This document shows, one piece after another, positions 1 to 64,000 of a stretch of 64,000 bases of DNA. The position numbers and the translations under genes are program-made. Positions within the stretch are counted from its first letter, which is position 1. Each line of letters begins with the position of its first letter. The DNA lies in the NCBI GenBank assembly GCA_001574975.1, contig KQ965735.1, positions 262,204 through 326,203 on the forward strand, read 5' to 3'. The notes beneath the pieces are model-generated. The model was not told where the DNA came from, did not search any database, and saw nothing but the letters and a program-made list of their open reading frames with translations. The stretch comes from Gonapodya prolifera JEL478. Its lineage: Eukaryota; Monoblepharomycota; Monoblepharidomycetes; Monoblepharidales; Gonapodyaceae.

Positions 1-3000
1 ACGGGGAGCTTACCACCAGTTAGATCGACCGTTAGTAAATGTTTGCTCACCAGTCTTCAAAACCTGCTTGGCTGCTTTGACCCTCTTATCCTCCTCTGCC
101 CGCGCCCTCCTCCGCGCCAGCACAAATGCCCTCCACCCTCCAAACCCCGTCGCAAGTCTGGCTGCATTGGTGGCCTTAACTTCCACCTCGACCGTCTTCT
201 TGATCAGGACCCGCTCGGCTGCGCGTCGCCGCCACAACCCAACGCAGGTAGCAAAATGGTGCTCCAAGCGAGAAGCAACGAAAAGATCAAGCGAGATTCG
301 AGCGAGAGAGCGGGCGCGGGCGAATTCCTATATGTAGCGAGATCAACATCCGGTCTCAACGTTCTCACCCCACAAAACACACAAGTACCTTCCACGCTCT
401 CAAAACCCTCCTTCCCCCCCTCGCCCCCGAAAACACAACGGCAACATTCCACCGTTCCCTCTGTTCCCTCCGTCTTCGCACCCCCTCGCCCCATTGTTCC
501 CACGCCCACTCCACGCCCTTGACAAAGGCAACCCGGCGGGCAACGTTCTTATCCTCCTTCCTTTCCCTTCGAGTGATCACGTAGGCCTCCCACGCGCCCC
601 ACGCCTTACGCACCGCCACGCGCTCGGAAAAGACGCGCGCGACGTCCTCAATTCCCCTATCCGCCTTTTGTCGTGCCGCGTTCTCTCTCAAGGCTCGCAA
701 CCCACGCCGCAACAGAATCCCCTCGTGTGCCTCACCCGCACAGGCCATCAACATCTTCTGTCGGGCGCACCACGCGTGCGCGGCGACCCAACGCGCCATA
801 TGGGAACGGAGGAGCCGCGCGGTGCGGTACGTCTCCTCGGCCATCCGGAGCAGACGCAGACGGAGGCGGTGCGTAGTGAGGCGACGCCATCTTTTGATGG
901 CAGATGCGAGCAGGAGTGCGCGTTGGTGTGCGGTAGCAACGTGGGCGCGGGTCTAGGGGGTGGGTGAGAATGAGGGGGTGGATGTATGGGTCGACGCGAC
1001 AGTGCCACGACGCATGACGCACCTCCTTGGCCTTGCGGTAGGCAACGTACGCCCTCCAACCACCCACGGCCCTCTTCAGCGCCGCGCTGCGCCACGCCAG
1101 GATGCCGGGAAGGAGCAAGGCGTGCTCGCGAGCGGCGGCAAGGGCGCGGCGGCGCCAGAGCCAACGGTAGAAGTGAGTTGCGGCGAGCTTTAGAGTGGTT
1201 GTTGGGAGTGTGGGTGGGTGAGGGGGGAGGTAAGGAAAGAAAAGAAGTTTGAGAAAGGTGCCCTATGAATGATTAATCACCTTCGCTACCGAGCGGACCG
1301 ACTCACCTTTACCGCATACATCCCCCCTGCGCCCTCCAATTGGTCTATCTTGGCCCTCCATTTGCGAAAAATTCTTTTCTGTCGCACATGTGTGTGGAAG
1401 TGGAGACGGTGAGGGAGAGGAAGCCGGCTGAGTGAGTCAAGTAACCGAGCAACGCACGTCCCGCAACTACTCAATCATTGCCGTCCCGCGTCCCCCGCGG
1501 CGGCCACCCGGCGGCCCTCTGAAACCCACCTTGACTCCACCCTCCCACCACCCATCCGCCCTATTCTGCATCCGCCCCACTTCCATTCGCGCTCCCAACC
1601 GATCTCTCCACACCTTGAATGCCCTCTTCCGCACGGCTCGGTCGGACAGGACACACCCGGTGTGCGCGAGGGAGTGAAAATGGACCCGTACGAGGAGGCG
1701 GGAGTACCAGGTGTGCAGAAACATGGCCAGGAGGCGGTGCGAGTGATGCGTGCGCGCGAGGGCTGGTGCCGTGGTGGGAGGACGGTGGGCGGAGAAAGGG
1801 GAGAAGGGAAGGCAAAAAACGACACGAGTGAGAACTAGGTCGCGGCAGTGCAGCCAACCAACAAGGAGAAAGCACACGTCCGCGTTTTGATGTATTGTGG
1901 CACTATGAGGATCCGTTGTCCTTCGGCTCTCACCACGCCCTCCAGTTCCCAACCCCAACCACACGCTCACACTTGCCAAATACAACCCTCCCAGTCCCCT
2001 ACTAGCTCCCTTCACAGATATATATACACAAGAGAACCCACCATCAACCATCCCCTTCCTTCCCCTCTCGCCCACATACACCACCCATGCCTTCCAACAC
2101 CTCTCCAGGGCCACTTTTTCTCTCCACGTATCCACCTCACTTTCCCTCTGGGCCTCCTTCCGCCGCTGTGTGCACCTCGCCCTCCACAGCTCCCACGTTC
2201 TGCGGCGGACCCAGCGTCGTGCCTTTTCGGCCCCCCCGCACTCAAGGGTGGAGACGGCGTGGGAGCGGGAGAGTGCGAGACGCCAGGAAAGAAAAGAGGC
2301 GCGGAGAGTGTGGAGACGGTGGTGCGAAACCGAGAGAGAGGTCGTATGGTGCAAGTGCCGGCGGAGAAGGAAGTGGGCGCGCCATGTGTGGAATGTGCGG
2401 CGGAGGAGGAGGGTTTTGGCTGGGTAGGGGGGATGGGGTGGTTAAGGGGTGGTGAGGTCGTGTGGGGGAAGGAGGTAGCGGGAATAGATTAGAGTGGATT
2501 CAGGGTCGAGTCGCGCATTATGGTGAAGGGGAAACCCGACCACAATCCTTCCCTGGTCCAAACGCACAATGGCCACCTTTCAAGACAGTCTTGAGCAAGA
2601 TACCGCGACTCTACTCCAAGCCCACTCAAATCGTGCACTAACACTCAGACGGTCTTGACTCAGGCCCCTCTCATATCCCAGTGCGCACTGCGGTGGCGGT
2701 GCCTACGTGTGTATTCAAGTCCTCCCATTGCCTCCCATCCCTTCCGTCTCGTGCCGTCCGAGCCCCACAGGCCCCTAACCTAAGCCACCCCCTGACCAAA
2801 ACCACGTCCAGCAACACGAACCTGCAATCTCTGCCCGTTTAACTTCTGCCTTTCTGTCCCTTGATGCGACGATAAAGACTCTCCATGCCGTCCAGCACTT
2901 TTCCGCGACTTTTGCGTTCGCGAAGCACTCTGCGCGGACACGTGCTCTCCAGAAGATGCGAGCTTGGAGTGCACGCGTGCGCCAATATGAGAATGCGGAC

Positions 3001-3614
3001 CGTGCGAGACAGGAAGCGTGGAACGATGCGGATGCGCGGAGGAGAGCGGCGCGACGGGAAAAGAGACGCCAGTGCGCAAATGCGGGGCGTGCGAGTGCGA
3101 GGTCGGGGAGGGTGAGCGGGGGGTAGGACCCGGGGTGCGCGGAGGTGTCTGCTTGTGAACGCGCAGTCGTTGCCCCATCCGCCCACCGCACGAACGCCGC
3201 CCTCTTCCCACCACGCGCCGCTTCTGGCCCGTGCACTGCACCGTTGTCTGTCCGCGTTGCGTCTCCGTGCGCGAGTCCGCTCTCCGCGACTGCTGCTGCT
3301 GCGGTCGCACCCATTCTCGCTGCAGCACGCGCCAGCACGCGCCGTCTGTCTACCGCCGAGTCCGCCATCGCGCCGCCACCCTGTGTGGTCTCGGTGGTCG
3401 CCGTCTCCGCCCCAGCGTTGCCATCCGCACCTTCGCCGCCATCGCCGCTCTTCACCCTGCCGCGCTTTCCCGCTCCTCGCTTTCCCGCCCCTCCGCCGCC
3501 TCCACCGCCACGTGCTCTGCACATCGTCGTCGCTGTTTCCCCCATCGCTCGCTTTCCATCGCAATCACCAACGGAAAGCACTGAGTGACATATGCGTCCG
3601 AAGCAGGCCGGCAA
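1..3614 (-). CDS. SFI1: Sfi1-like centrin-binding repeat protein, 3' part (exons approximate)
   Basis: Sfi1 proteins are long alpha-helical rods that bind centrin at the spindle pole body, centriole or basal body. The minus strand carries several open blocks (about 3100-2800, 2354-2000, 1164-1000, 844-365 and 267-10) rich in Arg, Ala and Glu, with Trp recurring in short motifs such as KAWGAWEAY, GWRAYVAYR, CWKAWVVYV and FSYWRTRAL. This is the Sfi1 pattern of an aromatic-Trp-Arg core repeated roughly every 25-35 residues. The blocks lie in different frames, so several short introns must join them; I did not fix the junctions. The last block is open at the left edge, so the 3' end is outside. 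The 5' end is uncertain: the frame nearest 3614 is Gly/Ala-rich and may not be coding, and a start further upstream (up to about 3982) is possible. Arg- and CG-rich coding also makes plus-strand shadows here. Family confidence is moderate; another Trp-rich centrosomal repeat protein is the main alternative. Confidence 0.6.
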
Positions 3615-4367
3615 AATTCACTGCTAAACTTCTTGATCTTGTTGGGTGATTCACCGACCCAGAGTCTGAGAGCTGATGACCTGGTTTTGCCATAATGTCG
3701 CATACCAAGGAGCAAATGAATTGCTACTCTGAATATACAGATCGCAGCGCTTCGCATTACAAGCTTCGCGACCAATTCTTCTGTCCGAGGGGCATGAGAA
3801 TCACGAGTGACCTTCCTTGTTAAACAAGAGCGCATGATGTATCTGTGGCTTGGGCGGACTCTGGAGCTACTTTCGAGTGACAATTGGTTTTCCAAAAATT
3901 GGTAGGAAAGGGAACCGTAGACATGAGCACTCCGGATCAACCTCGAGAATGTTATTTGCATGAATCTGAAACGTGGCATCACTGAATAAACTAACTGTGC
4001 CCTCTCGCCCCGTTCACAAGATGCACAAACTCTTGGTCATTCGAACACGACCATGTCCTGAACACTCCCTTTTGACCGAAGCGAAGCATTTTGCCTGTAG
4101 ATGATTACTTCTATTCTTGATGGGTGACATTTGTTAGTGTTGTAAGCTCAATCATGTGCAGCAAGTTGCGCTCCACATGACAACGAGAAAGTTTGAGATA
4201 GCATACAGCTCTTTGTGAAGGTGAATCTCTGACATCAAAGACCTTTCGCAGGTCGTGGTGTGCGATGAGTCAGAACTTCAGACACAGTAAGGCCACAGGA
4301 GGTCACGGACCCCCTCAAAAACATCCCCAAAAGAAATCAACTCGACGCTCTCCACGCTCCACGAGTC
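3615..4367. other. Intergenic or 5' region, no secure gene
   Basis: This is AT-richer than its flanks. A minus-strand open frame (3982-3452) runs from here into the Sfi1-like region and might hold 5' exons of that gene, but it has no clear Trp repeat. From about 4330 the sequence matches the stretch upstream of the second F-box copy (about 38560-38595 on the minus strand), so the duplication that made the two F-box genes began at or before this point. Confidence 0.4.
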
Positions 4368-5612
4368 ATGCTCGCTCTCTCCCGCCTAAACCACAAGATG
4401 CGCCTCTCCCTCGCAAACTTCCCCAAGGAAATCGTGTTCAAGATCCTCCGCTCTGTTCACCGACGGTCACTCTTCCGCTCCGTCACCCGCGTCTCGCACA
4501 CGTTCCGCCTCATCGTTCTCGACATTCTCGGGCCTGATAAACCCGTGGGAGTCATGCTGGACATCAGAGTGTTCCCAGAGAAAGAGGCAGCAAAGTATGA
4601 TGCCTTGAAACGCCGCATCGGGGGGTTCCCGGCCCGAGTTCAGTGCATGCCGCGGTTTGAGATGACGGAGGCGGGGCGGAATGTGGTCGCGAAGGTGGAG
4701 CTCTTGGTGAACAGGAAGCGAGTTGCAGAGTTGGACTTTGGTATGCTCAAGGGACCAGTGGGAGATGTCGTGCCAAACGGGTTTTTCGCGGGACTGGACA
4801 CACTGCGCGTGGATGAGGCGGACAATATGTGGGCCCCAAGACGCTCGCGGTGTGGGTCAACAACTCCCTCTGCAAGCCCAAGAAGCTCGCGTTGAGCAAG
4901 ACGCTCGCGCACGCGCTGTACACCTGTGCACCACATGTCCGTCTACTCGCGAGATTATGCGGAAAAGTTCCACAACCTTGCCCCGCAGTGTCTGTTCCCG
5001 AACCTCGAATGCCTCTTCATCTGCCTGGCAACGTCCGTGGGTGTCGAAGAGCTCGTACATGAGACTCTGAAGGCCGTACACTCCCTCGCGGGCCCAACGC
5101 CGACAAATCTCAAGGAGTTGCAGGTCAGCAGACCCACCAGGATCGACCGCGACAAAAAGGGGGAGTATCTGTACGCAATCCCACGTATCGTGGCTCAGCT
5201 TCCCACGCTTAAGACGTTCAGGTTCAAGAAACACGTTGAGTGGCAAAACCTTACCGCGACAGCACGGGCGGGGCAGGTGGCAATGCAGAACACGTTGCGC
5301 GAGCTTGAAGTGCAAGCTCGTGCACCACACGGCAAGGCAAAGTTTCCATAGACGTTCTCTGCCTTCGCCGCCACGCTCACCGCTCAGTACCCGGATCTCG
5401 ACGTGATGCACCTCTTCTTGTCGCGCATGTCCCACGGAGACTTTGCCAGCGACGAGTGCTGCGAGGCGTTCGCGGTGCTCGTGGCGAATCAACCGGCGCG
5501 CAAGGTTGTAATTGAGTTGTGTCTGGGAGACGGGAAGGCGTGGAAGGATTTGAGTGATGAAAAGACAGACAAGATCATCCGAGAGTTAGGAAGAAGCTCC
5601 ACGAGAAAGTGA
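4368..5612 (+). pseudogene. F-box protein pseudogene, copy 1
   Basis: F-box proteins are substrate adaptors of SCF ubiquitin ligases. The N-terminus starts with MLALSRLNHKMRLSL and continues with an F-box-like segment (LANFPKEIVFKILRSV, then a typical SRVSHTFR-like helix). The copy at 37195-38544 gives the original reading and shows how this one decayed. Frame 1 is intact to about 4840. Then the sense passes to another frame around the motif WAPKTLAVWVNNSLC, and back again near 4926 (HHMSVYSRDYAEKF). A TAG at 5349-5351 falls where copy 2 reads IPKTLPAF. The C-terminal part (DLDVMHLFLSRMSHGDF) follows in frame and ends at 5612, shorter than copy 2. Two frameshifts plus a stop argue for a pseudogene, though an odd intron could hide one shift. 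No LRR or WD repeats are obvious in the rest. Confidence 0.75.
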
Positions 5613-6084
5613 AGGTGAGGGGCGCGACGGGGAAAACGGTGGTGCTCCACTTTGAACCGGGACGATTGAATGAGGAAATGGAAATGGGCGCTTGGGTTTG
5701 AGGTGGGCACTGGATGATGAGAAAAATAGAAAACATTACGAAGGAAGTCACGCCAAATGATGCGGGAGAAAGTGAAGGCGAGGGGCGTGGAGCTGGAGTG
5801 TGATTTTCAACACCTTGATGAATGGATAAAAGTTGGGCGATTGTGAAAAACGATCAAAATCTTTTGCTTTTTAGGGGATTCAAAATTTCAAAAAAAAAAA
5901 AATTTCCTCATCGTTGGGTGCATTTGAATCCTTGCAGAAGGGGCGAAGGCGTGCAGTGGACTTGGAAGAGCCTTTTTTGCAATGTTTGCACAAAAGATGT
6001 GCCCACCTTTGACTTCCCCACATTCGTCATCATCTTCTCTTCTCTTCTCAGTTTTCTCCCTACCGCGCTCCACGGCGCTCAATC
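5613..6084. other. Intergenic, no gene seen
   Basis: Nothing coding was recognised. It holds decayed sequence just after the F-box pseudogene and a run of A at about 5889-5902. Confidence 0.5.
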
Positions 6085-6237
6085 CCACTCATCCCAGATC
6101 GCAGCTACCAACAGCGCCTCGTCTGTGCTCGACCAACTCCCACACCAGTACTGGCGGCACACTCCCCTCCTTGTGGTTACTCATTCGCCTTCGGCTCTCA
6201 TCTTCCCCACCGAACTCGACAAAATTTCCGCGTAGTT
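6085..6237 (+). pseudogene. Remnant of a cytochrome b5 reductase exon
   Basis: The translation LLVVTHSPSALIFPTELD matches LLVLARSPSALIFPAELE of the intact reductase at 38767-40579. Upstream, QIAATNSASSVLDQLP lines up with the intact nucleotide-binding stretch QIAAGTGLTPMLQLLP. The Gly-Thr-Gly of the NAD(P)H site is lost and the frame ends at a TAG. DNA similarity continues across both blocks, so this is a copied fragment and not convergence. Together with the F-box pseudogene just upstream it mirrors the F-box/reductase pair at 37.2-40.6 kb, although the order of the two genes along the strand differs. Confidence 0.7.
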
Positions 6238-6652
6238 TCTCAGCCGGATGCTCTGGACCGCAATGGCGGAGACACCTGACTGAATGAGGCCGGTTGTCAG
6301 GTTGTGATTGGGGTTGGGTGGGAAGTCGCGGAGTGTGACAGGGTTAAAAGGGGTGCGGCGGAGGATTCCAGAGTAGAAAACAAGACACTAGAAGATGGAA
6401 GTGTATATTTATGTTGAGGGCAGTGTGATGTTGTGAGCTTGGAGGGACACAGATTCGCCACAGCGAGGCATTTGGCAAGGGACCCGATCATGGTGTTCTG
6501 CCTCTCATATTTTTCATTTCAACCACACGTGCGTTGGAGACAAATTGGCACGCCTCTCGTGCTGATTGGCTCTTCTCGCCCCACTCTCGGGAAACTCGTC
6601 CGAATTCTCCTCCCGCGGTCTTACCCTCTCCACACTCGGTCATCTTGGCATC
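6238..6652. other. Upstream region of the TOK-type channel
   Basis: No gene was recognised. A plus-strand frame starting at 6433 is out of phase with the channel and has no known motif. The region should hold the channel promoter and leader. Confidence 0.4.
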
Positions 6653-9600
6653 ATGCATCGTCACGCACCCCTCCTCACGTCGATCCTGCTTCCAATGACT
6701 CTTCTGCTCACGGTGGAATCGCTGTTTGCCAGAGGGTGGCTGTACACGGGGTGTCCTGAGGATGTGGGGTCGTGGGCGACCAACATGGGAGGAAAAGACG
6801 AGCTCTGGAGCGGAATGATTGGTCCGGGGACGATTGAGACACGCAGTCGAAAAAGTTATGATGTGGACGAATCAATGGCACCCGAGCCCGCCTTCAGAGA
6901 CCAGAAAGGTCCTGGTGGAGCTCCCAGATGGCATCTGAGCTCCCCAACGTCAACTTCGTCCCCTGGCCCCCTCCCTCCTGCCACCTCCACCCACCCTTCC
7001 GGCTGTGTATATTTTCACCGACCGCCCTACCTCATCATCCTCTTATCTCTCGGTGTGGTTGCAGCTGCAGTTGAGTCAACAGCACTAATGCTCAGATGCT
7101 GGGAGGTGTTCCGCGTTTCAATGACCTGGACTATGATCGCCAGTGGATGGATTCATGGTGCGTGTTGGTGAACGGTGCTGATGCCCCCAATCTTTCAACA
7201 TCGTCACCGAATCGTCCACAGTTGCTTTCATGGCCGCCGCTTTATCCTCCTTTATAACCATCACTGGCGTTCCCCTCCCCACCGACGTGCGATACACAGA
7301 AGGATTTTACTACGCCTTTGCTTCTTTCTCGCTCGCCCTGCTGGTAACTTCCGCCCGGACCCATGATGTATTGAACAGACGGCGCCTGTGGGGCGGGCTC
7401 CACCTCAAGGACAGGCTCGGGATGACAGACAGACAAAAGCAGCTGGTGCTCTTGGTGGTGCTCATGACGTTTTTCTTGATTGCGAGCGCAGGGTTCTTTG
7501 CGGCCGTGGAAGGGTGGAACTATGATGACGCGGTGTACTTTTGGTACGTAGTGCTAGCATACTTCAAGCGAGGCATCGGTTGAACTGAGAATGACGAACG
7601 CTGTTTCGCAGTGTGGTGGCGTTCCTCACCATTGGGTTTGGGGATTTTTCTCCTGCGACATTCTTTGGACGCGTTGGTGTCCTGGTACTTGGGTTCGTTG
7701 GTGTCACAATGTTCGGTGTGCTCATCTGGGCGATACGCGAGGTAAGTCCCCACTTTTCTGTATCACCAGGCTGTTTCAGTACATGATTTAACGTGTCAAC
7801 GTTCCAGGTAATCTTAGAACTGCTCACAGTCTCTCTTGCCGGCACCTTTGCAGAGCTCTTCGCCTTTCACTCTGATGATTTTCACGGGACCTTTGCCGAG
7901 GAAGTCAAGTCCCACCTTGATCCCAACGACGCAATTCCCCCAACCGCAACCGCATCCGACTGCCAAACCTGCGACACAGACCCCGTGGGCGCGGGTCCTG
8001 CCAATCCTCTCCACGCACACTTTCTGGTACCAAGCATTCGCCCAACAGACAATAGCATCCGTGGTAGATCCCGCTCTCGATCTCCCAGTCGCGCCTTTGA
8101 AATTAGTCCAAGGACGACACAGTATGGTACCGTCGCTCTTGTTCCCGAGGTGGAAGTAAAAGTGCACCATCACCACCACCACGGACACCACCATCATGGG
8201 GCACACCACGAGCGTGTGCATCATGAGGCTCAGCATCGTGCCCATATTCAGCTGGACGCGCCGAAGGCGCAAAGCCTCGATCTTCGCAAAGCCGTGACTT
8301 TTCGGCTTGGAGAATTGGTTGGTTTGCGGCCCGGTACTGAACAGAGCGAGAACAACGAAGTGGAATGGGGTGACGAAGAATCCGAAAGAGGCAGACCAAG
8401 GCGAATAGTGGTCAGAAGGAGGTCGGACGAGAGGGAGGATGGGAGGCAGACCAGGAGAAGAAAGTCGAGTTCTGGATCTGAGCCCCGCCCAAGAGGGTCT
8501 GTCAACTCGAAAAATGGGGACAATGCTTCATCACTGGGAAAGCAATCGTCTATTCCTGAATCGGTCATAATTTCCGGTCGCGCACAGAAAGACCAAGCTC
8601 CTGCAATTGCATTGGAGATCACAGGAGTTGATGGGGAGGTAGTTGTGGATGGAGCTCCCCCAGCATCTGTTTCCCCTGTTTTACCTCCGCTACTGAGTGC
8701 TTCACCGATGGATTTGACACAGGAAGAACTGGACCGACACTTTGGTGGTGCACAAAATGCGACTGATGTTGCCGAAAAACGGACAGCGGAAGAGCAAACA
8801 CTCTTTGAGAAAACTCCTCCCTCAACATTGCGAGAAGCACCAGCCAAGAAGAGACGGTCAGGCCTTTCTATCCCCTCGATGCCCTCAACGCGTCGACTCT
8901 CAGCAATCATTACCAAAGAAATTCAGAAAGAAATTCGGTCTGCCTCTCAGGATCCCTCAAACGCCGAACCACCAGTCACGATCACACTCTCGCGTGGAGA
9001 CCACCTCCCTGCTCTCTCAATCACGACTTCCGCCCCAATAACCGAACAGCACGTGGAAACTCTAACCAAGGCACACTTGGACGATCAAATTTTCTGGAGC
9101 TTTGTTTTGTTCTGTACCCATGTCGTCATATTTGGAACCTTGTTCGCGTACATGGAAGGGTGGGGTGAAGGGTCTGGATGGGGGTGGCTGGACGGGATGT
9201 ACTTCTGCTTTGTAGCAATGTCCACGATAGGTGACTCCCGTAACTTTTGTTTTGTTTTGCAGATGTCTCAACTCGTCAGGTGTTCCTAGGTTTTGGTGAC
9301 TACGTCCTTCACAACCTCAACACGCGGACGCTGTTCGTGGGCTATATGTTACTAGCAATCCCAAACCTTGCTTACCTGGGCTCGTAAGTTTATGGCACTT
9401 TTTCCTATTCAGAGCCCCTTGTGATCACATTTGTATTCTCGTCAAAATGCAAGGGTGATATCGGAACGCCTTCTCGACGAATGGAGTGTCCACACGAAAA
9501 ATATCGAAGAAGAAGATGAGGTCCGGAAGCGAAGGCGTAGAATACGGTCAAAGTCTCCATCGCGGAGGTCTGGGTCTGTTCGTTCCGGTGGTTCAAAGTC

Positions 9601-10135
9601 CTCCCTGAAGCGTCGTGGAGTGCTCTCAAAACGCCGACCAAATGAGGCTGGTCTTCAAGCCTCTACACCACTTGTCATCCACGAGCCACATTTCGGAGCC
9701 CAGCCTGGACATGGAATTCTCAAAAGATCTGATTCAGAAGGACACGCGGATGCGGTTGGGGCCATTTCGCAACCTGGTGTGAGTACAGGGGGTTCACGAG
9801 GACAGGAGCGGGAGCGATCAAAGAAATCTAGCTCGGTGGTGGCGCTTTTAGAGCCGGAGGAGGATGAAAGTGATGTTTCGCAATCCTCATACACATCGGA
9901 AAGTTACTCTTCTGCAAGCTACACGACGGAGAGCTACACATCCAGTTCGTCACATCCTGGAAGCAAACCGCACTCTCTATCAAGCACTCCTCAGAAGAAC
10001 ACTGGAATAGGAGACTCAGAGAGCGGTTCAGATGATGATGTTTCTGGGAACAGGACAACGAGACGACGGGAAAGTCATGTAAGCACGGCTGATAGCGCAC
10101 GCAGTGAGCAGGTCGCTGGAGACATGGAGTTGTAA
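6653..10135 (+). CDS. TOK1: TOK-type two-pore outward-rectifier potassium channel
   Basis: Fungal TOK channels are plasma-membrane K+ channels with eight membrane helices and two pore loops. Six exons fit in phase: 6653-7157, 7222-7543, 7612-7741, 7808-9230, 9290-9383 and 9454-10135, giving 1051 aa. Four hydrophobic segments precede helix 5 (LVLLVVLMTFFLIAS), then pore 1 (TIGFGDF, residues 282-288), helix 6, helix 7 (FWSFVLFCTHVVIFG), pore 2 (TIGFGDY, 792-798) and helix 8. Introns interrupt just before pore 1 and inside pore 2. The helix 6 to helix 7 linker is about 400 residues, far longer than in yeast TOK1, and contains Arg/Ser/Glu-rich stretches and a His-rich tract (from residue 439). 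The C-tail is Ser/Tyr/Glu-rich. The start is the first Met in frame before helix 1; an extra 5' exon cannot be excluded. The next gene is convergent. Confidence 0.9.
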
Positions 10136-10552
10136 ATCGCCACGATCGCTTACGTTCGGCGTCATGCTGTGACACTCCTTTGTTGTGAAAGCTCGTGATA
10201 ATGATAATTGAAATGAAGGCACGATTTTACGTTTGCGTGTCTCCCCGATGTATGTCTTCACTTTTGTACAAAGTTTGAGCCACTTAGTCCAATAAAAGTC
10301 TACATTCCTTTCTATCCCCTTGCCTTGTCGCAGTGTTCGTGTCCGATGAAGGTGCGAATGCAATCACATCCCCCGGAGTGCAGAGCTACTCGAAAGAAGT
10401 CAATGAAAGGGTACATGACTGCAATGACAGATCATTGCGTGTTTGACACAATTCTACGCTGATGCAATAAATACGCTCGAGTGCGAGCAAAACTCAATAG
10501 CAAGAAAAGACACCAAGTGCATTCCCCTCTTACTCCCCTACTCCCTTTATTT
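10136..10552. other. Convergent 3' intergenic region
   Basis: It lies between the channel stop and the pectate lyase stop, holds the channel's AATAAA at 10291-10296, and shows no gene. Confidence 0.5.
10291..10296 (+). terminator. Polyadenylation signal AATAAA of the TOK-type channel
   Basis: A perfect AATAAA about 155 bp after the stop codon, in sense orientation and before the convergent gene. Confidence 0.5.
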
Positions 10553-12188
10553 CTACGTCCGCACAACATCCGCCGCCGTGAACTTACAGAACACGCCATC
10601 TAAATCATGCGTGTCGGATCCAAACTTCTTACAGATGGGCCAATCGGCTCCAAACGCCGCGGGAATCGACACCTGCTTGAGCACGGCGGTGTCCTTGGCG
10701 GCTTGGTCGTTGATCCCGACGAACGTCTCCCCCTTAGTCCCGTGGACGCGCACGCCCTGCACGACGACGTTGCGGTTCGGGTACCCGCACCCCCCGCATG
10801 ACCTGTAAAACTTGCCGCTGCCACTATAATACACGTCCACGTTGGTCACTGTCACAGTGCCGGCGCCGTTGTGCTGGATGCCCTTGTCGGTGAACCCGTT
10901 GATTGCTGGTGGTGGTGAGTGTGGTGGGGGGTGTGTTAGTTGCGTGGGACGGTGCGATGGTGGGATGGTTGATGCAGATGAGTTTACGGCCAAAGATCCC
11001 ACCCGTCCCACATCAAACCCACCTCCCCCGTTCCAGCTCATCTGGCACGTGGTGCACGTCGTGGGATTCTTGAGCGACCACGAGTCCTCGCACGTTTGCT
11101 CGAACCAGACGTTGATGAGCTTCGGATGGTGGTGTGGTCCGTTCGGAGGCGGGGGAGGGGTGGGAAGGCAGGACGTCAGCCCATACACGCCACGGAGAGC
11201 TACCAAACAAGACCGGCGACCCACCTTGCAGTTTCCCATACAGTACACTGAGTCCTTGACTTCGCTCCCGATGATGACGTTTTGCAGCGTCGCGCCGTCT
11301 TCGAGAAGGAAGATGGTGTCGGCTTTGCCCTGCGACATTTGTACAAAGTGTCAGACCACCATCTGCCTTCCACCATTGCCACCAAACAGCGAAACACGCA
11401 CCGGCTCGATGTTCAGACAGTTGTTCGGACCCCGAAACCCTACACCGCGGTCATACCGAAACATCCCGCCGTCGAACGTCCCCGTGACCGTCACCGGCGC
11501 AGTGCAGGAGCGGGACCCCTTGGCGGTCGGGAAGACCGCGGGGAGGCCCGCGGGGGCCGTGGTGGTGGATGCGGCGCAACTGGCCGGAAGGGCGGTGCCT
11601 GTGCCGGTTGAGGGGGCGGGGGCTGGTGCGGGGGAGGGAGTGACTGGGGCAGGGACTGGTGCAGGAGTTGTAGGCGCGGGTGCAGGTGTAGCAGGGGATG
11701 GTACGGGTGCGGGAGACGCGGGTGCGGGGACAGGTGCGGGAGTGGCTCCAGAGCTTTGAAACGCCACGTTTAGGCAAAGTGACCCATCAACAACACCAAA
11801 CACAACCGTACATACCACGGCTTCTTCGTATCACACCCAGGAAGGCAAATCGCTTTCACGGCCGGGTCTTTTTTCTGCTCCAATAAAAATCAGTACCACG
11901 TCAGACCAACCCCCGGACCTCGTTCCCACCCACCGCATTACACCGCGCCACGCAACTCTCCTTGCACTCCGCGGCTCTCCTCTCCACCGCCACATGCAGA
12001 TGGCGAGCGGCCATTTCAGAGCGACCGTCGATGGCGGTGACGTCGCCCAAGTACTCTCGCACGGACAGAATCCGCGGGGACGCCTCGACATTGAAGTCGT
12101 CCGATATGCCCGCGAGGGCAGGTGTGGTGGAAAATGCGATGAGGGCGACGAGCGACACTGCGATGCGTGCGAGCGGTGCCATGTGCAT
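10553..12188 (-). CDS. Secreted pectate lyase, polysaccharide lyase family 3
   Basis: PL3 enzymes cleave de-esterified pectin by beta-elimination outside the cell. Five exons fit in phase: 12188-11930, 11820-11402, 11329-11225, 11119-11023 and 10905-10553, giving 410 aa. Residues 1 to about 26 form a signal peptide (hydrophobic VSLVALIAFS, then TPALA). A Cys-rich segment (ECKESCVARC) follows, then a Pro/Ala linker of the APAPVPAP type, then the catalytic beta-helix: FLLEDGATLQNVIIG, NVWFEQTCEDSW, KGIQHNGAGTV and KFYRSCGGCG, all typical PL3 blocks. The linker between signal and catalytic domain is unusual for a minimal PL3 and resembles linkers to cell-wall-binding modules, but I recognise no binding module. 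The first splice acceptor could be three bases earlier; the other junctions are firm because they restore the family sequence. It suggests feeding on plant tissue or pollen. Confidence 0.9.
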
Positions 12189-12978
12189 GACGTCGATTGA
12201 CGGAGTGTTGTGGTGTGTCGGAAAGGGAGCTCAGCTGGACTTTTATGGAACAGCTGCGACGCCGCTCCGACGATCTGCATCCTGTGCGCGCGAGATATTT
12301 AAAGTTTGATGACAATTTCGCCGAGAATTCCCGAGCTGTGACACCCGCACGCTCCCCGCGCCCGCGCGCACGTTTTCCGCATGTCACATAAGATCGCTGG
12401 CTACCGGTGCAGCTCCTCGGGGGTGAGACTGTGGCTGATGGACTGCTGAGCGCTGCACGGTGAAATGGCTGCGTCGAGGATGCCTCCTGATTTCATCCGA
12501 CGGATAATCCGCAGTCCGAAACATTAAAGTTTTCTTCCGTGCCGCATGATGGGCGGCGTTCAAGGGTCTTCTACCTTGCCGTATTATTTACCTGGCCGTT
12601 CATAAATGAATTCCGACCGATGTATCGATTTTGTATGAAATGGGAATGAGGCACTTGGACATGAGAAAAGTTGGTCTAATTCAGCTAACGTACAAGAGTA
12701 AACTAATATACAAGGAGGTTTTTGTAGGAAGCACAACCTCTACAGCGACAATACTGAACGACAAAAACGTCCTTCCCTTTCCTTTTCTTCCGTTTTCGTT
12801 CCTTTTTGTTCCTTTCTTTCCCTTTCTTTCCCTTTCTTTCCTTTTCATTCCTTTTAGTTCCTTTTCATTCCCATCTCTACTCATCTTCATTGACGGCTTG
12901 ACCTCCCGACTGCACCCTGTTGCAAGCGAAAAGTATTCATCATCCACTAACAACAAACAAAAGACAGTTCCCCAACAC
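12189..12978. other. Intergenic between pectate lyase start and first Tmc-like stop
   Basis: It should contain the pectate lyase promoter. The only structure seen is the pyrimidine-rich simple repeat at about 12771-12875. Confidence 0.5.
12771..12875. repeat. Pyrimidine-rich simple repeat (imperfect TTCC/TTTCC)
   Basis: About 100 bases of almost pure C/T built from TTTCC, TTTCCC and TTCCTTTT units. A plus-strand open frame through it is an artefact of composition. Confidence 0.85.
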
Positions 12979-15900
12979 TCACAATCTAAGCAACGCAACA
13001 TTGTTCTGCAAGTCGCTCTGCGGGACCATGTGCAGCAGGCGCACAACGGTGATCATCTCGTAGTCCCGCTCGGACACCAGGCGTGAGAAGAACACCGTGT
13101 ACACCCCAATCAGGACAACCACGGATATCACGTAGAGCGCTATCGTGAGCTGTTTCGCCAGTGTGTTGCGTGCCGGCAGATATGATTGGAGGATGATGCT
13201 ATCGATTGCTTGTAAAGCGTTGATCTGGCAAAAGGGTATGTATCATCACCTGTTGCCCTCAATGACCGCGCAAAAGCAGCAATGCTTACGATATCGATTT
13301 GCTGGGAAGCGCACCAAGGGTTATGTTGGCCAGCATCAACAAACGTCCAGCCACCATAAATGAAGTCAGCCCTTCCACTCACAATGGCCTCCATGAAGCG
13401 AAGCCGGTCATCAGCAAAGTTTTTTGTTCCTTTCTGATGGTTTGTTCATCGCTCAGTTCGGCATCTAACGAGAGGAAGAAAACGGCGCAACGATTACAAA
13501 CCATTCCATTGATAACCAGGAAGCTTCGAGCCGCCCTAATGTAGTCGTAGATCTGCGCCATAATCATGCAGTTGTAAGTGAACGTCCGTCGTCAAGCGCA
13601 AATAGCACACCGCCCACTTACGCGCTGGTCGTTGGGAGACATGGCCTCAAGCATTGTGAATCCGATACTGGCATTATAGTTTCTTGTGGCTTCCGAACAA
13701 TCACCACCGGAGCATGTGTAATCCTGCGAGATGGCATTGACATCGTCAATGCTTGTTGTTGGAATAATGTCGCGGATTCCGCGACCGGTCAGTGCATTGT
13801 TGTGGATCGCCTAATCGCATAAGGCAAAAGAGACATTGAGTTACATCGAGCCATCCCGCTGTCACAGAACCACCAACAACACACCTCAAGTTGGTTGATG
13901 CTAGCGATACCCATTCAAAACGTCTCCGGTGAACACATTAGTGGACGATAGGAAGCGACAACGACACTTACGAGTCTTCCAAAGTCTGCTCGGCTAACCC
14001 AAGTTTCCACGCGGTGTTGTCGCCAATGAGAACATCATAAGCAAGTGTTCGAACCATGCGGACCCAGTACTTTCGCTCTCCGGTGAGGTTCACAGACTGG
14101 TCGAGCCACAAAATCATAGAGAAATTGTTTAGCGCTCCTTTCTCAGGGAATATAAATGTGCGGGACCCCAGAACTCACCCCAACTAAGCTGGTGTTTATG
14201 GGGATAGCGACAAGGAGGGGAACCACAATAGAGCAGGCCGAAATCATGATAACACAAAGTGTTGCGATACAAAAAATTCCAGTTTGTCGTCGGTGGCTCG
14301 CTCGGGTTCCAATCTAAAAGTTGTTCGGTGCGAGTTACTTTGAGGTGTACCATCATCATGACTTGCTCGTACTTGATTGCTTGCAGATCCAGCGTCCTTG
14401 ACGTCTCCAGACTGGTCCGACAATACAAGAAACTCCAGCTTGAAAGCAAGAAAAGTGCCGTACTCAGTATCAATGTTTGAAGTGGCGACTTGCACCAACC
14501 CACCTGTTCTTCGATATTGAAGAGAATTCGATCAACAGCGTGCTACGAAAAAGCAACAACACAGATGTTATTTCGCTCGCCATAAGTACGAGTGACAACG
14601 TCAGTACCTTCGGGAGGGCTTGCAAATATTTCAAGTATCGCAATTGTGTCTTGTAAGATTCCTCAAGCAGTGGCTGGATCACAATGAAAGCGATGCTCAG
14701 AACAATCAATATCTCAATCCCCAGAATGATGAGGGTTACAGTGGTTTGTCCCATAGCGCTCGAAACAAACTGAGCTTCGCCTTCCCGGTTCAAGTCTTTA
14801 AGATTCTCGCACACCACAATCAAGTTGTCACTCAGGAAGCGAAGGTTTGTATCCAGAGTGGGAGATACCGTTTTGAAGTATGCGAGGTCTGGATACATGA
14901 ACATCTCCATGACTCGAACATTTAACTGTTCCAGGCAAACTCACCTCGTGAAAGCAACGCCCTTGAAACGGAAACTAAAGTACTCGCTAGCTGGAATTGG
15001 TTCATGTATCGAGTGTGTGGCTGCGAAACATTGAGCTGCGTGATTTCGTCGTAAACACTCAGACGAGCTACACCGTCTTTTGCCGCGCTGCGACGCTGTG
15101 ATGCACAAAGCTCCAATTTCAGTTTGTCTAACAGCTGAGAGACATTATTTTACGCACGACAAGGTATGGCATAGATTGTGTCGTAAGCTCTTGCTGCCAT
15201 TTGTCCAGATCCTGAAACGAACAGCAACAAAAGAGTTTAATTTGTTGGAGAGAACTTAAAGCTTGATGGTCACTCAACCGTTCTCCACTGTTCGTATAGT
15301 CTCACATCACCGCGGTGTCCAAAGTATCCCATGAGTCGAGCTGCCTGCGTTGCGGAAGCAGCCAAGTGTCCTTGTTGAACGGGAGATCAATGGTCAGCTG
15401 CTCATGGTCCCTGTCAAGCACTTAGCACTATGAAGGTGCTCACCAATTTCGGTAGTTTTCATAAATTCCCCCACAAGTAACGCCACTAAAAAGATCCCGT
15501 CAGAGTCAAATGTTGTGCAGTGATTCCGACGACAAAGCTTACAGCTTGTGAAAGCCATGTTGCAGTACACTAGTGCTGCTGTCAATCTAAAGAGTCAAAA
15601 CAAAATTGTTATTTCATGCCTCTGGTCCAAAAGGCACAGACCGCTTCTACTCACGAAGCCAGACAAATGAGGCCGAAGAATTTCAGTCGCTTATTGTACA
15701 TCTCTGGAACATTTCGAAGGCGCCGCTCGAACTCCAGTCGCATAACTTTAGCTCGTCTCGCTTCACGGCCATCGCTGCCATGGCTCGAGTCTCCATGTGA
15801 GCTAGCAGGTCGTGAGGGGAAATGCTTCATCGCTGACTCAGGCCCAACTAAAGCTGGATCTTCGATCGGCGCATTTGTAATCTCCACGGATTTGTTGTCG

Positions 15901-18900
15901 GCGGCTTGCACAAGCAAAGGAAATCTGTTTACTTTTCCAACCGTGTCACTTTTTACTAATTGCTCACCTGGGTGCATTCGATCTCCTTCAGAACGCTGAA
16001 GATGATGAGAGCTCCCTCCAACTTCTCCGTCCTCCAATTCTAAGGCAGTTGAGTCGACTGAATGACGCGATCTCGAATAAAATGGGACCGTAACACACCT
16101 TCTGCGAGAGCGAGAAGTCGGCGACTTTCATCCAAATCAGCTATAACAGATTCATTGAACAGCCCGTACAACCGAAGCACCATCTGAAGAGCGACAGTGT
16201 TGGCAAGGCGTCAGGAATCGGCGTTCATACCAATGTGCTCACCTTGGACTTNNNNNNNNNNNNNNNNNNNNNNNNNNNNNNNNNNNNNNNNNNNNNNNNN
16301 NNNNNNNNNNNNNNNNNNNNNNNNNNNNNNNNNNNNNNNNNNNNNNNNNNNNNNNNNNNNNNNNNNNNNNNNNNNNNNNNNNNNNNNNNNNNNNNNNNNN
16401 NNNNNNNNNNNNNNNNNNNNNNNNNNNNNNNNNNNNNNNNNNNNNNNNNNNNNNNNNNNNNNNNNNNNNNNNNNNNNNNNNNNNNNNNNNNNNNNNNNNN
16501 NNNNNNNNNNNNNNNNNNNNNNNNNNNNNNNNNNNNNNNNNNNNNNNNNNNNNNNNNNNNNNNNNNNNNNNNNNNNNNNNNNNNNNNNNNNNNNNNNNNN
16601 NNNNNNNNNNNNNNNNNNNNNNNNNNNNNNNNNNNNNNNNNNNNNNNNNNNNNNNNNNNNNNNNNNNNNNNNNNNNNNNNNNNNNNNNNNNNNNNNNNNN
16701 NNNNNNNNNNNNNNNNNNNNNNNNNNNNNNNNNNNNNNNNNNNNNNNNNNNNNNNNNNNNNNNNNNNNNNNNNNNNNNNNNNNNNNNNNNNNNNNNNNNN
16801 NNNNNNNNNNNNCGACGTCTCGCGGGGATTCGAAGAGCTAGTTTGGTGAGAGACCTCCAGTTTGAGCGGGATAATAATACAAGAACAAAGCACGTTCAAC
16901 TTACAGGTGGCTCCTCTGAATGCTTTTCCGTTGTCAGACGATCCAAGCTACAAGATTCGAGACTGAGTATGGAGGGCATGCCGCATTTTGCAAAAGGAAT
17001 GTTCCTTACTTGTCAGCGATAACGTCGAGAACTTGGGGGCCCAAATCCTTCTCCGAAACCCTGCGACTTGATTCTTTGTACCCCTTTGGTAATACACCTG
17101 GTTTATTTTGCAGTCCGTGATGTCCCCCAAACAGAATTTAAAAATCATGATGATGACTTTATGCTCTTACCGAAGCTTGTCGCGCCTGTTTTCTGACGGA
17201 TATCCCTGATGTGCGTTTTGAGTCGCATATAAACTCTCTTAGTCATGCGAGTTTTGACCAAGTTATTGAGCTTCACACTTTTGTTACAGGGCAAACTGTT
17301 TTTTTTGAAAAAAACTTCTCCCGCTCACCAAAGATCCAAAAATGAAGCTGGGTACCAATGAACCACAAAGCAGCCCGAACGGAACAACGGAGCCCGATTC
17401 TTCAACTTTCAAAGCGACGGATATTGTTGCAATCACAGACTAGACAATCAGGTCAGACAGTTTCATTGCAAGGACAACACCACTATAAGTGAAAGGACCT
17501 CACCGAGATAAAAGAGGCAACGAATATCCCACTTCTAAAAGATTGGAGAACTTCATTGTGAAATGGTTGTCTCAGAATCATATCTCGTGATATTAACTGG
17601 GGAGATGGAGGGAATATAAGTCAACAACGCTTCCAAACATTTGAGCTCAGATAATCAGCGCACAAATAGTGCCACGACCAGAATGGCGAGTTTGGTCAAC
17701 GGTGAATCGACCAGCTCCCAGACAAATACGGCACTCAGTTTGACAAGAAGGTAGAGGAAGTCCGAGCGGCCGTTCGCTTTCGACATAGGATTTTTCGGTG
17801 ACTTCGGATTACCGTCAACGTAGACAAGGCCTTTCATTGGGAGTATTTGTCATATCAATTGGGCAACGAAGAAGAGATTGGTGCACGACGTACCCATTAT
17901 CAAAGTGTACGGGCAGAAAATCACAAGACTTATTACGGCGAGAAAGAAAGTAATCATATGGCTTGAGCTTGAGAAGCAAGCGACATCGGGGTATTCTTTG
18001 AGAACTCCTTGGTGACAGTCGAGAACCGCCACCAAAACTTCGATGATCGCTTTATGATGATTGAGTAGCACGCTTGTGAGACATTGTACTCTCAGAGCTA
18101 CCAAACAATACTCACGGATGTTCAGAATCCCGACTGTTGGGCAAAAGCGTGGTGTTATTACTACAGTTGTTACGCACAATCAAAGAACAGTTCACCTGCC
18201 AATAGTGTTCCTGCTCGAAGCACTTGAAGTGGGAATATGTACTTGAACTTTCCTTGATTGAAAGATATGGAGCAGAACGTAGCTGTGCCGGCAAGAGCAG
18301 CAATAATCAATACGGCTATGCCTTCAGATCACAAATGACGTTAGTATTATGCGCTGAGCCAACTTCGTATTTGCTGACCACCCACTAAACAGCACAACGT
18401 AAGACGAGAAATCCTTCGGTCGTAGAGCAAGAGGGTTGAAGAGGTACGGGAGCCAATCGGGCATCCCAGGAAAGCTAAAGGGGAAAGATAAAGTGCCATG
18501 CAGAGTTTAGAAAACATGGAGTAATGCAAACCTGTAGCCAGGATTCCATGAGAAGTAAAGCAACTGGAGGTCTTCTAGGATCGTGAGCGGGTAGGCGAGC
18601 ATGCTTGGAACTTCGTTACCTGAAACAGGAAATGCGATTCAAGATTTGGTCACACGTATCAGTCACGAGGATCAGTCACACTGATGAGGCACAATTATAA
18701 AGGGTAGCGTCGTCTCACCGGTTACCATCGCGTTGAGAACAGAGAACAAGGTCCTCTCAATCATGGATCTTTTAACCATTTGCTAAAGAATGGGGCAGTC
18801 GATCACTATCTTCGATTCTCGGGCAACAGTTTCTCACCTCTCTCTCAGCTCTCCTTCGAGCGGCAGTCTCTCCTCCATCGCTTGCCGGGAGGACGGGTGC

Positions 18901-19023
18901 ATCAAAACCCGTCTGAACATCACCTTCGTTAATTGTGTCGAACTGACGGGAGACCTCAATGATAGGCTGCTGCCGTCCGCCCCCCTTCTCTTTTAGATTG
19001 TCTTCATTGAATGTCGATGACAT
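12979..19023 (-). CDS. Tiny macrocysts (TmcB/TmcC)-like polytopic membrane protein, copy A (interrupted by gap)
   Basis: Many short exons run from the ATG at 19023 to the TGA at 12979. The N-terminus (MSSTFNEDN) has a cytosolic Arg-rich segment, then ERTLFSVLNAMVTG and several membrane segments. Next comes a soluble helical region, most of it lost in the N gap, ending with the block LRLYGLF...DLDESRRLLTLAD (split here). After that come more membrane helices, including TLIILGIEILIVLSIAF (about 14750) and TIALYVISVVVLIGVY in the last exon. The family is named from Dictyostelium macrocyst mutants; the proteins are membrane proteins with TPR-like repeats, sometimes linked to cyclase domains, and their molecular role is unclear. 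No cyclase is seen here. Copy B lies head-to-tail upstream and has the same exon plan. Exons were not all fixed, and intactness across 16252-16812 cannot be judged. Confidence 0.65.
16157..16251. repeat. 95-bp tract identical to copy B, left edge of the assembly gap
   Basis: It is identical to 22827-22921 of copy B. The base just before it (16156, T) differs from B (G), while the wider copies differ at many sites. It abuts the run of N. See the findings for the assembly interpretation. Confidence 0.85.
16252..16812. other. Assembly gap (561 N) inside copy A
   Basis: All bases are N. By position, copy B holds about 790 bp between the matching flanks, so the gap should contain exons of the soluble helical region, and the N count is likely an estimate. 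Confidence 0.95.
16813..16907. repeat. 95-bp tract identical to copy B, right edge of the assembly gap
   Basis: It is identical to both units at 23708-23802 and 23804-23898. Identity stops exactly at base 96 (T here, C in copy B). Confidence 0.9.
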
Positions 19024-19660
19024 GATCTTGATGAGGCACTGGAATCCTCCGAGTCGACTGGAATGCTAGAGTATTGATTGCTGGACTCGACGATCAATCA
19101 GTTCCCTGTGTTCTGTCGATGAATGTGTGAGACTATGTGAACTTGAAAGCCTGTGGGTGCGTCTCTCCGGTGGTCCAACTCTCCGCCTTAAAACTTGGAC
19201 CCCACCCTCGATGGCTGCCTAAGGCACTCTCGCATCCCCGTATGAAAATCATTTGTCCACTCCAATCCATTTGTCATCCAGCTGCATAAACTAAGCGGTA
19301 AGCGCTCCGAGGTTCTGTGGCCCGCAAATCCAAGATAACTGACAAATTCTGCCGTCCATTCAGTGATCGTCAACTTCTCATCATTCCACATCGCGACGGG
19401 GCTTTTGGCGTTGCGTTCTTGCAATGTTAATCGACGACCTCTTCCCATTCTCTTTTGTGTTCACGAGCTAGCTGTCAAGACGCAATGCTGACATGCCCTC
19501 TTCGAAAGGAACCTTTTATATACGTATATTCTTTACATAGGATTGTGAAAACATTCACCCTGATCCCTACTCGTCCTCATTCATCGCTTGCCCACCCGAC
19601 TGCACCCTGTGGTCGAGCGAACATCAAACAGCGAACGTTGGTTTGCGTCACTTCAGACAC
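19024..19660. other. Intergenic between tandem Tmc-like copies
   Basis: It holds the promoter of copy A (dyad at 19172-19201) and the 3' end of copy B. A minus-strand frame at 19448-19188 lies in this promoter region and shows no domain. Confidence 0.5.
19172..19201 (-). promoter_or_regulatory. Conserved promoter dyad GGTCCAA-N16-TTGGACC
   Basis: Perfect 7-bp inverted repeats flank a TATA-like TTTTAAGG (minus strand). The element lies 149-178 bp upstream of the copy A start. The same dyad stands at the same distance upstream of copy B, while nearby bases have diverged. Confidence 0.55.
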
Positions 19661-22600
19661 TTACAACCGTAGCAGCGCAAGATTTGACTGCATGTCACTC
19701 TGGGGGACCATGTGAAGAAGACGTACGACGGTTATCATTTCGTAGTCCCGCTCCGCAACCAGCCGGGAGAAGAACACAGAATACACAGCGATAAGGACAG
19801 CAACTGATATGACGTAAAGGGCAATGGTGAGCTGCTTTGCCAGCGAGTTGCGTGCGGGCAAGTGTGATTGCAGGATGATACTGTCGATTGTTTGTAGAGC
19901 GTTGATCTGCACAAACAATCATTAAAGCTCAGAGAAAGGCAAAAGTGATTAGAGAGCTTACTATGTCAAATTGCTGGAAGTCGTGTGGTTGGTATGATGC
20001 GTAAATTTTATCGGGTTATAAATCTGGCCTGAGACTGTCACTCACAATCGCCTCCATAAAACGAAGCCGGTCATCGTCAAAGTTCTTTGTCCCTTTCTAT
20101 GATTTTTAGAAGGTGTACACGTCAGTTTGGAACTACTGTGCAAGTACACAAGAAACGCACCATTCCATTGACAACAAGAAAGCTTCGAGCAGCCCGGATG
20201 TAGTCATCAATCTATCAGTATGAAAGCTTGCGATAGTTGATGGGACTTGAGGATCCGTGAAAATATCCTCACACGCTGATCATTTGGTGAAATAGCCTCT
20301 AGCATTGTAAATCCTATGCTCGCGTTGTAGTGTCTCGTTACCTCGCTGCAGTCGCCGCTAGAGCAGCTAGGATAAAAATTGAGCGCGGGACTCCTTGCTT
20401 ACTCCTCCCCTTTCTCACGTATTCCCCTGAGAGATGACGTTTACGTCTTCAATGCTAGTCGTTGGAATTATATCACGGATACCACGGCCCGTAAGTGCAT
20501 TCTGGTGGATTGCCTGATAGCAGTGATTTAAAGAAACATGTGGGCGCCAATCACCAAATTTTGAACTTAAGGAAACCAACCTCCAGCTGATTGATTCTGG
20601 TCATGAATTTGAAGGGCCACAATGCTAGATCGAGCAAATGACCCAAGGGGAATGCTACAACACCTACGAATCTTCTAAGGTCTCTTCAGCTGCGCCAACC
20701 TTCCACGCGGTATTATCGCCAATGAGAACATCATAAGCAAGTGTTCGAACCATTCGGATCCAGTACTTTCTCTCTCCGGTAAGGTTCACAGACTGGCCGA
20801 GGTACAATAAATTAGAGGAGTAGTGTTAGCGCTGCTTCCCCAGGGTATCTAATGGTGCGGGACCTCAGAGCTCACCCCAACTAAGCTTGTGTTGATAGGG
20901 ATGGCAACAAGCACGGGAACCACAATAGAACAGGCGGAAATCATAATGATGCAAAGTGTTGCAAAAGACACCAATCCTATTTTGCGGCGGTGACTCGAAC
21001 GGGATCCAGTCTACGGAGCAGTTTGGAAGCGTTAAGTAACACTTCAAAATAAAATGACTGAACTGAACATACCACGTTACCCGCTGCACCGGCTGCTTTC
21101 ACATCGCCAGACTGATCAGACAATACCAAATATTCCAACTGCATGGGATGTCAGCATGGTCATTAGAGCTTCATTTTAATGTGCACAAACCTGCTCCTCA
21201 ATTGTGAAAAGTATTCGGTCAACAGCATGCTTATGGTGAAATAACGACCATCAATTGAAGGAAAGCAACGGCGCTCGGGACGCAACTTACTTTAGGAAGG
21301 GCCTGCAAGTATTTAAGGTATCGTAATTGCGTTTTGTAAGATTCTTGAAGCAGTGGTTGAATCACACTGAAAGCGATGCTCAAAACAACCATGACCTCAA
21401 TAGCCAGGATAACCAGGGTGATAGAGGTTTGTCCCATAGCGCTCGAAACAAATTGAGCTTCGCCTTCCCGGTTCAAGGCTTTAAGATTCTCGCACACCAC
21501 AATCAGGTTGTCACTCAGGAAGCGAAGGTTTACATCCAAAGTGGGAGATATCGATCTGAAGTATGCAAGGTCTTGATGAAAGAATAGTTTCGTCACCTTG
21601 ACGTGATATTAAGCTTCTTCAGGCAAGCCCACCTCTTGATAGCAAAGCCCTTGACACGGAAACTAAAGTACTCGCAAGCTGGAATTGGTTCATATATCGA
21701 ACGTGCGGCTGCGAAACATTGAGCTGCACGATTTCGTCGTAGACACTCAAACGCGATATTCCATCCTTCGCCGCGCTGCGACGCTGAAATCAATAATGCT
21801 CCGATTTCAGTTCAGAAAAGAGCTGAGCGCAACATTATTACTCACGATGAGGTATGGCATAGATTGTGTCGTAAGCTCTTGCTGCCATTTGTCCAGATCC
21901 TGAAAAGAACAGCAACAAAAGAGTTTAATTTGTTGGAGAGAACTTAAAGCTTGATGGTCACTCAACCGTTCTCCACTGTTCGTATAGTCCCACATCACCG
22001 CGGTGTCCAAAGTATCCCATGAGTCGAGCTGCCTGCGTTGCGGAAGCAGCCAAGTGTCCTTGAAATGGAGATCGATGGTGAGCTGCTTATGTCCCGGTAG
22101 TGCGCTTGGTGCATTCTTGGGGCTCACCGATTTCAGTAGTTTTCATAAATTCACCGACAAGTGATGCCACTAAAAAGAATCCCATGAGAAAAATCATTGT
22201 GGAATCTTTCCGAAGGTGAAGCTTACAGCTTGTGAAAACGATGTTGCAATATACCATGGCGGCGGTCAAGCTAGATTGACAGTGCAAAGAGCCATAAGCA
22301 GTGATTCTGGCACCATAACACGGAGAGTCTGCACTCACGAGATCAAACAAATTAAACCAAAGAATTTCAGGCGCTTGTTGTACATCTCAGGAACATTTCG
22401 AAGGCGTCGTTCGAATTCATGGCGCATGACTTTAGCTCTTCTCGCTTCACGACCATCACTGCCATGACTTGAATCTCCATGTGAGCTTGGCGGTCGCCCC
22501 GGGAATTGTTTCATTGCGGACTCGGGCGCAGCAGTGGGACCTTCGATTGGAGTGTGAGTTATCTCCACCGATTTGTTATCAGCAGCTGCAAAGAATCCAT

Positions 22601-25600
22601 CGTCAGCGAACGGTAGTGGTGACGTCAAAGCATGTCGCACCTGGATGCATTCCTGAATTGTTTTGTCCTGGGATGTGGTGGAAACTTCCTCCCACTTCTC
22701 CGTCCTCCAATTCTAAAGGAGTTGGGTCAACAGAGCGACGTTGGGTGCAATGGGGTCATCACATACCGTCTGCGAGGGTGAGAAGTCGGCGACTTTCGTC
22801 CAAATCGGCTATAACAGATTCATGGAACAGCCCGTACAACCGAAGCACCATCTGAAGAGCGACAGTGTTGGCAAGGCGTCAGGAATCGGCGTTCATACCA
22901 ATGTGCTCACCTTGGACTTGGGGAATCGCTGTATCAAGCGGTTGTAATTTGAGCTGAGGAAAATAAGTCAGTGAGTAACGCTCAAATTTTGAAGTATAGC
23001 GCACAGTTCTTACGCTGCATTGTTTGTTGCACGTGCAATGAAGACGAGGTAGGACGGATATGTCAAGTAATCTTTGGGAGTTGTTGAACGCCGAACAAGG
23101 GTCCAAAACGTTTTCAATTCAACGAGAGATTCGATGTGGTATGTCTTGGCGTATTTTTCTTGGCTCATCATCTCCACAAACCTGCAATGAAGATAGATTG
23201 AATACACAAAGTCACGCGGTGAATATCAAAGACGGGGCATCACCCCTCGAAGGAGATGCTCACGAAGAAATGTTCATGTCGCTTTTCTCCACTTCTCGGC
23301 TCTGTCAATATCGAAAATGTTAACCACCAAAAAAGGTTCGAGCGAAACAGAAAATCCAAACCTTGCGAGATTGTTCGATCTGCTTCTCACAGTTGAACGC
23401 CTGGAAGCGAACATCGAATGCTACTCTCATTGCTGCAAGCTTGATCAGAATGTCTTCGGCCTTCTCGGCATTCGTTTCCTCGTGTCGTCCAATACACGTC
23501 GTGTCACCGCCAAACGCCAGCAAGTAGAACGCGGCTTGTATGTGCACGTATCCATCTCGAGGAAATTGGTGGAACGCAGCCTGGGGAACAGAGAGTCAGA
23601 TTTCGCGAATGCCAAAATGGACCAAGATTCGTTTACCTCGAAGATTTCTCTCATCAAAACAAAAGCGTTGGGGTCTTTGGCACGTCTTACAAACCGACAA
23701 GCAAGCTCGACGTCTCGCGGGGATTCGAAGAGCTAGTTTGGTGAGAGACCTCCAGTTTGAGCGGGATAATAATACAAGAACAAAGCACGTTCAACTTACA
23801 GGNCGACGTCTCGCGGGGATTCGAAGAGCTAGTTTGGTGAGAGACCTCCAGTTTGAGCGGGATAATAATACAAGAACAAAGCACGTTCAACTTACAGGCG
23901 GCTCATCCGAATGTTTTTCCGTTGTTAGGCGATCCATGCTAAAAGAGTCGAGAATGGGTATGGAGCGTATGCGTTATTTTGCAAAGACAAGGGACCTTAC
24001 TTGTCAGCGATTACATCGAGAACGTGGGGACCCAAATCCTTTTCCGAAACCCTGCGACCTTGTTCTTTGTATCCCTTGGGTAGCACGCCTTGTTTTGTTT
24101 GTAACGTCGTGAATTTGGTTCGTTTGAGATGGAGACGGAATTCTTCATTTGCTTACCGAAACTTGTAGCCCCGGTTCTTTCACGAATTTCCTTGATGTGC
24201 TTTTTAAGCCGCGCGTACACTCGCTTGATTGTACGGCTTTTGACAACGTGGGTCATCTTTTCACAATGTGTGAAAATGCGTGACATGGACTTGGACGCGA
24301 ACCGTAACGCACAAGAGATCCCAAAAGAAACCCCGGAAGCAAAGAGCCGCACAGTAAGCCGAATGGAACGATCGAGTTCGAGTCCTCCGCGTTGATCGCG
24401 ACTCCGATTATTGCGATCACAGCCTGTTGAGTGCAAGGTCAGAGTCAAACACGATCGCCGCGACGTCCTCGCCACATGTGAGGATGGCCCCTTACCGATA
24501 TGAAAGACGTCATGAAGATCCCACTTCTGAACGATTGGAGAACCTCGTTGTGGAATGGTTGTCTCAGAATCATGTCTCGTGATATTATCTGTTGCGATGA
24601 CCAAGGGATCAGTGTGTGGGCAGTGTGCGATGATCGCTTCCAACCAGAGAATGAAACGCACAAAGAGCGCCACAACGAGGAACGCGAGTTTGGTCAGGGG
24701 CGAATCGACCAGCTGCCAGACAAACACGGCGCTCAGTTTGACGAGGAGGTAGAGGAAATCGGACCGGCCGTTCGCTTTGGACATTGGGTTCTTGGGCGAC
24801 TTGGGGTTACCGTCGACGTAGACAAGACCTTTTCGTGGGAGTGAAAGCCAGGGTTCGGGTCACGAGGGGGGGTTCGGAGGGTTCGGAGTCGATGATGCAA
24901 TGCATACTGGTGCAAGACGCTTACCCATGATCAGCGAGTATGGACAGAATATGACTAGACCGATCACGGCGAGGAAGAAGGGAATCAGGTGACCTGGGTT
25001 TGTGAAGCACCCGACTTTGGGGTATTCCTTGAGCGAGCCGTTGTGGCAGTCGAGAACTGTGACCAAAATTTCAATGATTGCTGAAAGGAGGGTTTGGGTG
25101 ACGCAAGTTTGAGTGATTTTCTTTCCGTAATTCTGAGCGATACTCACGGATGTTGAGAACACCGACTGTTGGGGGGTTGGGGTGAAGGAAAGTGTTACAA
25201 CCGCAATTCATCACCAAAAAAAAAGGTATAAGAACTGCCTCACCAGCCAAGAGCGTTCCCGCTCGAAGCACTTGAAGCGGGAATATGTACTTGAACTTTC
25301 CTTGGCTGAACGAAATGGAGCAGAACGTTGCGGTTCCGACCAGTGCGGTGATGATGAGCATGGCGAAACCTTTTAAGAGTGGAGACGCTCAGTCACTTGA
25401 GCAATTCAAGCGTCAAATGCCCGAGACAGGACAGCTCACTGAACAAGATTATGTAAGATGAGTAATCGGTTGGGCGAATAGCCAGTGGGTTGAAGAGGTA
25501 GGGGAGCCATTCGGGCATCCCGGGAAAGCTAAAGAGGAAGCGTGACTACCTCGAGGAGTTTCAAAGATGACGAAGCAAACGTGGCAAATACGTACTTGTA

Positions 25601-26079
25601 ACCAGGATTCCATGAGAAGTAAAGCAACTGGAGGTCTTCTAGGATCGTGAGAGGGTAGGCGAGCATGCTTGGAACTTCGTTGCCTGAAACAGGAAATACG
25701 ATTCAAGATTTGGTCGCACATATCAGTCGCAAGTCGCAATTATAAAGTGTGTCACAATTTTAAAGTAGCTCACCGGTCACCATGGCGTTGAGGACGGAGA
25801 AGACGGTCTTCTCGATCCTCGATCTCTTGACCATTTGCTGTCGAACGGGAGGATCTATGATCGCTGTCTTCAATTCTATGCACATTTACGTCTCACCTCT
25901 CTCTCAGCTCTCCTTCGAGCGGCGGTCTCTCCACCGTCACTTGCCGTCATTGGAATTCCATCAAACCCGGGTTTGCGATCCCCTTCACTGAGCGTATCGA
26001 AACCTCGAGTATCTTCTATTATCGGATGCATCACACCGTCGGCGCCCTTGAGAATATCGTCTCGCGATGCCGACGACAT
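19661..26079 (-). CDS. Tiny macrocysts (TmcB/TmcC)-like polytopic membrane protein, copy B
   Basis: This is the tandem paralogue of copy A, from the ATG at 26079 (MSSASRDDILKGADG) to the TAA at 19661. The exon blocks follow the same order: the Arg-rich cytosolic end (ETAARRRAEREVR); LQLLYFSWNPGY; membrane segments ALVGTATFCSISFSQGKF and LIPFFLAVIGLVIFCPYSL; VYVDGNPKSPKNPMSKANG; LAFLVVALFVRFILWLEAI; the soluble helical region with TTPKDYLTYPSYLVF and DLDESRRLLTLAD; then the C-terminal helices ITLVILAIEVMVVLSIAF and LTIALYVISVAVLIAVY. I count roughly ten membrane helices around a central helical, TPR-like domain. There are about twenty exons with short introns; junctions are approximate. A 95-bp unit is doubled around an N at 23803, which breaks an exon/intron edge artificially. 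No enzyme domain was found. A signalling or adhesion role is only inferred from the Dictyostelium namesake. Confidence 0.7.
23708..23898. repeat. Doubled 95-bp unit around a single N (likely false duplication)
   Basis: 23708-23802 and 23804-23898 are identical, with only N at 23803 between them. A third identical copy starts immediately after the N gap of copy A (16813). It is best read as one true unit written twice at a contig join. Confidence 0.85.
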
Positions 26080-27327
26080 GATCGAGATGAGGCGGTGGAG
26101 AAATGCTCCGAGCCGGCTTGGATGAGGACGATGAGCGCCGAGGAAGAGGCTTGAGCGACAGGCGGTTGAGATGCGATGCTGGAGTGTGAATCTTGGTCCA
26201 CCTATGGGGTCCAGTTGTGTTTCGGCGGTCCAACTATTCTGCCTTATAACTTGGACCCGTCCTGGAGGTTGCCTGAGGCAGCCAAATGATGAATGCAGGC
26301 GGAAGTCGAGGCGACCGCCATCGTCGCAAGTGGTGGAAGCCAAACGTGGACGCTCGTTGGTTGGGGATCGAGCACACCGTTCGCGCATTCGTGGTGTCCG
26401 AAATAAGGCGACTGTGGTCACACGTCCGCAGCAGCACCCGAAAACCGCAGCAACCCGCTCTTCGCGCCCTTTTTGTCTCCCAGTCTGTGTTCTGTTCTGT
26501 CCCGGTCTTGTCTTCGTGTCTGCCTGCACGTCGCAACGCATGTTGTAGCGCGGCACCGAGGAGTGGGAGGAAATGCATCGGTGCTCGTCAATATCAGCCT
26601 GATACTGAGTTGCCTGAACATCAATGTTGCTCGTACAGCCTCGGCTACACACTCTTCTTTCCCTTTTTTTACTTCTAGAGTAAGCGAGTTTCGATATTTG
26701 CGGGGAAAGATCACTTAACACTGATAGCATTCCTGGGGTATTGATCTTGCCCTCTTCTTTCCACCGCTCGTCCGCTTGACTCTATTGACCATCACGAATT
26801 CTTGCTTACTGTAACTCTTTTGAGTTGTCTGGTATCGTTCAAATCTTTTGTTTCCTTTCACCCCAAGAGATCCAAGAGATGACGTGACGTGAGGTTCCAC
26901 ACGGTGCCATTATATAAATCCGCACGCTCTGTTCTTGGTGTAAAAATCCAGTACCATAAATGTCCAGTCAAAATCAAGATTGTGACTAAGAAAGCGAGTG
27001 ATATTTCGCGTCAACCCGGGCGCGTGCAAAATGACGGGAGCGATACCAATGTATATCGAAGCCACGAAACAAATAAGACCTCACCTCGTTCGTGACCCGC
27101 ACTCTTTATCACGTGAAAGATGTGCGATAGCTATGTTTGCGTCACAGGTGAGCAAAAACCGGTACCCAACCTACCCGATTCATTAATCATTGTCATCATC
27201 AAATCAGCATCGAAAGTTTTCAGTTCGAGAAATAACCAGCTTCTCGCGTTCGTACCTTGTCGCAGAACCTTCGAAGCAACCTCACCAACCTCCCAGAACT
27301 CCAAATGCACCACCAACTGCAAATACA
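26080..27327. other. Divergent intergenic region
   Basis: It separates copy B (-) from the RAB3GAP2-like gene (+). The copy B promoter dyad is at 26227-26257. Open frames on the minus strand (26730-25876) are extensions of the first exon into the leader. Nothing else was recognised. Confidence 0.5.
26227..26257 (-). promoter_or_regulatory. Conserved promoter dyad GGTCCAA-N17-TTGGACC
   Basis: It matches the element of copy A, with perfect arms. On the sense strand the spacer reads GTTATAAGGC, a good TATA box. It lies 148-178 bp before the start codon at 26079. Confidence 0.6.
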
Positions 27328-30274
27328 ATGACAACGCCCGCACCGCCACCGCCATCCGCATCCTCGCACCCACCCAACTCCCACTCCACCCACCATCCCG
27401 CCAAATTCATCCGCCTCGTCCCGCCCACACGGCTCCCGCGCGACGTCGTGCACTTGATCGGGGACGGGGACGGGGAGGGCGATCGAACGGACGACGCCGA
27501 AGCTGACTCCGATGCCGCGAGACGCTCCTCCGTACCGCGGAAATCGAGCCGCGGGGACGGAGGCGACGATAGCAACACGAGGAAGGACAAGGACTGGGAC
27601 CGGACATCGTCGGCGATGCCCGCGGGCGATGTGGCCGCGGATGGGTGGGATGTCGGCGAGGAGGAGTGGGGCGACTGGGTGCGTTTTTCGTCGGGGGAAG
27701 GGGGACATGGGGTTCGGGGGGTGTTGTTGCATGGGGGGGTGGGGTTCGCAGAATGATGGACTGACGGGAGATTCCACATGTGATTTCGAGTCGGGTCACG
27801 CACGGGCATGGACTGCACGTACAAGACGGCACGAGGAGCCGCGATGGAGTCGGGTGTGGAGGATAGGGGCAGGAGGGGAGGATGTAAATGAGCATGCTTC
27901 GTCTAACTGGGTCACTCTTTCGGGCGTGAGGTCGGCTTTGTGTCGAGGACCCGCGACGATTTGAAACATGTGCTGGGAGGCGGGAGGGTTGTTACTGCGT
28001 CGCGCGGGTGTGTGGTGTGGGCCGTTATTGAGAATGGTGTCCAACCAACGGTGTCGATTTGTATCTCGCGACCGCATACCGCCAAAGCGCGCCTCCCGCA
28101 ATGACGGCCGAACGGGGCGTTTGTCGTCCTCGCGACCTAACACCACCTTCCCACTTCCCCACCTTCTCACAGGACACACCTCCCCCCTCGCACCCCCCAT
28201 CCCACCCACCACCCTCCCCGCCCTCTCCCGTACCCTCCTCCTCCTCCGACACGGCAGGATCACCCCCGCACCCCCCGCCCTCGCTCTTAGCCTCGGCCAT
28301 GTCCCCCCCGCGCGTCGCCTTCTCCACGGCCTCGCGTATGGCCTCGGTCATGATCGCAACGGCAGAGGCAGGGAAGGTGTGGGTCGTGGGCGATGAGAAG
28401 CGCGTGGTTGTCGTGGAGGAGGGCGTGATGGGGTGGGAGGTTAGGGGGAGTGTGGTGGGTGGAGGGGATGGGTAAGTGGTGGTCGGGGTAGGGTTGTTTG
28501 TGGGTTGAAGATCGAGGTGTGCGTGCTTTTGACACTACACAACGCCCGCAGCGACCACCACACTGCAATCCTCTTGTTGCCTTTTTTTTCACCGTCGACG
28601 GGCATGGGACGGTGAGGGCGGCTTTTACGTCTGTGCGATCGAAGTTGAAGTGACGTGTGGTTTCGACTATGGTTGGCACGAACTGCGTGGGACGACCGCA
28701 CAAACGACGTGCAACGGGTGTGCTCCGAAATGCGAAATTCGAAACGCCAAATGAAAAGGTCGACGCCGTCAACGACATATCTTCTCGTGGGGTACGCGTC
28801 GGGGACGTTGAGGGTGTATACCAAGGTGTGTTTTTCTGTCCCGTGTTGGGAGGCATCCTTCACTGTACCAACTTCCCCCGTTGCGGATCACCGGTCGCCG
28901 GACGTGTCTTGACACTACCTCCCACCACCAAGTCCTGCCACCTCCTTCTCTCCATACCCCTTTACCAATACCCCATTCTCCGCCTTCGCTACCGTCCACC
29001 CCACCCCACATCCTCCGTCGCCGCGTCCACAACCGACAACCCCAACTCGCAACGTGACACCGACGACGTTCTTGCGCTGCACCAAGGCGGCCGCCTTGCC
29101 GTGCTGGACGGGACGGCCCTGTGGGTCGCCGTGAGAATTGCCGCGGCTGGCTACGGCGGCGGGCCCGGCGGGGGCTGGGGCGGGCTTGGGTGGGCAGATC
29201 CAGGTGCGGCCGAGGCAGCTGCGCAGGCTCAGGGGCAGGGCGTACGCTGGGCAAGGGCAAACTTGGGGGGACAGAGTGCAGACCTGGCGGACGTGGTTGC
29301 GTGCGGTGGGTGGTTCTGGTTGGACGGAAGGTGTAAGTCTTGTTGCTGTGGTTGACGGTGGGAGTTGTTTGTCAGGGCCGTCAACATCGACATACGTCCC
29401 CAAGCCCTTGTCGGTGCCGGACGGAGCGAGATATCGAGGGGGGAAAGCAGGTGCGGCAAAGGGGTTTTCTGTGCGGTACCTCACCGTAGGACAGAATCCG
29501 GCCGTTGCTGTGGTAAGTTTTTCTCATGGTTGGGGTCAGTAAGACCGTTTCCTGTATCGCACCTCTAACAATCCCGCCTCACCCCNCCCCCCCCCCTTGC
29601 CCCCTCCGCATACTGCTGCCCTTGCACCTAACTCCACGCATGAAACGCAGTTCACGTCCGCTGACAATGCAAACCAGTCTCCCGCCTCCTCGAGCGTGAC
29701 CGCCTACGCTTCCCGCATCACATCAATGGCGTCCTCTCTGTTCCGCCCCGCTCCGACATCCACCGACTCTTCCATCCTCCAACTCGCCCCCGTTTTGCAC
29801 CTCGCCGACCCGCACCGCTCCGTACTCGCAATTGCTCCCGCTCCCCCATGCCCAATCACGGGCCGGACTGTCCTCGCAGCGCTCTCGGACGCGCTGGGGA
29901 GAGTCATCATTTTCGATGTGGATCGTGGACAGGCTGTCCGCATCGTAAAGGGTGTGCGGGGGGCGCAATGTGCGTGGGGTGCAATTCCCATATGCGCACA
30001 AGGTTCGGACAGCAAGAGTGACTCGTCGCCTGCTCGTGTGTTGATTCTCTTCATCTATCTACCCAACCGGGGTATTCTTGAGGCGCATATTGCTGGCGGA
30101 GGCCGTGTCGGTGCTGTGAACGTCGCCAGGGGGGGTCGCCTGGTGAGCGAGCACAACGGAATCCTTGGTGCTGGTGCTCAAGGAAGGTGGACGGGCGGTG
30201 TTGGAGGTGTATGGATTGTAGAGAGTGGGGGGAGAATTAGGAAGGTGGAAGTGGGACTCGACATGTCGATTTGA
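27328..30274 (+). CDS. RAB3GAP2: Rab3 GTPase-activating protein regulatory subunit (RAB3GAP2 N-terminal type)
   Basis: RAB3GAP2 partners RAB3GAP1; together they act on Rab3/Rab18 in membrane traffic and lipid-droplet or autophagy control. Blocks follow the human protein in order: YLLVGYASGTLRVYT (human VGFTSGYVRFYT), ALHQGGRLAVLDGTALW (human YPAAIVTIDGFSLF), RYLTVGQNPAVAVVS, VTAYASRITSMASSLF, LSDALGRVIIFDVDRGQAV, then LFIYLPNRGILEAH and RVGAVNVARGGRLV. The start is the first ATG (27328) of an acidic, Pro-rich first exon ending near 27678. Middle exons between about 28290 and 28830 are approximate. The last exon begins upstream of 29600, beside a poly-C run with an N at 29586, and ends at 30274. 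The protein stops soon after the N-terminal domain, without the long C-terminal region of animals; short forms are known in fungi. The reading is G/P-rich. Confidence 0.8.
29586..29586. other. Single N in a poly-C tract
   Basis: The N sits inside a run of C just before the last block of the RAB3GAP2-like gene, so the homopolymer length and the local frame are uncertain. Confidence 0.9.
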
Positions 30275-30458
30275 TTTGAGCCAATGTATGTACGAACGTA
30301 TCTTTCAGCTACGTCAGTTTTCGACTTTCTTTTATGGCGAATATACATTCGGTCACTCAGCAGACTCTTGTAGGCGATTGCAAGATATACGCATGCCCGT
30401 GAAAGTGACAAAGTACAAACAAAACATCAACATAACGCTTTCCATTTTCATGTTCCCA

Positions 30459-30464
30459 AATAAA
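30459..30464 (+). terminator. Possible polyadenylation signal AATAAA (RAB3GAP2-like gene)
   Basis: AATAAA in sense, 185 bp after the stop and about 90 bp before the convergent alcohol dehydrogenase stop. Confidence 0.4.
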
Positions 30465-30550
30465 AGGCAAATATTTTTCACATATTTTCAAGTCAAAATC
30501 AAGATTGCAATGAGAAGGCGAGACTGATAATGCAAAGCCAACTTCAATGT

Positions 30551-32721
30551 TAATACATTTTGATAACCCCACGTGCAACAGCACCGCCGCGGAGGAGATC
30601 AAATCCCTCGTTGATCTGGTCGAGTGTGTCTGCAACCATAGGTAGATTATTATCGCGAGAACCTTGGCATGAATCATCCTGCGAGAGACTTACATTCCTT
30701 GGACACAAGTTCGTCGAGCATGAGCCGCTTCTGTTCGTACAGGTTAAGGAGACGTGGCATGTCGACTTGAGGTCGTGCGCTTCCGTCTGTGCGCGACCAC
30801 CTTTTTAGAAACTCTCGTTCGATAGTTTCATGATAAGATTCACTCACAGAGAGATCCGGCAAGCTTCTTCTCAGTCAATGCAAGCATGAACGCATTGATG
30901 CTAACTGCTTGGTCTTGCGGGGCAATCCCCACTGCCACAACAGTCCCACCGCCCTTTATCATCATGAAGCCTTGCTCGATGACCTTTGCATTTCCGATGC
31001 AGTCCAGAACTATTGTGTACACGTTGTCAGTGACTCTGTGAGGACGCGCACAAGGTGACGAGTGCACGAACCGTAGTCAACTCCTCCAGGGCACAGCTTG
31101 TGTACTTCGGCAATCGTGTCGGCGACTTCGTTGCCATTGATAACGTGGGTTGCGCCGAATTGTTTGGCGAAGTCGAGCTTGTTTTGGAGCAGATCGACGC
31201 CGATGATTTTGTCACAGCCAGCAATACGGGCTCCCTGGACGCGAGAAATAGACGGGTTGTTGGTCGAGGGTTTACGGAAGAGAGCGATTCAACCACGTAC
31301 TTGAATGGCGTTCAGTCCAACACCACCACAGCCCACGACGACGACGGTTGTTCCGACGGTTGCTTTCGCGGTGTTCACAACGGCGCCCACACCTGTCATC
31401 CACACAAATCGTGAGATTTCAACAACGATGAGTATTGCTGAGCGCAAACAAACCTGTCATAACGGCACATCCGACGAGGGATGCCCTGTTGAGTGGGATC
31501 GATTTCTTGATGGGGACGAGCTGGTCTGTTGAAACCAAAACAAAATCTGTTAAACCGCGAGCCGAAAGTTTCAAAGGGTTCCACCACCCACCTTGCGAAA
31601 TAATCGTGTACTCGGAGAAGAGTCCAATCTGTTACAACCACGTCCCCGGGAAAGCTCAATCACTCTGGTTCAACCGACAGACTCCAGCTCCAACTCACGG
31701 CGCTCATGGCGGGGATTGCCTTCCGTGTTCCGTGGTAGTGAATGCGCGACTGTCCATCCGCCCATGTGCCCGTAGGCCTGGTGAACGCACCGCTGCAGCT
31801 TCCTGGACGGCCAGTTTGGCCTGGAATGGGACGAGAGCGGGTGTGGTGAGTATGACTGGAATCTCGTGCTGGAGATGAAGGGACTTACACGACTCGCAGG
31901 TACCGCCTTGGGAATTTGATCACGGAGAGGTTATGTTGAGTGTCAAGGGTCGCGGCTTTCACGACAGGTGAAAGACTCACAGTTGGGGATGAAAAGGAAG
32001 ATTGCATTGTCGCCTGGTTTAAAGCGGGTTACACCGGGACCGCATTTCACCACAACACCGGCGCCTGTGACAGGACAGTAATGATAAAATTCGACCCGTT
32101 CTGAAACTACGGGACCAATAAATCTCACCTTCGTGACCCAACACCATTGGAAGTGTGGAAAGAGCGGGCCAGTCTCCCTTTATCATGTGGAGATCTGTGC
32201 GAGAGTTGGGGACATTAGTCCTTGTGCAAAACAGTCCCGGGAACGGGAAGAGACGTACCGCTGTGACAGACTCCTGCGGCTGCAACTTTTACAAAGCCTG
32301 GAGGTTGCCCGATTGATTGTCAATGTCTAATCAGCATTGAATTTGGGACGTTGAGACGGGATCGGTCTTACATTCGCCGAATTGAGGCTTTAAAAACGAG
32401 AACCGTTTCAGAAGAAGGAGATAGGGGTCAATGATGGCAGTACTTGACATACCTCGTCGATGTCGACGTCTTTTATGACGAGTGGCTTGTTAAATCTGAC
32501 ATGGTTGGTGTCGTGAAGCAGGTCAGCAGAGACTCTAAAATCGTCCAAGTGCACGTAACTCACTCTTCCATGATCGCCGCACGGCATTTGAAGGGGAACT
32601 TGACGCTCTCAGCAGCGGGGATTGGAATTTCCTCTGTTGCGCAAAGTAAGGTGAAGTGGGCAATCACATGTCAGCCATGGACGATCAGTGTAGGTGAGAG
32701 CGCCGCTGACGTACGCGACAT
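30551..32721 (-). CDS. Zinc-dependent alcohol dehydrogenase (medium-chain MDR family)
   Basis: It should oxidise an alcohol to an aldehyde with NAD(P)+. A 7-nt first exon (32721-32715, ATGTCGC) is followed by 32633-32564 and 32495-32453, then several more short exons to the TAA at 30551-30553. Assembled motifs: IPIPAAESVKFPFKC; the catalytic zinc site GVCHSDLH and GHEGAGVVVKCGPGV; structural-zinc cysteines in GGTCESC; the Rossmann motif VVVGCGGVGLNAIQGAR, then GCDKIIGVDL; and the C-terminus DQINEGFDLLRGGA. The GHEGAGVV and IPNC context is closest to the long-chain/aryl or NDMA-type branch of the family, not classical ADH1. The middle exons, including PTGTWADGQSRIHYHG near 31780-31700, fit the family well. 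Exons are numerous for a gene of this size. The substrate cannot be read from sequence. Confidence 0.85.
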
Positions 32722-33134
32722 CTTGCTTCAAAATTTTTGACGAGAATGAGAGAGATAGTGGTTGTAGAAGAACTTAAAAGATGCAGGGATGAATCGGCAA
32801 CGTATGTGCCGCGCCGAAAACGGCTTTGAATTGACCCGTGACCCTGCAGAGGGCGTCGTGACGTTGTCATGAAACCTGTTTCTACGGTGCGAAGGTGAAG
32901 AAATAAAGAATGGAAAGGGTAAGATGTAAGCATACACCCAAACTGGTTGCTGACATAGATCTCGGGGAGCTACTTACTTATCCACTTGCGACGATGTAAT
33001 TAAACAGTAATTATGTGCGATCTACAGATATGGATATCAGGGTCTACACTCATGACTCTGGTGGGTGACGCTCTGGTGTGCTGAGTTCTGGCTGCTGGTT
33101 GGACGCCAGGCACAATCGTTTAGACGACGTGAAG
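32722..33134. other. Divergent promoter region
   Basis: 413 bp between the alcohol dehydrogenase start (-) and the metallopeptidase start (+). No gene or clear element was seen; it may serve both genes. Confidence 0.5.
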
Positions 33135-35663
33135 ATGCCCGTCCGATTCCTCAACATCGTGGACCGCGAGTGCGTCTACCAGCGACTCATCCTGCTGCAC
33201 GGCGTCATTGAGCCATGGCTGGACGCAGACCCCGGCGCCGATGCCAACGTGGGCGCCGCGAATCCCCTCCCAATACCACTGCCCACTCCCCACACAATCT
33301 CATGCGTCAACGCGTCGCTGCCCAAAACGCACGAGGAGCGCGCTTTTAAGTTCCCTGTGGTCGGTGGTCTCTTCAAGGCGCTGGTCTGGCTCGTCGAGGG
33401 CAAGAATGCAATCCACTTCGATTTCGCACCTCCTCATAACTCGTCCCAGCAACCAGCAAAAGCCCTGTTGACACTCTCCATGGAGATTCCACGCGAAAAC
33501 CCTCCCTTGAACCTGTCTATCCTTGCCGCGTCTGATTCGGAGATGAAGTTCGATCTTCCTCACTGGTGCAGACAGGGCGAGAGGGCGTCGCGTAACGGTT
33601 ATGTTGAGAGCGAAAGGAGACATCGTTTTGTGAGTACTCGTCTCTTCATCGTGCTTTTTGTCTCTTCGCCCTTTCCAACGACCCGTTCTCAAATCTCAGA
33701 ATGCTTACCTTTGGCAAGCATTCACAGCAGAAGCCATGTACCGCGCAGGATATGGGCGAAGAACATTTCGACTAGACGAGGAAAACTGCCGAGGTGAGTT
33801 GGACGTCCTGGCCTGGCCCGGATTTGAAATGGGCGACATTACACTGCTTTCACTCCAACAGACCCCTTCCAACCCCCCGTCCATCTGTTACGATCCCGCT
33901 ATCCTCTTTCCACCCTACGAATACCTAACTTGGCCCAGCAGCGTGCCGAGGGCATGCGCAACGCTGACGGGGGCGACCTCCCCGAGAGTTTGTTCGACGC
34001 CGCATTCCAGGCCCTAGATGCAGCAGCCGAGGAGCATCGTCGGGAGGCAGGGGCAGTGACAGTCGCGCCGACGACGACACACGCGCCTGCCCCGACTTCA
34101 ACGATCGCCCCAGGACGGAGCGGAGCAGGAGCACCTGACACCGTCCGCCCCGCCCCCGCCGCCACACCTCGCCGCACGTTCCCCACCTCCGACTTTCCCA
34201 CATCATACCACTCGTGTCTCCTCCTGGATTCCATGCACGTCCCACCCTCCACCATCCTGGGCCACACCGCGCTCGGCGGTGGCACAGGCGAGACGCGTCT
34301 CGGCGTGTTCGGGTCGCACCTCGTCCATTCCTACCCGTCTCGTGTCTCCGAGGTCGCCGAATGCGCCTGGGACGCACGGCCACTGGGTGGCACGGCGGAC
34401 GATAACGGCGAGTGCAAGGAGCGATGGCGAGCCTGGGGGATCGGATCCGGTGCCACTCTCCACGAAGCGGGGCATGGATTCGGGTTGGGACACAGTGGCG
34501 AAGGTGTGTCTACCCCTAAGAAACGAAGCGCGTCCGTGTTTTCCACACCAATCGAACCTTCGTTTTTGCGCGCGACCCAGGCATCATGGCCCGCGGGTAC
34601 AACGACTTTGCCAGAGCGTTCGCGCCGTACGCGAGAGCCGTACCCCGAAGCGAGTGGCCCGTTACGGCGGCGAAAGAGGGCGGGATGAAGTGGGCGAGGG
34701 TGGATCTGGTGCGGTTCCGTGGAAGCGAGGTGGGTCGGCCATTTACGAGCCACTTTGAAAGTGGAAGGACGATGAGGAACCATTCCGCCGTCGCACCTAC
34801 AGTGCTTCGCCCTCCCCACCGACACCGTGCGACCGCCCGCGTTTGCCTCCGCTCCCGTGCCGTCGCTGTACCCCCTTCCCGAACCGTACACCTTCATCGC
34901 CGTTTGTTCCTCCGGGCTCCTCCTCGCAAACTACACGCACACCTCCAACGAGGCCTACGTGTGCCACGACGAGTTTTCCTTTGCGCCCACACCCCCAACC
35001 ACGGCTGTTCTCGATTTCCGCTTGCCCTTGAGCGCCGTGTCATCCCAGTGGAACCAGGGGGGCCAACCGCGACCCGACCTCACCCTCGAACTCGTCGGAG
35101 TCGGCGGGGGCAACGTGCACGTACGGGACATTGCGGCGTCGTACGACCGCGCGCTCGTCCGGCCCGCCGCGCACGGTCTTCCCGCGCGGTTCCGATCGTC
35201 ACCCGTCGGGATGGGCGGCGGGGAGGAGTTTGTCCTCACGTGGGGCCGCGAACGGCGCGCGGATGGTACGGTCGTGCACAGGGCCGTGAGCGAGCTGCGC
35301 GCGCACGGGGGGCTGTTTCTGGATGGGCTCGAAGTCGTCGTGGAGGAGTGGACTGACGGCGGCGCGGGGCCGCCTTCCGTTGTGGTGCACCGCCTCGCCA
35401 GCCCCGTCCACGCACAGCCGAGTGTGTTGGTGTTGGGCCCGGGCGACGGGTTGGGGAAGTTCAAGTGCCACGCTGGGGCGTGGTTGGATGGGCTCGCGTG
35501 CGTGACGGAGGCGGGGAGGGAGGCTGACTGGGCGGGCGGTAGGGGCGGGAGAGCCGTTGAGGTGGGACCGCCGCCTGGATCCAAAGTGGTTGGAGTTTGG
35601 GGGACGAAAGGCGAGCAAGGGTGGGTCACGAGTTTCGGGGTGGTGTATGAGAGGGATGAATAG
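33135..35663 (+). CDS. Putative zinc metallopeptidase (YIL108W/Metallopep type)
   Basis: Five exons fit in phase: 33135-33629, 33700-33793, 33862-34503, 34581-34729 and 34803-35663, giving 746 aa. The active site is HEAGHGFGLGH (residues 397-407), the HExxHxxGxxH zinc motif, followed by GIMARGYNDFARAF. The upstream block LWQAFTAEAMYRAGYGRRTF is characteristic of the fungal family that includes yeast YIL108W. The N-terminal half (about residues 1-165) and the C-terminal half (beta-rich, about 460-746) have family-like lengths; a C-terminal jacalin-like fold is possible but not shown. No signal peptide is seen, so the enzyme is probably intracellular. The substrate is unknown. The ATG at 33135 is the first Met in the frame. 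The gene is convergent with the phosphoesterase, 124 bp apart. Confidence 0.85.
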
Positions 35664-35787
35664 GGTGGACAACACGGCGATCTGATGGTATATTTGCAGC
35701 ATATATGAGATGGATGAATGCATTGGTACAATATTGTCGACGGGTTTATCATTCTTCACCATCATTCAATCCGCCAACACGTCATCA

Positions 35788-36567
35788 TCATACTTCAATG
35801 ACAAAGTCGTCCCGGAACCCTATCTTGCCTACATCCTCACGCGGATACCCGCGCTGGTTGGCGACCACCCTCGTTGTGCCCGTCCGTCCTCCTTCTCCTC
35901 CACTCAGGGTGACATCAATGTTCCAGTGCGTATGTCCAAACATCCACACGGCCACCGGTGCACCTGCAACCATCGCCTTCAAATCCGTCGAGAAGCAGCA
36001 CGAAAGCTCAGACCCCTGGTACTGCGGGTCGGAGACACCCTCCGTCATTGGGGCGTGGTGCGTCACCACGACAAGCCGCTTTCCGTCCTTCTGCGCGCGA
36101 GCAATCTCCTGCACTAAAAAGGCTTTGTCCTCTTCGTGTCTCTCATTGCACCTTTCGACAGACCACCCCTTGATGTTCCAGAAATCGGCCAGGCGGCGCG
36201 CCGAGATGTCCTTCCTCGCATCAGGCACGTGGGACCACAAAGTGCACCCCGTGACGCGCAGATCGGTCCCCTCGATGTCCTCTGCCACGCCCCCATCGAG
36301 AAACATCACGTTTGGGTGAGCGGCACAAATCTCGCGGACCTTTGCGCGGCCGCCGGAGTACGAGTCGCCGTACAACTCATGGTTGCCGAGGACAACGTAC
36401 ACGCGCGGGTAGAGCATTGCTGCGCCGGCGATGAATGCGCTGTAGTGGGGTTCACTGGGGATGCCGATATCGCCTGCGAGCACAGCCGCGTCCGCGCCGC
36501 TCGGTGGATGCTGCAGCGTGTATGGAAAGAACTCGAGATGGATGTCCGACAGAAGATGCAATCGCAT
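35788..36567 (-). CDS. Calcineurin-like metallophosphoesterase
   Basis: A single-exon gene of 259 aa. All metal-binding motifs of the superfamily are present in order: SDIHLEF (residues 7-13), GDIG, GNHELYGD, THHAP and GHTHWNID. It binds two metal ions and hydrolyses a phosphomonoester or diester; the substrate is not known. Short stand-alone members of this kind occur in fungi and bacteria. The lack of introns contrasts with nearly every neighbour and would fit retroposition or transfer, but base composition is like the surroundings. The start ATG at 36567 directly precedes the first strand, MRLHLLSDIH, so it is secure. Confidence 0.9.
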   Translation of the reverse strand: MRLHLLSDIHLEFFPYTLQHPPSGADAAVLAGDIGIPSEPHYSAFIAGAAMLYPRVYVVLGNHELYGDSYSGGRAKVREICAAHPNVMFLDGGVAEDIEGTDLRVTGCTLWSHVPDARKDISARRLADFWNIKGWSVERCNERHEEDKAFLVQEIARAQKDGKRLVVVTHHAPMTEGVSDPQYQGSELSCCFSTDLKAMVAGAPVAVWMFGHTHWNIDVTLSGGEGGRTGTTRVVANQRGYPREDVGKIGFRDDFVIEV

Positions 36568-37194
36568 GGCGAGACGTTTGGAGGACTGGGGGCGTGGCCA
36601 CAGTCAAGGTTGTTAGGGCGTTGTGCTGACCCACCGTCTCACCTTCTCATGCCCATTCTTTCTTTGTGGCGTATTTTCATTTGACTTACATATGCTGTCA
36701 GCGTATGCCTCGTTTCCTGAGCGTGAAGCCCGCATTCCGGGCGACTACACAACTAAACGTCATTGGCACGGCAACTTCCGATCACGCTATCTGCTGCCAG
36801 CGTTACTACAATGGCAGTGTCATCGCGTCCACACGACAAAAACTCGCACTAAAAAGAGCCAATGCAATGTTGCGGCACCTCTCTGTTCTTGATGACAATA
36901 ATGTATGGATAACATGAATGCCATGTAACAAATCTTGATGCAGATAAAATTGATGTCATTAAATACTACAACCTACATATACAACACTATTCTCTACTCC
37001 CCAATACACGTCACCATTGCAACCCGCCCCCACCCCCCCACCCCACCCCAAATACTCCACACCCCCATACCCCCATCCATTCCGGGCTCAGATTTATCCT
37101 GGCGAGGTAGGGAAAAGTCGATCAGTATTTCAAACGGCTGCTCAAGAGGCCAATCGCTACTCACCATTGGTTCCCGCACCCAATTTTGCCCCCG
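36568..37194. other. Intergenic, no gene seen
   Basis: Upstream region of the phosphoesterase, and downstream of the F-box pseudogene. It has a C-rich stretch at about 37025-37080. Open frames here have no recognisable motif. Confidence 0.5.
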
Positions 37195-38544
37195 TCACTT
37201 ATCTCCAACTAACACGTCCGTTCGGTCGATCCCACGTTCTTGAGATGCAAGTTTCTCCACAACCGGTTTCGGCATCTGTGCCGCAACATCGCGGGTGCCC
37301 TCGTCGCTCGAGGGGTGTGGCCGTTCGGCTGTCCGCTCGTTGTCCGTAATCGTCAGTTTCCCGTCTCCCAGACACAACTCAATCACAACCTTGCGCGCCG
37401 GCTGTGAAACAACGAATCCTGCAAACGCCTCACAGCACTCGTCGCTGGCAAAATCTCCGTGAGACATGCGCGACAGGAAGAGGTGCAGCACGTCGAGGTC
37501 CGGGTACTGAGCGGTGAGCGTGGCGGCGAAGGCGGGTAACGTCTTTGGAATCGTGGCCTTGCCGTGTGGCGCACGAGCCTGCACCTCGAGCTGCTTCAGC
37601 TTGTTGTAAACCGCCATCTGCCTGGCGCGCTGTCGCGGTGAGGTGTTGCCACTCGACGTGTTTCTTGAACCTGAACGTCTCAAGCGTGGGAAGCTGGGCT
37701 ACGATACGTGGGATGGCGTAAAGGTACTCCCCATTTGTCGCGGTCGGTCTTGGTGGGTCTGCTGCCCTGGATCTCCTTGAGATTTGTCGGCGTTGGTCCC
37801 GCCATCAATTTCACGGCCTTCAGAGTCTCGTGTATGTGTTCATCGATGCTCACGGTTGTTGCCAGGCCGATGAAGAGGCATTGGAGGTCGGGGAACAGAC
37901 ACCGCGCGGCAAAGTTGGGGAGATCCCCAGTGTATTTTTTCGAGAACACCGATACCTGCTGTACGTCTGGATACGAAACCTCATCCGACAGGTCGTACAG
38001 CTTGAGTGCAAGGTCCGTGTGCAGCGCCAGCTTCCTGGGTGTGTGGTGGGGGTTCTTGATCCACCCCTCGAGCATCTCGGAGCCCATGCAATTCTTCATC
38101 TCATCCACGCGGGTCCAGTCCCGCGAAAAAACTGTTTGGCACGACAGCTGCCACTGGTCCGCCGAGCACACCAAAGTCCAACTCAGCAACCAGCTTCCTG
38201 TTCACGAAGAGCTCCACCTTCGCAACGACTGTGCGCTTCGCCTGCGTCACCTCAAACCGGGGCAGGCATTGAACTCGGGCCGGAGACCCCACAATGCGGC
38301 GCTTCATGGCGTCCTACGTTGCCGCCTCTTCCTCTGAGAATACTTTGACTTCCAGCATGACCCCTGGGACTTTTTCGCGCCCGAAAAGGTCAAGAACGAG
38401 GAGCTTGAACGTGCGAGAGACACGGGGCATCGAGTGGAAGAGTGTGGGTAGGTGTACAGAGCGGAGGATCTCTAGGAGGATTTCCTTGGGGAAGTTGGCG
38501 AGGGACAGGCGCATTTTGGGTTTTTCGCGAAAGAGAGGGAACAT
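37195..38544 (-). pseudogene. F-box protein pseudogene, copy 2
   Basis: Paralogue of 4368-5612, beginning MFPLFREKPKMRLSLANFPKE. A TAG replaces the Tyr of copy 1 (EAAKYDALK) near 38314. The same frame continues with KRRIVGSPARVQCLP to FFAGLD, then the sense shifts frame near 38100 (RVDEMKNCMG onward), shifts again near 37700 (around GEYLYAIPRI), and a third frame carries VQARAPHGK to the end (37195), longer than copy 1. Several lesions make it non-functional as written. Copy 1 and copy 2 are broken at different places, so both probably decayed after duplication, and an intact third copy may exist elsewhere. It lies just downstream of the reductase, on the same strand. Confidence 0.75.
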
Positions 38545-38766
38545 GGTTCGTAGAGCGTGGAGAGCGTCGAGTTGATTTCTTTTGGCGGGAGTTTGAACGC
38601 AGTGGGTGTGCGACCTTTGCCGTGGCCTACTCTTGCCATGACAGACCGCTCACGTCACCCTTCCTTCAATACACGAATCACACTCTTCCATCGTCTGCCG
38701 CCTCTTTTTTCTACTCTAACACACCCATTTCCCCACTTCTCCGCTTTCTAACCCACCCCCGTAATA

Positions 38767-40579
38767 TCACAACTTCACAACCTGCCCTTCACCATACCCC
38801 AACCCCCCCAGCACTCCACCCAAAGGCCCTTGGGTCCCGTCGCGGGCCCTTGGACCCGCTATGTGCGCGATCATACTTGAACCACGAGGAATGGTCAGAC
38901 CGGGGGGCGACTCTTAATGTGACTTTGGGAAACTCACCCGTCCGGGCCACACACGAGCACCATGGCCTTATCGCCGACTTCAGGCCGTGGCATGGTGCGT
39001 TTGATCACGTCCGGGTCGCACCGTCCCACCCCACCTTTCCAGTCCTTGTCCGGTTTCTCTACCATCATGGTGAGGTGCAGCTTGTCAGGAAACTGGGCGG
39101 CAAGGTCTTCGAGTTCGGCGGGGAAGATGAGCGCGGATGGTGAGCGGGCGAGCACGAGGAGGGATACCCGTGGGCCGGTGGGGTTCTGGAGGAGTGGCGG
39201 AAGGAGTTGGAGCATGGGCGTGAGGCCGGTTCCGGCGGCGATCTGGAGTGGTGCGTGAATCGAACGTGGTGGGAAGGGAGGAAAGATTAAGAAGACGATG
39301 AGGAGATGTCGAAGCAACGTGTAGAGATCTTAGGTGAAGGGTCTAGATGTGCAAGTTGAGTGCCAAGTCCAGCAAAGAGTCCGACACCCGTCTTCACAAG
39401 GTCCAGGTTGGATGCGCGGTCATAGAGACGTCCCAGAAAGGTCCGAGGGATCAAAGTCCCGCCCATCAAGACACAATCCACAGATGATTGCGCATCCTGT
39501 ACCCGCTTTAAAGATATCCACAGATTCACATGCAGGACATTCACTCCCGTCTTCACAAGTTGCGCGGCGGAATTGGCAATCAGAGGACCGCCTCAGCGAA
39601 ATGACCGGCGATTCATCCAACAAGAAGTCGACTTGCCTCCGTCATAACACAATGTAGCGACCACATCTGCACACGCATTGGCACCCCATACGCGCCTTGG
39701 TCCAACAAACCCACTCACCATCCCAATTTCACCGCCCTTGCGCGCCCACTTCTCCTTCTCCCACCCCCACCAGGTCTCTATGGGCCCTCGCCACTCGACT
39801 TTTGCGCCGACCTTCTTCCCAGCCAGCCAGGGGCTGACCCCGCCTTCTGGATACACGCGCACGGCGATGGAGAATGCGGTGGGTGTCGAGACGATGGGCG
39901 TGTATTCGCGGAGGAGTTGGGCAGAGGGTTCGCGCAGGTGAAGGTGGGAGAGGGGAGGGATGGCGATGGGTGCGGGTGTTAGGAGGGGGTTGTAGTTTTC
40001 GGGAGCGGCAATGTCCACGTTCTTTCCATCAGAAGAAGAGTCTTTGGCTCCGTCAGCATCCGCGGCGGCTGCGTCGGGTTTCGCGTCCCCTCCGAACCCC
40101 CACACTCTAGCCGCCGACTTTGCGACCGACTGGCCCTTCCACCCTGCGCCCTTATCCTCTCGCGACGCTTGCATGTCGACGGGGGACTCGTGCCTGAACG
40201 TGAGCAAGTACACGTCGTCCGCGATCAGCTGCTTGTCGAGCAGTTCGCAACCGACGAATTTGGACGCGTTGAGCACGGCCGGCGGCTCGTAGACCACAAA
40301 GTAGTGGTATGCGTTGTACCCGATCAGCGCGGCCGTGAGAAGGGTCGCGGCCAGGATCGGGGGGAGGGAGGAGCGGTCGAGAGGAGGGATTTCTTGCTTT
40401 GGAGCGAAGTTTGAGGGGGGTCGGAACCGCGATTCGGGAACTACGGGGTGTTGGGAGTGCGAGAGGGAGAGAAAACGGCGGGAGGGAAGCGAGGGTGTGT
40501 GGGAGGGAGGGAACGTGAAAGGACGGTGACGTGGCAGGTGCAGACACCGCGCGCGGGCCAGTGCGTGGCGTAGCGGCAT
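38767..40579 (-). CDS. NADH-cytochrome b5 reductase-like, membrane-anchored
   Basis: This is an FAD enzyme passing electrons from NADH to cytochrome b5 or a similar carrier. Three exons fit in phase: 40579-39719, 39242-38938 and 38875-38767, giving 424 aa. The N-terminus is Arg/Ser-rich, as in mitochondrial targeting, then comes a membrane helix (PPILAATLLTAALIGYNAY). The FAD motif is REYTP, followed by VRVYPEGGVSPWL and WRGPI. The nucleotide site is IAAGTGLTPMLQ, with Ala replacing the first Gly of the usual GGTG; LVCGPDG and the C-terminal QGPLGG, ending GEGQVVKL, complete the fold. A roughly 65-residue Ala/Asp-rich insert sits before the FAD motif. The second intron end is typical, but the first intron is 476 bp, several times the local norm. 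A broken copy of exon 2 lies at 6085-6237. Confidence 0.85.
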
Positions 40580-40927
40580 GATGAAGCGTAGTGGGGCGTG
40601 CGATGCGCCGCGATGGCAAGTCTGGAGGTTGCAGGAGGTGTGGGTTGGGATCGTGGGTCTGCGGACATCGACCAAAGCATTGATTGATGTAATTCACGGC
40701 CCCATTCATTCGTCACGATGGCCAGATGATGACACACTCTTTGATTCATGACGCTGAGTAGAAGAGTAGATTCAGGGATGGCAAAGAAGAATGGCTATGT
40801 TGATACGGGAAAGCTCTATTCATCTGCAGCAACTCCCCGAAATCCAATTTCAGCTGCTGGGCAATGTCCCGGGTTGACAAGTCCACGAGTCACGCTCTCA
40901 GCAATTCTACTGCGACTGGGTTCTCCT
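40580..40927. other. Upstream region of the reductase, no gene seen
   Basis: No motif or structure was recognised. Confidence 0.4.
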
Positions 40928-41480
40928 TCAGAACTCTCCTTCCCCCTTCCTCAGAATGACGAGGACCACTTCAAGCTCAGTTAAACAGTCGGCGCACGCC
41001 TCATTGCGATTTCTGCCAGCACATTGTCCGCAGCCGCTCGTATCAGGGGTGCTATGGCGGGTAGTTCCATAAAGACGGAGGGGCGGGGAGCAAGACACTC
41101 TCCAACGGAGCTTCACCACCGCGCAGGTTGTGATACGTTTGAAGCCATTGGGCCACAAGGCGTGCAAGTTGCGCCAATGGCACAAAGGAAGAGGGGGCAT
41201 CCGAATCGTCGCGGACACAATGCCCACAATGAGCTCTTGTTGCGTGAAGCCAGCCTTGGGGACCGCGAGCTCTACAATGTTGGAGCTGTCCAGAATATAC
41301 TGCTCGCGCCGAATAGAGCTGCAGTACCGCTCGTTGTGTACGTCAGGGAACGTGTGCGAACGCGTGTCAGGACACCCTCCGCGACCGCTTCGTCGATGGT
41401 CATCGCGTAGACAACGTCATCCACGCCTTGGCTTGCTCTTTTGATCACGTGTTTGACCGCGGCGGTGTCGCTCTTCGGAG
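40928..41480 (-). pseudogene. Possible unknown gene or gene remnant
   Basis: The minus strand reads protein-like sense in two joined frames: VKHVIKRASQGVDDVVYAM and IDEAVAEGVLTRVRTR (about 41470-41370), then, one frame over, PDVHNERYCSSIRREQYIL, VELAVPKAG and CHWRNLHALWPNGFKR (about 41350-41130), ending at 40928. The change of frame near 41360 has no clear intron. I do not recognise the family. The second block is Cys/Trp-bearing and does not look random. It could be a decayed gene or one with a very short intron. Confidence 0.3.
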
Positions 41481-41706
41481 AAACGTGTGGGGTGTGGAAT
41501 GGGCCGCAGTGAATTAGGATACCCGGTCACTTCAGCTCAACCAGAAGTCCGTCATTCTGAGCTGCACGTTTCGTCGCAACCAAGTGGCTCTTAGATGCGA
41601 AACTGCAGTTTTTACTTCTTGGGTTGCAAGTGTATCTGACAGACGAGACTCTGGTGCGTAAGACACGTTTTCTACTTCGTGTTTCACGTCCCGGAGTGAT
41701 AATAAT

Positions 41707-42132
41707 GTGGATTGGTACTTGGCAGGGTATCTTGAGAAGTGTTTGCAAACTTTGGAACCAGGTTCTTTGGGTGCGCAACGAGAGCTCGGCGACAGAGTGT
41801 TGGAACCTTTGCGTTGTACTCGGAACGATGAAGTTGGTGAGCCAAGCCTTGGTTATTTCTTCAAAGGTTTTGTACTAGCGTTATGTAAATTACAAAAAAG
41901 CCATATTTACAACTATCATGTCATATCGCATTCGGAGCGCCGTTCGTCTCCAACAGCGCCAGGAAGTGTTTTCGTGCGGACAGCACTGGAGAACAAGGAA
42001 GCCGAGCATTCCAAAGAGCAGGGCGAGCTGCAGGCGCAGGCGCAAGGACTGGCTCAGGTCGTCACTCAAGCGACACAACAGGCTGGATTGATTACTCTGA
42101 GCGGCGGCCAGAAGAGGACGCGTGAGGCATAG
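41707..42132 (+). CDS. Possible small hypothetical protein
   Basis: An open frame reads WYLAGYLEKCLQTLEPG, then RELGDRVLEPLR and GEPSLGYFFKGF; after a poorer stretch it gives a Glu/Gln-rich helix (ENKEAEHSKEQGELQAQ) and ends LSGGQKRTREA. An intron at about 41870-41930 would remove the poor stretch. No family was recognised and the start is unknown. It may be the 3' end of a gene or a chance frame. Confidence 0.3.
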   Translation: MDWYLAGYLEKCLQTLEPGSLGAQRELGDRVLEPLRCTRNDEVGEPSLGYFFKGFVLALCKLQKSHIYNYHVISHSERRSSPTAPGSVFVRTALENKEAEHSKEQGELQAQAQGLAQVVTQATQQAGLITLSGGQKRTREA

Positions 42133-42608
42133 TCACGTTCGATACTTTACGTATACAGTTACATTTGTACCACGTGGAAAGGTTAGGTGGCAATGCGGAT
42201 TCATTTGTCACCCAACCGTTCATTTTATTGTCTGATATGTGAAAGGGTGTGTGTTGGTGCCCCGTGCATACCAAAAACTACGCCGACCACAGCGTCATCC
42301 CTCAACGTCCGGCGCACGCTTGATTCGAGTGTGGATTCGAGCGCCGATTGCGCTGACACAGCGACGATTGGAAAGAGAAGACGGCGGAGAGAGCGGAGGC
42401 TTGATTGATTGGGTGCGCAGGTGAGATGGTGACGCGAAGGGGGAAGCGGTAGGGGGGGAGGAGGGGACGGTGGAGGGAGAGACCGCGATGGAGAAAAAGA
42501 AATGAAAAAGCGGGAAAGAAACGACGCGAGTGGAGGAACTGGTGCTGGGCGGGATGCGACTGACACAGCTGCACCCACCAACGCGTTTGACAGGCTCCAG
42601 ACTCGGCA
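42133..42608. other. Upstream region of the TALPID3-like gene
   Basis: No gene was seen. From about 42370 the plus strand is purine-rich and leads into the start codon at 42609. Confidence 0.4.
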
Positions 42609-45600
42609 ATGCAAGGACCCGTAGCGCTCTCGCTCCCGCCCACGCTGCTCTCGCCCACGCAGCAGCTGCCGCAGCAGCAGCCCGCACTATCCCCCCTCGT
42701 CGCGCGCACCATCGCCTCGCTCGACAGATCCGCATCAACACTGTCCGCCATCCTCGCGCGCTCCTCGCTCTCCTCGGCACCCGCACCTGCACCGCCGCAA
42801 CGGCAGCAGCAGCAGCAGCAGCAACAGCAACAGCGAGTCCCGGACTCTCCGCCGTCCCCGCCGCTGTCCCCGTCGCACCTGCCAACACCGCCCCCGCTCC
42901 CGCCGGCACTGCCTCCTCCCCCGCCTGCACTCACTCCCGTCCCGCCATCCCTCGCACAACTACCACCCCAACAGCCACCGCTTCCGCCGCTGCCCCAGCA
43001 ATCCCAATCCCGCCTCCCGACCCGTTCCGCCCTCCCGCCCCCGCAGACGCAGACGCGGCGGCCCTTGCAGCAACTCTCGCGCAATGACCTGCCCGACACC
43101 ACAACAGCTGCCGCTGCCGCGCGGCAATCGTTGGCAAGGTCGCCCGCGAGAGGACAGAATGCTGCGCCGGTGACAGTACCGGCAAGCGAGGACGTGCCCC
43201 CGCCGCCACGGAATGCCACAGTGGGGCAGTCCGTGCTCGTGGCGCCGCGTGTCGTCGCCAAGCCTAGTGGCGATGACGATGATGGCGATCAATGTGAGTA
43301 GTTTGGCGGAGGGTGGTGGGGTGCGGTGGTTTGGGGTGATGTTGGGAGGGGGGAGGGGGGGTGATGGAGATGTGGCGTGGAAGTCGGGATGGAGGTGGTT
43401 GTACGGAAATTGGGAATGGAGGTGGGAATAGAGATGCAGTATGGAGAAGGGGGGATGGAGGCAGGGACAGAGGTGGGGTCATGAGCTGGGGATAGTCGTG
43501 GGGGATGGCAGTGTGGCATGAGGGAAATGGGACATGGAGGTGGAGATGGGGCATGGACGCGATCATGTTTCAATGCCTAACCAAATCCTTTCCTTGCCTC
43601 TACCAACCACCCTACCCCACATCTTCATCCCGCTGGTTTCTTCCCTACCAAACTTGCTCACGCCTCACACAGTGCCGTCCACTACTGTACCTCTCCCCAC
43701 AACAGCACCCCTCCCTCCCATCACCGCGCAACGAATCCCGCAACAGCCACAGCCCTCCTCTCAAAACCAGCAGCAACCCGCGCGCGCGCCGACGTCGAAC
43801 CAAGCCCCCACTAGCTTGGCAGGGTCCACATCGAATCTTGGACTGCCCGCCCCCGCACTCAACCCGGCTTTGACGGGGTTTCCTGGCCTGGGCGTGAGGG
43901 GAGTGCCCGGAATGTCGGCCCCGGGGGTACAGGGAGGCGCGGGCATGGGACCAGGAGTGTTTCAGCAGGGTATCACTCCTGCAGGAGACGTGTCCGGCGC
44001 TGCCGCAATACCTACGTTCCCATTCCCCTCTATCGGCATCGGACCCAACTTTATCACCCCGCCCAATCCGCCCAACCTCCCCAGCGCGCCCACTGTCTCC
44101 ACTGTTCCCACCGCCTCCACCGCACCCACAGCGAATCCCAGCGGCAACCCGCCTCCCTCCCCCACAACGACCTTTGCGACACTCACCAACCTCACGACTC
44201 TGCTGCACTCCCTCAATCTCCGACTGCTGACCCAATCGCAGGACCTTGCCGACCTCGGCCGTCGCGGCGTGGAGCGCCAAGTCGCCGCGCACGTCGAGAC
44301 CCTCGCGGCAATCGCGAGGCGGCAGCGCGATGTGCAAGTCGAGCAGGCCAGAGGGTGGGGCGAGGCCGTCAGGGGCGTTGCGGCGGAGGGCGAGGCGGGG
44401 ATGGCTGGGGCAGGGGGGACAGCGGCGATGGGAAGGAGTGTGATGGGCATGGCGGCGAGTCAGATGGGACGCAGCCAGATGGGCGTGGCGGCCAGTCAGA
44501 TGGGACGAAGCATGCTCGGGCCGCCGTCCCAGCCGGTCCCACCCGCCATGGGTGCTAGCCAGTTTGGACGCAGTCAGATCCGCGCGCCGCCTACCGCCCC
44601 TGCACCTGCTCCAGCACGACCCGTCCTTTTTCACGATCCGTTCTCCGACTCGGGACCCGCGGCCCCTCCTCCTCCCCCGCAGCCGCGCCCAGCTCCGCCC
44701 CCGGCTCCACCACCGGCACAGTCGGCGCTCCCAGTCCCCGCATCACGCCTTCCTGTGCCAAACAAGCCAGCCCCCGCCCCGCAATCGCGACTTCCTGTAC
44801 GGGGGGGCGGGTCCGCTCTGCCCGTGCCTGCTCGTGCGGGAGGCAAGGGCGGACGAGGTGGGGGCGCGACGACCCCTGTTCTGCCGGGTTTCGAAGGCTT
44901 GGTGGAGCCTGGCGTGCGTGTCGTGCCTCCGCCAAAGCAGACTGCTCTTAAGCCCACAGTGGGGGAGGAGAAAGCGACCGCCTTGTTCGGGGTGACACAG
45001 GCCCCGGCCAAGGATGGGGTGGAAGTTCCCCTTGTCCCCAAATTGCCGCCCATGGTGCCCTCGGTGGAGGTGCTACTCAAGGGCGGGTTCGACTACGGCG
45101 CGGTCAGGCGACGTGTGGAGGGGTTGTTGCGAGGCGCCGAGGGGGTTGTGGAGGAAGTTGGCGTGAGAGACAGGGGAAGGGGAGTTGTCGCTGTGGATGA
45201 GTGTGAGTGTGCTGCCAGGTCGGGGGCGGGTGTAGCTGCATTAAATTTGAACCGTTTGAATTCTGCTAGACTCCCGCCCAACGTACCGCGCCGCACTCTC
45301 TGCCCCGTCGCCCCTACCACCTGCTTCGGCCATACCGGCGTTGCTGGAGTCACCCAGAGTCAAGGGTGTCCTTGAACGCGCACTGGTCGGCGCGGAGGGA
45401 AGAAGTGCATCACCAGCTCGTTCACGACCAGCATCGCCGACTCGGACGACCGCACGCGTGACAAGGCCTGTATCCCCTTCACCGTCGCCACCCCGACGTA
45501 CGGATCCGCTGGGAGATACAGCAGAGCTACAGCGCACGGCACACGGGCTCCCAGCTTCTGCACCCCCAGACCGCCCGCCTCGTAGCCCGCGCCGGATTCC

Positions 45601-48600
45601 ACACCGCCCGCCACAAGATCCGGCGACAAACGCGTACCATGCCCTTCCGCCGGCATTACTTACCGTGCGCACTACGGCGGCGGCACCAGCTGCTGGACGG
45701 GCCCGCTCACCCAAGAGGACGGGGCGAGGATCCTCCCCAACTCGTGCAGGTGTGAATGGGATGCCGGCGTCGCCCGGGCGACGTCCGCCCGCGCCGTACA
45801 CGGTGAAGATGGCAGGAGGGCCCGTTTGGTTGCGCCGGACAACGGTTCGGCCCCCGACGATGCGTTTTGTGAGTGAGGCCTTGGAAGCCCCCCGAGAGCC
45901 GTTGGCAAGAAACGTGGGCGTTGAGACCGTGGGGGTCGGGACGGGTGTGCAGGAGTGGGAGGACAGAAGGGAGGAGCGGAGGGAAGAGCCCAAGCGGAAA
46001 GCTGGCAGGAGCGTGCCAGTGCAGGCCCAGACGCAAGCGGAGGCAGTAGGTCTTTTGTCCGAGCGCGCCCCGGTGCGTGCGGAGCGGGAACTGCGGGAGG
46101 TCGGAACGTCCCCGCCCCCTCCGACTGTTCCGCCGCCGCCTCCAGGTCCCGTGGACGCCTCTGTGCAGGCCGGCTCTTTAGTGCGTGTCAAAGAGGACAA
46201 GGCCGTGGAAACGGGTGTGTGGACTGTGGACGAGGCAGTGCAGACGGTCGCTCCGGTAGAAAGGAGGACGCCCCCAAGGGCGGCGGTGGAGCGCTTTAGG
46301 ATGGATGCAGTGGTGAGGAAAGATGTAGGCGTAGGGGTGGGTGGAAGGGAGGTTTCGGTGCAGGTGGATTTGAGGTGGGTGACTATTTGTTATGTGATTG
46401 GAAAGTGCCACTCATTGTTTGCTGCCTCATCAGCCCTGTGGCGCTCACTCCACCCAGTCTTCCCACCCCACCTCGTGCCATTCCCACAACGTTACGCCAC
46501 AAGGAACCGTCCCCTCCCACTGATCCTTCCCCTCCGCGCGAGGCCCCGCCTGCTGTTCCAAGCACCCCACGTGTGCTTCCGTCGACGAGAGAGCTCGTCC
46601 GGGCAAAGATTGCCGAGTGGGTGGCGTCGGGAAGGCTTAGGATGGAACCGCAGAGAGCTGATATTGGAATTGGTGTCGGAGGAACAGTGGACGTTGGGAT
46701 CGGAGTCGGTGGGACCGATGTGGGGACGGAGGCGGGATGGGTGGGCAGGGAGGAGGGTGTTCAGGTGGAGGAGCAAAGTCCGAGGTGGGACGTTGGGGGC
46801 CGTACGGAAGAGCAGAAGGAGGAGAAGGAGCTGTCGCTGCACGAAACTGGAGTGCAGACGACGCCACCAAGGGTGCCCACACAAACGCCACCTCGGGTAC
46901 CTACCCGAACGCCGCCTTTACCACCAACGCCACCATCTGCACCACAACAGCGACCTCTGTCGCCAGCAGCCCTCGGGCGCATCTTCGCAGACATTCGCGA
47001 TGTTATGTTGGAGGCTTTCTTGCGCGACGAGTCTGGCCGCCTTTCTCGCGCCATTCTCGCCGATATGCGCTCTCTGGTGGACGCCGCCGCAGACACTGTG
47101 TGGGACGAGGCCTTTGCAGGTGTCCTCCTGGATGTAATAAGGGAGGCGCGTGGAGAGGCGGACCGGGCTGCCCAAGACGCACGCGAAGAAGCAGAAAAGA
47201 CCGCTTCGAGCGCTTGGCTGGAGGAAATGGTGAGGGAGGAGACGAGCAGGATTGCGGCGGAGGTGTACGGAAGCACCCCCAAGGTTGCTCACACTGGTGT
47301 GCAGGCTGCTGTATCGCCGCTACTGCAAGTCATTCCTGATCCAGTCCAAACGCGCCATACCGCTCCTTCACCTATTCCCGCGGCGGAGACTTCTGGTTCG
47401 TCTGGGTCACGCCCGACCATTTCGACGGACACACACCTCTCCATGACCTTGTCTGAAGGAGAAGTGCTGACAGACTTCTTCTCTGAAGGCGAGCTAGTAT
47501 CGATGAGGGCAGAGGTAGAGGAGATGGTGCGTGCCATCAGGGCGAGAGCAGCCGCTGCGGCGGCTGCAGGTGGTGTAGTGGGGCCGGCCTCAAGTGCTGG
47601 GGACACAAGCACTTCCATATCAGGTGAAAAGAGCGGTGAGACCGGAACAAGTACGAGTGGAGGAGGTACAGAGATTATTGCGCTGGCGGCAGATGAGGGA
47701 GTAAGCGTTTTGGAGGGCACCAGCGCAATGTCGTTGGGTGAGGTTCGTCAACCTGCCGATCGCGAATCTGCAGCGAGACCTCGGGATAAGTCCAAGGGGA
47801 AGGGAAAGGAGCCAGAGACGCGGCGCTCGCGACAGCCGCCGCCTAATGTACCTGTTGCTGGCCCATTGGCTCGGCGTGCACGCCCAATCAAAACAGCACT
47901 CGAGTTGGAAGTCCCGTCGTTTTCGTTGGGCACTTCGAGTCCATCACGGTCGTTTGGTGAGGCGGACATTAGTGCTGGGCATAGTTCGGGGGAAGTTGAT
48001 GTCCAGGAATTATTGCGGACCCTGCGAGGTATGTTGGAATTTTGATCGGTTTTTTGTGGGTATTTGGTGCTGACGAGGATTAAAATATCTGTCCCTTTCA
48101 CCCCTTAAAACATGTTAAGCTGCCGATCGAGTGTATTACTCACATTCCAGTCCTGGGGAAACTGAACCTGTCACCGAAATCGAACATCATCGCGGGACTC
48201 GACCTCCAGCCTCCACCGCACCTCCACTTGCCGTTACTGCGACATCATCCTCCCACGTTGGCTCGCAGAGGAGAGATCGCCGTGATCAGGGCACGTTATC
48301 GGCGCATCCAACACCACAACGTCTTTCCGCACGTTCCTCCTTGTCTGAATCGAGTTCAAAAGGCACACCGCGGCGCACCAACTCACCGCAACCCATTGTT
48401 ATACCCGCGCGGTCCGTTGCCGTTTCTCCAAGCAATGAAACTTCCCATTCACGAGTAATCTCACGCTCCACATCGGAGAGAAAGTTGTCTGAACCGGGTC
48501 TCACACAGAGAGTACCCGAGATAGTGTCGACACCATCCAGGGGTCCTCAATGGATGGCTGTGCGTGGAGTCTCGGGGGACAGAAAGTTTGGAGAAGGCGA

Positions 48601-49084
48601 CCGAGACTCACAGCGATACTTATCAACCGCATCCAGTCAATCCAGTTTACGAGAGAAGGACGCGCGCTCTCAAAAAGCGTCTCCGGCCGAAGTGACACGC
48701 TCGGGTGCTGTTGAAGAGGACCTTTCGAATCCGGAACAAGTGTCTGATCTTTCGCTGGGTGACTTTGAACGACACTTGGATCACGTCGTCGCTCAGGAGA
48801 TTGGGGCACTGTCATCGTTGCGGAGCAGAAGCAGGAGCGCGACGATCAGTCTTTCTAAACTGTCTGCTCGAGGGTCTGAACGAGCTTCAGTTGCCGTGCA
48901 GAACAGGGCGGCGGAAGCAGAGGGACGGGTTAGCGTCCAACAAGCTGCACGCACGTCGGAAACCTCGTTCTCTCTTTCTTCGGAACGAGTTTCACTCGGG
49001 ACCGAAAGTTTGCGTGAAATAATGAGCGGAGAGGAACCGAGTAATGGGGAGTTTGAGGCATTGTTAGATTCCCTTCCGATGTAA
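42609..49084 (+). CDS. Large Pro/Ala-rich coiled-coil protein, probably TALPID3-like (centriole/ciliogenesis)
   Basis: Five exons fit in phase: 42609-43293, 43673-45202, 45270-46374, 46434-48028 and 48120-49084, giving 1959 aa. The protein is mostly disordered and Pro-rich. A polyglutamine run is at residues 66-75, a helical segment at about 400-455 (SQDLADLGRRGVERQVAAHV), MGRSQMG-type repeats follow, then phrases like VGVETVGVGTGVQ and VQTTPPRVPTQTP. A second helical segment is at about 1291-1385. The acidic motif pair LSEGEVLTDFFSEGELV (from residue 1446) and the closing acidic motif FEALLDSL follow. SEGE repeats combined with 'V-x-V-(Q/E)-T' phrases and TP-rich linkers recall TALPID3 (KIAA0586), a centriolar protein needed for cilium formation. 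This is pattern likeness only; a generic disordered protein is the alternative. The 379-bp first intron is unusually long and G-rich. Confidence 0.5.
42804..42833 (+). repeat. CAG/CAA repeat coding polyglutamine
   Basis: Ten Gln codons, mainly CAG with two CAA, inside the first exon of the TALPID3-like gene. Confidence 0.9.
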
Positions 49085-49337
49085 TTTCCGTTGTATTTTG
49101 TATGGTTCGCCTCCCGGTTCGAGTCGGGTGCTCGTAAGATAGTCTGTTTATAATGTCGAAAAGCATGTTTTATTGAAAGGAAGTATTTGTGTTGCATTCG
49201 GGTGCTGACTATTTGACCAGCATGACCACAGCAGGCTGATCTCATTCAAGAATTGACTGGGCCCCTTGCCGGATGGACTTGGCTGCCTGAGATACTTCCG
49301 ATCATTGATCTTAACCGCTCAAACATTACAACCGACG
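49085..49337. other. Short intergenic region
   Basis: Holds the 3' end of the TALPID3-like gene and the upstream region of the third Tmc-like gene. The GGTCCAA dyad of copies A and B was not found here. Confidence 0.5.
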
Positions 49338-52300
49338 ATGGCGAGCGAGGATGGGGTCAAGATGGCTCCACCTGTTTCCAAGCCCATCATTATTGCTTCA
49401 ACAGAGTTGATCGGTCAAAGCCGATCGCAAGTTTCCAGTCTCGGTTTTGGATTTCAAAGTTCAGTCGTCCCAAGTGATCAGCAAGAGAGCCATCCGCTCG
49501 GTGCTTCTGGAACTAATCTGGCGGAGGATATAAATGTATTCGATCCTAGAGCTAGGATGGCCAGAGAGATGGTACGAGGGTGGCACTCTGTTTCAAGGTT
49601 GCTTTCTGACCCATTCGAGTAACAACAAGGTGAATTCAAGGAGGTCCAGGATTGAACAAACGTTCTTTCAAGTGCTTCACTCAATGGTGACCGGTGGGCA
49701 ATATCTGTCGGGACATCCCTCCATTGCAACTTTGACATTCACGGGTCACCCCTGGCTAGGCAATGAAATGCCTCGTGGTCTCGCATTCCCCCTAACGTTG
49801 TTCGAGGACATGCAGTGGGTAGTCCTGTTGACGTTTCTCATATCATATTATTCTCATTAAGTGGCGCTTGTAGAATGCTCTATTTTTCCTGGCACCCGGG
49901 CTTCGTATATGCAGGGATGCCGTCTGGCCTGTATTATATTTGGAATCCATTTGTTTGGCGCCCCGGATCATATGACATGTTTTTGATAATGTTTGGAGTC
50001 GCCATGTTGCTAGGTACCGTTTATTTCTTACACTATCTACACCGTTATCTTACTTTTGTTCCAGTGGTCACTCTGATCGGGACCATTACTTTCTGTGCAT
50101 TCTCTTTCAATAGTGGGAAATTCAAATTTATTTTTCCTTTGACATTGCTTCGAGCGGGAACGCTACTCGCCGGTGCGTTTTCACGTTTTTCGCCATGTTA
50201 TTCTCCCTAAAACATGGTTTCGTGGTGTAGTTGGCGTGCTTAACATTCGTGGGTTACGTCTAATCATTGAGAACTGAGCCAATGTGTTTATCTCATATAT
50301 TTTCCAAAGCAATCGCTGAAGTCTTTTTGAGCGTTTTACATTGTTCTGATGGAGCAATGACTTTGTACCCTCAGATTCAGTGTTTCTCGGGTGCGAACCA
50401 CGTGATTCCTTTTATTTTCTCTGGCAAGTGACTGTTTTGCTCTGTCGCGCCACTTGAAAAGAAGTTTTGTGCCCACCCCAGTCTTTGGATTGGTGTTGTT
50501 CACACCTTACACTCTCCTGATGTCCCTCGTTTACGTCGACGGAAACCCCAAGTCACCGAGAAACGCATTGACGCGCGCAAGTGGAAGGACAGACCTTTTG
50601 TACTTATCAATCAAGTTTCTCATTGTACGTGGGGATTTCGTTCCCTTGCGCAACATTTTGGGCTCATAACGCCAACTTGCATCCAAGGTGTTTCTCTGGG
50701 AGTTCGTAGATGCCCCGATAGCCAGGCTCGGAGTTTTGCTTCCCTGCTTGATGGTAAATTTTGTTTTGAGCTTGTGCACAGAGACCACACGATTGATCCT
50801 CTTTGCAGGTTCTTACGGTGGAGGTGATCCGGAAACAACCATTTCACAACGAAACCCTCCAGACCACTCGGGCCGGTATTTTAACGGCTGCCACATTTTC
50901 TGTAAGTAACTCGAGTCTTCATTCGCACTGAGGCACCAAAGCTCATGTTACCTCAAGTCCTTGATTGCGTTAATCTCTGGATCGGGTATTCAAGGCGATA
51001 GCACAGTGCCATTCGCGCTCCTATGCATTTTTTTGGTCCTGGGATTCAGCGTTGGATGCTTCCTCAACTACTTTGTCCGTACACGCGTGTCACAGAGGGT
51101 TTACGACCGGTTCAAGCGCAGACTACAGAACCTGAAAGAAGAGGATTGTGATGAGCTGAGCCCTTCAAAGTCCGGAAAAGGACACACCATACTGAAAACT
51201 GTTGAGCTTCCACAAGACCCTACAACTGCTTTGGAAAGAATAGCGACAAAGTAAGAATCCCAACTGAGGAAACTTCCCTGTAACTCATTCTCCTAAATAC
51301 TAGCATGAACAAGTTGACTTCTGAAAGAGCACGCGAGGAAGTGAGTTCAAGCAGAAACAACGCAACTGTTGAGGAAACTAATCAATTTTATCCAACAGCC
51401 TCCAATATTTGAATCACCTCAGGAAGTTGAAGTGAGGCAAAAGACGAAAAGTTTGATCGACAGATTTATAACTTACCAAAAAAATCGTTGCAAAGCTCGC
51501 TTGCCGATTCGTGCGTCACTCTAAGGATCCCGACGCCTTGATTTTGATGCGGGAACTTTTCGAAGCTGGCTTTCTCCAGTTCCCCAAGGATGGAATTGTC
51601 CATATTCAAGCCGCAAGCTATCTTCTTGCCTTCGGTCAAGAGACCACGAATCTATTCAAACCGAATGAAACGAATGCAGAAAAGGCAGAAGAAATTCTGT
51701 ATCGAGTTTCTTCCATGCAGTCCGCGTTCGATGTCAGGTTCCTTTTGTTTCTGTGCGAGAAAGGTTTGTCATATTACATCAAAACTATTGTCCGACCACT
51801 GTTTGTAACGGGATCTTTTCTTCCAGAAATCGAACAGAATCGAAAATCCGTCGAAGTCATGAAGTCGGACCTCAATATTTCGAGCTATGTCGAAGTGCTC
51901 TCGCAAGAGAAGTACGCCAAGGCTTATCATATGGAGACTTTACGAGAGTTGAAGCATTTTTGGACGTTTGTACGGAGGGCGACTACCCCAAAGGACTACC
52001 TTCTCTATCCGAATTATCTCGCTAGTATCTCAATGGCAACAAAAAAGTGTCACGATAACTACAGGTGGCTGCTAAACCGTTTTCCGAAATCAAAGGTAAG
52101 CAATTTTTTTCCGAAACGTGAGAACCCCCCGAAACATGAAATTTCGTCGTTAAGATGATTCTCCGTCTTTACGCCCATTTTAATTCAACTGTGCTCAGAG
52201 ACATAGAGGAAAGTCGACGGCTCTTACAACTAGCGGAAGACTTGGAGGAAAGCTCCGTGATTCGAGAGGACGACATGTTAGGCCGACGTTCTAGTCAACG

Positions 52301-54956
52301 CCGGAGTACAGTCTCGAGGACATCTAGCACAGATGACACGCCAGTTACTTTCGCGGACTTGCAGTCTCCTTCAAACAGCTCGGGCCAAAACAAATCTTTT
52401 ACTAAGATCAATCCGTCACCACGTCTAAGCGTTTCACCAAGCACTAGTCATTTGATATCACGCAGGTCCACCAGCTCCCATTCTCTGGCTATGAGCGAGG
52501 GTCGGGAAGCCAGGCGATCCAAAATGATGCGCGAGGAGTTTACTCGACGATGTAGAGAGGTACCGGAAAATTACGGAAGGCGTCTGACGCTCCTCACGTT
52601 TCTTCTTCTGTCCACGATGGGGTTCTCCCTGGCTTATTCCATTATCGTGTTCCAGTCACGTGAGGTTTTTTTCCTCCCGTTGTGCACGGTCCCGCTCTGC
52701 TTACCACGAATATTAAATCAGTTGATCACAGTATTGCTGATTTTCTGCTCACGACGGATATTGGGCGCTTTGCTCTTGCCATTTGTCAAGCCGCGAGACT
52801 GATGGCGTATTGGGGAAGTCGAGGAGATATAGAACAGTTTGCACGTTGGAAAAACGATCTGACATCTTATAAGGACAAAATGTTCAACCAATCCGTTCCC
52901 TATCTGTCACCTCGGTCCAACCTCGTCACTGGTGTCATACCTGTTGTCAGTTTTAGTCATCTGACAGATGATCCCTGGACGAGGGCTGGTCGAATTACCC
53001 ATATGAATCAGTACCAACAGGCAATTGAAGTTATTGAGATGGCTACCGGCTTACTGAATGAAGGTAGGACGTTGGATTTAAAACGAACCGAGTTTCATTT
53101 CTCCATCATTGAATCGTATTTTCGTAGATATGTCCTTTTGTCAGAGAAATCCGCCAGAAAATGATCGCCGACTAAGATTCCTCCTGGATAACGTGCTTGA
53201 CCTTGGTCGTAGTTTGCGAGGTACGTTCATGCCCTTTCCCCCCACCCTACCCCTCTTATTTTCTCATCACCGAATCACAAGACGTAAACCAAGTCGGAGA
53301 AGAAACCTGTGAGATACAGTAGTATTGGTCTTTATTTGCTTCTCTGAATCTCGTTCCTTTCGCAGTCTCCGTCGCAGTGGAGAACGAGTTGAAAATAATA
53401 TACGTGTGTTGTATAACAATGTTTTACGTACTGGCACTTGAATCTCACCCGGATTCTTATCACAGATTCTTTTGGCAATCGGAATTTCTGTTACAATTGC
53501 TCTGGGATGGCTTGTTTTCTATCCCGTGTTTACCAAAGCCCACAGCTTGCAGGTGATAATAGAAAATCTATCCACGAGCGCTCACTCAGCTAACTGTCAT
53601 TGTAAAGCTTCGCTACATGAGATATTTGCGACATTTGCCAAAGAACGTTGCTGACGAGGTGTTGATGAACATCGACGAAGAGCTAGAATTGGTGGCCGAG
53701 CACGACACTGGCAAAGGATCTCTGAAGGTGATGAAATGACCTTTCCTCCGCTCTGTACCTTTCTTTTTTTCACTTCCCACTACCATCATTCGATCCGCAG
53801 GACGCAGCTCCTATGGACCAACGCTCGAAGGCTGCGTTGAATTACTCAGTGTCACTAATGCTGATTGGAGTGTGTAGTATTGCGATTTTGGTCCCGTTAT
53901 GGACCCGTCTTCCGATTAATGAGGAGTACGTGAAGGTTCGCCGATGTCAGGCTCATCCTTTTGTTGCGTTTTAATCCATGGTAACTTGATAGATTGTCAA
54001 CTACACCGGGTCGGGCCGCAAGTTTTTCGTCAGAGAAGTAAGAACTTTAGCGTATGAGGTGAGAGATGACTGTAGCGAAGAGTTCATTCTGACATCAACA
54101 ATTCCTCCTGAAAGATACTTATTGGAGACAACACAACTTGGAAAGCAGGAGAGGCAGAGAGGCTTATGGAGGATAGCATAAATTTATTTGAGGAAATTCA
54201 CCAGAACGCTGTGACGGGACAGGGCCCAAGGGCAATGATTCCAACAACAAGCATAAATATCATTTCGTCGATTACCCAGAGCACGTGAGTTCTTGTCTTT
54301 TCACATTTCGAACTCATCACTAAAGATTATTGAGTCCACCCCAGTGGTTGCTACGCAGAGAGTTGTGATCCTTCTATTCGTCCTTTTAATTCATCCATAG
54401 GCTTTTCTTCGGAAGCCGTGCACGCACCATCTGATCAGATGGTAAGTCCTACTATTCCTTTCTCAACTGTATTCGAAACGACCATTATCCTGATAGATCG
54501 ATCACTACATTGCGGCTGCACGGGCATTCCTCACCGTCAACGCATTTCGGGCAACGCATAATTTTCGTGACGATCGCATCCTCTACATGGAAGAGCTACA
54601 ACAGGACATCGTGGGAAGATTGGTTAAAATCGACAATTTGATACGTGAGACTTTTCGTAGATTGCGGGATGGTACCTGTGATTAATGACTTGTTCGTTGC
54701 AGTCAACGTCTTTCTTCCCAATGGTAACAACCAGGCGCGATCTGTGTCACAGTCACTTTTCATTCTCTCTGTGACAATCGTGCTCTGTTTGTATCTGTTC
54801 AATTTTCAACGGATGCTGCATGCCAAAGCACTAGAAATGGAAGCTCTCGTCAATCTCATCCACATGATCCCACTGTCGCACGTGAATGCGAGCCCAAAGC
54901 TAAGCAGATTGTTGCAGTCTGGTGGTGTCTTTCTAAATGACGAAGAGGACCACTGA
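49338..54956 (+). CDS. Tiny macrocysts (TmcB/TmcC)-like polytopic membrane protein, copy C
   Basis: This third paralogue lies on the opposite strand from A and B and is clearly more divergent. The start is MASEDGVKMAPP (49338); the last exon ends at 54956. Blocks in order: EQTFFQVLHSMVT; GNEMPRGLAFPLTLFEDMQ then LYFSWHPGFVYAGMP; membrane segments VVTLIGTITFCAFSF and FGLVLFTPYTLLMS; VYVDGNPKSPRNALTRASG; PFALLCIFLVLGFSVGCFL; and the central helical region with EAGFLQFPKDGIVHIQ, TNAEKAEEILYRVS, AYHMETLRELKHFWTFV and ATTPKDYLLYPNYL. Then come LRDIEESRRLLQLAEDLEE, a Ser-rich linker, and the C-terminal helices, including SLFILSVTIVLCLYLF in the last exon. The central region is the TPR-like domain of this family. 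No adenylate or guanylate cyclase was seen. The gene appears intact; exon ends are approximate. Confidence 0.7.
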
Positions 54957-55024
54957 TTTTTCATATCAATTCTTCTATAAACATTTTGTATGCAACGTGT
55001 ATCTCTGTCATGGCATTGTGTATA

Positions 55025-56951
55025 TTACTCGTCATGTTGAGTCGCCTCCAAAAACCGTTCTGCAACTCGGCGGGCCTCTTCCTCACTCGCCAACCCTTCG
55101 AGCTCTTTTCCTTGAGTCAGAAAATCGCGCCAGAGAGTCAAATGCTTGCAAACAATTGCAAGAATTGTCTTCGCGCTTACCTATGCTTCGTCCCCACCGA
55201 TCGTTCCCTGACCGAGCAGCCCTCCACCGAACTAGTGCTGGCACCCCCTTAACCTCGATGCCCCAACCCGGCTGCCTCAACGGGTGACGTTGATCTTTCC
55301 ACTCGCTCCTCTGACCTACACGGACTTCAAGCAGGGTTCCTCCGCGCTCTCTGACGAGCTGGCGAATGCTCGGAACAGCACGTCGGACATCGGGGCACCA
55401 CTCCAGCCCGTCCTCCCGCGAAGGGTCAGGAGATGCGGAAAATAGGATGTAGTGTGGACCGGGGTAGGCCATGAGGCGGGCGGCGGCAGAGGGGAATTGG
55501 TCGAGTGGGACGGGGTGAGGGTCTTCTGTTCCGGCCTCGGGAGCAAAAAGTCCAGTGGACAGGTATCTGCGAGCGTAGGGTATATGTCAAAGACCTTTAC
55601 CGAAATGGAAGTTATCACCGTACCTGTCGCCTCTATCACAAACAATGCAAACAATCACGGCGTTCCTCGACATTGCGGAAACTCTCAGCGCGGCGGATAT
55701 GGCACCCCCGGAAGAAATGCCCGCGAATATCCCCTCGGTTCGAGCCATCGCACGCATCATTTCCTCAGCCTCGCGTTGGTCGATATCGACAACATCGTCG
55801 AGTCGAGCGCGGTCGAAGATTTTGGGCTACGTGACGCAAGATCGTTGCATTAGCAATCACACACAGACATGGGTACGTGCCTTCCATCACCTCACCAGAT
55901 ACTCTGGTTGCCATCGTCGAATGCCGGCAATGGAACTTCCTTCCGTCGGTTGTAACCCCACTATTTGAATGTCCGGATTCCGTCCCTTCAAGTACTGACC
56001 CGTACCCATTGCAGTTCCCGTGGTTCCCATACTGGACACAAAGTGTGTTACTCGTCCACCAGTCTGGTCCCAAATTTCCGGGCCTGTTGTTCGAATATGC
56101 GCCAGGGGATTGTCCGTATTGGCAAACTGGTCCAAAACAACTCCGAGTCCTCGTTTTGCCATATCTGCAGCCATATCCCGCGCAATTTCCATAGCGCCTG
56201 GAGGTGCATCGATGAATTTCGCCCCGTATGCAGCCATGGCCGAACGCCGCTCTTGGGACTGGTTCGAAGGCATGATGAGAGTAAGTTTGTAGCCTTTGAT
56301 GGCAGCGGCCATTGCTATGAGCAGGATTTAATTTTAAGTGAATGGAACTGGTGAGGTAAAACATGAGTCGCGGCACACCAGTACGGTGATTTTCCAGAAC
56401 CATTGAGCTCGTCCCCTGATTCCACCGACAGCGCTCTCGCGCGATAAAGGTCTCCTACCCTTTGATGCAGCTCAACAGAGTGCTGTGTGCTGGCCTCCAT
56501 TTCGACCCGTTTCTTGGGCTCCGTCGCAGGTGTTTTTGCTTCCGTTGACATTGGACTCACCAAGAGCTATCCCCGTGTTCCCGCTCGTGGCCTCTATGAG
56601 ATTGTCTCCAGGTTTAATGAGTCCTTTTCTTTCTGCTTCGTTGATCATGCTCAGCGCAGGACGGTCTTTTACGGAACCGGCCGGGTTGTTCCCTTCCAGC
56701 TTCGCGAGGACAATGTTCGACGACGGATCCCCAAAGGTGCCATCGGGGCGGAGTGCAGGAGGGGGAATGAGTCGCTGAAGGCGGACCAGGGGAGTGTTTC
56801 CAACGGTGGACTCGATTGTGGGGAAGCGTAGTTCAGGTGAAGATGGGGACGATTGATGGGGCAAGCTGGCTGCCGCCGCTGCCGACGCCGTTTTCCGGGC
56901 GGTGCATGCGGAAACAGAGGAAGAAATCCGTGCGAGAGCCGTCCTGCGCAT
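55025..56951 (-). CDS. CysM-type cysteine synthase fused to a TXNDC17-like thioredoxin domain
   Basis: The N-terminus ([13 protein letters not shown], from 56951) looks like a mitochondrial targeting signal. The PLP enzyme follows: [14 protein letters not shown]; the lysine motif [83 protein letters not shown]; and [14 protein letters not shown]. The last of these and the 'QPTEGSSI' phrase mark the bacterial CysM type. In the same frame, after a 60-bp intron inside the RY codons, the protein runs on into a thioredoxin-like domain matching TXNDC17: [35 protein letters not shown] and [10 protein letters not shown] (cis-Pro loop). The usual CPDC site reads CPDV, so the resolving cysteine is missing. 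A last small exon ([19 protein letters not shown]) ends at 55025. The reaction is O-acetylserine (or O-phosphoserine) plus sulfide to cysteine. Confidence 0.85.
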
Positions 56952-57129
56952 CAATCGTCGTTGAGTCAGCACTTATCGATCAATGGTATGACCTAAGCAT
57001 TATGGCATTATGACACCATCGCGCCTTTCTCTGTCTACATACATGTTCAACCCAACCACCAAAGAAGCAAAATGTAGTCTATTCTCTACGACAAGAATTT
57101 TACATTGTGGATGTAGTGGGCTACACTTG

Positions 57130-58775
57130 TCATTGTTTCGAAACAAAAGCGTACACAGCCACGCATGCTAGCACAACCGCGGTGTAAATTTGAGCGTGCC
57201 CAAGATTTTTTGCGGCCACCCAGGTGCTCATACCCCACAGGAGCCACGTGGTGGTCCGTGTCGTCCAAGTTGACACTTCGAGGGGTGTCTTCCAGTTTGC
57301 AGGTCTCTTCTCCTTGAAGGCGCGTGGCCCCTCCCGGAAATTTGAACCAGCAAACATTGCTGCCACCTGAAAAGCAGTGGAAGTTCAATAAGGATCGATT
57401 GATTGAAAGTTCACACCCACCTCTGGCAACAGAAGGGATCCCTTGTTTGCGCTCTGCCACCCCAGCTCAAGACCGAGTTTTGCCTGAGCCTTGGCGCACC
57501 TCACGGCGTCTGGAGAGTTGGCTGCAATCTCCCGTGCAAGGGAAATGGCGGTATCAAGCACGTCCTGATGAACAAATACCGTCATTCACACCGGTGAAGC
57601 AACGACTGGGACATAGCGCTTCCTTACCTTTGGATCCACGATAGTCTGTACAAACCCAAGGTCTTTCATCTCCACAGCGGAGAAAGTCCGACCGGTGAGC
57701 ATGAGAAGCATCGCGTTTTGATACCTGAAACAACGTTAGATTAGACGCGTGAGATAAATTTTGAGCGACCACAACATACCCTATCACGCGCGCGAGATTG
57801 GCTGCTCCTCCTACACGTACGATATTTCAAGATCAGATCAAGTCATCGACCAACAAAAAGTCCTTCACACACCTCCCAACGGGCTAAGACCATGCTTGAC
57901 CTCTGGAAGCGCAAACGTTGCATCGCGAGATGCCACCACAATGTCGCACGCTAGAGCAAGCTCAAAGCTAGCGGACACACTTCGGTCTCAAGTCCGCAGG
58001 TCAAGGTCAAGCAGAAATCGAAAATCTCACCCTCCTCCCGTCGCCGGTCCATTGACGGCAGCGATTACTGGCTTGTTGAGGGTCCTTCGGAAAGAAAGTC
58101 CACCGAAGCCTTTGTGGGGATTGGGAACGTGCGAGAAGTTCAAGGTACCAGTACGCCAGGTTGGCCGCATGAATTTCAGCCTCATTTCCTCACCTCCAAA
58201 CAACATTTCCGCGGCATCGGTTATGGATTTGGTGCGCCCCGCTTCTACCAGATCCAACCCAGCGCAAAACACGGGATCCGTTCCCGTGAGAATAGTGCAC
58301 CACCTTCAACCAGCATCAAAGCGGGGTTCATTAACAGATAAAAATGCTTGAACAAACTTTGCTGTGAACTTACAAGTCGGAGCTCGACTCATAGTAATCC
58401 CTGGGGGGAACCGTGAGAAGGGTACAGTGTTATAGCCGTACTGGAGCACTCACCAAATGCTGTTCAGGACAGAGCTTTCACGAAGTTCGGATAAACGAGA
58501 AGATCATCAGTCGAAGAGAGTTTGAGAATGGACAGACCAAGCTCACTTTGTCTTCCTGCAAGAATGGGATGATAAAAACCAACACGCGCGAGAATGATGT
58601 CGTTCTCTTGAGCACATCACTCCACTTCGTACCTATCAATAGCATTCCTCTGTGCGGGACGGTTCAGGTTGACGACCAGAATGCCCGGATGCGGCACCTC
58701 GAGGTTCACACCATCGTGAAGGGGGAGTTTCGATGCGACGGCGTTGTCCAAAAGAGGTTGCGCAGACGCGGTCAT
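57130..58775 (-). CDS. Enoyl-CoA hydratase/isomerase family protein with C-terminal membrane helix
   Basis: This is a crotonase-fold enzyme of acyl-CoA metabolism. The start is [16 protein letters not shown] (58775), followed by [16 protein letters not shown], the classic N-terminal block (exon 58775-58633). Next come [12 protein letters not shown] and [13 protein letters not shown] (oxyanion-hole region), [37 protein letters not shown] and [19 protein letters not shown]. After the usual C-terminal helix ([18 protein letters not shown]) there is an extension ending in a hydrophobic helix, [19 protein letters not shown], stop at 57130. Such a tail-anchor is not typical of soluble mitochondrial hydratases; the tail suggests membrane association (ER, peroxisome or mitochondrial outer membrane). 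The exon between 58633 and about 58290 was not resolved. The specific acyl-CoA is unknown; a delta-isomerase (ECH1-like) role is possible. Confidence 0.8.
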
Positions 58776-58976
58776 GATTCCTCAGGTGTTTGGTTTGAAA
58801 GTGGTGAGGGGATGAGAGTGCTGGATGAGCGAGCTCGTGTACTTTTTAAGCGAATTAGCACAATGGGCAGCACCTTACCAAAACATTCCACAAGGGTCCA
58901 AGTTCCACAACAAACCTTCATCGGAAAATTTGTAAATCAATCAGTCACGTATTTGTGAAGCGTTACAATTCTATTT

Positions 58977-60417
58977 CTACCACCCGTAGCGCCCGTCCCC
59001 AGGCCTCCTCACACACTCGAACTCTATTTCGTCCAGGGTTTTCCACCCGCCCTGTCCATCAGGGGCCTCCAACCCACCCTTCAATATTTGACCGGGGGTA
59101 ACAGCACCCACTCCACTGGGCGTACCGGTGAGGATGATATCATCAGGTTGCAACGTGACAATCGACGACGCGAACGAGATGAGCGCGGACACGGGGTGGA
59201 TCATGTCCGAGGTTGGGCCCTGCTGGCGGACCTGCCCGTCCACTGTACACCAGAGGCGGAGGGATGATGGCTGACGGCGGGTGGTTGGAATACGCAGGAC
59301 GGTGAGGGAGGGGAAGTGGTGAGCTACGCAAGATGGTGAGTGAGGGAATACTGAACTCACGTCATTCACTTGCTCCTTTGGAATGAACTTTCTAAAATAT
59401 GAGCAAGTAAGGCGGAGTGAGCTTGGCGACCACCGACTCCCCCATCCCACCCGATTGAAAAGACTGTTCCGCTTCGCGACGTTTTCGCCTCCATCGTACC
59501 ACCGACCGACCCACACATTCGTTTGCGAGGACTCTCCCGCTTCGCAGGGTATTTGCCTCCGTCGTCCGACCTACAGACCCACCCACCCGATTGCGAGGAC
59601 TCTCCCGCTTCGCAGGGTATTTGCCTCCGGTGGGCGACTCGGTCAGTGCTTCGCGCTTAGTCCTCGACATACGCTCCGTGCAGGATCAGCCTCCATCTAA
59701 CAGCCTCGGTCTGCGCTAACGGACCAAGGCTTCAGTGCTCGGTCTTCCGTGCTTCGCACTCCAAACCTCGCGAGGCTCGACTATACTTCACTCGGCTTCG
59801 TCTCGTTCATTCCGTCTNCCCCCCCCCCGTCCCCAAGCGCTCGCGTCTCGACTCACCCAATCGGTGCGAACGTGTCGAATCCCTTGGCCTTGGTCCACGG
59901 AAGTCTGTCCCTCTTGGCCTCATCCTGTACATTCCGGGCCGTCAAGTCAAACGCCACGGCGTATCCGGCAACGTGGTCAAGCGCCTTCGAAGCCGGGATG
60001 TCGCGACCACCGGTGCCGATGATGACGGCCAGTTCCACTGTTTCGAAGGCGAAGAGGTTGGGTTAGGTTCTTTGAAGGAAGCAGGGGGTGGCTGGGTGAC
60101 AAAGAGACGGCACCGACATACCTTCGTGGTGGACTTCGACGTCCTTTGGGATTTCGACCGTCCCGGGGCTCGCCACGAGCGACGAGGGAGGCTTTAGGAA
60201 AAAGAACGGCTCCTTGGGAATTGCGTTTCCCAATTCTTTAGCGTGGTCCCTGGTGATGAATCGCGAGGTAAATCGCCGTCGTCGGTGAAGATGCAAATCA
60301 AAAGACCCGAGCGATCGTCAAGCCACTGCGATGCTGCAAGGGGGGATTTCTTCGAGCTCACGCATAGTTTCGTCCAATCGCGACGATCTTTCTAGAACGG
60401 GTGAAGAACTGAGACAT
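58977..60417 (-). CDS. FAHD1: Fumarylacetoacetate hydrolase family protein (FAHD1-type acylpyruvase)
   Basis: FAHD1 enzymes hydrolyse acylpyruvates and decarboxylate oxaloacetate, usually in mitochondria. Exons read in phase: 60417-60362 (MSQFFTRSRKIVAIGRNYA), 60249-60122 (DHAKELGNAIPKEPFFFLKP, then PGTVEIPKDVEVHHE), an exon ending at 59857 (VELAVIIGTGGRDIP, AFDLTARNVQDEAK, GFDTFAPIG), a short exon starting at 59391 (KFIPKEQVND), and the C-terminal exon(s) (WCTVDGQVRQ, SDMIHPVSALISF, DDIILTGTPSGVGAV) to the stop at 58977. The metal-binding acidic residues of the HHE and VELA region and the GTPSGVG loop are conserved. The C-terminal end GDGRYGW is slightly unusual. The intron 59392-59856 (465 bp) carries a 68-bp tandem repeat and a single N, unlike the short introns elsewhere. 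There is little sign of a long targeting peptide. Confidence 0.88.
59455..59658. repeat. Three tandem 68-bp units in an FAHD1 intron
   Basis: Units begin at 59455, 59523 and 59591, exactly 68 bp apart. Units two and three share a 39-base core (59523-59561 and 59591-59629) containing CTCCCGCTTCGCAGGGTATT; unit one is a diverged version. Confidence 0.85.
59818..59818. other. Single N before a poly-C tract
   Basis: An assembly break at a run of C inside the same 465-bp intron; the intron length is therefore not exact. Confidence 0.9.
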
Positions 60418-60719
60418 GGTTGTTGGAGTGCGATGTTGACTGCTGTCGAGGGTTGCGACTGGAACGGATCGGTAGCGTGGTGCAGACAAGCGAGTTTGAT
60501 AGAGTCCGCGGGAATGAGGAAGGTGGGGTTGTGGTGTTGTGATGCCGAGTAATCGACCAGTTACATTTGATTCCGCTCGTTCGAAGAAATCACGGCCATA
60601 TCACCTCAGAACTCCGAAGAGCGTACGAGGCCACCCTCGCGTTTCACCGCATAATCATTTGTAATGTCTTCTATCACACAGTTTAAGCTCTGTTCAGGGT
60701 CATCAAATTCATTTGGACG
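60418..60719. other. Intergenic between FAHD1-type gene and nephrocystin-1 stop
   Basis: About 300 bp, expected to hold the FAHD1-type promoter. No gene was seen. Confidence 0.5.
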
Positions 60720-63700
60720 TTATCGTGCAGCCGAATCCGAAAGCGCGCTACGGACAATGCCGTCCACGCCCTCGCCCCAGCCAACCTCCGCCACATCAAA
60801 AGGCCGCCAGCACACATCGCCCGTCGTCGATCCCATGGACGCCACAGGGCCAGAGCGGAAGATGGCCGCCTGCGCGGTCGTGGGAAGGGGCTGACCGCAG
60901 CAAGGTTTATGAAGTGTTAAGTGCGGGGACGTTGGAAATGGCGGTTCTGCACTCACCCGCGGCCATCCTGGGTCTGCCGAGCGATCAGCACACGCGACCA
61001 GCGGCCACACGGAAAGCACTGCCTGCTTGAACTTGCGTGACATGGTGCCGAACGATTTCTTGAGATGGCGTGTCATGCCACGTGAAATTACGATCAACTC
61101 CAAACAAAGGCAGGCGGTGCCACCTACCCGCTCCGCTGCTCCTGCCTTTTTCCTCTTCTCCTCCCACGTTTTCGCGAGAACCTCGGCCGCCTCCTCGCGA
61201 TCCACTATCCACGGCACAAGCGCAATGGCGGCGTCAAAGCGCGCGCCAAGATTGGGTTCAGCCCCTCTCGGAGTGCCGGGGGGGAACACCGAGCGGGCGA
61301 CTAGGTGGCGGTGGAATGCGAGTACGGGAGCAAGGCGAAGAGAGCACACTAGAGGTGACGGGAGGGTTCTGGGTACCGACACAACACGCGTCACCGCCAC
61401 CGTAGCCCTCCGCAAACACGACGATCATCCACTCACTCGATCTCCACGGTTTTCTTCCCACCCCATATTCTTACCTCCACCACTGCCTCACTCTCGCCCA
61501 CTCCACCTCCACCAAGGACAGCTCCCACCGCTGATTCCCACACCGACTTTCGTTTCGATCGTGGGGCCGGACTAGGTGGAGGTGCCGCGACAGAGTCCAG
61601 CGGTGAGCCGCCACGAAGCGCAACAGGGTAGAGTCGGGGAGGTAGTGGAAGATGAGAAGACGTGAACAACGGGAGCAGACCCCACGCGCAGCAGAGCTCT
61701 GGTAGTATTAATCACTTCAATTGCGCTGCGATTTAGCTACTTCACACACCAGAGCAGACTCACCGACGCAGTTTCCATCGCTCCTGTCGTCATCTGCATC
61801 CAAATCAATGCGTTCCAAAACAACACAAGATTCAATAAGAAGACACAACCCGGGCCGAACGCTGTCGGCTCGGACGAGAAGGGTGCTTGAATCTTGCGGA
61901 GGGAACAGCAGCGACGGCTGGGGAAGAGCATAGCATTGCGTGACCGACCCTTGAGTATCAATCCCTTACCCTCCTTTTCCTTTCACAAACCCCGTCACCC
62001 ACCTTCTTAGAGAACCCCCAAGTGCCACCACTGTCCCGCTCACTTACGCCCGCCGGCACCGTATGAACATTCCCGACCAACCCGACCCCGTCCTCCCACA
62101 GCGCACATCGGACCACTCGCGCGGCGATGCGACATGAGGGGCCAGGAATTGGAATGTTGCGAGCCGAGTGCAGGGTCAAAGTGAGCGTGGTAGAAACGGG
62201 GTGGGGAAGGGGCTGATGAACGGTGAAACGTTAACACATTTTTCTGACATCGCGAAAACACCTACTGTCGCGCTCTTGGGATCTACAATGAGATCTGTAA
62301 GGCCGGTGCCATTGAAGCCACGGGTTGGGAGAAGAGAGTCAGACAGTGACCCTCTGCCTATCATTCGTGTTATAAAATCGATGAGGAGAAGGTGTAAAGA
62401 AATGTCCACAAAGCGTCTTTGCCTTCTGGACTCAAAGCTTCTCCGTCACCCACCTTCTCTTCGAGCTCTTCCAAGTGCACTTTCAGCGAACGTTTCCGGC
62501 ACGTTGCCAAATGTCGAGCGGACCCTTTCCGACACAGACGACCAGCGTCTTCGTAAATGTGGTAGATTGAGAGACCGCATGGTCGTCGGAGATGACAGTG
62601 CGGAAGGAGGCGCTGCATGGCATCAACGGTTTTAGTGAAGATGGGGGAAGAAACAACGTTTTTGAAAGAAAGCATAAAAAAAAAATCATTCACGCAAGAA
62701 ACTCACTGAGATCAAAACTTCTCACACTTCGCGTGGGAGACCCAGCGTCGCTTCGTCCGTCTGTCCAGCCCCACGAACCTCCATCCCACTCGCTGTCGGC
62801 GGGTTTACCCTCTTGCCCCACCACTTCATCCTCCAAAAACGTTCGCGGCACGAAGCCTTCCCTCCCTTGTGCGTCACGAACAAGCCACCATCCGTCGTCC
62901 GAGGCGTCGACGAGGATCACAACGTCGCCTGCTCGAAGTGCTAGCTCGTCGTTGCTCGCAGCAATGTGCGAAGAGATCGCACGGAGGAGATGTAAATTGT
63001 TTCCTGCATCTGAGGCTCCTTCCATCGTCAAAGAAGTATTGTGTGTGGAGAGATGAGACCGCAGTGATGTGGCTCAGCAACCAAAAGCCCCCCTCATTAT
63101 TCATTGTTGGTGTGGGTGATGGAAGTTACTCTACATGTAACTCAAAGCATTAAAACAAACTAGGGTGGAATAGGGGATCGCCGAAAAAAAATAGTGTACA
63201 CGAAGTGATGAAAGTCTCAGTTGTCGTTGCAAATATGGAAACAAGAGGCTTTAAATTTCACTCTCTAGAGTGATCCATTTGGCGATGCTCAGAGTTTTGT
63301 GGGAGAAGGAAGCTCAAGCAACAACTGCTGCCAAGCCACAACACGAACGGGACAGAACGACGGCATCAAGTAGAAGAGCTCAAGCGCTCACAGCTCCATT
63401 AGAATGCGCTGTCACATACGCCCGTCCCAAACGACAGTATGTTGATCAGGCTCGTTCATCGCAAAGTCTGCGATTGCAGAACATCTCGATCCTTCGATTA
63501 CATCCATGGGCCGTGTGCCCTGCATCTCCGTATACGTGTCCTGCACCATTGCCACGGCGGAATCCACTGGCAAGAGCTTCTTGTTTTCCGTGCTGTGGTT
63601 GAACGCGGTCGATTCCACATACGCCTCAACATCGCCGCCCCCATCAACATCAGCGTCCCCCTCGCCTTCGGCATCTACATCAACATCCATGTCTGCTGGC

Positions 63701-64000
63701 ACCGCCCCACGCACTCTAATGCTGTCCTCCCCGGTGAACGTTTCTTGGTAGTCACTTGGAATCACCGCGCTATCAATGTCCTTTCTGGCCTCTCTGCATC
63801 TTTCCCATTCTCTCCTTCTGACCTCCTTCTCCTCCCGCCACTCCTTCTCCCTATCTACTTCTCCTGACCTCCACTTCGCAATCTCCTCTTCCACCTTCTT
63901 CAGCATTGCGTCCACTTCTGCCCCCCTTGCCTCTGCTACACCTTCTCCGTCTTCTGCTGCCCGCTCAATTTTGACCAGATCGGCGTGACATCCTTCTAGT
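60720..64000 (-). CDS. NPHP1: Nephrocystin-1, 5' end beyond the window (exons approximate)
   Basis: Nephrocystin-1 is a scaffold of the ciliary transition zone. Reading from the right edge: a coiled coil (MLKKVEEEIAKW, then REKEWREEKEVRRREWERC), an Asp/Glu-rich acidic segment, and an SH3 domain near 63000-62810 (LLRAISSHIAASNDELALR, DDGWWLVRDAQGREGFVP). The conserved C-terminal region follows the human protein block by block: LTLHSARNIPIPGP, RVVRCALWEDGVGLVGNVH (human RHVRLCMVDNHTVLSNIH), GGTWGFSKK (human PKTWTFSP), LLVRADSVRPGLCLLIE (human FIRSNSASPDLGILFE), CAWGLLPLF with LPLPPRLYPVALRGG, RFDAAIALVPWIVDREE, and the end CWRPFDVAEVGWGEGVDGI (human HEPFDLSEQTYDFLGEM). The order coiled coil, acidic, SH3, C-terminal module is diagnostic. 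Splice sites were not all fixed. The gene implies a true cilium with a transition zone. Confidence 0.85.

Follow-up and report, generated by a model that had tools for sequence, protein, structure and literature searches.

A Predicted Fusion of Cysteine Synthase B With a One-Cysteine TXNDC17-Like Thioredoxin Domain in the Fungus Gonapodya prolifera

Introduction

In a window of 64,000 nucleotides from Gonapodya prolifera JEL478 (the whole stretch of DNA that has been analysed), one gene has been found whose predicted product is a single polypeptide of 494 amino acids, in which a complete CysM leads, over a linker of some 15 residues, into a TXNDC17-like thioredoxin (Trx) domain with one active-site cysteine (WCPDV). 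S-sulfocysteine has reportedly long been known in fungi, from a 1962 paper on Aspergillus nidulans. A natural fusion of this kind would suggest a dedicated partner for the step that comes after CysM, and also how the fungus may use thiosulfate. For E. coli, this step has been described as uncharacterized until free redoxins were shown to perform it (PMC3528435). Furthermore, the occurrence of a TRP14-type domain without the resolving cysteine beside a dithiol paralogue would allow a direct test of what the second cysteine does.

Gene Structure and Reading Frame

The spliced model runs on the minus strand from an ATG at 56951 to a TAA at 55027-55025, exactly the span (56951-55025) and strand given by the first-pass annotation of this DNA, and consists of five exons and four introns of 246, 69, 57, and 70 nt, all four bounded by GT...AG (Table 1). 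The first-pass annotation had further proposed that CysM and a TXNDC17-like domain share one frame and are joined inside an exon, and both proposals have been borne out, as Pfam models match in both halves and the end of CysM lies together with the start of the Trx half on exon 4. The CysM end, a stretch of 13 residues, spans intron 3, which splits the codon of R338, and the 128 codons that run from Y339 to where exon 4 ends contain no stop. Consequently, neither an intron nor an intergenic gap separates CysM from the Trx half. Taken by itself, the open frame is weak evidence, since 134 of 5,000 dinucleotide shuffles (2.7%) keep the exon 4 stretch open too, and the assignment to one polypeptide therefore rests on the homology of both halves. 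By its position, exon 5 would be expected to supply the last helix of the Trx fold. The first 33 residues hold no Asp or Glu and five Arg or Lys, a presequence-like composition from which mitochondrial targeting of the 494-residue protein may be supposed.

Table 1. Positions of the gene features, of two neighbouring pieces, and of the unfused TXNDC17-type gene. Positions are those of the window except in the last line.
Feature	Position	Strand	Content	Basis
Exon 1	56561..56951	-	presequence-like stretch and CysM start, with PLP lysine K95 and TSGNT 122-126	gene model, key residues, PALP
Exon 2	55896..56314	-	CysM middle, with GTTGT 227-231 and the R263 R264 W265 loop	alignment with E. coli CysM 2v03
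Exon 3	55624..55826	-	CysM C-terminal part up to CDRGDR	alignment with PDB cysteine synthase B
Exon 4	55181..55566	-	CysM end (YLSTGLF), linker (about 15 residues), and the larger part of the TXD17-like thioredoxin domain	Pfam PF06110, PDB TXNDC17 matches, BLAST match to the C96 copy starting at residue 361
Join	55542..55544	-	A346, first codon past the CysM homology	key-residue mapping
CPDV active-site motif	55386..55397	-	Cys395 at 55397-55395; Val398 (GTC) at 55388-55386	
Exon 5	55025..55110	-	residues 467 (split codon) to 494 and TAA	GT-AG splice sites, outside homology cover
Enoyl-CoA hydratase-type piece	58027-58305			Pfam
FAA hydrolase C-terminal domain piece	58977-59570	-		Pfam, 63.9 bits
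Unfused TXNDC17-type gene, contig C96	952-1068, 1155-1173, 1239-1317, 1394-1426, 1503-1569 (coordinates of L102)		five exons	

The Cysteine Synthase Half and Its Bacterial Relatives

The enzyme half has been matched by Pfam as PALP (residues 47-334, 221.6 bits) and exceeds the cut-offs of both NCBIfam equivalogs for CysM (NF008735, 484.2 bits with a cut-off of 413; TIGR01138, 438 bits with a cut-off of 394.2). All of the CysK models fail, among them TIGR01139 with 276.8 bits under its cut-off of 350.95. The PDB sequences matched best are chains of cysteine synthase B, and 190 of 290 aligned positions (65.5%) are identical to E. coli CysM 2v03. The catalytic residues have been kept, namely the PLP lysine, TSGNT, GTTGT (Table 1), and the SSG region at 308-310, and a positively charged loop, R263-R264-W265-Q-P-E-Y (RRW-x-x-EY), resembles the one that has been linked with thiosulfate as a substrate. 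The enzyme half is accordingly classified, at the level of sequence, as CysM (O-acetylserine sulfhydrylase B/S-sulfocysteine synthase). In the description given for the pair PaCysM and PaCysK, it is the RRWPQEY loop with its arginine that sets the thiosulfate-using PaCysM apart, and for the formation of S-sulfocysteine from thiosulfate a kcat of 286 per s has been reported for PaCysM vs. 0.29 for PaCysK (PMC12895370). The CysM half may likewise condense activated serine with thiosulfate to S-sulfocysteine.

A scan of prokaryotic genomes with the CysM half has returned 46 loci, the best being ∼67% identical. The tails past the CysM match could be read in 45 of these; 40 stop within 0-7 amino acids, one extends over 23, and four over 148 amino acids, and the WCPD motif is absent from these bacterial tails (for the 148-residue tails, from their first 80 residues). 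A tree of 46 rows, comprising the CysM half of the fused gene and 45 loci that had been picked by short peptide patterns (38 Pseudomonadota, 4 Bacteroidota, and 3 Bacillota; one further locus, L081, is cut off and was left out), pairs this CysM with a sequence from an uncultured Halieaceae (support 95/96), nested among 17 further rows that all come from Pseudomonadota (support 87/94). Bacterial origin of the CysM half by transfer thus appears likely. The donor is not fixed by this tree, because the branch of the fungal CysM is long (0.57), a feature of which the tree program warns, and because short patterns had served to select the loci.

A TXNDC17-Like Domain Without the Resolving Cysteine

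The Trx half matches TXD17-like_Trx (PF06110) at residues 375-455 with 47.3 bits (cut-off 23.1), covering positions 21-99 of the 119 in the profile. A PDB search with E-values up to 10 has matched seven sequences; convincing E-values (3.8e-7 to 3.3e-4) belong to five of them, which carry the names TXNDC17, thioredoxin-related protein 14 kDa, or “putative 42-9-9 protein” (1v9w), and the other two (E 0.74 and 0.96) look like chance and have been set aside as relatives. When the fused domain is aligned with three TXNDC17-type sequences, each of them partial, 11 columns hold the same residue throughout (G, W, C, P, D, P, G, W, R, P, L). The earlier statement that all landmarks of TXNDC17 except the second active-site cysteine are present is thus roughly right, W-C-P-D being among these columns. 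The nucleophilic cysteine, the Pro-Asp pair, and the VP(A/T)L loop have been retained; the resolving cysteine is Val in the fused domain only and Cys in the other three rows. The change from CPDC to CPDV read by the first-pass annotation is indeed encoded, with Cys395 kept and GTC at Val398, and a single miscalled base does not explain it, since any Cys codon lies at least two bases away from GTC. As the motif reads WCPDV in place of the dithiol WCPDC of TXNDC17/TRP14, the Trx half is addressed here as a TXD17-like domain and not as a TRP14 dithiol reductase. Cys395 is its sole cysteine. C330 of the CysM half has been considered as a resolving partner for Cys395 and left as an idea; in the 22 bacterial rows (out of 46) in which the search pattern could read the motif, a residue other than Cys stands there. 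An AlphaFold model of exon 4 alone, computed from the single sequence, reached a mean pLDDT of 47, which is too poor to place Cys395.

The genome (47.56 Mb, 207 contigs) holds a second gene of this type. The first two genome searches for the domain returned the fused gene only; a search at low threshold added three weak matches, and a PDB TXNDC17 segment used as the query added one more. Of these four, L101, L103, and L105 show no WCPD in three reading frames and have been set aside as chance. The idea that the genome holds no TXNDC17-like domain besides the fused one has been ruled out by a stand-alone CPDC gene found at the looser threshold on contig C96, at about 78452-79069 (locus L102, G000:C96:77501-80569). 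It reads ...NTGKS-WCPDCQ-VAEPKIR...ATAVPTLIKW, is interrupted by at least four introns, and carries its WCPDC motif on a microexon of 19 nt; the gene model stops short of the last exon at the 3′ end, and the junction between its exons 4 and 5 is the analyst's reading. Its splitting by introns explains why profile searches at the usual threshold had missed it. Since such exon-by-exon profile searches miss intron-split genes, they do not prove the absence of further TXNDC17-type or CysM copies.

The C96 gene scores 70.2 bits with PF06110 vs. 47.3 bits for the fused domain, and the two are 31% identical over 99 aligned positions, the alignment beginning at residue 361, ∼15 residues past the CysM end. 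Both belong to the same family, but the C96 gene has an intact WCPDC and, in its model, no CysM, and its motif is flanked by introns whereas the fused gene has none at that place. Judged from these sequences, the fused domain is a diverged second copy beside a dithiol paralogue. The CPDV copy is therefore not the cell's only TXNDC17-type protein, and the existence of an unfused CPDC gene does not refute the fusion.

Sulfur Genes in the Genome

Around the fused gene, at distances of up to 6 kb, five pieces have been given to Pfam. Two have matched (Table 1); the pieces at 52664-53164, 54642-54956, and 57385-57585 gave no Pfam match, and among these partly annotated neighbours no adjoining sulfur gene has been seen. 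Elsewhere in the window, a frame on the minus strand at 39593-40693 matches FAD_binding_6 with 26.7 bits (cut-off 21.1), which we take to be perhaps a cytochrome b5 reductase-type protein.

PALP has been matched at 16 further places in the genome, of which five were scored with NCBIfam and the other 11 read by eye. From exon pieces only, C9:580k scores best as cystathionine beta-synthase and C9:368k, C6, and C162 score best as cysteine synthase A, all below the full-length cut-offs; a diverged place on contig C2 (L019, G000:C2:400121-400951) scores best as cystathionine beta-synthase, with 100 bits for the matched piece against a cut-off of 510. Two nearly identical pieces, named by eye as threonine-dehydratase-like (L014 and L015, G000:C44:143000-147000 and C32:96500-100500), represent either a recent duplicate or uncollapsed haplotypes. 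Alpha-aminoadipate reductase (TIGR03443) is a hallmark of fungi, and its model matches contig C8 piecewise over nearly its whole length, with no piece reaching the cut-off of 1030 bits; matches below the cut-off have also been obtained in 12 of 14 control prokaryotes. These pieces fit a probably fungal genome, and the introns of the genes modelled fit a eukaryotic one.

Regarding the substrates of CysM, a CysE-type serine acetyltransferase gave no match in the genome with a model that was positive in all 14 controls, and the only MetX-type pieces, on C38 and C3, stay below the cut-off. The search for a TusA/YeeD partner likewise gave no match in the genome, its model being positive in 11 of 14 controls. 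Both negatives weigh against the function preferred below, the former by leaving its serine donor unsettled, although genes of either type could be hidden by introns, as the C96 gene was. The YeeE family (PF04143) includes thiosulfate transporters, and pieces of this family have been found on three contigs (C53:69932-71218, C79:55281-58681, and C172:9078-12652; L028-L035), two of the pieces being re-found by Pfam. These pieces are apparently split by introns, and several lie close together on C172 and C79. By their family membership they are possible thiosulfate transporters; bacterial YeeE imports thiosulfate, and YeeE-like proteins are said to exist in some eukaryotes (PMC11073785).

Occurrence of the Fusion Elsewhere

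Pattern scans, which reach close relatives only, have found no relatives of the Trx half in viral contigs, prokaryotic genome contigs, plasmids, or phages. With PF06110 at E ≤ 0.001, no match was obtained in five genomes, in a search whose controls gave no match either, and three of 398 genomes of one bacterial phylum were matched, none of the 398 over the cut-off. Nothing in these collections of prokaryotes, viruses, and plasmids contradicts the earlier view that the fusion is not a standard architecture, and among the literature matches listed, no title or abstract reports a cysteine synthase fused with TXNDC17 or DUF953. As TRP14-type proteins with WCPDC have been reported in some bacteria (PMC8945050), we do not claim that the PF06110 family is restricted to eukaryotes.

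Possible Functions of the Fused Protein

According to the reading that we tentatively prefer, and that we regard as plausible while short of probable, thiosulfate would be turned into S-sulfocysteine by CysM, and the tethered monothiol would aid the release of cysteine. The CysM half would join activated serine to thiosulfate, whereupon Cys395 would attack the sulfenyl sulfur of S-sulfocysteine, expelling sulfite and leaving a mixed disulfide between Trx and cysteine; without a resolving cysteine, glutathione or another redoxin would then free the cysteine. One polypeptide, possibly mitochondrial, would thereby cover the entire two-step assimilation of thiosulfate, which bacteria split between CysM and free redoxins, and the stand-alone CPDC protein would keep a general role as cystine reductase. 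Both steps have precedents in E. coli, where S-sulfocysteine is formed from thiosulfate by CysM and can then be reduced by thioredoxins and glutaredoxins, yielding cysteine plus sulfite (PMC3528435). TXNDC17 (TRP14) has been reported as a cystine reductase, from which it follows that its fold acts on small cysteine disulfides (PMC11217419), and joining the two activities would make chemical sense. The reading is further favoured by the CysM identity of the enzyme half with its catalytic residues and RRW loop, by the YeeE-family pieces, by the retention of the nucleophilic cysteine, Pro-Asp, and the VP(A/T)L loop after loss of the resolving cysteine, and by the unfused CPDC copy. The first-pass annotation had suggested that persulfide or sulfide is channelled or that CysM is under redox control, which are possible; S-sulfocysteine reduction is the candidate that appears to fit the biochemistry of CysM better. 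As the resolving cysteine is missing, any catalysis by the fused domain must be of the monothiol type with an outside thiol. The loss abolishes the usual thioredoxin-reductase cycle and thus disfavours the preferred mechanism, and a monothiol route is further disfavoured by the report that E. coli Grx4, a “monothiol glutaredoxin” according to the reference list of that source, was inactive in the S-sulfocysteine assay, which ran on thioredoxin reductase and not on GSH (PMC3528435). A stronger version, in which the protein is a self-contained thiosulfate-to-cysteine enzyme that S-sulfocysteine never leaves and the cysteine was lost adaptively, giving a GSH-dependent reductase set apart from the dithiol paralogue, is considered rather unlikely.

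About as likely as monothiol catalysis is a non-catalytic or redox-sensing role of the Trx half, which may be a regulatory appendage that stabilises a dimer or, with its single cysteine glutathionylated or cysteinylated, tunes CysM to the redox state. The lost resolving cysteine, the divergence of the domain from the C96 copy in identity and Pfam score, and the free CPDC copy that may cover the need for a reductase all speak for such an appendage, yet a pure scaffold would have no need of the WCPD motif, the VG...W...R block, and the VPAL loop, all of which are kept, nor of a nucleophilic cysteine retained as the only one of the domain. In an improbable variant of the channelling idea, Cys395 would act as a sulfur carrier whose persulfide or thiosulfonate is passed to the aminoacrylate in the CysM site; one cysteine is enough for a carrier, TRP14-type proteins have been reported active on persulfides (PMC8945050), and mycobacterial CysM reportedly draws sulfur from the carrier protein CysO (a work cited in PMC9506716), but a bacterial CysM with the RRW loop uses the small thiosulfate directly (PMC12895370), the nearest relatives found are bacterial CysM without an attached carrier, and the genome searches returned no TusA-like partner. 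Least probable is that the cell does not make the two halves as one protein, CysM alone being produced by alternative splicing or early polyadenylation, or the join being an assembly error. Intron 3 sits seven codons ahead of the CysM end and makes an alternative last exon conceivable; against this stand the absence of a stop at the usual CysM end, the GT-AG borders of all four introns, and the unbroken frame of exon 4 with homology on both sides, the frame argument being limited by the shuffles that are open as well.

Comparison With Known Systems

With E. coli CysM (2bht, 2v03), the fungal protein shares the whole length of the enzyme, the PLP lysine, TSGNT, GTTGT, and the RRW loop, and it differs by a presequence-like N-terminus, introns, and the C-terminal TXD17-like domain. 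With TXNDC17, TRP14, and the plant Clot proteins (1wou, 22fg), the fused domain shares the PF06110 match, WCPD, VG...W...R, and the VP-L loop, with identities of 25% and 32% to the pair of PDB TXNDC17 segments compared, whereas it carries Val for the second active-site cysteine and is covalently joined to CysM. A further eukaryotic sulfur-assimilation enzyme tethered to a redoxin is the PAPS reductase of oomycetes with its added glutaredoxin motif (PMC2705460); it concerns another enzyme step and another redoxin family, and the cysteine synthases treated in the same source are separate genes of the plant type. What is new in the Gonapodya gene is the joining of two families that are each known, together with the change of one residue.
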